This document shows, in pieces, positions 1 to 39,300 of a stretch of 39,300 bases of DNA (position 1 is its first letter; every line of letters starts with the position of its first letter). The stretch is from Chthoniobacterales bacterium. GTDB taxonomy: Bacteria > Verrucomicrobiota > Verrucomicrobiia > Chthoniobacterales > Terrimicrobiaceae. The translations under genes and the position numbers were made by a program. Location: the NCBI GenBank assembly GCA_014879575.1, contig JACSRU010000092.1, positions 1-39,300 of the forward strand, in the 5' to 3' direction. Under the pieces are notes generated by a model that saw only the letters and a list, made by a program, of their open reading frames with translations, did no database searches and had not been told where the DNA came from.

Positions 1-69
1 CGAAAGCAGCGCTTTGCTAAAGCGCCGTAGTCCAAAAGGCTACCGAGGGTTCGAATCCCTCCCTCACCG
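1..69 (+). tRNA. tRNA-Ser (GCU anticodon), 5' end outside window
   Basis: Partial serine tRNA. The anticodon stem is 9-13 paired with 21-25 around a seven-base loop (14-20), with anticodon GCT at 16-18. A long class II variable arm follows (about 26-44), in which GTAG and CTAC pair; this is the hallmark of tRNA-Ser, Leu and Tyr. The T-arm is 45-61 with loop TTCGAAT, the 3' acceptor strand is 62-68 and the discriminator G is at 69. No CCA is encoded. The D-arm and 5' acceptor strand lie before the window. Confidence 0.93.
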
Positions 70-111
70 TATTTGCCACCCCGCGACAGACTGCACCATT
101 TCGAGGCTAGC

Positions 112-1911
112 TTAAAAACTCCCCGCTGCCAGGCCCGCCTGCTTTCCATTCTTGATTCCCCGCTGAATCGCCGCGCGGATCAAATCCATGCGCAGCGGTT
201 TGGTCAGGAACTCATCCATTCCCGCCTCCAGACATCTCTCCCTGTTCTCCGCGAAGGCATCCGCTGTGAGGGCGACAATGTAGGTTCGATGTCCGTCCGG
301 ACTTTCCGCCTCATGCTTTCGAATGAGCCGGGTGGACTCCAGTCCGTCGCAGACCGGCATGAGCACATCCATGAAGATCACGTCGAAAGGGGCCTCCTGC
401 ACGCGTTCAAAAGCCTGCTGGCCATGCACCGCAGTCGTTGCCTCACATCCCAACCTGCGAAGAATTCCGGTCATCAGCCGGAGGTTTGTCTGGACATCAT
501 CCACCGCAAGAACCCGCAGTCCGGTCATATCGGCCGACGCCTCCGTCTCCCTTGACGGGTCGAGGGCGGAAGTTTTCTCGCTCCGATAGGCGGGAATCCG
601 GAAGTTAAAGGTGGTGCCCCTCCCGGGGGCGTTCCTGACGGAGATTTCCCCACCCATCGCCTCGACAAGTTTTTTGCAAATCGCCAAGCCCAGGCCCGAC
701 CCCCCGAAGCGACGGTGGATCGAGGAGTCCGCCTGACTGAAGACCTCGAAAATCCTTTCCTGTTCCTCGGTGGGAATTCCGATGCCGGTATCCGAGACCT
801 CGCATTCCAGGAGCAATCGTCCGCCGGGCGTGCTGGCGGCGTCCATTCGAACCGTGACGCCCCCTTCGGAGGTAAACTTGATGGCATTCCCGATCAGGTT
901 GAAAAAAATCTGCCGGATTCTTTTGGGGTCGGCGAGCACCTCTTCCGGCACAGTCGGCCCAACCCGGGATTCCATCGTCAGTCCCTTGGCCTTGAGCGCG
1001 GGATCGAAGGATGCGAGCACTTCCTGCAAGCTCGCACGCAGAGAACAGGGCAACATTTCCACATCCATCCTGCCGGATTCGATCTTCGAAAGGTCCAGGA
1101 TGTCACTGATCAGACCGAGCAGGGAATTTCCACAATTGCGGATTGTTGACACCAACTCCTTCTGATGGCCGGAGAGGCTTTCCTCGAGCAGAAGATCTGT
1201 GAAGCCAATGACCCCGTTCAGCGGCGTCCGGATTTCGTGACTCATCATGGCCAGGAATGCGGATTTTGCGGCGTTTGCCTGTTCGGAAGCCTCAACGGCT
1301 TTCTGAGCGTCCTCCATGAGGCTCAAAGCCACCCTTCGGCTCATGGTGAGTTCCTCGGTGCGCGCCGCCATCGACTCTTCCATCTTGCGACGGATCATTG
1401 CGCTCCCCAGGCCCGCCGCGGCGGCACGCAGGGAGTCGAGTTCCTCGTGGCTCCACATCCGCTCGGTTCGGCAATCATCCAATCCAATGAAACCGATAAA
1501 CTCCCCGTGCGAATGCACAGGCATGAGGATCATTGAGAGAATCCCCTGGGCCTCGAGAATCTCACGCAGGGGGGAGGTGGAATTGCGGGTGAGGATGGGA
1601 ACCGTGCTTCCCTCCAGGAAAAGCGGCAGAATGTCCGGCAGGAACTCTTCGTAGCGCATGTTTTGGAGGGCGGGATTGTGAAGCTCGCGCGAAATCCCCT
1701 CCCGCACCCACTCGCACCTCTGGCTGCAGGCCATCGGAAAGGCTCCGGCAACATTCTCGAAAAAATAGGCCCGATCCACACCCACCGCCGTACCCAGACA
1801 CTCCAAAAAATCGGTGGTCGCAGACAAAAAGCTCCCCGGCTCCAGGAGGATCGTCAGCGCATCCGCGACAGCTCGCAGCAAAACATGTGGTTCGTTGTCA
1901 GGCTTCATCAT
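112..1911 (-). CDS. Hybrid sensor histidine kinase (GAF-HisKA-HATPase-REC)
   Basis: A soluble 599-residue hybrid kinase. A GAF-like sensory domain spans about 15-175, followed by a short coiled coil (180-215). The HisKA box contains SHEIRTP with the phospho-acceptor at His225. The HATPase_c domain shows an N box around Asn338/Asn342, a DTGIGIP G1 box near 374 and a GGSGLGLAI G2 box. A C-terminal receiver domain (about 465-590) has an acidic patch VDD, phospho-acceptor Asp515 in FMDVLMP and the conserved Lys571 in TKP. It has no transmembrane segment. Its start overlaps the end of the upstream membrane sensor gene by 14 bp, so the two are probably co-translated and may work as one signalling unit. 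The output partner is not obvious. The NtrC-type regulator at 5859 is a candidate by proximity only. Confidence 0.9.
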   Translation of the reverse strand: MMKPDNEPHVLLRAVADALTILLEPGSFLSATTDFLECLGTAVGVDRAYFFENVAGAFPMACSQRCEWVREGISRELHNPALQNMRYEEFLPDILPLFLEGSTVPILTRNSTSPLREILEAQGILSMILMPVHSHGEFIGFIGLDDCRTERMWSHEELDSLRAAAAGLGSAMIRRKMEESMAARTEELTMSRRVALSLMEDAQKAVEASEQANAAKSAFLAMMSHEIRTPLNGVIGFTDLLLEESLSGHQKELVSTIRNCGNSLLGLISDILDLSKIESGRMDVEMLPCSLRASLQEVLASFDPALKAKGLTMESRVGPTVPEEVLADPKRIRQIFFNLIGNAIKFTSEGGVTVRMDAASTPGGRLLLECEVSDTGIGIPTEEQERIFEVFSQADSSIHRRFGGSGLGLAICKKLVEAMGGEISVRNAPGRGTTFNFRIPAYRSEKTSALDPSRETEASADMTGLRVLAVDDVQTNLRLMTGILRRLGCEATTAVHGQQAFERVQEAPFDVIFMDVLMPVCDGLESTRLIRKHEAESPDGHRTYIVALTADAFAENRERCLEAGMDEFLTKPLRMDLIRAAIQRGIKNGKQAGLAAGSF

Positions 1912-3541
1912 TCAAGGAATCCACTTTGTATCCCGGAGGAAGTCCCAACCGCGACCGGAGGACGTTCACCTCCGACTTCATTTCGAGAACGCGGTTCTCG
2001 CGGCCGATCATGGCATGGTTGAAGCGTTCAAGTTCCTCGATGCTCGCCTTGAGTTCCTGTTCCACGCGCTTGCGACGGCCGATTTCCTCAAAGGTTACGA
2101 CAAAGCCGTCCGCCCAGGGTTGTGCGGAAACGTGGAACCAGCTCCTGATCTCTTCCTGCGGAAGATAAGATTCGAACTTTTCACCGGTTCGGGATTCGAC
2201 AACACGCACATACCGCTCGAACATCCCCTCGGAGAAGTTTCCCGGAAAGAGTCCCAGAAAACACTTCCCCAGCAGGCTTTGGGACTTCCGGTTCATCATG
2301 CCCTCGGCGGACTTGTTCGCCAGCACAAGGACGAAATCTGAAATGGCGCCCTTCTCGTTTCTGAGACTGCGGAAGGCCATGATTCCCTCGGACGCGCTGT
2401 CGAGCACGCTCAGGAAAAGGGTGTTTTGGTTCTCCGACTCCAAGCGCTGGCGTCGCAGGGAATCCAAAAGCCGGTTTGCAGAACCCGCGAGACGTCCGAA
2501 CTCGTCGGTTGAAACCTCCCGGAGGCGCGTGGAGGAATCCTTCCCTTCCACCAGCGACTGGAACTCCTTGTTCATGCGGCTGATTCTTCTGATGAACAAA
2601 TGCTCGATGACGAGGCAGCAAAGGGCACCAAGAACCACGGCGCCGAGAAGCGAGCCCCAGATCAGTTTATTTCGAAGTTCAACCGCCCCGGAATACAGTC
2701 TCGAGGGAAAAACCAGCCGCAATCCCGCCGGAGAAAAACCGGATGCACTATCGAACTGAATGTCTGCCAGGAGAGCGACGGAGGAATCTTTGGCATGACG
2801 ATTATCCGAAAGAAAAACCCTGCAGATTCCCAGCGCATCGGTCGTGAGGGATTTTCCCTCGTTCCCCAAGCCGCTTCGCTGTCCGTTGATCGTGATCGGC
2901 GTGATTTCCACGCCGACCTGCCGCCGGATTTCCTCGAACCAGGATTTCCCGATGTCGAGCCCGTAAGCCAGCCAGCCCGGTGAGGGGCCCGACCCATCGG
3001 CGCGGGTCACCGGACGGGCGGATAAAAGAAGGATCCCCTCCGGCGTCGGCAGGATGACGGAGCCCATTTTCCCCTCAAGGAGCAATCCGTTGCGCCGGGC
3101 TTCGTCTGTTTGAAAATAATCCGGCAGATGCTGAGGGTCCGGCTCTTGCGAGGACAGAAGCATCCATGCGAAGGGATTTTTCTGTCGGTCAAAGAGGGCA
3201 AAGAAATCCTGGCCGGAGGAAGCCACCTGGGGAATGGGGGCGCGGTCGAGGACGCCCTTCCGGGTTCCTTTGAGGAATGTAAACGCCTCGTCCCGGACGG
3301 CGGCCGCGAGAACCTTGTCCTGCTGTTGGCGGGCGGCTTGGTTGAGCCGGCTGATCACGCTCTCCACGATGTCTTTTGCGAACTCATTTTGAGTGTTGCG
3401 CATGGACTGCGCGAAAACGACTTCAATAAGCGCAAGCAACACGGCGGTCACCACCAGAGCCACCCCCCCCACAAAGACAAACGCCTTCACGCGCAGGGAG
3501 ATTCCGCGCGGCGAAAATCGACGTGGAAAGAGGCGGGGCAT
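1898..3541 (-). CDS. Membrane sensor protein with periplasmic domain, HAMP and PAS, no kinase domain
   Basis: A sensor of 547 residues from the chosen ATG at 3541. One hydrophobic helix lies at about 18-43, then a periplasmic domain of about 240 residues (CHASE4-like: QDFFALFD, then a long stretch ending before residue 290). A second helix lies at about 292-315, followed by a HAMP region with TDEFGRLAGS, a PAS-type domain (about 373-490) and a C-terminal helix. The final segment (ELERFN, MIGRENRVLEMK, then a short Gly/Pro-rich tail) is the linker that normally precedes HisKA or GAF modules in large sensor kinases, yet the protein stops there. The next gene supplies GAF and kinase modules. Upstream in-frame codons exist to 3652, but they would overlap argF by about 100 bp. 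The ATG at 3541 begins 10 bp after the argF stop and directly before the first membrane helix, so I prefer it. Confidence 0.8.
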   Translation of the reverse strand: MPRLFPRRFSPRGISLRVKAFVFVGGVALVVTAVLLALIEVVFAQSMRNTQNEFAKDIVESVISRLNQAARQQQDKVLAAAVRDEAFTFLKGTRKGVLDRAPIPQVASSGQDFFALFDRQKNPFAWMLLSSQEPDPQHLPDYFQTDEARRNGLLLEGKMGSVILPTPEGILLLSARPVTRADGSGPSPGWLAYGLDIGKSWFEEIRRQVGVEITPITINGQRSGLGNEGKSLTTDALGICRVFLSDNRHAKDSSVALLADIQFDSASGFSPAGLRLVFPSRLYSGAVELRNKLIWGSLLGAVVLGALCCLVIEHLFIRRISRMNKEFQSLVEGKDSSTRLREVSTDEFGRLAGSANRLLDSLRRQRLESENQNTLFLSVLDSASEGIMAFRSLRNEKGAISDFVLVLANKSAEGMMNRKSQSLLGKCFLGLFPGNFSEGMFERYVRVVESRTGEKFESYLPQEEIRSWFHVSAQPWADGFVVTFEEIGRRKRVEQELKASIEELERFNHAMIGRENRVLEMKSEVNVLRSRLGLPPGYKVDSLNDEA

Positions 3542-3551
3542 GGAGAGAGGC

Positions 3552-4445
3552 CTATTGCGCCAGGAGAGAGAGAATCGCCTTCTGCGTGTGGAGACGATTC
3601 TCCGCCTGTCGAAAGATCGTTTCGGCGTTGGCCTCGAAGGTTTCGGAATCAATCTCCTTCCCCCGGTAGGCCGGAAGGCAATGCATGATCAGGGCTTCCG
3701 GAGCCAGTTTGGAGAGTTCTCCGTTGATCTGATACCCCTGAAGCTGCGCGATGCGGTTGGCGGATTCCTGTTCCTTGCCCATGCTCACCCAGACGTCGGT
3801 GTAGAGCACCGATGCGCCCTCGGCGGCGACACGAAGATCCGGGGTGACCAGGATTCTCCCTCCGGCTTTCTCCAGCAGGGAGCGGGCCGGTTGAAATTCC
3901 GGAGGAGCCGCAATGCGGAGCTCAAATCCCAGAACCGCAGCCGCCCAGATCCAGGATCGCGCCACGTTGCAGTCCCCGTCGCCGATAAACGCCAGGCACA
4001 GGCCCTCCAGCGACCCGCGACTCTCGATAATCGTGAACAAATCCGAGAGAATCTGGCAGGGATGCTCCTCGTCCGTGAGGGCATTGATCGTCGGTATCCC
4101 GCTGAAGGACGCAAAGTCCTCGACATCCTGCTGGGCAAATGTCCGGACGACGGCTCCGTGAATCATCCGCCCCATGACCCGTGCGGTATCGCGGATCGGT
4201 TCCCCGCGACCGAGCTGGATGTCGTCAGCCGCCAGGAACATGACGTCTCCGCCGAGCTCCCGGATTCCCACCTCAAACGAAACACGCGTCCGGGTGGAGG
4301 ATTTCGAAAACAGGAGCGCCCAGCATTGATGGCGCAACGGATGCGCTGCGTGCCGACCCCGGGTGGACTTCATGACCGCCGCCAGTTTCAAAATGGCGGT
4401 CATCCGCTCGGCGTCGAGCGACTCGATGGAAAGAAGGTTTTTCAT
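3552..4445 (-). CDS. argF: Ornithine carbamoyltransferase
   Basis: A cytoplasmic enzyme transferring the carbamoyl group of carbamoyl phosphate to ornithine to give citrulline, in arginine biosynthesis. The 297-residue product carries the carbamoyl-phosphate loop STRTR at 50-54 followed by VSFE, the HPCQ motif at 128-131, a DVW-SMG motif near 217 and the ornithine-site HCLP at 255-258. Length is normal for the family. The gene starts 3 bp after the argD stop, so the two arginine genes are clearly one transcription unit. The sensor gene follows 10 bp downstream. Acetyl- or succinylornithine carbamoyltransferase is a possible alternative, but nothing visible favours it. Confidence 0.93.
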   Translation of the reverse strand: MKNLLSIESLDAERMTAILKLAAVMKSTRGRHAAHPLRHQCWALLFSKSSTRTRVSFEVGIRELGGDVMFLAADDIQLGRGEPIRDTARVMGRMIHGAVVRTFAQQDVEDFASFSGIPTINALTDEEHPCQILSDLFTIIESRGSLEGLCLAFIGDGDCNVARSWIWAAAVLGFELRIAAPPEFQPARSLLEKAGGRILVTPDLRVAAEGASVLYTDVWVSMGKEQESANRIAQLQGYQINGELSKLAPEALIMHCLPAYRGKEIDSETFEANAETIFRQAENRLHTQKAILSLLAQ

Positions 4446-4448
4446 TCT

Positions 4449-5708
4449 TCAGGAAGTGGCAATGGGAGCATCTCCCGTCTCCTTTTCCAATTCCCCAATT
4501 CCTGCCGCGAACAATTTTACGGCCTCGTCAATTTCGGATTCTGTCACGTTGAGCGGAGGCAGGAACCGGACCACGGACTCTCCCGCAGGAATGGCAAGCA
4601 ATCCGTGAGCCATCAAACGAACCACAACTTCGAGGGCCGGCGGACGCGCGCTTTTTGGAAAATTCTCCATGTCGAGTTGGATGCCGACCATGAGGCCGAG
4701 TGATCGCACGGCGGTGACATGGGGAATCCGGGCGGCGAGCAGTCGGTCGGCCAGACGCTTCCCCAACCGGGTGGCGGCGGCCCGAAGATTATCCCTCTCG
4801 ATGATCTCCAGCACTTTCTCCCCCGCCGAGCAGGCCACGGGGTTTCCTCCAAAGGTTGTCCCATGGCTGCCTGGTCCGAGGAGATCGCACAGCGGACCCC
4901 GATCCTCAGCGGCACGGTTCCCAACCCAGAAGGCGCCCAGAGGAAATCCGTTGGCAATTCCCTTGGCCCAGGAGATTCCGTCGGGCTGCACGGCGGGCGC
5001 AAGGCTTTTCCACCCGCACCACTCGCCGGTCCGCCCCAGCCCGCATTGTATCTCGTCAAAAAGCAGAAGCAGATTGCGCCTGTCGCAAAGCTCCCGCAGG
5101 CCTTCCAAAAATTCCCGCCGGGCAATATGGATCCCCCCCTCGCCCTGCACCGGCTCGAGTAGGATTGCCACGGTGGCGGGTCCGACCGCCGACTCGACAG
5201 CCGCCAGATCGCCAAATGGCAAATGCCGAAATCCCTCCAAGAGCGGCCCAAACCCGGTTTTGACCTTCTGCTGACCGGTGGCGGATATCCCGGCCATTGT
5301 GCGTCCGTGAAACGAACCTTCAAAGGTAAGGATTTCATGGCGTCCGGTCGAGCTCCCAAACCTCCTGGCCAGCTTGATCAGCCCCTCGTTTGCCTCGGCT
5401 CCGCTGTTGCAAAAAAAGACCTTGCCCGGCCCCGCGATTTTGACGAGCCGCTCCGCGAGACCCGCCTGGGGGGCGGTGCGGTAAAGATTGGACGTATGCA
5501 CCAGAGTGCCCGCCTGGGCGGAGACCGCCGCTGTCACTTCCGGATGCGCGTGACCCAGCGAACAAACCGCGATGCCGGCCCCAAAATCCAGGTATTCCCG
5601 CCCGGAAAAATCCCAAACCCGGCAACCCGAGCCCCGCGCAATATCGAGATCGAAGCGCCCGTAGGTCGGAATCACGAATTCCTGATATTTCTCTGCCAAT
5701 GTGGACAT
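4449..5708 (-). CDS. argD: Acetylornithine aminotransferase
   Basis: A PLP-dependent class III aminotransferase that makes N-acetylornithine from the semialdehyde and glutamate in arginine biosynthesis. It may also act in lysine biosynthesis. The 419-residue product shows the phosphate-binding NSGAEANE segment, SFHGRT near 133, the pyridine-nitrogen aspartate Asp218 in LLLLFDEIQCG and the Schiff-base lysine Lys249 in SWAKG. It is the first gene of the minus-strand run argD-argF-sensor-kinase. Other class III transaminases such as ornithine or GABA aminotransferase are less likely given the adjacent argF. Confidence 0.9.
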   Translation of the reverse strand: MSTLAEKYQEFVIPTYGRFDLDIARGSGCRVWDFSGREYLDFGAGIAVCSLGHAHPEVTAAVSAQAGTLVHTSNLYRTAPQAGLAERLVKIAGPGKVFFCNSGAEANEGLIKLARRFGSSTGRHEILTFEGSFHGRTMAGISATGQQKVKTGFGPLLEGFRHLPFGDLAAVESAVGPATVAILLEPVQGEGGIHIARREFLEGLRELCDRRNLLLLFDEIQCGLGRTGEWCGWKSLAPAVQPDGISWAKGIANGFPLGAFWVGNRAAEDRGPLCDLLGPGSHGTTFGGNPVACSAGEKVLEIIERDNLRAAATRLGKRLADRLLAARIPHVTAVRSLGLMVGIQLDMENFPKSARPPALEVVVRLMAHGLLAIPAGESVVRFLPPLNVTESEIDEAVKLFAAGIGELEKETGDAPIATS

Positions 5709-5858
5709 GCGCGGACAACTAACCGATCCGATGGGCGATGATGAGAAAAAAATGTGTGGCTACGCAGAAAATCAGGCGGTCCGATCAATGGCGGGATCTG
5801 GCATTCTGCGGGAATCGCGGGTTGATGTTTGCGCCAAGTTGTCATCTACTGCGTCACG
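5709..5858. promoter_or_regulatory. Divergent intergenic region between argD and the NtrC-type regulator
   Basis: 150 bp separating two divergently transcribed units, so promoters for both must lie here or just inside the genes. I see no convincing sigma70 pair, no sigma54 element with correct spacing and no clear ARG-box palindrome. In-frame codons extend the regulator ORF back to 5829, but residues upstream of 5859 do not belong to a receiver domain. Confidence 0.4.
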
Positions 5859-7217
5859 ATGTCCTCATCCCTTCTCATCGTGGACGACGAGAAAAACACG
5901 CGCGACGGACTCCGAAATGCCCTGGATTCGGAGTTCGATGTGTATGTGGCGTCCGATGCGGACGGCGGCATGCAGACATTGGAAACGATGCCGATCGATG
6001 TCCTCCTCACAGATTTGAGGCTGGGCGGCGAAGATGGCATGTCGTTGATCGGGCGGGCTCTCAAGCTGCCCAAGCCGCCGATCTGCATCATGATGACCGC
6101 CTACGGATCCGTGGACACCGCCGTCGAAGCCATGAAAAAGGGCGCCTACGACTTCGTGACCAAGCCCGTAAATATTGACCGGCTGGAAATCCTCGTCAAA
6201 CGGGCCCTAAAAGACCGGGAAACCCGGCAGGAAAACACGGTGCTTCGGGAGCGCGTGGACAAGCAAATGACTCTGGAGGGCATGATTGGCCGCTCGCCGG
6301 CGATGGTCGAGGTTTTCGACACGATCAAGCAAGTCGCCCCGTCCAAAGCAACGGTTCTCATCCAGGGAGAAAGCGGCACCGGCAAGGAGCTTGCCGCGCA
6401 CGCCGTCCATCATCTCAGCCCGAGGGCAAACGAAAAGTTCCTCGCGGTGCATTGCGCCGCCCTGTCGCCCGAGCTGCTGGCGAGCGAGTTGTTTGGCCAC
6501 GAAAAGGGAGCCTTCACAGGTGCCTTCGAGAAGAGGATCGGCCGCTTCGAACAGGCAAAAGGGGGAACGCTTTTCCTGGACGAAATCGGGGAAATCGACG
6601 CAGGCACCCAGGTGAAAATCCTCCGGGTTCTCGGGGAGAGAACCTTCGAGCGGGTCGGTGGCAACCAGACCCTGCCGGCCGATGTCCGCCTCATCGCCGC
6701 AACCAACAAGGATCTCTCCAAACTCGTCGCAGAGGGGAAATTCCGCGAGGATCTGTATTTTCGCCTGCATGTCGTCCCTCTGACGATGCCGCCGTTGCGT
6801 GATCGCAAGGTGGACATTCCGCTTCTTGCCGGGGCATTCCTCAGGGAAACGGCAACGGAAAATGGCAAGCCCTTTCGCGAGTTGAGTCCCGAGGCCGGAA
6901 CGGCGATCCTCGATTATGACTGGCCGGGAAACGTCCGGGAATTGCGGACAGCCATCGAGCACGGGGTGGTGATGTCGAACGCGCCCCTCATCCATCTCCG
7001 CGATTTGCCAGCCGCGCTGCGTGCCCCTCGTCCGGAAGTGCCGCCGGCGGGTGGCGGATTAAATTTGCATGAAACGGAAACGGCACTTATTCTGCGCGCC
7101 TTGGAAGACAGTCGTGGCAATCGCACGGATGCGGCGCAATTATTGGGAATCAGCCGCCGGACATTGCACCGTCGTCTCAGAGAATTAAACATCTCCAAAC
7201 ACAACACCCCCTCTTAA
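5859..7217 (+). CDS. NtrC-family sigma54-dependent response regulator
   Basis: A 452-residue transcription activator with three modules. The receiver domain (about 3-120) has phospho-acceptor Asp52 in LLTDLRL and Lys in VTKPVN. The AAA+ sigma54-interaction domain (about 142-370) has Walker A GESGTGKE at 170-177, the sigma54-contacting GAFTGA loop at 217-222, Walker B FLDEIGE and the RLIAATNKDL and FREDLYFRL motifs. The C-terminal Fis-type helix-turn-helix ends the protein (ALEDSRGNRTDAAQLLGISR). The ATG at 5859 is chosen because the receiver domain begins directly after it. It would drive open-complex formation at -24/-12 promoters, one of which is visible at 30315, though nothing shows that promoter is its target. 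No kinase gene is adjacent on the same strand. Confidence 0.93.
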   Translation: MSSSLLIVDDEKNTRDGLRNALDSEFDVYVASDADGGMQTLETMPIDVLLTDLRLGGEDGMSLIGRALKLPKPPICIMMTAYGSVDTAVEAMKKGAYDFVTKPVNIDRLEILVKRALKDRETRQENTVLRERVDKQMTLEGMIGRSPAMVEVFDTIKQVAPSKATVLIQGESGTGKELAAHAVHHLSPRANEKFLAVHCAALSPELLASELFGHEKGAFTGAFEKRIGRFEQAKGGTLFLDEIGEIDAGTQVKILRVLGERTFERVGGNQTLPADVRLIAATNKDLSKLVAEGKFREDLYFRLHVVPLTMPPLRDRKVDIPLLAGAFLRETATENGKPFRELSPEAGTAILDYDWPGNVRELRTAIEHGVVMSNAPLIHLRDLPAALRAPRPEVPPAGGGLNLHETETALILRALEDSRGNRTDAAQLLGISRRTLHRRLRELNISKHNTPS

Positions 7218-7224
7218 CCTTACC

Positions 7225-8949
7225 ATGGCAGTCACAGACGAAGTCGGCGTCCAAACAGCGGTTCACACCCTCGAACAGGGCAGGCTGGCACCCATTATTC
7301 GGGGAGCCATGCTTGCGTTGCTCATCATCACACTCACCCTCCTCTATCTCTTCGTGCAGTTCCGCGGATTCTCGGGCATCACGGCGATGGACCAGGCACA
7401 GATCGCCCGGAACGTTGCTTCGGGCAAGGGACTCACCACCCAGTTGATCCGGCCACTGGCCATCTGGCAGCTCGAGTCCGCAGGCAAGGAAATCCCGAAG
7501 GAAGATTTTCCGGACTTTTATCAGGCTCCCCTGAATCCGATCGTCAACTCCCTCCCTTTGCTCCTCGTGAAATCCGCGTGGAAGATGACTCCCACCGATC
7601 TGGTTTACGCAGGCGACCGGATCATCGCCGGTCTCTCGATCCTCTTCTTCCTGATTTCTGTGGGCATCTGGTATTTTGTGGGTTCCCGACTTTTCGACAG
7701 CAAACTGGCCTTGATCGGGTGCGCGATCATTCTGATGACGGACATGATGTGGCAGTTCTCGCTTTCGGGACTTCCCCAGATGCTGATGTTGCTCCTGTTT
7801 TCCGGTGCCATGTGGCTGACGGTGCAGGCCATGCAAAAAAACGACCGGCTGGGAACCGTGCTCCTCTCGCTCTTTGGGGCGGGCTTGTTGTTCGGGCTCA
7901 TGATTTTGGCGCACGGGCTGGCGACCTGGATTTTTTTGGGCTGGCTTGTCTTTACCGGCGTCTATTTCACCCCCAGGGGTCTTGCGGCCCTGCCGGCTTT
8001 GGCAGCCGTGCTTATGGTGACACTGCCCTGGATGGTCCGGAATTATTCCGTCTGCGGCAATCCGTTCGGTCTCTCGATTTATAATGCCATTGCTTCAGGA
8101 GGCTCCCCCGAGGAGGGATTCCTGCGCTCCATGGAGGATGCGCCCTCCGTCAGCGGAGCGGGAACCTTTTCCAAGATGAAGTCGGGAGTCTCGGGACAGA
8201 TCGAAAGCCTCTTTTCCTACCTGGGAATGAATCTCGCGGCCGGCGCCTTTTTCCTGGCCCTGCTTCATCCGTTCCGCTCCTCGACAGTCTCCCTCTTCCG
8301 GTGGTGCATCGTGCTCATGTGGCTTGGGGCCGTGGCGGGCATGGGGATCTTCGGTTTGAGCGGGGTGATTTCCGTGAACCAACTCCATGTGCTTTTGATT
8401 CCGCTGTTTGTCTTCTATGGATTGGCCTTCCTCATCGTTCTCTGGAACCGTTGGGAACTCAACTTTCCGTTGCTGCGGATGGTTTTCCTCACGGTCGTGG
8501 TGATTCTCTGTGCGGTTCCGATGTTGGCCACTCTGATCTCAAGGGGCGGACCCTCCATCCAGTGGCCTCCCTATGTGCCGCCCTTTATTGCCGTCCTTGG
8601 AGATTGGTATGGGGAGAAGGAAATCATCGCCTCAGACATGCCGTGGGCAGTGGCATGGTATGCCCAGAGGAAATCGGTTTTGCTGCCCGACTCGGTGCGC
8701 ACGTTCAACCGTCTTCATGACTACCGGGTTCTGGGCGAACCGATCACGGGACTTTACCTGACGCCCATCACGGGAAATCTGCGCCTCTTCGCCGACATTT
8801 ATAAAGGTGCCTACCGGGAGTGGGCGCTGCTCATCACGCGTCCTCCCCGTGTGGATGGATTCGCCCTGCCCTTTTACACGGCCCTGCCGATTGAGGGAGA
8901 ATGCATCATTTTCGCCGACAGGGATCGCTGGACCAAGTCGGCACACTAA
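7225..8949 (+). CDS. GT-C family membrane glycosyltransferase (ArnT/PMT-like)
   Basis: A 574-residue polytopic inner-membrane protein. After a short cytosolic N-terminus there is a first helix (LALLIITLTLLYLFV), then a periplasmic loop with an acidic residue in GITAMDQAQIARN. This resembles the catalytic first loop of polyprenyl-phosphate-dependent GT-C enzymes (GT39/GT83). About ten further hydrophobic helices follow (for example LSILFFLISVGIWYF and ILMTDMMWQFSLS), with a C-terminal soluble periplasmic portion. It would move a sugar from a lipid carrier to lipid A, a protein or a glycan, but the acceptor cannot be read from the sequence. It starts 7 bp after the regulator gene and is probably cotranscribed with it. 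Confidence 0.7.
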   Translation: MAVTDEVGVQTAVHTLEQGRLAPIIRGAMLALLIITLTLLYLFVQFRGFSGITAMDQAQIARNVASGKGLTTQLIRPLAIWQLESAGKEIPKEDFPDFYQAPLNPIVNSLPLLLVKSAWKMTPTDLVYAGDRIIAGLSILFFLISVGIWYFVGSRLFDSKLALIGCAIILMTDMMWQFSLSGLPQMLMLLLFSGAMWLTVQAMQKNDRLGTVLLSLFGAGLLFGLMILAHGLATWIFLGWLVFTGVYFTPRGLAALPALAAVLMVTLPWMVRNYSVCGNPFGLSIYNAIASGGSPEEGFLRSMEDAPSVSGAGTFSKMKSGVSGQIESLFSYLGMNLAAGAFFLALLHPFRSSTVSLFRWCIVLMWLGAVAGMGIFGLSGVISVNQLHVLLIPLFVFYGLAFLIVLWNRWELNFPLLRMVFLTVVVILCAVPMLATLISRGGPSIQWPPYVPPFIAVLGDWYGEKEIIASDMPWAVAWYAQRKSVLLPDSVRTFNRLHDYRVLGEPITGLYLTPITGNLRLFADIYKGAYREWALLITRPPRVDGFALPFYTALPIEGECIIFADRDRWTKSAH

Positions 8950-8962
8950 ACTCCGGAAAAGT

Positions 8963-10048
8963 TCAGAGCAATTCCGCCGCCACGGCATCGGCCACAAGCT
9001 TGCCTTTGCGCGTAAGCTTCAGACGATCCGGCGAGGCCTCCAGGTAGCCGTTGGCTGTCAGGGCGGAGACCACTTTCGGATCAATTCCTTCCGGGGAGAT
9101 TCCCTGTTTTGTCCGAAGGCCAAAGGCCACGACCTCTGAAGCGCGCAGCCCGTCTGGCACGGATTCCTCGAAATCATGACGCGCCAGCCCCCCCTGAATC
9201 CGGCGAATGTATTCGGCTGTGTCCGCGATGTTCCTCCGACGGAGTCCGGCTTGGGTGCTGAAGGCACTGGGACCGAATCCCGCGTAGTCGGCGCCGTTCC
9301 AATACGCCAGGTTATGAAGACATTCCCGTCCGGGCTTCGCATGGTTGGAAATCTCGTATTGCTCGAACCCGGCAGCGGACAGCACATCCATGGTCACCTC
9401 AAAAAATTCCGCGTCTCTCGCCTCTTCCGGCACAAACTCTCCGCTGCGGAACCTCTCGAAATACTCTGTGTCCTCCTCGTAGGTGAGACAATACGCCGAG
9501 ATGTGATCGGGGGCGAGCTCCAGCGTGCGCAGCAGGGATTCCCTCCACAGGGCCACCGATTGACCTGGGACGCCGAAAATCAAGTCCAGGTTCACATTCC
9601 GGCACCCCGCTTCCCGGAGGATGTGATAGCTCCGCCGGGCCTGAGAGGCCGAATGGACCCTTCCCAGTGTCTTGAGAAGCGCGTCATCCCAGGACTGAAC
9701 CCCCATGCTCACCCGGTTCACTCCTCGCTCCAGAAGGGCGGCGGCCTTCTCCCGGGAGACGGTCGCGGGATTCATTTCGATCGTAAACTCCCTCAGCTCG
9801 GAAAAATCCAATCGCGCCCGCAGTCCGGAAATCAGAAAATCCAATTGGAGCGTTGAGAGTGCCGTCGGCGTCCCTCCACCGAAAAAGATGGTTTCCGGAC
9901 GGAGCCCCTCTCCGGATTGGTCGGCTTCCAAAAGAATGGCATCCAAAAACGCCTGCGTTTTATTGCGGTCACTCGCTTCCTTGTAAAAACTGCAGTATGG
10001 ACACACCTTGGGACAAAAAGGAATGTGGACATAAAGGTGGCGGACCAT
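8963..10048 (-). CDS. hemW: HemW-type radical SAM protein (heme chaperone)
   Basis: A 361-residue cytoplasmic radical SAM protein. The N-terminus YVHIPFCPKVCPYCSF holds the C-x3-C-x2-C cluster motif at Cys12, Cys16 and Cys19, and the SAM-binding FFGGGTPT follows near residue 60. Downstream motifs typical of HemW/HemN include NLDLIFGVPGQS and HISAYCLTYEE, and a winged-helix-like C-terminal domain ends the protein. Family knowledge: HemW proteins were long annotated as oxygen-independent coproporphyrinogen oxidases but act in heme insertion, and lack the extra N-terminal segment of HemN. Starting directly at the motif agrees with HemW. Its ATG is separated by only 3 bp from the divergent DUF362 gene start. 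Confidence 0.88.
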   Translation of the reverse strand: MVRHLYVHIPFCPKVCPYCSFYKEASDRNKTQAFLDAILLEADQSGEGLRPETIFFGGGTPTALSTLQLDFLISGLRARLDFSELREFTIEMNPATVSREKAAALLERGVNRVSMGVQSWDDALLKTLGRVHSASQARRSYHILREAGCRNVNLDLIFGVPGQSVALWRESLLRTLELAPDHISAYCLTYEEDTEYFERFRSGEFVPEEARDAEFFEVTMDVLSAAGFEQYEISNHAKPGRECLHNLAYWNGADYAGFGPSAFSTQAGLRRRNIADTAEYIRRIQGGLARHDFEESVPDGLRASEVVAFGLRTKQGISPEGIDPKVVSALTANGYLEASPDRLKLTRKGKLVADAVAAELL

Positions 10049-10051
10049 CGG

Positions 10052-11137
10052 ATGAGACTATTGCCAATATCGAAAACATGCAAATCGTGCGCGGGGGTGC
10101 TTGCCTTTGGTTTGCTGGCCGTCTGCGGCCACGCTGCGGAGGCACCCGCGAGAGCCCGGGTGTTCTACGCCTCCGACACCTCGGTTCTGGGGCCAGGCCG
10201 TCAGGTCAACGCGGCTGTTGTCCGGCGCATGGTTGACCAACTTCTCATCCACCTCACACAAAAGCCGACCATCGCCGAGGCCTGGGGAAGCCTTGTCACC
10301 AAAAAGGATCGCATCGGCATCAAGGTGGCGGCATCGGGCGGACCGCTCAGCGGGACGCACCCGGAGGTCGTGGAGGCCATCGTCGCCGGTCTGGCCGAAG
10401 CCGGGATCTCCCCGGAGCAAATCATTGTCTGGGACCGAAATCTCGGGGATCTGCTCGCCGCCGGCTACCGAAAGAACGCGTTGCACTACCAACTCCGCTG
10501 GGTGGATCCGGTCAAGGGCTACGACCGCAAGGCCCAGGTCAGCGCCCCGGTCCTCGGAAAACTGATCTGGGGTGACAGCGGCTTCGGAAGCAAAACCGGA
10601 AGCCGCATCGTGGATGTCCTCGGTTCCGGCGAGCAACTCAGCAGCGCAAGTTATTATTCAAACATCCTCAGCAAGGAGGTCATAAAAATCATCAATGTCC
10701 CCTCCCTGACCGACAGCTACCTCACGGGAGTCAACGGAGCCCTTGCGAACATGGTCCTTCCCAATCTGGACAACTGGCGGCGGTTTACGAAAGCCCCCTC
10801 CTACGGCGACCCCTACCTGGCGGAAATCTATGCCGACGCAATCATCCGCGACAAGGTGGTCGTGACCCTGCTGGATGCGCTCGTCCTCCAGTATGCCGGT
10901 GGCCCCGCCGCAAATCCGGGGTTTCTGCTCGACCATTTCACCCTGTATGCCAGCCGCGATCCCGTGGCCCTGGACGCCCTGTCGGCGCGCCTTCTCGATG
11001 AAGCCCGGGGGCCGTCAAAACTTCCGCCCCTTGCCTCCATGACGTCCTGGCTCGACAGCGCGCGCGCCATTGGTTTGGGAAATCCCGCAGAATCCCACCT
11101 CGATCTGATCCGGGTCGGGGATGCCGGCGTGCGCTGA
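10052..11137 (+). CDS. Secreted DUF362-domain protein
   Basis: A 361-residue protein with a signal peptide: a basic N-terminus then VLAFGLLAVCGHAAEA, with likely cleavage after the AEA region near residue 30. The mature part matches the DUF362 pattern: VRRMVDQLL, KKDRIGIKVAASGGPLSGTHPEVVEAIVAGL, IIVWDRN, then KEVIKIINVPSLTD and a final segment with ASRDPVALDALSA. The function of DUF362 is not established; some members sit in ferredoxin-fold contexts, but no cysteine clusters are present here. The ORF is open back to 9917, which would put 45 extra residues antisense to hemW. The ATG at 10052 precedes a good signal peptide and is preferred. Ends are convergent with the next minus-strand gene, 6 bp apart. 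Confidence 0.8.
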   Translation: MRLLPISKTCKSCAGVLAFGLLAVCGHAAEAPARARVFYASDTSVLGPGRQVNAAVVRRMVDQLLIHLTQKPTIAEAWGSLVTKKDRIGIKVAASGGPLSGTHPEVVEAIVAGLAEAGISPEQIIVWDRNLGDLLAAGYRKNALHYQLRWVDPVKGYDRKAQVSAPVLGKLIWGDSGFGSKTGSRIVDVLGSGEQLSSASYYSNILSKEVIKIINVPSLTDSYLTGVNGALANMVLPNLDNWRRFTKAPSYGDPYLAEIYADAIIRDKVVVTLLDALVLQYAGGPAANPGFLLDHFTLYASRDPVALDALSARLLDEARGPSKLPPLASMTSWLDSARAIGLGNPAESHLDLIRVGDAGVR

Positions 11138-11143
11138 AAAGTT

Positions 11144-11521
11144 CTACTCCGGCTTGACGATTTCAATCTGCGCGGGCGAGCTCACCTCGATTTGCAACCG
11201 CTCATTCTGGTAGAGCGTCAGCACCCCACTGACCCGCAGTTTCTGGGTTTTGTAGAGGTCGAACCCTTCCGGAAACGCACCGTGGTTTTTCTTGAAGATC
11301 ACTGCCGCAAAGCCCTGTTTCTTCGGGAATCCCAGATTGATAAACGCAATGCTTTTGGTCGGGGTGGCACCGATCTCCGTGACCAGCCCCTCGACCACGA
11401 CCTCCTGGCCGACGTGGGCCTTCAATTGATCCAGATCCGTGGCTTCGAGCACCTTCGGCTCTTCGCAAATTGCCACCAACACGCAAGCCAGCGCACAAAC
11501 CCAAGCCGCGAAAATTTTCAT
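11144..11521 (-). CDS. Small secreted OB-fold-like protein
   Basis: 125 residues from the ATG at 11521. The N-terminus is a signal peptide (KIFAAWVCALACVLVAICEEP). The rest looks like a small nucleic-acid-type OB fold: a start of VGQEVVVEGLVTEIG, then KSIAFINLGFPKKQGFAAVIFKK, and LRVSGVLTLYQNERLQIEV at the end, resembling the tRNA_anti-like or DUF4131-type beta barrels seen in periplasmic proteins. Ligand and role unknown. An in-frame start at 11575 would add 18 residues before the signal peptide and is less likely. Confidence 0.65.
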   Translation of the reverse strand: MKIFAAWVCALACVLVAICEEPKVLEATDLDQLKAHVGQEVVVEGLVTEIGATPTKSIAFINLGFPKKQGFAAVIFKKNHGAFPEGFDLYKTQKLRVSGVLTLYQNERLQIEVSSPAQIEIVKPE

Positions 11522-11650
11522 CCAATCACCCTGCCGGATCCCCGCCTGCCGTTCCAGAGAATTCCGCCTGGCCAAAGAGAAGTCGCCGACGGTTGTTTCC
11601 GCGTACCATTTCCTGACCGGCGGATACGTTCAAAAGGAAGGTCGCGCAAC

Positions 11651-11759
11651 GCGCATCTCCGTTTTGTGCAACCAAAGGGGTGTGGGCATCCTGCCCGCTC
11701 CTTCTGTTCACGGGCGAATGCCCGCCAATTTTCCTTTTTTGCACAAAATGGAGATGCGC
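11651..11759. repeat. MITE-like foldback element with 21-bp terminal inverted repeats
   Basis: The left arm 11651-11671 and right arm 11739-11759 are reverse complements at 20 of 21 positions by manual comparison (one C/T difference). The arms begin GCGCATCTCC and end GGAGATGCGC. Inside is a second nested inverted repeat: GTGGGCAT and ATGCCCGC as outer part, TGCCCG and CGGGC as inner part, enclosing a short loop. The whole 109 bp can fold into one long hairpin on either strand. No transposase gene is present and no clear target-site duplication is visible. It could be a miniature transposable element or a REP-like palindromic unit. Confidence 0.7.
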
Positions 11760-11788
11760 CCGGTCATGCAACACCACGCAACAAATGC

Positions 11789-11816
11789 TTGCCGATTTTT
11801 TTGTGTTGTCTATGAT
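11789..11816 (+). promoter_or_regulatory. Putative sigma70-type promoter of the LacI-family gene
   Basis: TTGCCG at 11789-11794 and TATGAT at 11811-11816, with 16 bp between them, match -35 (4 of 6) and -10 (5 of 6) consensus. They lie 28 bp before the regulator ATG. The match is plausible but not unique in AT-rich DNA. Confidence 0.4.
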
Positions 11817-11844
11817 TTTTGTCAATTCCAGCAGCGGTATCTCT

Positions 11845-12954
11845 ATGAAGCTTCAAAAGATCTCCCTCGATCACATTGCCAAGCTGGCTGGCGTGCATAA
11901 GGCAACGGTTTCCAGGGCACTGCGCAATCATCCGACCATCCCTCTCCATACGCGGGAGAGAATTCATGAAATTGCCCGGCGCGAGGGTTACCGTCCGAAC
12001 CCGCTGGTGGCCATGTATCAGGCGCAGGCACGCTCCAACCGTCCGACGACCATGCAGTCCGCGCTGGCCTGGCTCAATGACTACCCGAATCCCACCTGTT
12101 GGCAGGAATTCCCCTGGTTGCGTGGATATTTAAACGGGGCGAGGCAACGTTGCGAGGAACGTGGGTTTCGGCTCGAAGAGATTCCGATTGGAGGGAATGC
12201 CAACTCGAGCGGCGTCGAGGTCGGTCGGGTCTCCGAAGTTCTCAAGCAAAAGGGAATTTTCGGGGCGATTCTTCCCCTGATGCTTCACCAGCAATTTCTG
12301 CTCGAAGAGTGGTCGAACTGCGTGATCGCCCTGATCGGCAGTGGCAACCTGAGTGAGTCCGGCTCTTCGCCCGTCATGGCTTCGCGGTTCTATCCGCAGG
12401 GCTTTCCCATTGCCGATCGGGATTTTTACTACAATCTTCGGCTGGCATTTCAGACGGTGATCCAGCGGGGGTATACGCGCGTCGGATTTATTTACAGCCG
12501 CTATCTCGACCGGGAATCCGAGGGGCGTTCGCAGGCCGCATTTCTCGTCGAACAATCCCATCTCCCCGAGGCGCAACGCGTCCCGATCCTGTTCCTGGAA
12601 CGCTTTAAGGAGGGGCGTCCGGCCGCTTTTGACCGCTGGCTGGACACCTACAAGCCGGATGCGATTCTTTCGATCAATCCGGTCGTTCGCGAGTGGGTGC
12701 AGGATTCCGGACGCTCGGTTCCGGAGGAATGCGGGCTCGTGAACCTGAATGTTGTGGACGACGTGGAAAACTGGAGCGGCATCCGTGAAAACCACGAATT
12801 GATCGGCGCGGCATCGGTGGATCTCCTGATCGGACAACTCAGTCGCAACGAAATCGGCGTTCCCCGGCATCCGCGCAAAATTCTTATTCCCGGCAAATGG
12901 CATGAGGGGGGAACACTCCGCAGTCAGTCCTCGTTTGCCACCGAACGACGTTGA
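11845..12954 (+). CDS. LacI-family transcriptional regulator
   Basis: A 369-residue regulator. The N-terminal LacI helix-turn-helix covers about 1-50: [21 protein letters not shown], then the hinge-like [21 protein letters not shown] periplasmic-binding-protein-like effector domain follows (about 60-345), with the late motif [15 protein letters not shown]. The segment after the HTH ([10 protein letters not shown]) is of the variant type common in Verrucomicrobiota rather than the classical LacI hinge. The start at 11845 is chosen because the HTH begins directly there; upstream codons to 11680 run through the foldback. Its stop overlaps the TTG start of the ABC ATPase gene, so it is probably the first gene of the efflux operon and may regulate that operon and itself. 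The effector is unknown. Confidence 0.85.
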
Positions 12955-13682
12955 GCGGATCTCAAGATGCTCTCTGCGGCGAACCGCTCTTTGTGGGACG
13001 CGGACTGACCAAGGTTTACACCAGCGGGGAAGTCGAAGTGCGGGCCCTGGATGGCGTGGATCTGGATCTTCATGTGGGGGAGTTGATCGTGCTCCTCGGG
13101 GCGTCCGGCAGCGGAAAATCCACGCTCCTCAATAATCTGGGAGGGCTGGACGTGCCGAGTTCCGGCACGCTCCGCTACCGGGGGCGCGACCTGACCGGTG
13201 CCGACGAAAAAACCCTGACCGCCTTTCGCCGCGATGCCGTGGGGTTTGTGTTTCAGTTTTACAATCTCATTCCCAGCCTCACCGCGCGGGAAAATGTCGC
13301 GCTCATCACGGAAATCTCTCCCGATCCCATGCCCCCGGAAGAAGCGCTCCGCCTCGTGGATCTCGGGGATCGCATGGACCACTTCCCGTCGCAGATGTCC
13401 GGTGGCCAGCAGCAACGCGTGGCCATCGCGCGCGCGATCGCCAAGCGTCCGGAGGTGTTGCTCTGCGACGAGCCCACCGGTGCGCTCGACGTGAAAACCG
13501 GCATCACCGTGCTGGAGGCGATCGAAAAGGTCAATCGCGACCTTGGCACTCTTACCGTCATTATCACCCACAACGCGGTGATGGCCGAGATGGCGGATCG
13601 GGTCATACATCTCTCCGACGGGAAAATTTCGAAAATCGAGCGCAATTCCACCCGCCGCCCGGTGCGCTCGCTGGAATGGTGA
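12951..13682 (+). CDS. ABC transporter ATP-binding protein (MacB/LolD type)
   Basis: A 243-residue cytoplasmic ATPase. It has Walker [10 protein letters not shown], a Q-loop in [18 protein letters not shown], signature [15 protein letters not shown], Walker [13 protein letters not shown] and an H-loop in [14 protein letters not shown]. The EPTGALD and [10 protein letters not shown] wording is characteristic of the MacB/LolD/FtsE group, which power mechanotransmission or efflux rather than substrate import. The start is a TTG at 12951 that overlaps the preceding stop as TTGA, suggesting translational coupling. A later internal start near the beginning of the ATPase fold cannot be excluded. Confidence 0.9.
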
Positions 13683-16045
13683 TGAGGGCGCTCGATCTCA
13701 AGCTGATCCGCGACGTCGGAAAGATGAAGGGACAAATGCTGGCCGTGGGGCTCGTCATGGCCTGTGGCCTGGCCATGATGATCATGGCGCGCAGCCTCAT
13801 CCTTTCGCTGGAGGTGACCCGGACGGAATACTACGAGCACCACCGGTTCGCGGATGTGTTTTGTGATCTCAAACGTGCGCCGAATGCGCTGCGCGACCGG
13901 CTGGCGGAGATTCCCGGTGTCGCCGCTGTGGAAACCCGCGTGATGGGCTCGCTTCGCATGGACCTCCCGGGCCAGTCCGAACCCGCCGATGGCACGATCC
14001 TTTCCATTCCGGAGGACCGGCCCCTGCGATTGAATCTGCTGCACCTGCGGACGGGACGTTTCCCCGAGCCGGGCAAGGCGAACGAAGTCCTCCTGAGCGA
14101 GGCGTTCGCGACGGCGCATGGGTTTCGTCCGGGGGATACCCTCGATGTGATTCTTCGCGGAGGAAAAGTGCGCCTGCACATTGTGGGGATCGCGCTTTCT
14201 CCGGAATATGTCTTCGAGGCGCGCCCCGGCCAGGTGTTGCCCGACAACAAGCGTTTCGGCGTGTTTTGGATGAACGAACGCGATTTGGCCACGGCCTACG
14301 ACATGGATGGCGCCTTCAATAATGTCGTGGTGGATGTGGCGCCGGGGACAAGCACTAAGTCCGTGATGGCGGAACTGGACCGCCTGCTCGCCCCCTACGG
14401 CGGACTCATCGCCTACGACCGCCGCGACCATGGTTCCGCCAAGCAGCTCGATGACGAAATCGCCATCCTCAACGGCATGTCCATCGCCTTTCCCGTGGTC
14501 TTCCTCAGCATCGCGACATTCATGACAAGCGCCGTGCTTGCCCGGGTCATTCGCTTGCAGCGCGAGCAGATCGCGCAGATGAAAGCCTTCGGATATTCCC
14601 CGGCCCAGGTCGGGGGGCACTACCTGAAATTCGCCCTGGTTATCGTCGGCATCGGACTCTTCGTGGGCGGCATCGCCGGCATGAAACTGGGCGAAAACAT
14701 CGTGCGACTCTACCACAAATTTTTCCAGTTTCCCTCCCTGACCTTCCATGCGGACTTTGGAGCCATCGGGATGGCCTTTGCCGTGAGTTCCGCCGCTTCG
14801 ATGCTGGGCGTTCTCGGGGCCGTGCGGCAGGCGGTGAAGCTTCCGCCCGCAGAGGCCATGCGGCCGGAACCCCCGGCGGACTTCAAACCCTCGCTGCTCG
14901 AGCGTCTTGGCGTGCAAAACCTTTTCGGCCCCTCGATGCGCATGGCCTTGCGGAATCTCGAACGCAAACCCTGGCAGGCCTTCTTTACCGCACTGGGACT
15001 TGCCCTGGCCGTCGGCATTCCCATCGTACCCGGTGCCATGCGGGACGGCATCAACTTCCTTCTCGATTTTCAATGGACTCTTGCCCAGCGACAGGATGTG
15101 ACGGTGAGCCTCATCGAGCCTTCCTCGGCGGGTGCATTCAGCGATCTCCGACATCTGCCGGGGGTGATCCATGCCGAGCCCTTCCGCAGCGTGCCGGTTC
15201 GGTTGCGGTTCGGGCAGCGCAGTCACCGGCTTGCAGTGACCGGTGTGCCTGCGGGGACACTGCTCAATCGTGCGCTCGATGCCCACGGCAATCCTCTGCC
15301 GCTTCCTCCCGATGGACTGTTGATCTCCGGGAAACTTGCGGAAATGCTCGACGTGGAACCGGGCGACTCCCTTCGCATGGAAGTGCAGGAAGGCCGGCGG
15401 CCGCACTGCACCGTGGCCGTGCAGGGGTTGATCACCGACTACGCCGGACTGGCGGCCTATATGGACATCGAGGCTCTGCGGCGGCTCCTCCAGGAAGGGG
15501 CCTCGCTCAATGGGGCGCACCTCTCCGTGGATCGCAGCCGTTGGCAGGACTTTCTTGACAAGGTCAAGGAGGTGCCTCGCATTGGCGGCGTGAGCATCAC
15601 CGCCGCGTTGAAGGAGAGTTTTCGCAAAACCACCGCCGAGTCCATCAACCTCATCCAGGGCATCTATTTCCTGTTTTCCATCATCGTTTCCTTCGGGGTG
15701 GTTTACAACAGCGCGCGCATCGCGCTTTCCGAGAGGGGCCGTGACCTGGCGACTCTCCGTGTGGTCGGGTTCACAAACCGCGAAGTCGCGGGCGTGCTTA
15801 TCGGGGAATTGGCCATGCTCACGCTGGTGGCCATTCCCGCCGGACTGTGGATCGGCGGGCGTCTGGCGAACCTGATCGTTCAGTCCGCAAGCACGGAAAC
15901 CGTGCGCCTGCCATTGATCCTCACGCACCAGACCTATGCAACCGCCGTTTTGATTGTCCTTCTCTCTGCTGGCGTTTCGTTTTTCGTGGTCAGCCGGCGC
16001 ATCCGAAATCTCAACCTCCTCGAAGTGCTCAAAGCCAGAGAATGA
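13676..16045 (+). CDS. FtsX-family ABC transporter permease with two modules
   Basis: A 789-residue inner-membrane permease of the tandem FtsX type. The first helix is near 20-45 ([17 protein letters not shown]), followed by a periplasmic core of about 200 residues. A three-helix FtsX domain spans about 260-390, including [20 protein letters not shown] second N-terminal-type helix follows near 430 ([13 protein letters not shown]), then another periplasmic core, and a C-terminal FtsX domain from about 655 with the typical [15 protein letters not shown] segment. It pairs with the ATPase encoded just upstream. The start may be ATG 13676 or ATG 13682; the latter overlaps the ATPase stop as TGATG. 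Its substrate is not visible; family members export peptides, lipids, lipoproteins or antibiotics. Confidence 0.88.
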
Positions 16046-17265
16046 AAAAAACATCTGAAAATTCCGTCAAAACCCATGCGATTTGGCGCAAGGTTGGCTT
16101 CACGGCTCTGGGCCTTGGCCTTGCCGCATTTGTCATTTTCGGTCTCCTCCCCAAGCCGGTGAAAGTGGATGTGGCAGAAGTCTCCCGGGGGCCCCTTGCC
16201 GTCACGGTGATCGAGGAAGGCAAAACCCGAATTCGCCATCGCTACATTATTTCTCCGCCTGTGGCGGGTTCCCTCCGCCGGGTTCCGGTGCGCGCGGGAG
16301 ACCCCGTGAAAGCGGATGAGACCGTAGTCGCGATCCTTCAGGCCTCTCTGGCGAGCTTTCTTGACCCGCGGGCCCGGGCGCAGGCCGAAGCAGCGGTCCG
16401 CACCGCCGAAGCCGCACGCATGCAGCGCACCGAACAAATGCAGAGTGCCACGGTGGATCTGGATCTCGCCACCAAGGAACTCAAACGTTCGGAGCAACTC
16501 CGCAAGACCGGCGCCATTGCCCTGCAGGAGTTTGATTCCGCAACCAATCGGGTGGACAAATTGGAAAACGATCTCGATTCCTCGCGCTTCGCGCTCAAGA
16601 TGGCGGAGTTCGAACTCGAACAGGCCAGGGCCGCGCTCGTCCAGGCGACGAACAGCCCGTCCGACGCCGGTCTGCCGATCGAAATTCGCTCCCCCGTCAC
16701 GGGCTTTGTGCTCAACGTTTTTGAGGAAAGTGCCCGGACGGTCACGCCGGGTCTCCCGCTTCTGGAAGTGGGCGATCCGACCGACCTCGAGGCGGAAATC
16801 GAGTTGCTTTCCAGCGATGCGGTCAATGTCAAGCCAGGTGCCGTGGTTTCCATCGAGCAATGGGGCGGTGCCCACCCCCTCAAGGGTCGGGTGACATTGG
16901 TCGAGCCGGGCGCCTTCCTTAAAGTTTCCGCTCTCGGTGTGGAGGAGCAGCGTGTAAAAGTGCGCGTGGATTTCACGGATTTGCCTCCCGGGGTGCTGGG
17001 GGACCGTTTCCGGGTGGAGGCGCGCATCGTCACATGGGACGCAGGCGACGTCTTGCAGGTGCCAACGGGCGCACTCTTCCGGCGCGGGAACGACTGGATG
17101 GCTTTTGTTCTGGAGGGAGGACATGCCAGGCTGACGAAGGTGACGATTGACCATACCAATGGCGTTGCCGCCGAGGTGACAGGCGGACTTTCAGAGGGGC
17201 AAAAAGTGATCCTGCATCCTCCCGATACCGTTAGCGACGGCACCGCGGTGAGACGACGCCCCTGA
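16042..17265 (+). CDS. HlyD/MFP-type periplasmic adaptor
   Basis: A 407-residue membrane fusion protein that would link the permease to an outer-membrane channel. One membrane anchor lies at about 18-38 (VGFTALGLGLAAFVIFGLL). Then comes a barrel-sandwich (lipoyl-like) half with RHRYIISPPVAGSLRRV, a coiled-coil hairpin at about 110-205 rich in Ala/Glu/Gln, the second half with IEIRSPVTGFVLNVF, and beta-barrel and membrane-proximal domains. The ATG at 16042 overlaps the permease stop as ATGA, hence coupled translation. No outer-membrane factor gene is in the window. It completes a MacAB-like tripartite set. Confidence 0.88.
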   Translation: MKKTSENSVKTHAIWRKVGFTALGLGLAAFVIFGLLPKPVKVDVAEVSRGPLAVTVIEEGKTRIRHRYIISPPVAGSLRRVPVRAGDPVKADETVVAILQASLASFLDPRARAQAEAAVRTAEAARMQRTEQMQSATVDLDLATKELKRSEQLRKTGAIALQEFDSATNRVDKLENDLDSSRFALKMAEFELEQARAALVQATNSPSDAGLPIEIRSPVTGFVLNVFEESARTVTPGLPLLEVGDPTDLEAEIELLSSDAVNVKPGAVVSIEQWGGAHPLKGRVTLVEPGAFLKVSALGVEEQRVKVRVDFTDLPPGVLGDRFRVEARIVTWDAGDVLQVPTGALFRRGNDWMAFVLEGGHARLTKVTIDHTNGVAAEVTGGLSEGQKVILHPPDTVSDGTAVRRRP

Positions 17266-17282
17266 ACTTCCCATGCGGTTTG

Positions 17283-17304
17283 ACGGGCACTCGGGCCGTT
17301 TTTT
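17283..17304 (+). terminator. Possible weak rho-independent terminator after the efflux operon
   Basis: ACGG at 17283-17286 can pair with CCGT at 17296-17299 around an imperfect G/C-rich interior, followed by a run of six T. The stem is short. The position, just after the adaptor stop and before the convergent AEC gene end, fits a terminator. Confidence 0.35.
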
Positions 17305-17305
17305 C

Positions 17306-18259
17306 TTATTCCGTCCACCCGATGAGACGCAGACCAAACGAGAGCCAAAAGGGAATTGTGACGAGCCCAACAAGGGACGTCGCCAGCACCACCCGCAAGG
17401 CGGTCGGTATGTCTCCGTCGTAGATTTTTGTGAGCACGATGGAAAAGACCGCGCTGGGCATTGCGGCCTGAACAACCAGCACGGCGCGAAGGGCCGGATC
17501 CAAGGGAAGGAACCAGGCGGCGAACAGCAAAAAAACGGGAAAGATTCCCAGGCGAATAAACAACCCGAGCAGCGTCACCGGCCATCCGCCACGCAGAACA
17601 CGCGGCGCCGCATGATCCGCAAGAAGAGCGCCGGTCAGCAGCAACCCCAGGGGAACGGCACATAGCCCCAGCATGTGCCATGCGGTGTCCACGGTTGGGG
17701 GAATCCACCGCCCGGCCCCCAGAAAATTGAGGAGGATTCCGGCAAGCACGGAGAGAATCGGCGGATTCCACAGGGGTGCCCACCACCGCCGGGCGGCCAG
17801 ATGCCCGGACAGGGTTGTCACCGCAACACTCCAAAGTGCCACCTCGACGCCGAGATTGAAGGCAAAAAGCACGCCCACCACATCCCGGTCAAAAAGCGCC
17901 TGACACAACGGCAGCGGAATATAACCGTAATTCTGAATCGCTGTTGTGAAGGCGAAGGTGCGGCGCGTCGTCTTGTCCCCGATAAAAAGCCGCCCGGCCA
18001 AAAACGAAACTCCAAGCCCGGCGACGACGGCGACAAATCCCAACAGCGGGGGAAAGACCAGATTGGCCGGACGGGTGAGAGCCTCGTTCCCCACGATGAC
18101 ATCCAGTGCCAGGCAGGGCACAAAAACTTTGATCAGGACGCCGAGAAGTGATTGATCCGCCTCCGCGCTTAAAACCCTCGTCCGCCGCAGCACGTAACCC
18201 ACACCGATGACGAGAAACACCGGCAAAACAATTTGAAGAAGGCGAAAAAATTCGATCAT
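17306..18259 (-). CDS. AEC-family transporter (auxin efflux carrier-like permease)
   Basis: A 317-residue polytopic protein of about ten helices in the pattern of the AEC (bile/arsenite/riboflavin transporter superfamily) permeases. It starts with FRLLQIVLPVFLVIGVGYVL, includes LGVLIKVFVPCLALDVIV and AFTTAIQNYGYIPLPLCQALF, and ends with VLVVQAAMPSAVFSIVLTKIYDGD and LATSLVGLVTIPFWL. Members export small organic or amino acids such as malate. The substrate cannot be assigned. It lies downstream of the SpmA/B-like gene by 63 bp on the same strand and may be cotranscribed. Confidence 0.82.
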   Translation of the reverse strand: MIEFFRLLQIVLPVFLVIGVGYVLRRTRVLSAEADQSLLGVLIKVFVPCLALDVIVGNEALTRPANLVFPPLLGFVAVVAGLGVSFLAGRLFIGDKTTRRTFAFTTAIQNYGYIPLPLCQALFDRDVVGVLFAFNLGVEVALWSVAVTTLSGHLAARRWWAPLWNPPILSVLAGILLNFLGAGRWIPPTVDTAWHMLGLCAVPLGLLLTGALLADHAAPRVLRGGWPVTLLGLFIRLGIFPVFLLFAAWFLPLDPALRAVLVVQAAMPSAVFSIVLTKIYDGDIPTALRVVLATSLVGLVTIPFWLSFGLRLIGWTE

Positions 18260-18322
18260 GATCCGCGAGAAGCCCGCGCTCCGTTCGTGAAGTCATTGTC
18301 AGGTGCGGACGCACTCACCAAA

Positions 18323-19612
18323 TCAACGGGCAAAAACAAGGTTGCAAATGACAACAGCGGCCGTGACGCCGGCCACATCGGCACAGAGGCCGGCCGGAAC
18401 CGCATGGCGCGTGCGCCGAACCGCCACCGAGCCGAAATAGACGGCCAGCACATAGAAGGTGGTTTCCGTTCCGCCCATGATCGTCGCCCCCATCTGTGAG
18501 ATCAGGCTGTCCGGACCCTGGACTTTGACCAGCTCGGCAAAGAGTCCCGTCGCTCCGCTTCCGCTCAGCGGACGCATGAGCGCCAGCGGCAGGAGTTCGG
18601 ACGGAAACGAGACCCCGGCCAATATCGGGCCAATGGCCTTGGTGATGAGGTCAATTCCACCGGCCGCCCGGAACATTGCCACCGCGGAGATGATGGCCAC
18701 GAGATAGGGAATAATCCTTATGGCGACTTGAAATCCCTCCTTCGCCCCCTCCACAAACTCTTCATAGACCTTGACCCGACAGAGAGCCGCATAGAGGGGG
18801 AAAAAGCCCACAAGAAAAGGGATGGCCAGGTAGGAAACAGCTTCCACAAAACGGACCAGGGGCTGGCGGGCGAGCTGCTCCGGGAGCGCGGCATGTTGCC
18901 ATCCGAAAAAAACAAAGGCCGCGGCAAAGACGAGCAGGGCGTAGGTTCCCCACCACACCAACCGGGGAGCCTGCCGCTCTCCGGTTTCCGCAACATATTC
19001 CGCCGACACCCCCTCGACCGGGGGAAGCGCGAACATCGGAAGGCGCTCGAAAAATTTTACAGCCAGGATGGCTGTCAGTGTCGAACAGCAGGAGGCAAAG
19101 AAGGCCGTCCCAATAATCTGCGTGGGATTTTTGGCGCCCGCCGCCGCGAGAATGGCCACCGTCGTGGCCGGAATCAATTGAACAGAGGCGGTATTGATCG
19201 CCAGAAACGTACACATTGCGTTGCTGGCTGTGCCGGGACGCGGATTGAGTTTGTCCAGATCCTGCATCGCACGAAGCCCCAGGGGCGTGGCCGCGTTGCT
19301 CAGGCCGAGCATGTTTGCGGCAATGTTCATGACCATTGTCCCCATGGCGGGATGCTCCGCAGGGACATCCGGAAAAAGCCATTTCAATATCGGGCGCAAT
19401 GCCCGGGCCAGGATCTCCACCAGTCCGGATTTTTCCGCAAGTTTCATCAATCCCAGCCAGAGCGCCATGACTCCCGCGAGAGGGAGGGCGATGCCCATCA
19501 CAGCGGTTTTACAGGCTTCGAACGCCGCGCCCGACACTTCCTGCAAACGTCCGGAAACCCCTCCCATGAGCACCGCCATCACGACGAGGCTCAGCCAGAT
19601 GTAATTCAGCAT
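18323..19612 (-). CDS. Nucleoside-recognition domain membrane protein, SpmA-SpmB-like fusion
   Basis: A 429-residue membrane protein with two nucleoside-recognition (Gate) type halves. The N-terminal half is SpmA-like, with MGIALPLAGVMALWLGLMKL, VMNIAANMLGLSNAATPLG and TFLAINTASVQLIPATTVA. The C-terminal half is SpmB-like, with GAKEGFQVAIRIIPYLVAI, RPLSGSGATGLFAEL and QMGATIMGGTETTFYVLAVYFGSV. In spore-formers SpmA and SpmB act in spore core dehydration, but fused homologues are common in non-spore-forming Gram-negatives, where the role is unknown. The fusion is normal for such genomes rather than an assembly artefact. Confidence 0.82.
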   Translation of the reverse strand: MLNYIWLSLVVMAVLMGGVSGRLQEVSGAAFEACKTAVMGIALPLAGVMALWLGLMKLAEKSGLVEILARALRPILKWLFPDVPAEHPAMGTMVMNIAANMLGLSNAATPLGLRAMQDLDKLNPRPGTASNAMCTFLAINTASVQLIPATTVAILAAAGAKNPTQIIGTAFFASCCSTLTAILAVKFFERLPMFALPPVEGVSAEYVAETGERQAPRLVWWGTYALLVFAAAFVFFGWQHAALPEQLARQPLVRFVEAVSYLAIPFLVGFFPLYAALCRVKVYEEFVEGAKEGFQVAIRIIPYLVAIISAVAMFRAAGGIDLITKAIGPILAGVSFPSELLPLALMRPLSGSGATGLFAELVKVQGPDSLISQMGATIMGGTETTFYVLAVYFGSVAVRRTRHAVPAGLCADVAGVTAAVVICNLVFAR

Positions 19613-19621
19613 CCGGCGAGC

Positions 19622-19789
19622 ATGCTGGGATTGGAGGAGAAAATCAATCGTGCGCCCACGGGGATTTCACAAGACGATCCCGAATTCCGGGGGTGGCCTG
19701 TGATTTCCCGCTGGTTTGCGCCAGGGATTTTGGATAAATTCGCGGACTTCAACCATGAAAGAACGCACGAAAGATCCCCGAATTGCTGA
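19622..19789 (+). CDS. Candidate small ORF, 55 residues, overlapping the LOG gene start
   Basis: An ATG at 19622 opens a 55-codon frame in the gap between two divergent genes and runs 35 bp into the LOG gene. The product is hydrophilic with three Trp/Phe-rich stretches (EFRGWPVISRWFAPGIL). No domain is recognised and no Shine-Dalgarno is evident, so it may be chance or a remnant. Listed because its codon choice is similar to neighbouring genes. Confidence 0.2.
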   Translation: MLGLEEKINRAPTGISQDDPEFRGWPVISRWFAPGILDKFADFNHERTHERSPNC

Positions 19790-20777
19790 GCTGGTCGGGG
19801 AGATAGCGCAGGGGCGGGCCGCCGACCTGGTTGCCGACCTGGTGGAGACATCGCTCCAATTGGGCAGGGATAACGCCAGCATCGCGGAACTCAAGCTCAT
19901 GAGCCGGGCGTTGCGCGAGATGCGCTACGCGGCGCACGTTTTCTCGAAGTATCATGGCGTCCGCAAGGTCGCGGTCTTCGGAAGCGCGCGCACGAAACCG
20001 AAGGAGGAGGAATTCCAGCTCGCCAAAACATTTGCCCAAAAAATCGTGGCAAGGGATTTCATGGTCATCACCGGAGGCGGCGAAGGAATCATGGGCGCCG
20101 CCCAGGAGGGCGCCGGCGCCGAAAAAAGCTTTGGCCTGAATATCCGGCTTCCGTTTGAACAACACGCAAACGAAACGATCCACGGGGATCCGAAACTCAT
20201 CAACTTTAATTATTTTTTTACGCGCAAGCTGAATTTTGCGAAGGAAACCCACGCCTTTGTCCTGTTGCCCGGAGGGTTCGGGACCCATGACGAAGGGTGC
20301 GAGGTCCTGACACTCATGCAGACCGGAAAGATGCCCATCGTGCCGATTGTCATGCTCGACCGTCAAAACGGCCACTATTGGGAAACCTGGCGCCGGTTTG
20401 TTGTGAACGACCTCCTGGCGCACGGCCTGATCTCGCAAACCGACTTCCATTTGTTTCACATCACGCACGATCCGGATGACGCCGTGAATACGATCACCAG
20501 CTTCTACAAAAATTTCCATTCCTATCGCTGGGTCCGCGAAAAAATGGTGATTCGCATCCAGAACAAGCTCACGGCGGCGGCGCTGGAGGATCTCAACCGG
20601 CGTTTCGACAGCCTTCTGGTCGCGGATCGGATCGTTCAGACAACGGCTCTCCCCGAGGAGCGGGACGATCCGTCGCTCGCAAAATTGCCGCGGATCGTTC
20701 TCACCCCGGACAAGCACGACTTTGGGTCGATCCGCCTGCTCCTCAATGCCCTCAACACTGCGGAAATCCAATCATGA
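19755..20777 (+). CDS. LOG-family (TIGR00730) Rossmann-fold nucleotide-binding protein
   Basis: A 340-residue protein from the ATG at 19755. It has FGSARTKPKE near 75, the glycine-rich VITGGGEGIMGAAQEGA segment and PGGFGTHDE at 172-180, the PGGxGTxxE signature of LOG/lysine decarboxylase-like enzymes. Characterised LOG proteins cleave nucleoside 5'-monophosphates, in plants releasing cytokinin bases; this is the longer bacterial form with about 60 extra N-terminal and about 100 extra C-terminal residues. Its substrate is not known. The stop overlaps the start of the next gene as ATGA, so the small repeat protein is co-translated. An alternative start at 19716 adds 13 residues with no better ribosome site. 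Confidence 0.82.
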   Translation: MKERTKDPRIAELVGEIAQGRAADLVADLVETSLQLGRDNASIAELKLMSRALREMRYAAHVFSKYHGVRKVAVFGSARTKPKEEEFQLAKTFAQKIVARDFMVITGGGEGIMGAAQEGAGAEKSFGLNIRLPFEQHANETIHGDPKLINFNYFFTRKLNFAKETHAFVLLPGGFGTHDEGCEVLTLMQTGKMPIVPIVMLDRQNGHYWETWRRFVVNDLLAHGLISQTDFHLFHITHDPDDAVNTITSFYKNFHSYRWVREKMVIRIQNKLTAAALEDLNRRFDSLLVADRIVQTTALPEERDDPSLAKLPRIVLTPDKHDFGSIRLLLNALNTAEIQS

Positions 20778-21076
20778 ACCGTCGGACGTTTCTCACAGCT
20801 CTTGCCGCCGCTCCGGCGACAGCCCTCGCGAAGTCCTCCAAGGTCGATCCTTCAAGGGTCTTCGGAAAAATCCAATTCGTAACGAGTTTTCCAGATTACA
20901 AGGTGCAGGTCGTGGACAGCTTTCCGGATCTCAAGGTCCAGGTCGTGGACAGTTTTCCCGACAAACCGGGAAAATGGCAGATCGTGGATTCGTTTCCCGA
21001 TTTTAAGATCCAAGTGGTCTCGGCGTTTCCGGATTTCAAAATTCAGTTTGTAAGCAACTTTCCCGGGGTGTCTTGA
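20774..21076 (+). CDS. Small Tat-exported repeat protein with six VxSFPDxK units (7(1)-knot-like)
   Basis: 100 residues. The N-terminus MNRRTFLTALAAAPATALA is a twin-arginine-type signal (RRTFL, then a weakly hydrophobic alanine-rich stretch). The mature part is six tandem units of 11-13 residues starting at Lys32, 43, 54, 67, 78 and 89, each close to K-[VI]-Q-[VF]-V-x-S-F-P-D-x. Unit three carries a two-residue insertion so that unit four begins with KWQIV, and the last ends FPGVS. The alternating pattern indicates short beta strands and tight turns. A short repeat with a Gly-Lys-Trp mid insertion recalls the Pfam 7(1) septoil knot (DUF6150-like) group, but there I recall a 13-residue period, so the relation is tentative. 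The gene is coupled by ATGA to the LOG gene, and its 3' end overlaps the convergent HdeD-like gene by 34 bp. Confidence 0.82.
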   Translation: MNRRTFLTALAAAPATALAKSSKVDPSRVFGKIQFVTSFPDYKVQVVDSFPDLKVQVVDSFPDKPGKWQIVDSFPDFKIQVVSAFPDFKIQFVSNFPGVS

Positions 21077-22047
21077 GTCGGGGACTGGGCGGTCCACCGC
21101 AGCCAGAGCGTGGAGAAGCCGCCAAAGATGAGGTTGATCCCGATGATGACGCCGAACACGACGTCCCGCTCGCCGACGGTTCGCGTCAGCAGAAGCAAAG
21201 CTCCGGCCAGCATGGCGATCCCGGTGAGTAATGTGCCCACCCATTGCAGAAAGGGACGGCTCCTTACGGCAACCACGATATGCGCGAGTCCGTTGACCGC
21301 AAAGGCCAGGCCAAAGAGCCCGCCCGCCCAGTTGGCCGCAAATTGCGTGTCGAGAAAAAGCGCTGTTCCGGCGGCAATATTCAAAGCCGCGAAGAGCATC
21401 GTCCCAAGAATCTGACTCCAGGCCCGTCCGTGCAGCGCGTAGAGGATTTCGGACAGTCCGGAAACAACCAGGAATGCGGCCAGGATCCAAACCGAACGGT
21501 GCGCCGCGACGGCAGGCGCAATCATGGAACCCACGCCGAGCCCGATGGCCAACAAACCGAGAAGGGCGGAAGCCGGAACGGTGGGCGCCTTTTCCTTCCA
21601 GAAGGTTTTTTCGTGGCCTTCCTGCCCCGGTGCCTCCAGGCGCACAAGTCCCCGGGCCTTTTCAATCCGGTCCATCTTCCGGCGCATCCGATCCGCCCAG
21701 TCCTGGCATTGGTTACTGAAGAACGAATAGTAGTGGCCGTCGTCAATTTCCGCGAGCGCCTCTTCGGCGGCCTCGGGGTGGTAGCGCCTGCCGACGAGCC
21801 AGTATCCGTTTTTTGCGATGTCATCGAGCGAGTGGATTGGCTTGCCGTAGTCCTCTTCGCTGAAGCGCTTTCCCTTTTCGCCATAACCGATGTTGTGCAG
21901 AACCTTGTCTCCTTCGATGGTGAAAAGTTGTTCGTGGACGAACTCGATGTTCAGTGCGTCCCCCAGCCGGTTGTTCGTCACCGGCGCGATCCAGGAAAAC
22001 CCGTCGAGAAATCGTTTCCCAAACTGACAATAGCGCACGGTCTCCAT
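21043..22047 (-). CDS. HdeD-like (DUF308) membrane protein with N-terminal cysteine-containing domain
   Basis: 334 residues from the ATG at 22047, which has AGGT four bases upstream. The N-terminal half (about 1-150) is soluble, with EFVHEQLF (His38), HNIGYG near 52 and YYSFFSNQCQDWADRM with Cys114. The His then Asn-x-Cys order resembles LRAT/permuted NlpC-P60 papain-like folds; this is an inference. The C-terminal half has about six helices in pairs, matching the HdeD/DUF308 pattern (SGLSEILYALHGRAW, AANWAGGLFGLAFAVNGLAH, VVFGVIIGINLIFGGFS). The ORF is open back to 22200 in arginine-rich sequence with no support. The last 34 bp overlap the 3' end of the opposite-strand repeat gene. HdeD in enterobacteria is linked to acid stress; the role here is unknown. 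Confidence 0.75.
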   Translation of the reverse strand: METVRYCQFGKRFLDGFSWIAPVTNNRLGDALNIEFVHEQLFTIEGDKVLHNIGYGEKGKRFSEEDYGKPIHSLDDIAKNGYWLVGRRYHPEAAEEALAEIDDGHYYSFFSNQCQDWADRMRRKMDRIEKARGLVRLEAPGQEGHEKTFWKEKAPTVPASALLGLLAIGLGVGSMIAPAVAAHRSVWILAAFLVVSGLSEILYALHGRAWSQILGTMLFAALNIAAGTALFLDTQFAANWAGGLFGLAFAVNGLAHIVVAVRSRPFLQWVGTLLTGIAMLAGALLLLTRTVGERDVVFGVIIGINLIFGGFSTLWLRWTAQSPTQDTPGKLLTN

Positions 22048-22178
22048 GACCTGTTGTGTAGCACGACCGGCGACATCGGGCGAGGGGAAACGCCTATATC
22101 CGCGAGTTCGCCGCGCCGCCCGGGCGTTTCCCGGGCAGGTTTTCTTTTCAAAGGAATCCGCCCTGTCCGTGCGAGTCC

Positions 22179-24056
22179 TTACACACGACTCTCGTAGCAC
22201 AACCGCGCCAGCGACAGCGGCGGGAGTGTTCCGCTGCGGAAGGATTGTTCCCGCATGGGGCTGCTCCAGTCTTTCGCGGCAAAAAGGCGGCTTTCCAGCA
22301 GCCGCTCATTTGCACCGTCGATTCGAAAGGTCACTTCCTCTTGCCACGAACGGTTGCAGACGAAGACCCACAGGCGACCATCCCGGCGCGTGGCCAGGAC
22401 GTCCAGCATCGGGAATCCTCCGGGGAGTTCGCCGCAATCCGCCTCGACTTCCACGACTTCGCCTGGGAAGGCCGGGCGGTAGAGACGGAAAATTTCGCTG
22501 ATGGATGTCACCGACACGCGCCCGCCGTGGTTCTGGAGGAGGCCCATGCCAATGATGAGATGTTCAAAAGCCGCCAGTTCGATGAATGGCGCCATGCGGG
22601 CCATCATGTGAAACATTCCAGAAACAAAGAGCGCATGCTGGGCATCGTCCGGCTCATAAAAATTATTTCCATCCCAGTGCGAGGCATGCAGCCAGTAGTT
22701 CCACTCGGGCAGTGCCAGTCTGGGGTTCTCCCATCCATGACGTTGACAATCTTCTATGAGTTGGAGGAAATCCGCCTCGATCTTCCCCACGCTCTCCACC
22801 GCATTGACAATCTTGTCCTCCGGGGTTTCGAACCACTGGCCTTTGTAGCGATTGATGGCGAGGACATCCACCAAACCACGAGCCTCCTTGAGGACGAGTT
22901 CCCGCAATTCGGTCTCAGGGGCGCCTGCTCCTCCGCCACACTGGGGCTCAGCCGGTCCGACGATGACGGCTCCGGGAAAGTTCTCCCGTATTGCCGGTAC
23001 AAAAGTTTGCAGAGCTTCCAGAAACATGGGGGCATTCATGTGTGAGCTTTCCCATCGTCCATATTGCTCATTGCCCATCTGAAAATAAGCGCGCGGGAGT
23101 GGTAATTCACGCTTGCGATACCAATCGACGCAATACTTCGCCCAAGCGGCGGCGTCTTCCGGGGTGCCGCTGCCAATGTTTACGGTGATGTAAGGGCGGA
23201 TTCCCTGTTGGTGGCAGGTTTCCAGGTATTCATCGGTCCCGAAGTCGTAGCCTGTGCGCAGCTTGAAGACCGGATCCGGCAAACAGGGGCGCAGATGGAC
23301 GGGTCCTGTCCCGAGTTTCCAATGGTAATTCGTGGACATGCAGCCTCCGGGGAAGCGCATCACCGGGATTTGCATTTCAGCCATGCGCGCGATGACTCCC
23401 TCATGCAGGTGAGGCGAGCCCACCGGACGCAGGTGAATTTGGTCAAAAAGAACCACGCCCTCTTCCATGACAAACAGAAAAAACGTCGCGTTGTGATCCT
23501 CGCTGGGACAATGCAGGCGCGTCGTGTAACGCTTCCAGTAGGCGGTGTCCACCGTAATGCTTTCCCGGCAGTAGGCTGTCGCGCGGCTGGGGTGTGCTGT
23601 GAGTTGGATGTCTATTTTTACGGGGTGGTGCCGAACCTTCGCCCATATCTCGAGTTCCAATTCTTCGTTGGCTGCAAGATAGATTCCCGTCTGCAAAAAC
23701 CCGCCATTCCCCGCATAGTTATTCACCAACTGAGACTCGTCTCCCGAAAGGAACATCCCCGGGACCAACTGGAGGTAGAAACTCCCGAGGTTGTTTCCGA
23801 TCGGCTGCCATTCCGGTGCCAAACCGGTTTGCAAATTCGGGGGTCCGCAAAATTTGGGGTTTCGCAGCCGATTGGAAAGCATGCCCTCGTTGGTGGCGCT
23901 CGTCATTTCGAGGTTCACCCCCAGTAATTCCGCCGGTGCCACCTGTTGAGATGCCGCGCCAATGGTGAGGATCGCAGGTCGAGTGTTCTGTTCCTTCGGT
24001 TTAGCGGCTGGCAACACTTCCACTTCGGAAGCGTTGGAGATAGAAGACCCCTTCAT
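22179..24056 (-). CDS. GH51-type alpha-L-arabinofuranosidase
   Basis: A 625-residue glycoside hydrolase predicted to release terminal arabinofuranose from arabinoxylan or arabinan oligosaccharides. There is a carbohydrate-binding-like beta-sandwich before the barrel (about 90-215). The TIM barrel starts with PVMRFPGGCMSTNYHWKLG (FPGG at 235-238). The predicted acid/base is Glu330 in QMGNEQYG and the nucleophile is Glu451 in ALPEWNYW; both are clan GH-A positions. A C-terminal beta-domain follows from about 520. The family normally has about 500-650 residues. There is no signal peptide, so it is likely cytoplasmic. It is the last gene of the minus-strand carbohydrate cluster. A fragment of a second copy is at 30062-30281. 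Confidence 0.87.
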   Translation of the reverse strand: MKGSSISNASEVEVLPAAKPKEQNTRPAILTIGAASQQVAPAELLGVNLEMTSATNEGMLSNRLRNPKFCGPPNLQTGLAPEWQPIGNNLGSFYLQLVPGMFLSGDESQLVNNYAGNGGFLQTGIYLAANEELELEIWAKVRHHPVKIDIQLTAHPSRATAYCRESITVDTAYWKRYTTRLHCPSEDHNATFFLFVMEEGVVLFDQIHLRPVGSPHLHEGVIARMAEMQIPVMRFPGGCMSTNYHWKLGTGPVHLRPCLPDPVFKLRTGYDFGTDEYLETCHQQGIRPYITVNIGSGTPEDAAAWAKYCVDWYRKRELPLPRAYFQMGNEQYGRWESSHMNAPMFLEALQTFVPAIRENFPGAVIVGPAEPQCGGGAGAPETELRELVLKEARGLVDVLAINRYKGQWFETPEDKIVNAVESVGKIEADFLQLIEDCQRHGWENPRLALPEWNYWLHASHWDGNNFYEPDDAQHALFVSGMFHMMARMAPFIELAAFEHLIIGMGLLQNHGGRVSVTSISEIFRLYRPAFPGEVVEVEADCGELPGGFPMLDVLATRRDGRLWVFVCNRSWQEEVTFRIDGANERLLESRLFAAKDWSSPMREQSFRSGTLPPLSLARLCYESRV

Positions 24057-24098
24057 ACGGATAATCGTATTCAGCGAAATGGAAATCTGATCTTCTTC

Positions 24099-24965
24099 TT
24101 AAGCCCGTCGCCGCACTCGCCGCGAGAGCCAGAGCAGACCGCCAAGCCCGAGAAGTCCAGCCACCGTTGGCTCCGGAACCGGGGTATAATCAATGACGAG
24201 CTGGGGCAGCAGTCCGGACGATTGTCCTGATTCCATGCTGTGAAAATACATGAATCGGGATGCAGCCGGGGGAGCCTCGCTGTTTGTCAGATGGAACGCC
24301 ACACCGGCATTCTCGGCGTTACTATCGGACAGCCATCCGTCCACCATGCTGGTGGCAAGGGTGAAACTATACGTGGTGCCCGCGGTAATCGAGGCGAACC
24401 CCTGGGAACCCACTTGGGAACCCAAGTCTCCCGCAGCCCGGGCGAACAACCCGCCGCTTGCCCAAGCGGTTCCGCTATTAACGCTATCATTCGTATAGCT
24501 GGTTTGATTGAGCCATTGTCCGGTGGCTCCAAGCCTCGGATCGGTGCCGGGCCCCGTTCCTTCGACCCATCCGGCATTATCCGGATCCACCTGCCAGAAC
24601 TTCAATACTTCGCTGAACGAATAGGAATAGGAGTAGGCAGCCGTCATTTTCAGCGTCACTGAGTTGATTGTCGCGCCCCCGGGGATGGTTCCCGAGACGT
24701 TGAAACGCAGCAGGCTATATTCGCCATAGGCGGCATCGCCTGCATAAATACTTGCCCCCAAAAGCGCGCTTCCTCCGAGATTTTGGTAATTATTGCTGCT
24801 CCCAACGAAGGATGCCGTGACATTCGTATCGCCGGTCGGATTCAGCGTCACGACCGCTGCTTCGATCTGGGTGGGGGCGGCCACCAGGGCCATCAGAGCG
24901 GCGACAAATAAAGACGCCACGGAAGTCATGGGGCCATTGTTTTCGGGGGTATTTCGCATTTTCAT
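24099..24965 (-). CDS. PEP-CTERM-anchored DNRLRE-like secreted protein
   Basis: 288 residues. The signal peptide is near 13-37 (SLFVAALMALVAAPTQIEAA). The mature region is a beta-sandwich of the DNRLRE/CBM96 kind: LNPTGDTNVTASFVGSSNNY, LGASIYAGDAAYGEYSLLRFN and ATINSVTLKMTAAYSYSYS, then WQVDPDNAGWVEGTG. The C-terminus has the PEP-CTERM sorting signal: VPEPTVAGLLGLGGLLWL, then arginine-rich RRVRRRA. Family knowledge: such proteins are processed by an exosortase and linked to exopolysaccharide. No exosortase gene is in the window. It lies between the AraC gene and the GH51 gene. A paralogue without the PEP-CTERM tail is encoded at 26677. Confidence 0.88.
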   Translation of the reverse strand: MKMRNTPENNGPMTSVASLFVAALMALVAAPTQIEAAVVTLNPTGDTNVTASFVGSSNNYQNLGGSALLGASIYAGDAAYGEYSLLRFNVSGTIPGGATINSVTLKMTAAYSYSYSFSEVLKFWQVDPDNAGWVEGTGPGTDPRLGATGQWLNQTSYTNDSVNSGTAWASGGLFARAAGDLGSQVGSQGFASITAGTTYSFTLATSMVDGWLSDSNAENAGVAFHLTNSEAPPAASRFMYFHSMESGQSSGLLPQLVIDYTPVPEPTVAGLLGLGGLLWLSRRVRRRA

Positions 24966-25040
24966 GATGGAAGATCCTATAAAGAGTTTGGGATTGGGGG
25001 AATGCCGCGATTTGCTTCCGCCTGCCTTTTCTTGCCCGCG

Positions 25041-25952
25041 CTATTTTTGATTTTGTACCTGGTGAACGGCCTGCCAGTGGTTGGGCGTGAAACGTGTGTG
25101 TTTTTTGAAAAACCGGCTGAAATAAGCAGGCGAGGGCATGCCCACTTCATCGCTGACACTGCTGACCGAGCGTCCGGCGGCCAATAATTCCTTGGCCCGC
25201 TCGAGCCGTGCCTCGGTGACGTAGCTGTGCAGTGACTGCCCGGTGAATTTCTGGAAAATCCGATGAAAAAAATACGGACTGTAGCCGGCGAAGCGCGACA
25301 GGGACTGGAGAGTCAATTCCTCAGCAAGATTTCCCCGAATGTGCTCACATACGGAGTTCACAATGAGCTCTTGCGGCTTTGTCGAGGAGCGGTTCTGCCA
25401 GTCACTCACCGATTCAAAAAGGCAGCTCGTAATGATCAATTTCAGAAATTCCCAATGAACCGGCGAAAAATCGGCTGCGTTGCCGCACCAATCCCACAGA
25501 CTGTGCAAAAGCCAGGGGGAGTGCCCTGAAATCACCTTCAGGGGAATGTCCTTCGCGATGCCGGGCGCATGGATTTCATTGATGTTGGACGACACGGAAT
25601 GATGGTTAGAAATGTGCAGCCAGAGATGGCGGCAGGACCTCGAACGATTCCAAGGCATGATCTCCCGGTCATGGGCTTCGTGCCGGTCAAACAACATCAC
25701 CACGCCGGGCGTGATGCGGTAAATTTTCTCCCCGAGAACAAACATCGAGATTCCGGACAACGCCAAAAAGAGTTCCCGGTGCGCTGGCGCGTGGGTGTGT
25801 GTGCGCAGAAATTCCGCAAATTTTGGCGGGTGACGTGAGGGTTTGACATCCGGTGCCGTCAAGGTGGACACCCAGCGCCACTGTTGATGGTTGGCAAGGA
25901 GTTGCTGTTCCTCGCTCGAAAGAATGTCCAAAAAGCTGAAAGGCTCTCTCAT
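25041..25952 (-). CDS. AraC-family transcriptional regulator
   Basis: 303 residues. The N-terminal cupin-like sensing domain has HAPAHRELFLALSGISMFVLG and ITPGVVMLFDRHEAHD. The C-terminal double helix-turn-helix is at about 205-300, with LTLQSLSRFAGYSPYFFHRIF, YVTEARLERAKELLAAGRS and VSDEVGMPSPAYFSRFFKKH, the classic AraC signature. It probably senses a sugar and activates the surrounding genes. Its ATG directly abuts the TAA stop of the prepilin gene with no base between them, implying coupled translation within the operon. Confidence 0.9.
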   Translation of the reverse strand: MREPFSFLDILSSEEQQLLANHQQWRWVSTLTAPDVKPSRHPPKFAEFLRTHTHAPAHRELFLALSGISMFVLGEKIYRITPGVVMLFDRHEAHDREIMPWNRSRSCRHLWLHISNHHSVSSNINEIHAPGIAKDIPLKVISGHSPWLLHSLWDWCGNAADFSPVHWEFLKLIITSCLFESVSDWQNRSSTKPQELIVNSVCEHIRGNLAEELTLQSLSRFAGYSPYFFHRIFQKFTGQSLHSYVTEARLERAKELLAAGRSVSSVSDEVGMPSPAYFSRFFKKHTRFTPNHWQAVHQVQNQK

Positions 25953-26660
25953 TTAATACAGGGGTTCCCAGTATTCAGGGACTTTCAGCGAATCAGCATC
26001 CAGAGGCTGAACATGTCCGTCCAGAAAGACAGCATTGAAGTGCTGCCCAGGGTGTCGAAAATCCGGGCCGGTCTTGGGATTCGAGAGAAATGTCCAGGCA
26101 CTGATCAAGGCAATCAGTCCGCCGCCCCTCGATAAGGGAACGCTGTCCGCCGCAAGGACAAGGGTGGAAAAATTCCTCACACCCCTCAGATTGGCCGGGT
26201 TTGCACTCCATTGCAACTGGCTGGTAAGATGGACATAGTTGAATCCGTAGCTGATGCTCCAATTGTCAGCCGTCGAGGCAAAACCCCTGTTCGGAGGGCG
26301 TTTTTTGGAGTCTGGGTCTGCCGGACAGTCAAAAACGCGGGACAGCTTTCCCTCGGAGACATCGCCTTGCGCACCCATGTAAGGCGCGATATGTCCGGTC
26401 CAAAGATAATTGGGTCCGTAGGGTGCAACTTTCGACACCCCCCAATGCGGCGGCGCACAGCCATATTCATCAATGTAGCCGCGAAAGCCCAGGCCAATTT
26501 GCCGCAGATTTGACATGCACTGCACGCTGCTGGCCGTTTCCCGGACTTTTTTCAGGCCAACAAAAAGCAACGCCATCAACACGAGGATCACAAGGACGGA
26601 CGCAAGAATCTCAATCAGGGTAAAACCTGTTGTCTGCCGGACCCGTGTGCCAAAAATCAT
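25953..26660 (-). CDS. Prepilin-like protein with DUF1559-type body (H-X9-DG motif)
   Basis: 235 residues. The type IV prepilin/pseudopilin leader ends at Gly12 followed by FTLIE (Glu17 at position 5 of the mature N-terminus) and a hydrophobic helix (VLVILVLMALLFVGL). The body begins with SSVQCMSNLRQIGLGFRGYIDEYG, the usual DUF1559-type opening. Near the end is HPGQHFNAVFLDGHV, the H-X9-DG type motif. Such proteins are multiplied in Verrucomicrobiota and Planctomycetota and are often linked to polysaccharide genes. The function is unknown; a surface pseudopilus component is one idea. Translation likely couples it to the AraC gene. Confidence 0.85.
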   Translation of the reverse strand: MIFGTRVRQTTGFTLIEILASVLVILVLMALLFVGLKKVRETASSVQCMSNLRQIGLGFRGYIDEYGCAPPHWGVSKVAPYGPNYLWTGHIAPYMGAQGDVSEGKLSRVFDCPADPDSKKRPPNRGFASTADNWSISYGFNYVHLTSQLQWSANPANLRGVRNFSTLVLAADSVPLSRGGGLIALISAWTFLSNPKTGPDFRHPGQHFNAVFLDGHVQPLDADSLKVPEYWEPLY

Positions 26661-26676
26661 AAGGCCTCAAATTCCT

Positions 26677-27441
26677 CTAATATTCCAAAACCAACACGGG
26701 CGGCTGAGGAGATTCACGGCTTTGAAAGATCGCAAATTTTGATTCGGGGACCTGCCGGGCATCTGAATTCATCCAAAGAACAATCCCGGCTTTGGCGAGA
26801 TCCCGGTTTTTCTGCCAATTTTCAATCAGGCTTGGGGGCAGGCTGATTTCCATGGTCTGTTCTTTGGTGAGACCCATTTCACTGAGCGGATAAGAAGCCA
26901 CCTCATTCTCGGTGAAGTCCATCAATCCGATATGTCCTCCGCTTAACCATCTTACCCCCTCATGGGTGGTGTCGTCCGTATGGGATTCCATGTTGAGATA
27001 CAGTCCGTTGGCACCAGGAACCGTGATCGGATCCGTTTCCGGTTCCCGGAGGGACTCGCCGGTTCCCTCCACCCATCCAGCATTTTCTGCGGCGAGCTGA
27101 TACACGGAAAGACGCTCCTGCCCCTCATAAACAGCCGCCGCATAGGAATACACAGGCGTGAGAATGAGAGTCGCTTTTTTAACCCTTGCTCCGACCGGAA
27201 TCTTGCCGACGTCAAACCTCAGCAGGGAGCAACTTCCCCGATCAATGCCTCCGGAATGCAGCGAGGCTCCGATGGGGGCCGCCCCGCCGTTCAGAAGATT
27301 CTGACGGACAGGAGGCGTCGAGGAATACAAAAATGTGACGTCCGCCGTCGGCTCAAGCTCCAAGGTGGCCGCCCGAAGGCCGGGTGCCGCGCAGAAGGAG
27401 ATGATCAGCAGCCAGCGACTGATTTCAAGAGGGGAATTCAT
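26677..27441 (-). CDS. Secreted DNRLRE-like protein without a PEP-CTERM tail
   Basis: 254 residues, with a signal peptide (SRWLLIISFCAAPGLRAA). The body begins LELEPTADVTFLYSSTPPV and continues with LGASLH-like IGASLHSGGIDRGSCSLLRFD, VKKATLILTPVYSYAAAVYE and YQLAAENAGWVEGTG. The protein is a clear paralogue of the PEP-CTERM protein at 24099, sharing the SLLRF and NAGWVEGTG segments. It ends in VLVLEY with no sorting signal. It is the first gene of the minus-strand cluster and therefore faces the shared divergent promoter region. Confidence 0.8.
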   Translation of the reverse strand: MNSPLEISRWLLIISFCAAPGLRAATLELEPTADVTFLYSSTPPVRQNLLNGGAAPIGASLHSGGIDRGSCSLLRFDVGKIPVGARVKKATLILTPVYSYAAAVYEGQERLSVYQLAAENAGWVEGTGESLREPETDPITVPGANGLYLNMESHTDDTTHEGVRWLSGGHIGLMDFTENEVASYPLSEMGLTKEQTMEISLPPSLIENWQKNRDLAKAGIVLWMNSDARQVPESKFAIFQSRESPQPPVLVLEY

Positions 27442-27555
27442 CGCGGAGTCTGTAGCACAGGCTGGTGCGCCTCGTCCATGTTTCCACTTGTTCAGAGTTG
27501 TCTTTTATTGCCCTCCTCTCGGGAAAAGGGAAGTGTGTTCGGGTTCGATGCCGCA

Positions 27556-27585
27556 GGGAGAACTCCCTTCATTCGAAAATTTCGA
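27556..27585. promoter_or_regulatory. Two adjacent short palindromes in the divergent promoter region
   Basis: GGGAGAACTCCC at 27556-27567 and TCGAAAATTTCGA at 27573-27585 are perfect inverted repeats 5 bp apart, lying in the 280-bp gap (27442-27721) between the minus-strand cluster and the DUF4838 gene. They could be operators for a dimeric regulator. The rest of the gap has no convincing promoter hexamers or gene. Confidence 0.35.
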
Positions 27586-27721
27586 TGCCCGGGTCCGACT
27601 TCGCGCATGGCCATGATCAGGCGCGTGATCTCCAACGAGCAATGGAGAAAGAGCAAGAAAAGGTTCATCAGGGCGAGGAGGGATATTCCTTTTTCCAAGT
27701 ACACAAGGCTTATTGGGAAGG

Positions 27722-30046
27722 ATGATCCGCTTCCGCTTCTTTCCTCTCCTTTTCCTCTGCATCATCGCGGGTGCCTTGTCCTATGTGCGGGCAGAGACTG
27801 CCTCCTCCCTCCCTGTGTTTCAGGACGGAAAATCCTTTTTAGCTCTCGATGTCACCGAGGCACAGCGCAAACAATTTGGCGGGCTGCCCCTCGATCCGCT
27901 GGCGGATTTTTCCCGCGTCTTTGAAGCGATGACCGGAGTGGTACTGGGCGAGCCTCTCGCCGGCAAGGCGAAGCTGCGCATCGAGTTTCTTCCCGCCAAC
28001 GCAGACTCGCCGCTGGCTTCGCTTCCGGTTGGAATCCGCGAGACCGCTTCGGAAATATCCGTCACACCGGAGGGCGTCACCATCCGCGGTGAAACGCCTG
28101 CGGGAATCTCCGGCGGTCTTTACAAAATCCTGGAGGATTGGGGGAATCGCTGGGTTCTGCCGGGTCCTCTCGGTGAAGTCATTCCGAAGCATAATGCCCT
28201 CTCACTTCCCCTCGGCACAAACATCGTACAGATCGGTTCAGACACAGGATTTGGCGCTTACTCTCCGGAGTCCATGGAGTGGGTGCAGCGCAATCGCCTC
28301 CTCCAGGCAACCTGGCTACCCTGCTTCCACTATTGGCGCTACGGCGTGGAGCCGGATAAATATTTTGCCTCCCACCCGGAGTATTATGCGCTGGTGGATG
28401 GCGAGCGCAAGCCGACCCAGGTGGAAACTACCAACCCCGAGGTCATCCGCCTCAAAGTCGAACACGCCAAAAAGTTTTTCCGCGCCAATCCTCATGCACG
28501 AACCTATCCGATGGACCCGGAAGACAATGGAGAATTTTCCGAGTCCCCCGAGTCCCTTGCCATTGACCCCCCGGGCACCACGTCAAAGACGGATCGCGTC
28601 GTCAATTTTGCGAATGCGGTTCTGCAGGGCTTCCGCGAGGAATTTCCCGCAAAGTCCGTTGGGTTTTACTCCTACTTCAAGCATTCCCTGCCCCCTGTGC
28701 GGGAAAAGGTTGATCCGAGCATGACGGTCGGCGTGACGCGCTTCGGGTATTGCACGCTGCGCATGACGCCAACGCCCAACACCCCATCACCGGAAAAGTT
28801 CGAAACCCTTGTGCGGGATTGGCTCAAGCTCACGCCGAACGTCTATGTCTATGAATACAACCCTCCTTCCTGGGGGGGAGCCCTGCCCTTCCCAAATTAT
28901 CTCGACATGGCAGAATCCATGCGCCGCCTGCATAAAATGGGGGTGAGGGGATTCTATTCCGACTCCACACATATCGAGCACGCTCCCGGCGTATTCATCA
29001 ACAGCTACCTGCGCCGCCGGATGATGGTTGACCCGAAACAGGATCCCCAGGCGTTGCTGGAGGATTTCACCCGTTCGTTCTTTGGTCCGGCAGCCCAAGC
29101 CATGCGCGATTATTACGAAACTTTGGCACAAGTCACCTCCAGCTACAAGGATCCCGCCCGGCCCAACTTGGGGGTCAGCATTTACCGGCTGGAAGAGATT
29201 TTCCCGCGCGATCTCGTCGCACGCGCCACGAAAAAACTCGATCATGCGCTCAAAACTCCCGGCCTCGATGAAATGCAGCGCAAGCGCATCGAGTATGTAA
29301 AACTCGGGCACGATTATCTGGTGCATTACCTCGCCGCCATTGATGCCGCCAAGGCGGGAAACTACGAAGCCGCCAAGACCGCCTTCGACAAAACATTTCG
29401 CCAGATTGCGCTCCAGGAACGGGTCAGCCCGAGCAAGTTTGATGACACCCGAACCCGGATGGAAGCGGCCCGCTCCACGACACTCGCCACGTATTTTCCC
29501 AAAGAGCAGGGCATGATAACGGACTGGAAAATCCTGGGTCCCATCCCCCGCAAGGAACTGGACAGGAAAACAGAAGCCGCCATCCTCGCTCAAATGACTC
29601 CCACCCCGGTCACGATCGGGGGAAAGACTTTCACATGGCAGCCTTATGCCTCCCAAGGCGGATTGCTGGACTTCAATCAGGCCTTTCACCGCTCCGGCCT
29701 GGAAGTCCCTTCCAGCAAGGTTTTCGCCAGCGCGTGCGTCGAGGTTCCCGAAGCCACCACGGCTACGGCTTATGTCAGTGGATTTTATCCTTTCACCGTT
29801 TTCTTGAACGGAAAGAAGGTCTTCAACCGGGATGGCCCCAACTTCGACTGGCCGGATAGGAACTCCGCACAGGTGACCCTCCACAAGGGAACCAACCACT
29901 TTGTTTTTCTCTCCGACGAGATGGATGTTTCCACGCGCGAGAATCCAATGACGGATGGCTTTGACTGGAGCCTCTCTCTCGGTCTGCGGGATCAGCAGGG
30001 CCTGCCCTTGAGCGTCCCTGTTGTCACCGGCAAGAAAACGCAATAA
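27722..30046 (+). CDS. Secreted DUF4838 glycosidase-like protein
   Basis: 774 residues from the ATG at 27722, with a signal peptide (FFPLLFLCIIAGALSYVRAE). After an N-terminal domain resembling the GH20/GH67 small domain (VTPEGVTIRGETPAGISGGL, YKILEDWGNRWVLPG), the DUF4838 barrel-like region covers about 185-470: WLPCFHYWRY, HPEYYALVDGERK, YPMDPEDNGEF and VYVYEYNPPSWGG. A helical region and a C-terminal beta-sandwich follow, the latter containing TAYVSGFYPFTVFLNGKKVF. Family members occur in polysaccharide loci and resemble alpha-glucuronidases, but no activity is proven. The upstream TTG at 27713 would add 3 residues. The gene is divergent from the arabinofuranosidase cluster and probably part of the same utilisation system. 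Confidence 0.82.
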   Translation: MIRFRFFPLLFLCIIAGALSYVRAETASSLPVFQDGKSFLALDVTEAQRKQFGGLPLDPLADFSRVFEAMTGVVLGEPLAGKAKLRIEFLPANADSPLASLPVGIRETASEISVTPEGVTIRGETPAGISGGLYKILEDWGNRWVLPGPLGEVIPKHNALSLPLGTNIVQIGSDTGFGAYSPESMEWVQRNRLLQATWLPCFHYWRYGVEPDKYFASHPEYYALVDGERKPTQVETTNPEVIRLKVEHAKKFFRANPHARTYPMDPEDNGEFSESPESLAIDPPGTTSKTDRVVNFANAVLQGFREEFPAKSVGFYSYFKHSLPPVREKVDPSMTVGVTRFGYCTLRMTPTPNTPSPEKFETLVRDWLKLTPNVYVYEYNPPSWGGALPFPNYLDMAESMRRLHKMGVRGFYSDSTHIEHAPGVFINSYLRRRMMVDPKQDPQALLEDFTRSFFGPAAQAMRDYYETLAQVTSSYKDPARPNLGVSIYRLEEIFPRDLVARATKKLDHALKTPGLDEMQRKRIEYVKLGHDYLVHYLAAIDAAKAGNYEAAKTAFDKTFRQIALQERVSPSKFDDTRTRMEAARSTTLATYFPKEQGMITDWKILGPIPRKELDRKTEAAILAQMTPTPVTIGGKTFTWQPYASQGGLLDFNQAFHRSGLEVPSSKVFASACVEVPEATTATAYVSGFYPFTVFLNGKKVFNRDGPNFDWPDRNSAQVTLHKGTNHFVFLSDEMDVSTRENPMTDGFDWSLSLGLRDQQGLPLSVPVVTGKKTQ

Positions 30047-30061
30047 ATCACAAAAATCCCG

Positions 30062-30281
30062 TATCACGGGAATTTGCATTTCGGCCATGCGGGATCGGAC
30101 CTCCTCATGCAGGTGAGGCGATCCCACCGGGCGCAGGTGGATTTGGTCAAAAAGAACCACGCCCTCCTCCATGACAAACAGGAAAAACGTCGCGTTGTGG
30201 TCCTCACTGGGACAGTGCAGGCGCGTCGTGTAACGCTTCCAGTAGGCGGTGTCCACCGTAATGCTTGCCCGGCAGCAGGCT
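30062..30281 (-). pseudogene. Remnant of a second GH51 arabinofuranosidase gene (both ends missing)
   Basis: 220 bp colinear without gaps with 23358-23577 of the GH51 gene (constant offset of 6704). In the best part, 30105-30281, I count 10 differences in 177 bp. On the minus strand it encodes the counterpart of residues about 161-234, including AYWKRYTTRLHCPSEDHN and LRPVGSPHLHEEV, with no start, barrel or catalytic residues. Most differences are synonymous (eight of ten in that stretch by manual reading), so the parent copy diverged as a working gene before truncation. It is a gene relic sitting between the DUF4838 stop and the nitrate operon promoter. Confidence 0.88.
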
Positions 30282-30314
30282 AATCACAACCGTCATGGAG
30301 CTTCGGTTTCAGTG

Positions 30315-30331
30315 TTGGCACGCACGCTGCT
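30315..30331 (+). promoter_or_regulatory. Sigma54 (-24/-12) promoter of the nitrate assimilation operon
   Basis: TTGGCAC at 30315-30321, five bases, then CTGCT at 30327-30331. This matches the TGGCAC-N5-TTGCW consensus with one deviation (C for the first T), and the GG and GC pairs are in exact register. The start of transcription would be near 30342, just before the Shine-Dalgarno of the leader ORF. No obvious NtrC-type dyad is visible in the 100 bp upstream. Confidence 0.72.
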
Positions 30332-30346
30332 ATGGGGAGGGAGAAA

Positions 30347-30559
30347 ATGTCAAGAATCGCCATCATCGCCAGGCCGGATCTCCGGACGGCGCGCTCCCCT
30401 GCGGGGCGGGCCGTCGGGCTGACTGTTGGACCCGATGCCACCGGAGTCGGGACCGCCACCCTGCGCCGTCCCTTTGTATCCTGCCATCGCCACGACGCCA
30501 ACACCGTCACCCGGTGCCAAACCGCCCTCAACGCCTTCCACGAACCCGCACAGCCATGA
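30347..30559 (+). CDS. Candidate 70-residue leader ORF coupled to the nitrate transporter gene
   Basis: ATG at 30347, preceded by a strong purine-rich ribosome site (GGGGAGGGAG at 30334-30343). The frame runs 70 codons and ends at TGA 30557-30559, overlapping the transporter ATG as ATGA. Codons are strongly G/C at third positions, as in the downstream genes. The product (MSRIAIIARPDLRT, then an Ala/Gly/Pro-rich middle, then CHRHDANTVTRCQTALNAF) has no known domain. The transporter gene has no Shine-Dalgarno of its own, so this frame may serve to load ribosomes onto it. It could instead be a leader RNA in which the frame is incidental. Confidence 0.42.
   Translation: MSRIAIIARPDLRTARSPAGRAVGLTVGPDATGVGTATLRRPFVSCHRHDANTVTRCQTALNAFHEPAQP
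30385..30454 (+). other. Two hairpins in the nitrate operon leader
   Basis: Hairpin 1 at 30385-30415: GACGGC pairs with GCCGTC, and inside CCCC (30396-30399) pairs with GGGG (30403-30406) around a three-base loop. Hairpin 2 at 30428-30454: GG-A-CCCGA pairs with TCGGG-A-CC across one A-A mismatch. Neither is followed by a T run. They might form a regulatory leader RNA or only reflect GC-rich coding sequence. Confidence 0.3.
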
Positions 30560-31761
30560 ACCTCAAAGACCTCAAAAATTCCGGCCACCTGCCCACGCTC
30601 ATCACCGCGTTTCTGTATTTCGACGTCAGCTTCATGGTGTGGACCGTGCTCGGCCCGCTAGGCGCACAGATTGGACAAACGCTGGAGCTTTCGCCCCAGG
30701 AAAAAGGCGTCATGGTGGCGTTTCCGATTCTCTCCGGTGCCGTGCTGCGCATCGTCCTGGGATTTGCCGTGGACCGCTTCGGCGCGAAGCGCACCGGCAT
30801 TGCGGCACAGGGGTTTGTGGCGGCCGGGTTGGTCGCCGGGTGGCACTGGGGGCTGCCGACGTTTTTTTCGACGCTGCTGATGGGGGTGGTGCTGGGCTTT
30901 GCCGGCGCGAGTTTTTCTGTCGCCCTGCCGCAGGCGGGCCGCTGGTATCCGCCCCATATGCAGGGTTTGGTGCTGGGTCTTGCCGGTGCCGGCAATGTGG
31001 GGGTGGTGCTGGACAGCCTCATCGCACCGCGCCTCGCCGCCGCGTACGGCTGGCAGGATGTCTTCGGCTGGGCCCTCGTGCCCGTCCTTCTGGTGCTGGT
31101 CATTTACACCGTCTTTTCCAGGGAGGCGCCGGGGGAGGTGAAACCGAAACGCCTCACCGACTACGCGGATCTCTTCAAGCAACGGGACGCCCATTGGTTC
31201 TTCTTTTACTACACCATCAGCTTCGGCGGCTTTGTCGGGCTGGCCAGTTCCTTTGTGCTGTATTTCACGTCGCAATACGGCCTCTCGCCCGTCCGGGCCG
31301 GCGATCTGGCCGCTCTGGCCACCCTGTGCGGGGCGCTGTTGCGTCCGGTCGGCGGCGGACTCGCCGACAAGATCGGCGGCATCCGGGCGCTGACGATTTT
31401 CTATTCCCTCGCGGGTCTCTCCCTGTTGGGAGCCGCGTTGATCGCGCCGCTCGCCGCCAACCTCGCCCTCCTGCTCCTGGCGAGCGCCTCGTTCGGCATG
31501 GCCAATGGTTCGGTGTTTCAACTGCTTCCGCAGCGCTTCAGCCGGGAGATGGGACTCATGACCGGCCTCGTGGGCTGCGGCGGGGGCATCGGCGGATTTC
31601 TGCTGGCCACCCTTCTCGGATATTCCAAGGGGTGGACGGGCAACTACTCCAGCGGGCTGTTGATCTTTGCCGGCATGTGTGCGCTGGCCCTCTGCGGCCT
31701 GAGTCAGGTGAAATCCCGCTGGCGCAGCACCTGGGGCGCGGTGAGCGGCGCCCGCATCTAA
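30556..31761 (+). CDS. narK: Nitrate/nitrite MFS transporter (NarK/NrtP type)
   Basis: A 401-residue inner-membrane transporter for nitrate uptake with twelve predicted helices. Recognisable features are the N-terminal FLYFDVSFMVWTVLGPL, the first nitrate-signature region GFAGASFSVALPQAGRWYPP, GLAGAGNVGVVLDSLIAPRLA, and the second-half ALCGALLRPVGGGLADKIGG and SFGMANGSVFQLLPQRF. These are characteristic of the nitrate/nitrite porter family. It is the first structural gene of the operon. Earlier in-frame codons back to 30265 belong to the leader and the GH51 relic. There is no ribosome-binding site before its ATG, so translation probably depends on the overlapping leader ORF. Confidence 0.9.
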   Translation: MNLKDLKNSGHLPTLITAFLYFDVSFMVWTVLGPLGAQIGQTLELSPQEKGVMVAFPILSGAVLRIVLGFAVDRFGAKRTGIAAQGFVAAGLVAGWHWGLPTFFSTLLMGVVLGFAGASFSVALPQAGRWYPPHMQGLVLGLAGAGNVGVVLDSLIAPRLAAAYGWQDVFGWALVPVLLVLVIYTVFSREAPGEVKPKRLTDYADLFKQRDAHWFFFYYTISFGGFVGLASSFVLYFTSQYGLSPVRAGDLAALATLCGALLRPVGGGLADKIGGIRALTIFYSLAGLSLLGAALIAPLAANLALLLLASASFGMANGSVFQLLPQRFSREMGLMTGLVGCGGGIGGFLLATLLGYSKGWTGNYSSGLLIFAGMCALALCGLSQVKSRWRSTWGAVSGARI

Positions 31762-31779
31762 GCCTCCACCCACCACGCC

Positions 31780-33543
31780 ATGAACGACCTTGCCATTCTG
31801 GAAAACCAGCCCTTCAGCACCGAACAGAAGGAATACCTACAGGGGTTCTTCGCCGCCACCGCCTGTCGGCCCTTTGCCGGACATCTGCCCGACGGACGCC
31901 TCACCAGCGATCCCGGCTCGGGCCTTCCGAACGCCGCTGCGGAGACCGTCTTTGGCACGCCCCTCGAAGACCTTTGCGAGCAGGAGGTCTGGAAACGGGA
32001 ACGCAACGGCCTCGACGTCTGGGACACCTTGGTCGAGCACGCCACCGCCAACAAGCTGCCGGACAAGAAGAATAGCTTCTATTTCCGGTTCCACGGCCTG
32101 TTCTACGTCGGCCCCGTACAGGAATCCTTCATGCTCCGTCTGCGCGTTCCGGGAAGCGAACTCACGAGCGCCCAGATGCGGGGCCTGGCGGAAATCGCCC
32201 GGGAATGGGGCGGCGGATACGCCCACGTTACCACGCGCGCCAATCTGCAGATCCGCGAGATCGCGCCGAAAAACATCCTCAATGTTCTGAACAAACTCCA
32301 GGAACTCGGCCTCACCGCCCGCGGTTCCGGCGTGGACAATCTGCGGAACATCACATCCTCGGCCACCGCCGGCATCGATCCCGCCGAACTCCTCGACACC
32401 CGGCCGATGGCCAAGGCCCTGCATTATTACATCCTCAACAACCGCGACCTCTACGGCCTGCCCCGCAAGTTCAACATTTCCTTCGACGGCGGCGGGTCCG
32501 TCGGCACGGTGTCCGAGACGAACGACATCGGCTTTGTGGCCGTGACCGTGGACAAGGGCGGCGAGGTGCCGCCGGGGGTGTATTTTCGCGTGCAGTTGGC
32601 GGGCATCACCGGACACGAACAATTTGCAAGCGACACCGGCCATGTCATCCGGCCCGCCGACGCCGTGGCGGTGGCGGCGGCCATCGTGCGCGTGTTCGCT
32701 GAAAACGGCGACCGCACGAACCGCAAGAAAGCCCGGCTGAAATACCTCATCGACAAGTGGGGCACCGACAAGTTCATGGAGGAGGTCGAGAAGAAGCTCG
32801 CCTTTCCGCTGGTCCGTCTGCCGCTTGTCGCCTGTCGCGCTGCGCACCCGCCGATCCCGCACGGCCACATCGGCGTCTTCCGTCAGAAACAACCCCAGCG
32901 CAACTACATCGGGGTGGTCACTCCGGTCGGCACCCTCACCGCGCGTCAGATGGGCCGCCTCGCGGACCTCGCGCAGAATCACGGTTCCGGCACGCTCCGT
33001 CTCACGGTCTGGCAGAACGTGCTCGTACCCGACATTCCGGACGGATTCGTGGAGACGGTGAAACGCCACCTCGCGCGCATGGGCCTCTCCCACCAGGCCT
33101 CCCCGATCATGGGCGGCCTCGTGGCCTGCACGGGCAACGCCGGATGCAAGTTTTCCGCCACCAACACGAAGGCCCAGGCCGTGGAACTGGCCCGCCACCT
33201 GGAGAAGAAGGTGCCGCTCGACCAGCCGATCAACATCCACCTCACCGGATGCCCGCATTCCTGCGCCCAACACTACATCGGCGACATCGGCATGGTCGGC
33301 GTCAAGGTCACGCACCACGGCGAGCAGGTGGAGGGGTATCACATCGTTCTCGGAGGACGATGCGTCGGCGGTCAGACCATCGCCCGCGAGGTCTTTCACG
33401 GCATCCCGTTTTCCGAGATCCCCCAACTCCTCGAAGGCGTGCTCCGCACCTACCTCGCCCGTCGCACCCACTCCACCGAAACCTTTGCCCAGTTCACCGC
33501 ACGCCACAGCGTGAAGGAACTTCAGGAACTCTTTTCCACCTGA
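31780..33543 (+). CDS. nirA: Assimilatory nitrite reductase, siroheme/[4Fe-4S] type
   Basis: A 587-residue cytoplasmic enzyme reducing nitrite to ammonium with six electrons. It has two nitrite/sulfite reductase ferredoxin-like halves (SFMLRLRVPGSELTSAQM and NYIGVVTPVGTLTARQM) and two siroheme/4Fe-4S halves. The cluster-siroheme ligands are Cys450 and Cys456 (ACTGNAGCKFS) and Cys491 and Cys495 (HLTGCPHSCAQH). The TRANLQIR segment is also typical. There is no fused NADH-binding part as in NirB. The electron donor is probably the diflavin reductase encoded 6 bp downstream. Sulfite reductase (CysI) is the alternative, but the nitrate transporter and reductase around it favour nitrite. Confidence 0.9.
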   Translation: MNDLAILENQPFSTEQKEYLQGFFAATACRPFAGHLPDGRLTSDPGSGLPNAAAETVFGTPLEDLCEQEVWKRERNGLDVWDTLVEHATANKLPDKKNSFYFRFHGLFYVGPVQESFMLRLRVPGSELTSAQMRGLAEIAREWGGGYAHVTTRANLQIREIAPKNILNVLNKLQELGLTARGSGVDNLRNITSSATAGIDPAELLDTRPMAKALHYYILNNRDLYGLPRKFNISFDGGGSVGTVSETNDIGFVAVTVDKGGEVPPGVYFRVQLAGITGHEQFASDTGHVIRPADAVAVAAAIVRVFAENGDRTNRKKARLKYLIDKWGTDKFMEEVEKKLAFPLVRLPLVACRAAHPPIPHGHIGVFRQKQPQRNYIGVVTPVGTLTARQMGRLADLAQNHGSGTLRLTVWQNVLVPDIPDGFVETVKRHLARMGLSHQASPIMGGLVACTGNAGCKFSATNTKAQAVELARHLEKKVPLDQPINIHLTGCPHSCAQHYIGDIGMVGVKVTHHGEQVEGYHIVLGGRCVGGQTIAREVFHGIPFSEIPQLLEGVLRTYLARRTHSTETFAQFTARHSVKELQELFST

Positions 33544-33549
33544 CCGTCC

Positions 33550-35304
33550 ATGAATCCCGCTCCATACATTCCCGACACCGCTCCGTTCACCTCCGCCCAG
33601 CGGTCCTGGCTCAATGGCTTTCTCGCCGGCCTGTTCTCCAGCACTCCCGAGTCCGCGGCACCGCCCGCAGCGGCCCAAAAAACGGTGAACATCTATTTCG
33701 GCTCCGAAAGTGGAAACAGTGAGGCACTCGCCAAACTCATCGCCAAGGCGGCCAAAAAACAGGGTCTCGCCTCCCAGGCGGTTGGGCTCGACAAGGTCCG
33801 GCTCGCGGACCTCGCCGCCCAGACGTTTGCCCTCATCGTCACCAGCACGTTCGGAGACGGCGAGCCGCCCGCCAATGCCGTCGCCTTTCAGGAGGAACTG
33901 CTTTCCGATGCGGCGCCGCGACTGGAGAATCTGCACTACGCCGTGCTCGCCCTCGGGGACACCAACTACGAACAGTTCTGCAAATTCGGCATCGAGGTGG
34001 ACGCACGCCTGGAAGCCCTCGGCGCCCGGCGGCTTTACGAACGGGCCGACTGCGATGTCGCCTACGAGGATGCCGCCGCCGCCTGGCAGACCGGGGTGTT
34101 TCAGGTCATCGCCACCATGCCGGACACCGCCCCCGCCGCCGCCGCCGCCGCTCCGCCGGCAAGGACGGCGCCGCCCGCGGACGCTGGCTATTCGAAAACG
34201 CATCCCTTTCCGGCCGCTCTGATCACAAACCGCAAGCTGACGGCGGACACCTCCGCCAAGGAGACCCGGCACATCGAAATTTCCCTTGCCGGTTCCGGGC
34301 TGACCTACGAGGTCGGCGACGCGCTCGGGGTCCTGCCGACGAACTGTCCCGCGCTTGTGGACGACATTCTGCGCGCCCTCAATTGTGACGGCGAGGAAGC
34401 CGTGCCCACGCCCGACGGCGTCGAGGTCCCGCTGCGCACCGCGCTGCTGCGCCACTACGAAATCACGAAGATCCCCGCGCCGCTGCTCAAGGTCATCGCC
34501 GAGCGCAGTGCGGACAAAACCCTCGCGGACCTCCTGATCCCGGAAGCCAGGGACGCGCTGAACCATTATCTCCACGGCCGCGAGACCCTCGACCTCCTGG
34601 CCGACTTTGCGAGCGTCGCCTTTTCCGCGCCGGAATTCGTCTCCCACCTCCGCAAACTCCAGCCCCGCCTGTATTCGATTTCCTCCAGTCTTCACGCCTT
34701 CCCCGACCAGGTGCACCTCACCGTGGCGACGGTGCGCTATGACAGCCACGGCCGCTCGCGCAAGGGCGTGTGTTCCACGTTCCTCGCCGACCGCACAAAT
34801 GGCACGGTGCCCGTGTTTGTGCATGTGTCCAAGGGATTCCGTCTCCCCGCCTCCGACGATACGCCCATCATCATGGTGGGGCCCGGCACCGGCATCGCGC
34901 CGTTCCGCGCCTTTCTGCACGACCGGAAGGCCCGGGGTGCCAAGGGGAAAAACTGGCTCTTCTTCGGCGACCAAAAGGCGTCCACCGACTTCCTCTACCG
35001 CGACGAACTCGAAGGCCTGCGCGCCGACGGCCACCTCACCCGCCTCGACACCGCCTTCTCCCGCGACCAATCCGAAAAAATCTACGTCCAGCACCGCATG
35101 CGAGAAAATGCCGCCGCACTGTGGGCGTGGCTCCAGGACGGCGCGTATTTCTACGTCTGCGGCGACGCCCAGCGCATGGCCCGCGATGTGGACGCCGCCC
35201 TGCACACGGTCGCCGAAACGGCCGGCGGCCTGTCCGCCGAAGCCGCCGCCGCCTTCGTGCAAAAACTCAAATCGGACAAACGCTACATGCGCGACGTGTA
35301 TTAG
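33550..35304 (+). CDS. NADPH-dependent diflavin reductase (CysJ-like) for nitrite reductase
   Basis: A 584-residue flavoprotein that would pass electrons from NADPH through FAD and FMN. The flavodoxin domain (about 45-190) has VNIYFGSESGNSEALAK and TSTFGDGEPPANA. An Ala/Pro-rich linker follows (about 195-215), then the FAD-binding region with RLYSISSS at 373-380, the NADPH-binding GPGTGIAPFR at 444-453, WLFFGDQ and the C-terminal RYMRDVY with terminal aromatic Tyr. This is the domain order of sulfite reductase alpha subunit. Position directly after nirA indicates it serves NirA in place of ferredoxin. The linker is encoded by a run of GCC repeats near 34134. Confidence 0.9.
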   Translation: MNPAPYIPDTAPFTSAQRSWLNGFLAGLFSSTPESAAPPAAAQKTVNIYFGSESGNSEALAKLIAKAAKKQGLASQAVGLDKVRLADLAAQTFALIVTSTFGDGEPPANAVAFQEELLSDAAPRLENLHYAVLALGDTNYEQFCKFGIEVDARLEALGARRLYERADCDVAYEDAAAAWQTGVFQVIATMPDTAPAAAAAAPPARTAPPADAGYSKTHPFPAALITNRKLTADTSAKETRHIEISLAGSGLTYEVGDALGVLPTNCPALVDDILRALNCDGEEAVPTPDGVEVPLRTALLRHYEITKIPAPLLKVIAERSADKTLADLLIPEARDALNHYLHGRETLDLLADFASVAFSAPEFVSHLRKLQPRLYSISSSLHAFPDQVHLTVATVRYDSHGRSRKGVCSTFLADRTNGTVPVFVHVSKGFRLPASDDTPIIMVGPGTGIAPFRAFLHDRKARGAKGKNWLFFGDQKASTDFLYRDELEGLRADGHLTRLDTAFSRDQSEKIYVQHRMRENAAALWAWLQDGAYFYVCGDAQRMARDVDAALHTVAETAGGLSAEAAAAFVQKLKSDKRYMRDVY

Positions 35305-35305
35305 G

Positions 35306-36871
35306 ATGATCGTCCAGGAATCCAACCTCATTGACCGGCTCCTCGCGGAGCAGCGTCAATTGACGGCCGTGGAGCGCTTCTCGCAAAAACACGAGCGCGA
35401 GATGCTGCCCCTCCAGGCGCACCACTACCGCGACCTGATTCCCTTCTCCCAACCCGCCCCGGGACAGCAATACGCCTTCGAGGTCAATCTGGACAAATGC
35501 ACGGGCTGCAAGGCCTGCGTGAGCGCCTGTCATTCGCTCAACGGCCTCGAGGATCACGAAACCTGGCGGGATGTGGGAACCCTCGTCGGATACGATCGCG
35601 GCAAGGCCTACCAACAAACGGTCACCACCGCGTGCCACCACTGCGCCGAACCCGGCTGCCTCGAAGGCTGCCCGGTGATGGCCTACGAAAAGGACGCGAC
35701 CACCGGCATCGTCCGTCACCTCGATGACCAGTGTATCGGCTGCCAATACTGCACGATGAAATGTCCCTACGACGTGCCGAAGTACTCCGACCGCCTCGGC
35801 ATCGTGCGCAAGTGCGACATGTGCCACGACCGCCTTGCCGTCGGCGAGGCGCCCGCCTGCGTGCAGGCCTGCCCGCACGAGGCCATCACCATCCGCCTCG
35901 TGGATGTCGCCGAAGTCTCCATCGCGTCCGCCCGCCCGGACGAACGCCTGCTGCCGGGCACTTATGATTCCGCTTACACCAAGCCGACCACGCGCTTTGT
36001 ATCCTCGCGTCCCATTCCCAGGGACGCCGACGCCGCCAGCGCCCAGCGGCTCCGCAAGGAACACGCCCACTGGCCACTGCTCGTCATGCTCGTGCTCACG
36101 CAACTGGCGACGGGGATGCTTTTCTTCCTCGGCGTCGTCGCCTTCGCGGATTCCGCGGCCTTTCCCCGCATCCATTTTCCCATCGCGGCCGCCGCCTTCG
36201 GACTTCTGAATGTCGGCCTCCTTGCCGCCGTCTTCCACCTCGGCCGCCCCCTGGGAGCCTGGCGGTTTTTTCTCGGTCTGCGCACGTCGTGGATGAGCCG
36301 GGAGATTCTGGCTTTCAGCGGATTTGCGGGTCTGGCCGCCCCCGCCGTGGCCGTGGCGTGGCTGTTTCCGTCCTTCCCCTGGCTCATCCCGGTCGTGGCC
36401 CTCACCGGCCTCGGAGCGGTCTTCACCTCGGCGATGATCTACATCGACACCCGCCGGTATTTTTGGACGCCGGAGTTGGTGGGCGGGCGGTTCTTTGGCT
36501 CGGTGTTCACGCTCGGGGCCGGCGCGACCCTGGCCTGCGGCGGACCGGCCTGGCTGGCGGGCGTGACCATGGGACTGCTCTTTGTAACCTTTGCCTGGGA
36601 AATGTCGCGCCACCACGACGCGTTGCAGGACTCCGACGCGCGCACCCATTCCTCCGCGCGGATCGTGGACACGCTGATGCCGCGCCTGGTGCCCGCGCGC
36701 GGCGTGCTCTTCCTCGCCGCGCTCAGCTGCCTGGCCGCCGAATTGGCCGTTCCCGGCGTCGGCTGGGCCCTCGCGGCTCTCGGCACCCTGCTCGCCGGAG
36801 CGGTTCTGGAACGCTATGTGTTTTTCACCGCCGTGGTGCCGCACCGCATGCCGGGGGGATTCATCCGATGA
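35306..36871 (+). CDS. Fused DmsB-like [4Fe-4S] and DmsC-like membrane anchor subunit
   Basis: 521 residues. The N-terminal about 240 residues are a four-cluster ferredoxin subunit: [13 protein letters not shown] (Cys65, 68, 71, 75), [32 protein letters not shown] and [10 protein letters not shown] with [10 protein letters not shown]. From about 262 there are about eight helices in the DmsC pattern: [43 protein letters not shown] and [14 protein letters not shown]. DmsC anchors oxidise quinol at the membrane. As a fusion next to the nitrate reductase gene it probably supplies that enzyme with quinol electrons. The ATG at 35306 starts one base after the diflavin reductase stop; the far longer ORF upstream is antisense or out-of-frame translation. 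Confidence 0.88.
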
Positions 36872-39075
36872 TCGCCTCCCTGGAGGCCCTGCTCCGGGCG
36901 CGCTCCGGCGTGCTCACGGAGAAACTCGTCCGCCAGCCGGGTGCCTTCGGCCTCGGCCAGGTGCCGTCCCGCCTCAAACCCACCGCCACCACGACCATGG
37001 TGTGCGGCTACTGCTCGACCGGCTGCGGACTCAACGTCCATCTCAGGGACGCCGCCGCGATCAACCTCAGCGCCGATCCCGACTATCCGGTCAATCTCGG
37101 CATGGCCTGCCCCAAGGGGTGGGAGGCGCTCGCGCCGCTCAGCGCGCCGGATCGCGGTACCACGCCCCTCCTGCGCAATGCGGACGGCGTGCTGGAAGCC
37201 ACGTCCTGGGCGCGGGCGATGGAGGTGTTTTGCGGAAAACTCAAGGCGCTTCAGGCCGCGCACGGACCCGAGTCCGTCGCGTTCCTGAGCACCGGCCAGA
37301 TTCCCACCGAGGAGATGGCCTTTCTGGGATGCCTGTTCAAATTCGGCATGGGATTTGTTCACTGCGACAGCAACACGCGCCAGTGCATGGCCACCGCCCA
37401 CGTGGCCTACAAGCAGTCCTTTGGCTTTGACGCGCCGCCCTACACATATGCGGATTTCGAGGAGTCCGACGTCCTGGTCTTCATCGGCGCGAATCCCTGC
37501 ATCGCCCATCCCATCATGTGGCAAAGGGTGATGCGCAATCCCCACAAGCCCGAAATTCTCGTCCTCGACCCGCGCCGCACCGAGACCGCCATGGCGGCGA
37601 CCCAACACTATCCGCTGCGCCCCAAGTCCGACCTCATCCTCCTCTACGGCCTCGCCCATCTGCTCCTGCAACTCAAGGCCGTGGACCGCGCATTCGTCGC
37701 CGCCCACACGACCGGATTCGACGCCTTCGCGGAATTCGTGCGCGGGTTTCCCGTCTCCCGCGTGGCGGAGGAAACGGGCCTCTCCGAGGAAAAGCTCTGG
37801 CGGCTGGCCGGCACCATCGCCCAGGGAAAGCGGGTTTCGTTCTGGTGGACGATGGGCGTGAACCAAAGCCACGAAGCCACCCGCACCGCCCAGGCCATCA
37901 TCAATCTCGCCCTCATGACCGGTCACATCGGCCGCCCCGGCACGGGCGCCAATTCCATTACCGGCCAATGCAACGCCATGGGGTCCCGGCTCTTTGCCAA
38001 TGTCACCAGCCTCATCGGCGGACATGATGCCAACAATAACGCCGACCGCGCCAAGGTGGCCGGCATCCTCGGGATTCCCGAGACCGTCATCCCCCGCCAA
38101 CCCGCCATGGCCTACGACCAGATCGTCGAAGGCATCGACTCCGGAAAAATCAAGGCCCTGTGGGTGATCGCCACCAATTCCTCCCACTCCTGGGTACAGC
38201 AAAAGCGCTTCAACGCCCTGGTGTCCAAACTCGATTTTCTGGTCGTTCAGGACATGTTTCCCACCACCGAAACCGCCACCCGCGCCCACCTCTTTCTGCC
38301 CGCCGCAGGCTGGGGCGAGAAGGAGGGCACGCTCATCAATTCGGAACGCCGCATCGGACTCGTGAAAAAGGTGCGCATCGCCCCCGGTCAGGCACTTGCG
38401 GACTTTCAGATCTTCCGCCTCATCGCGGACGCCTGGGGCTGCGGCGCGTTGTTCTCCCGCTGGACGTCGCCCGAGGCGGTCTTCGGGCTGCTGAAGGACA
38501 TTTCCCGCGACCAACCCAACGACATCACCGGCATCTCAGACTACCGCATGATCGATGAGAACGGCGGCATCCAATGGCCGTTGCCGGGTCCGCCCTCCGA
38601 AGGAACTCCCATCGCACGGGAACGACGCCTGTTTGCGGATGGAAAATTCTTCACCCCGGATGGACGCGCCCGCTTTATTTTTGAGGAACCCCGGGAGATG
38701 CCGGAGAAGCCCGATGCCGCCCACCCCTTTCTCCTCCTGACCGGACGCGGCACTTCCTCCCAATGGCACACCAACACCCGCACCGGAAAATCCGACGTGC
38801 TGCGCAAACTCTATCCGCCCGATTGCTATGTGGAGATCCATCCCGATGACGCCGCACGCCTCGGCATCCTGCCTGGCGAGACGATTCGCGTGACCTCCCG
38901 GCGCGCCACCATCGCGGCCACGGCCTTTGTGACACCCTCCGTGCAGCCGGGCCAGATCTTCGCGCCCATGCACTATGCCGAAGTGAATCAACTCACCTTC
39001 CCCGCCTTCGACCCCCACTCCCGCCAGCCGTCCTACAAAGCCTGCGCCGTGAATGTCGAAAAGACGAACCCGTGA
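36868..39075 (+). CDS. nasA: Assimilatory nitrate reductase catalytic subunit (bis-MGD, 4Fe-4S)
   Basis: A 735-residue molybdopterin oxidoreductase. The N-terminal cluster motif is [13 protein letters not shown], with Cys46, Cys49, Cys53 and Cys81 (MACPKGWE). Cys173 in NTRQCMATA is the likely molybdenum ligand, as in NasA/NapA, after [20 protein letters not shown]. Molybdopterin-binding segments include [12 protein letters not shown] and [20 protein letters not shown]-terminal MopB-binding domain has [20 protein letters not shown]. There is no signal peptide, so it is cytoplasmic. Its ATG overlaps the membrane-subunit stop as ATGA. Formate dehydrogenase is the nearest alternative, but NTRQCMA and the operon context point to nitrate. 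Confidence 0.9.
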
Positions 39076-39108
39076 GCCCGCTCCGATAACGATACGGATT
39101 CGATGGCG

Positions 39109-39168
39109 TGCCCGCAGACGTCGGGCAGGCAGATGACAAAAAGGCCGCAGAACAAGTGTTCCTGCGGC
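39109..39168 (+). terminator. Tandem hairpins after the nitrate operon, probable terminator
   Basis: Hairpin 1: TGCCCG (39109-39114) with CGGGCA (39122-39127), seven-base loop. Hairpin 2: GCCGCAG (39144-39150) with CTGCGGC (39162-39168), extended by AAC with GTT across a one-base bulge. A T run (TTTTT) begins 9 bases after the second stem, within a further GGGGT...ACCCC stem. The position just beyond the nitrate reductase stop supports a transcription end. Confidence 0.5.
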
Positions 39169-39231
39169 GGGGTGATTTTTACCCCTCGAAGTTCAGGAAA
39201 AAATCAAAAATCTCCCGGGGGAAACTTGGCG

Positions 39232-39300
39232 TCAGGCTGCATTTTCTTGCAAAAAGGCCTTGAACGACGGTGTCACAGGGTTGGATCGCAGAAAGACTCA
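39232..39300 (-). CDS. 3' end of a minus-strand gene, possibly a LysR-type regulator
   Basis: Only the last 22 codons are in the window. The frame is open to the window edge and ends in TGA at 39232-39234, reading ...RSNPVTPSFKAFLQENAA. This resembles the C-terminal end of LysR-type regulators or periplasmic substrate-binding domains, but the piece is too short for certainty. It converges on the nitrate operon, with the tandem hairpins between. Confidence 0.35.

Follow-up and report, generated by a model that had tools for sequence, protein, structure and literature searches.

The open reading frame at 20774–21076 (+) of the window, by which we mean the whole stretch of 39,300 nt of Chthoniobacterales DNA that was analysed, encodes a twin-arginine signal followed by a six-repeat protein. 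The data suggest that this is an exported torus-knot protein of the Q9PR55 family, which uses Tat in this genus and is specified by a mobile accessory gene, and we put the probability of this reading as a whole at about 0.75. The coordinates of the features are given in Table 1.

Table 1. Features of the window around the six-repeat gene
Feature	Position	Strand	Details
LOG-family (TIGR00730) gene, upstream	19716–20777	+	Listed start TTG at 19716
ATGA overlap of LOG stop and repeat-gene start	20774–20777	+	4 nt; same in L001, L008 and L087
ORF of Q9PR55-type six-repeat protein	20774–21076	+	100 aa plus stop; homology, codon pattern
Predicted Tat signal peptide	20774–20830	+	Residues 1–19; TIGR01409 above cut-off, RR kept in genus, TatC in genome
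RR pair	20780–20785	+	Residues 3–4
Repeat unit 1, KIQFVTSFPDY	20867–20899	+	Modelled strand, residues 31–35
Repeat unit 2, KVQVVDSFPDL	20900–20932	+	Modelled strand, residues 42–46
Repeat unit 3 with mid insertion, KVQVVDSFPDKPG	20933–20971	+	Modelled strand, residues 53–57
Repeat unit 4, KWQIVDSFPDF	20972–21004	+	Modelled strand, residues 67–70
Repeat unit 5, KIQVVSAFPDF	21005–21037	+	Modelled strand, residues 77–81
Repeat unit 6, KIQFVSNFPGV	21038–21070	+	Modelled strand, residues 88–92

The protein is arranged as a 19-residue signal ending in ALA, a 12-residue linker and six units. Its N-terminal sequence reads MNRRTFLTALAAAPATALA up to the predicted cleavage site and KSSKVDPSRVFG after it, and the units come next. 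They start at residues 32, 43, 54, 67, 78 and 89 (spacing 11, 11, 13, 11 and 11) and have the consensus K-[IVW]-Q-x-V-x-x-F-P-[DG]. Unit 3 is longer by a net insertion of two residues, so the units are grouped 3+3. The mapped starts and spacing, and the six units of the genus copy L001, bear out the six units described in an earlier reading made without database searches (the sequence-only reading). That reading also gave the insertion in the middle of the protein as Gly-Lys-Trp. There is an insertion after unit 3, but it is Lys-Pro-Gly, and Gly-Lys-Trp is made up of its end and the start of unit 4. The glycine of the insertion, G66 in the numbering of the window protein, is invariant across the 73 aligned members.

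The copy L001, from the same genus, has an identical type of RR signal and six units, and differs from the window gene at 16/10/53 sites in the first, second and third codon positions. The differences are mostly at third positions and dN/dS is about 0.13 between genus members, so the protein is under purifying selection. There are 121 relatives of the protein in genome contigs, and these, the L001 copy and the codon pattern show that the ORF is not a chance reading. Two of the four genus copies are damaged (L087:1501-1689 and L008:5001-5333), with a stop inside unit 3 in the G002 copy and loss of unit 6 close to the contig end in the G003 copy; truncation of half of the copies shows that the gene is dispensable. 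A convergent ORF at 21043–22200 (-) overlaps the final 34 nt of the repeat gene (21043–21076) with its 3' end, and this ORF is absent beside the repeat gene in the other genus members.

The sole real match to the window protein among PDB sequences is Q9PR55 (UU089.1) from Ureaplasma (phmmer E=9.9e-12), which the family profile matches at E=7.8e-18. By this homology the window protein is a member of the Q9PR55 family, in which one member only has a solved structure. Both proteins have 3+3 short strand repeats, SFPD corners and a mid insertion, and Q9PR55 is the best structural match. In contrast with the window protein, there is no Tat-type signal in the portion of the Q9PR55 sequence compared, its mid insertion differs and its structural register is one repeat off. 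The host group of Q9PR55 is not known to have Tat. The structure is represented by PDB entries 8IWA, 8IWB, 8IWC, 8JRM and 8W68 (Ureaplasma urealyticum, UU089.1); its 7_1 knot was predicted by AlphaFold, with a knotted core of residues 27–83 (PMC9278004), and has been confirmed crystallographically (PMC13352647, PMC11223836).

The window protein also matches phrog_6462 of PHROGs over the profile length (E=1.7e-26; residues 7–99, profile positions 10–102 of 103), as do all 73 aligned members. The cluster consists of phage proteins and has no named function, whereas the window copy is bacterial and Tat-signalled. There is no model in Pfam or NCBIfam for the window protein beyond its signal, and scans of the members against Pfam, NCBIfam and PADLOC assigned no family. 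The phmmer matches to reovirus sigma-1 were due to chance (E ~1), and weak BA_2335-like matches were dismissed as they covered about 17–25 residues and fell below the cut-off.

An HMM search against DUF6150 (PF19647; cut-off 27 bits) had been proposed in the sequence-only reading. Membership of that family is not supported: none of the 73 members matches the model at E up to 0.1, there is no match in the window's own genome, and the window protein, which does not reach the cut-off, has no match at E up to 1. L113, a genuine member of DUF6150, shares the 3+3 plan of the Q9PR55 family, with PGxW inserted midway through six units that are each about 11 residues long, but without detectable profile similarity, since profile-profile comparison with L113 gave no significant match either way. 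DUF6150 is possibly a distant relative or an analogue of the Q9PR55 family, and the link is a plausible analogy, not membership.

AlphaFold2 with the 73-sequence alignment gave a model of the window protein with six strands and a pLDDT of 91–96 over residues 31–100 (about 95 in the core), and the same six-strand result was obtained for L031, another member that has a Tat-type signal. The PDB matches of both models are Q9PR55 entries only (Foldseek E ~1e-6), and the models superpose on residues 13/14–84 of Q9PR55 at 2.1 and 2.5 Å over 65–68 residues (VIA Z 8.2 and 8.5). The 8IWA fold is therefore present across the knotted core 27–83 in the models, with the register off by one repeat, and since the published core lies inside the superposed range, the knot of Q9PR55 is expected in the models as well. 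BFVD gave no convincing viral fold match. A knot had been guessed at in the sequence-only reading, to be checked by structure prediction; the guess is supported both by homology to 7_1-knotted Q9PR55 and by a confident model that matches this protein rather than another PDB fold. From homology and superposition we consider it very probable that the window protein is knotted, and probable, with less confidence, that the knot is exactly 7_1.

The knot may, however, be shallower than that of Q9PR55, or the protein may be an unknotted beta roll to which AlphaFold, which is blind to topological barriers (PMC10672856), has given a knot by analogy. P73136, which belongs to the Q9PR55 family by its stated 48% identity to Q9PR55, is predicted to have a 5_1 knot (PMC9278004), so knot order can differ inside the family. 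Additionally, the close superposition sets each repeat of the window protein on the preceding repeat of Q9PR55 (residue 99 on residue 84), a shift of about one repeat from the sequence alignment; when the sequence register is kept, the deviation is about 10 Å. Q9PR55 is similar in its two halves, and either the evolutionary register is ambiguous for this reason or the winding is different. In the shifted register the end of the Q9PR55 core (residue 83) comes to lie about two residues from the C terminus, where the knot could be shallow. Against this, two agreeing models align with nearly the whole of the Q9PR55 range, which is not expected of an unknotted roll, and we regard a shallower knot or a roll as unlikely.

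The signal (NRRTFL...ALA, with K after the cut) scores 16.9 bits against TIGR01409 (NCBI TAT_signal_seq), narrowly above the cut-off of 16.7, and 18.2 against Pfam TAT_signal, below the cut-off of 22.7. It has an RRx[FL]x motif, a weakly hydrophobic h-region and an AxA site, and the AxA motif suggests that cleavage after A-L-A19 is probable. There is a TatC in the genome (G000:C165, E=2.9e-57). Across the family, TatC is found in 49 of 50 carrier genomes tested and its presence is uninformative as a discriminator. Tat targeting of the window protein, as the sequence-only reading had it, is likely in this genus given the TIGR01409 match, the RR pair in all four genus members, the weakly hydrophobic core and the TatC in the genome. 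Alternatively, Sec may export the protein, with the RR pair present by coincidence. The Tat score is borderline, G007 and G010, genomes of the same family, have non-consensus signals, and Sec-type signals are the commonest among the relatives (below), all of which would agree with Sec export. However, four species of the genus retain RRx[FL][LI] while the rest of the signal varies, and the h-region of the window protein falls in the least hydrophobic class (1.71, compared with means of 2.15 for Tat-type and 2.93 for Sec-type signals). Sec export of this protein is therefore doubtful.

The same reading had argued that a knotted protein would need Tat, and this causal claim failed in a survey of signals in homologues. 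Among 81 relatives, for which start codons and signal classes were set by a heuristic and not by a dedicated signal predictor, there are 63 with Sec-type signals, 7 with consensus Tat-type signals, 4 with other RR signals and 7 with none. Carriers of the consensus RR signals are the window's genus, four genomes of the Eremiobacterota kind that are related to each other, and a single Burkholderiales genome. Most carriers own TatC yet mostly have Sec-type signals, so a need for Tat is not a rule, and the export route is not dictated by the knot. Proteins that leave by Sec cross in the unfolded state and can form a knot afterwards. At least two cysteines after residue 20 are present in 25 of the 63 Sec-type members and in none of the consensus-Tat or signal-less members, a pattern that fits folding after export and is not independent of kinship. 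The tree of the 70-column domain is too weak to locate where the Tat trait arose: parsimony gives five changes, and one origin is also compatible.

The family is present in at least 11 phyla (Verrucomicrobiota, Planctomycetota, Pseudomonadota, Vulcanimicrobiota, Spirochaetota, Bacteroidota, Campylobacterota, Synergistota, Myxococcota, Bacillota and Thermodesulfobacteriota) and additionally in Ureaplasma. Its spread is patchy: in the phylum of the window, 8 of the 388 genomes are carriers, and E. coli genomes gave no match. A search for conserved neighbours across loci found synteny only among close relatives and no function from neighbours. In the same class, the genomes G202 and G405, which belong to a single genus, each have three divergent paralogues (L094, L096 and L098-L101), several of which have GEDFxVRFV-type repeats and may bridge to other repeat families.

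Three members are on phage contigs: L107:6010-6306 is between a lysis cassette and minor tail gene(s), L109:5875-6228 is in a baseplate region, and L103:4895-5146 adjoins a terminase gene, among phage genes and near a tail-fibre gene. These copies are often antiparallel to the late genes, as expected for cargo genes. A fourth member (L115:3911-4225, NZ_CP092209.1) is on a plasmid of Leptospira weilii that also has phage tail genes; the member lies inside a baseplate operon, its stop overlapping the start of baseplate J. L107, L109 and L115 have signal peptides. The location of members in phage lysis, tail and baseplate regions suggests a mobile, exported accessory function. These surroundings, the orientation and signals of the copies and the phrog_6462 match in all members would also agree with a family that is primarily a phage gene, either a tail or lysis accessory or a gene of lysogenic conversion (for example superinfection exclusion), the bacterial copies being domesticated cargo. 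We consider this improbable, because most copies found sit in bacterial genomes, a tblastn search of 50,697 named phage genomes gave no match and no phage genes directly adjoin the window copy.

Finally, the repeat gene overlaps a LOG-family gene upstream. The LOG homologues align from about residue 13, suggesting that the ATG at 19755 is probably the true start of this gene. The sequence-only reading had drawn attention to the coupling of the two genes, and the ATGA layout, which is kept in all four genus members, would be consistent with a LOG enzyme and a repeat protein that form one functional unit. However, 27 of 29 relatives have LOG as a single copy, while 7 of 58 have the repeat protein, and the two genes are on different contigs in G007, G010 and G035. 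Outside the window's genus, none of the other loci fetched has a LOG gene beside the repeat gene. The two genes adjoin in one genus only, and the coupling does not hold up as a meaningful unit. A LOG link as a rule was rejected, since a core gene is paired with a patchy one and the two are unlinked outside the genus, and a joint function is very unlikely. It seems that the repeat gene came to lie behind LOG, a core gene, probably by chance.

Taken together, the data favour the exported Q9PR55-family protein, in which six short beta strands (3+3) would form a deep, compact torus knot, 7_1 being the likeliest type. The window protein would probably acquire its fold, and with it the knot, in the cytoplasm and then pass whole through the Tat translocase, the signal being cut after ALA19. 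In other lineages the same fold would be exported by Sec, in which case it must knot after export, or kept in the cytosol. The gene would be a mobile accessory with a patchy spread that travels as cargo in phage regions and, in this genus, sits behind a core LOG gene. The most likely use of the protein would be in the envelope, where it would be exceptionally stable and resistant to proteases. Lysogenic-conversion genes typically take the form of exported cargo in phage late regions, and an envelope role in phage-host or competitive conflict is therefore the best guess, at low confidence; protection against phages or competitors is a tentative suggestion. More speculative still is a mobile, phage-borne family of seven-crossing knots with lineage-specific export (folded by Tat, unfolded by Sec, or none), in which the knot serves as a device for envelope stability in phage-host conflict.

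The seven-crossing knot of Q9PR55 is the most complex protein knot known. If the more speculative reading of a phage-borne family holds, nature would have supplied an experiment on the passage of a deeply knotted chain across membranes. It is a broad family (at least 11 phyla) without a Pfam or NCBIfam model, and with closely related domains that have Tat, Sec or no signals it would allow two questions to be put to a direct test: whether a knot of seven crossings is able to form once the chain has left by Sec, and what benefit the knot brings.
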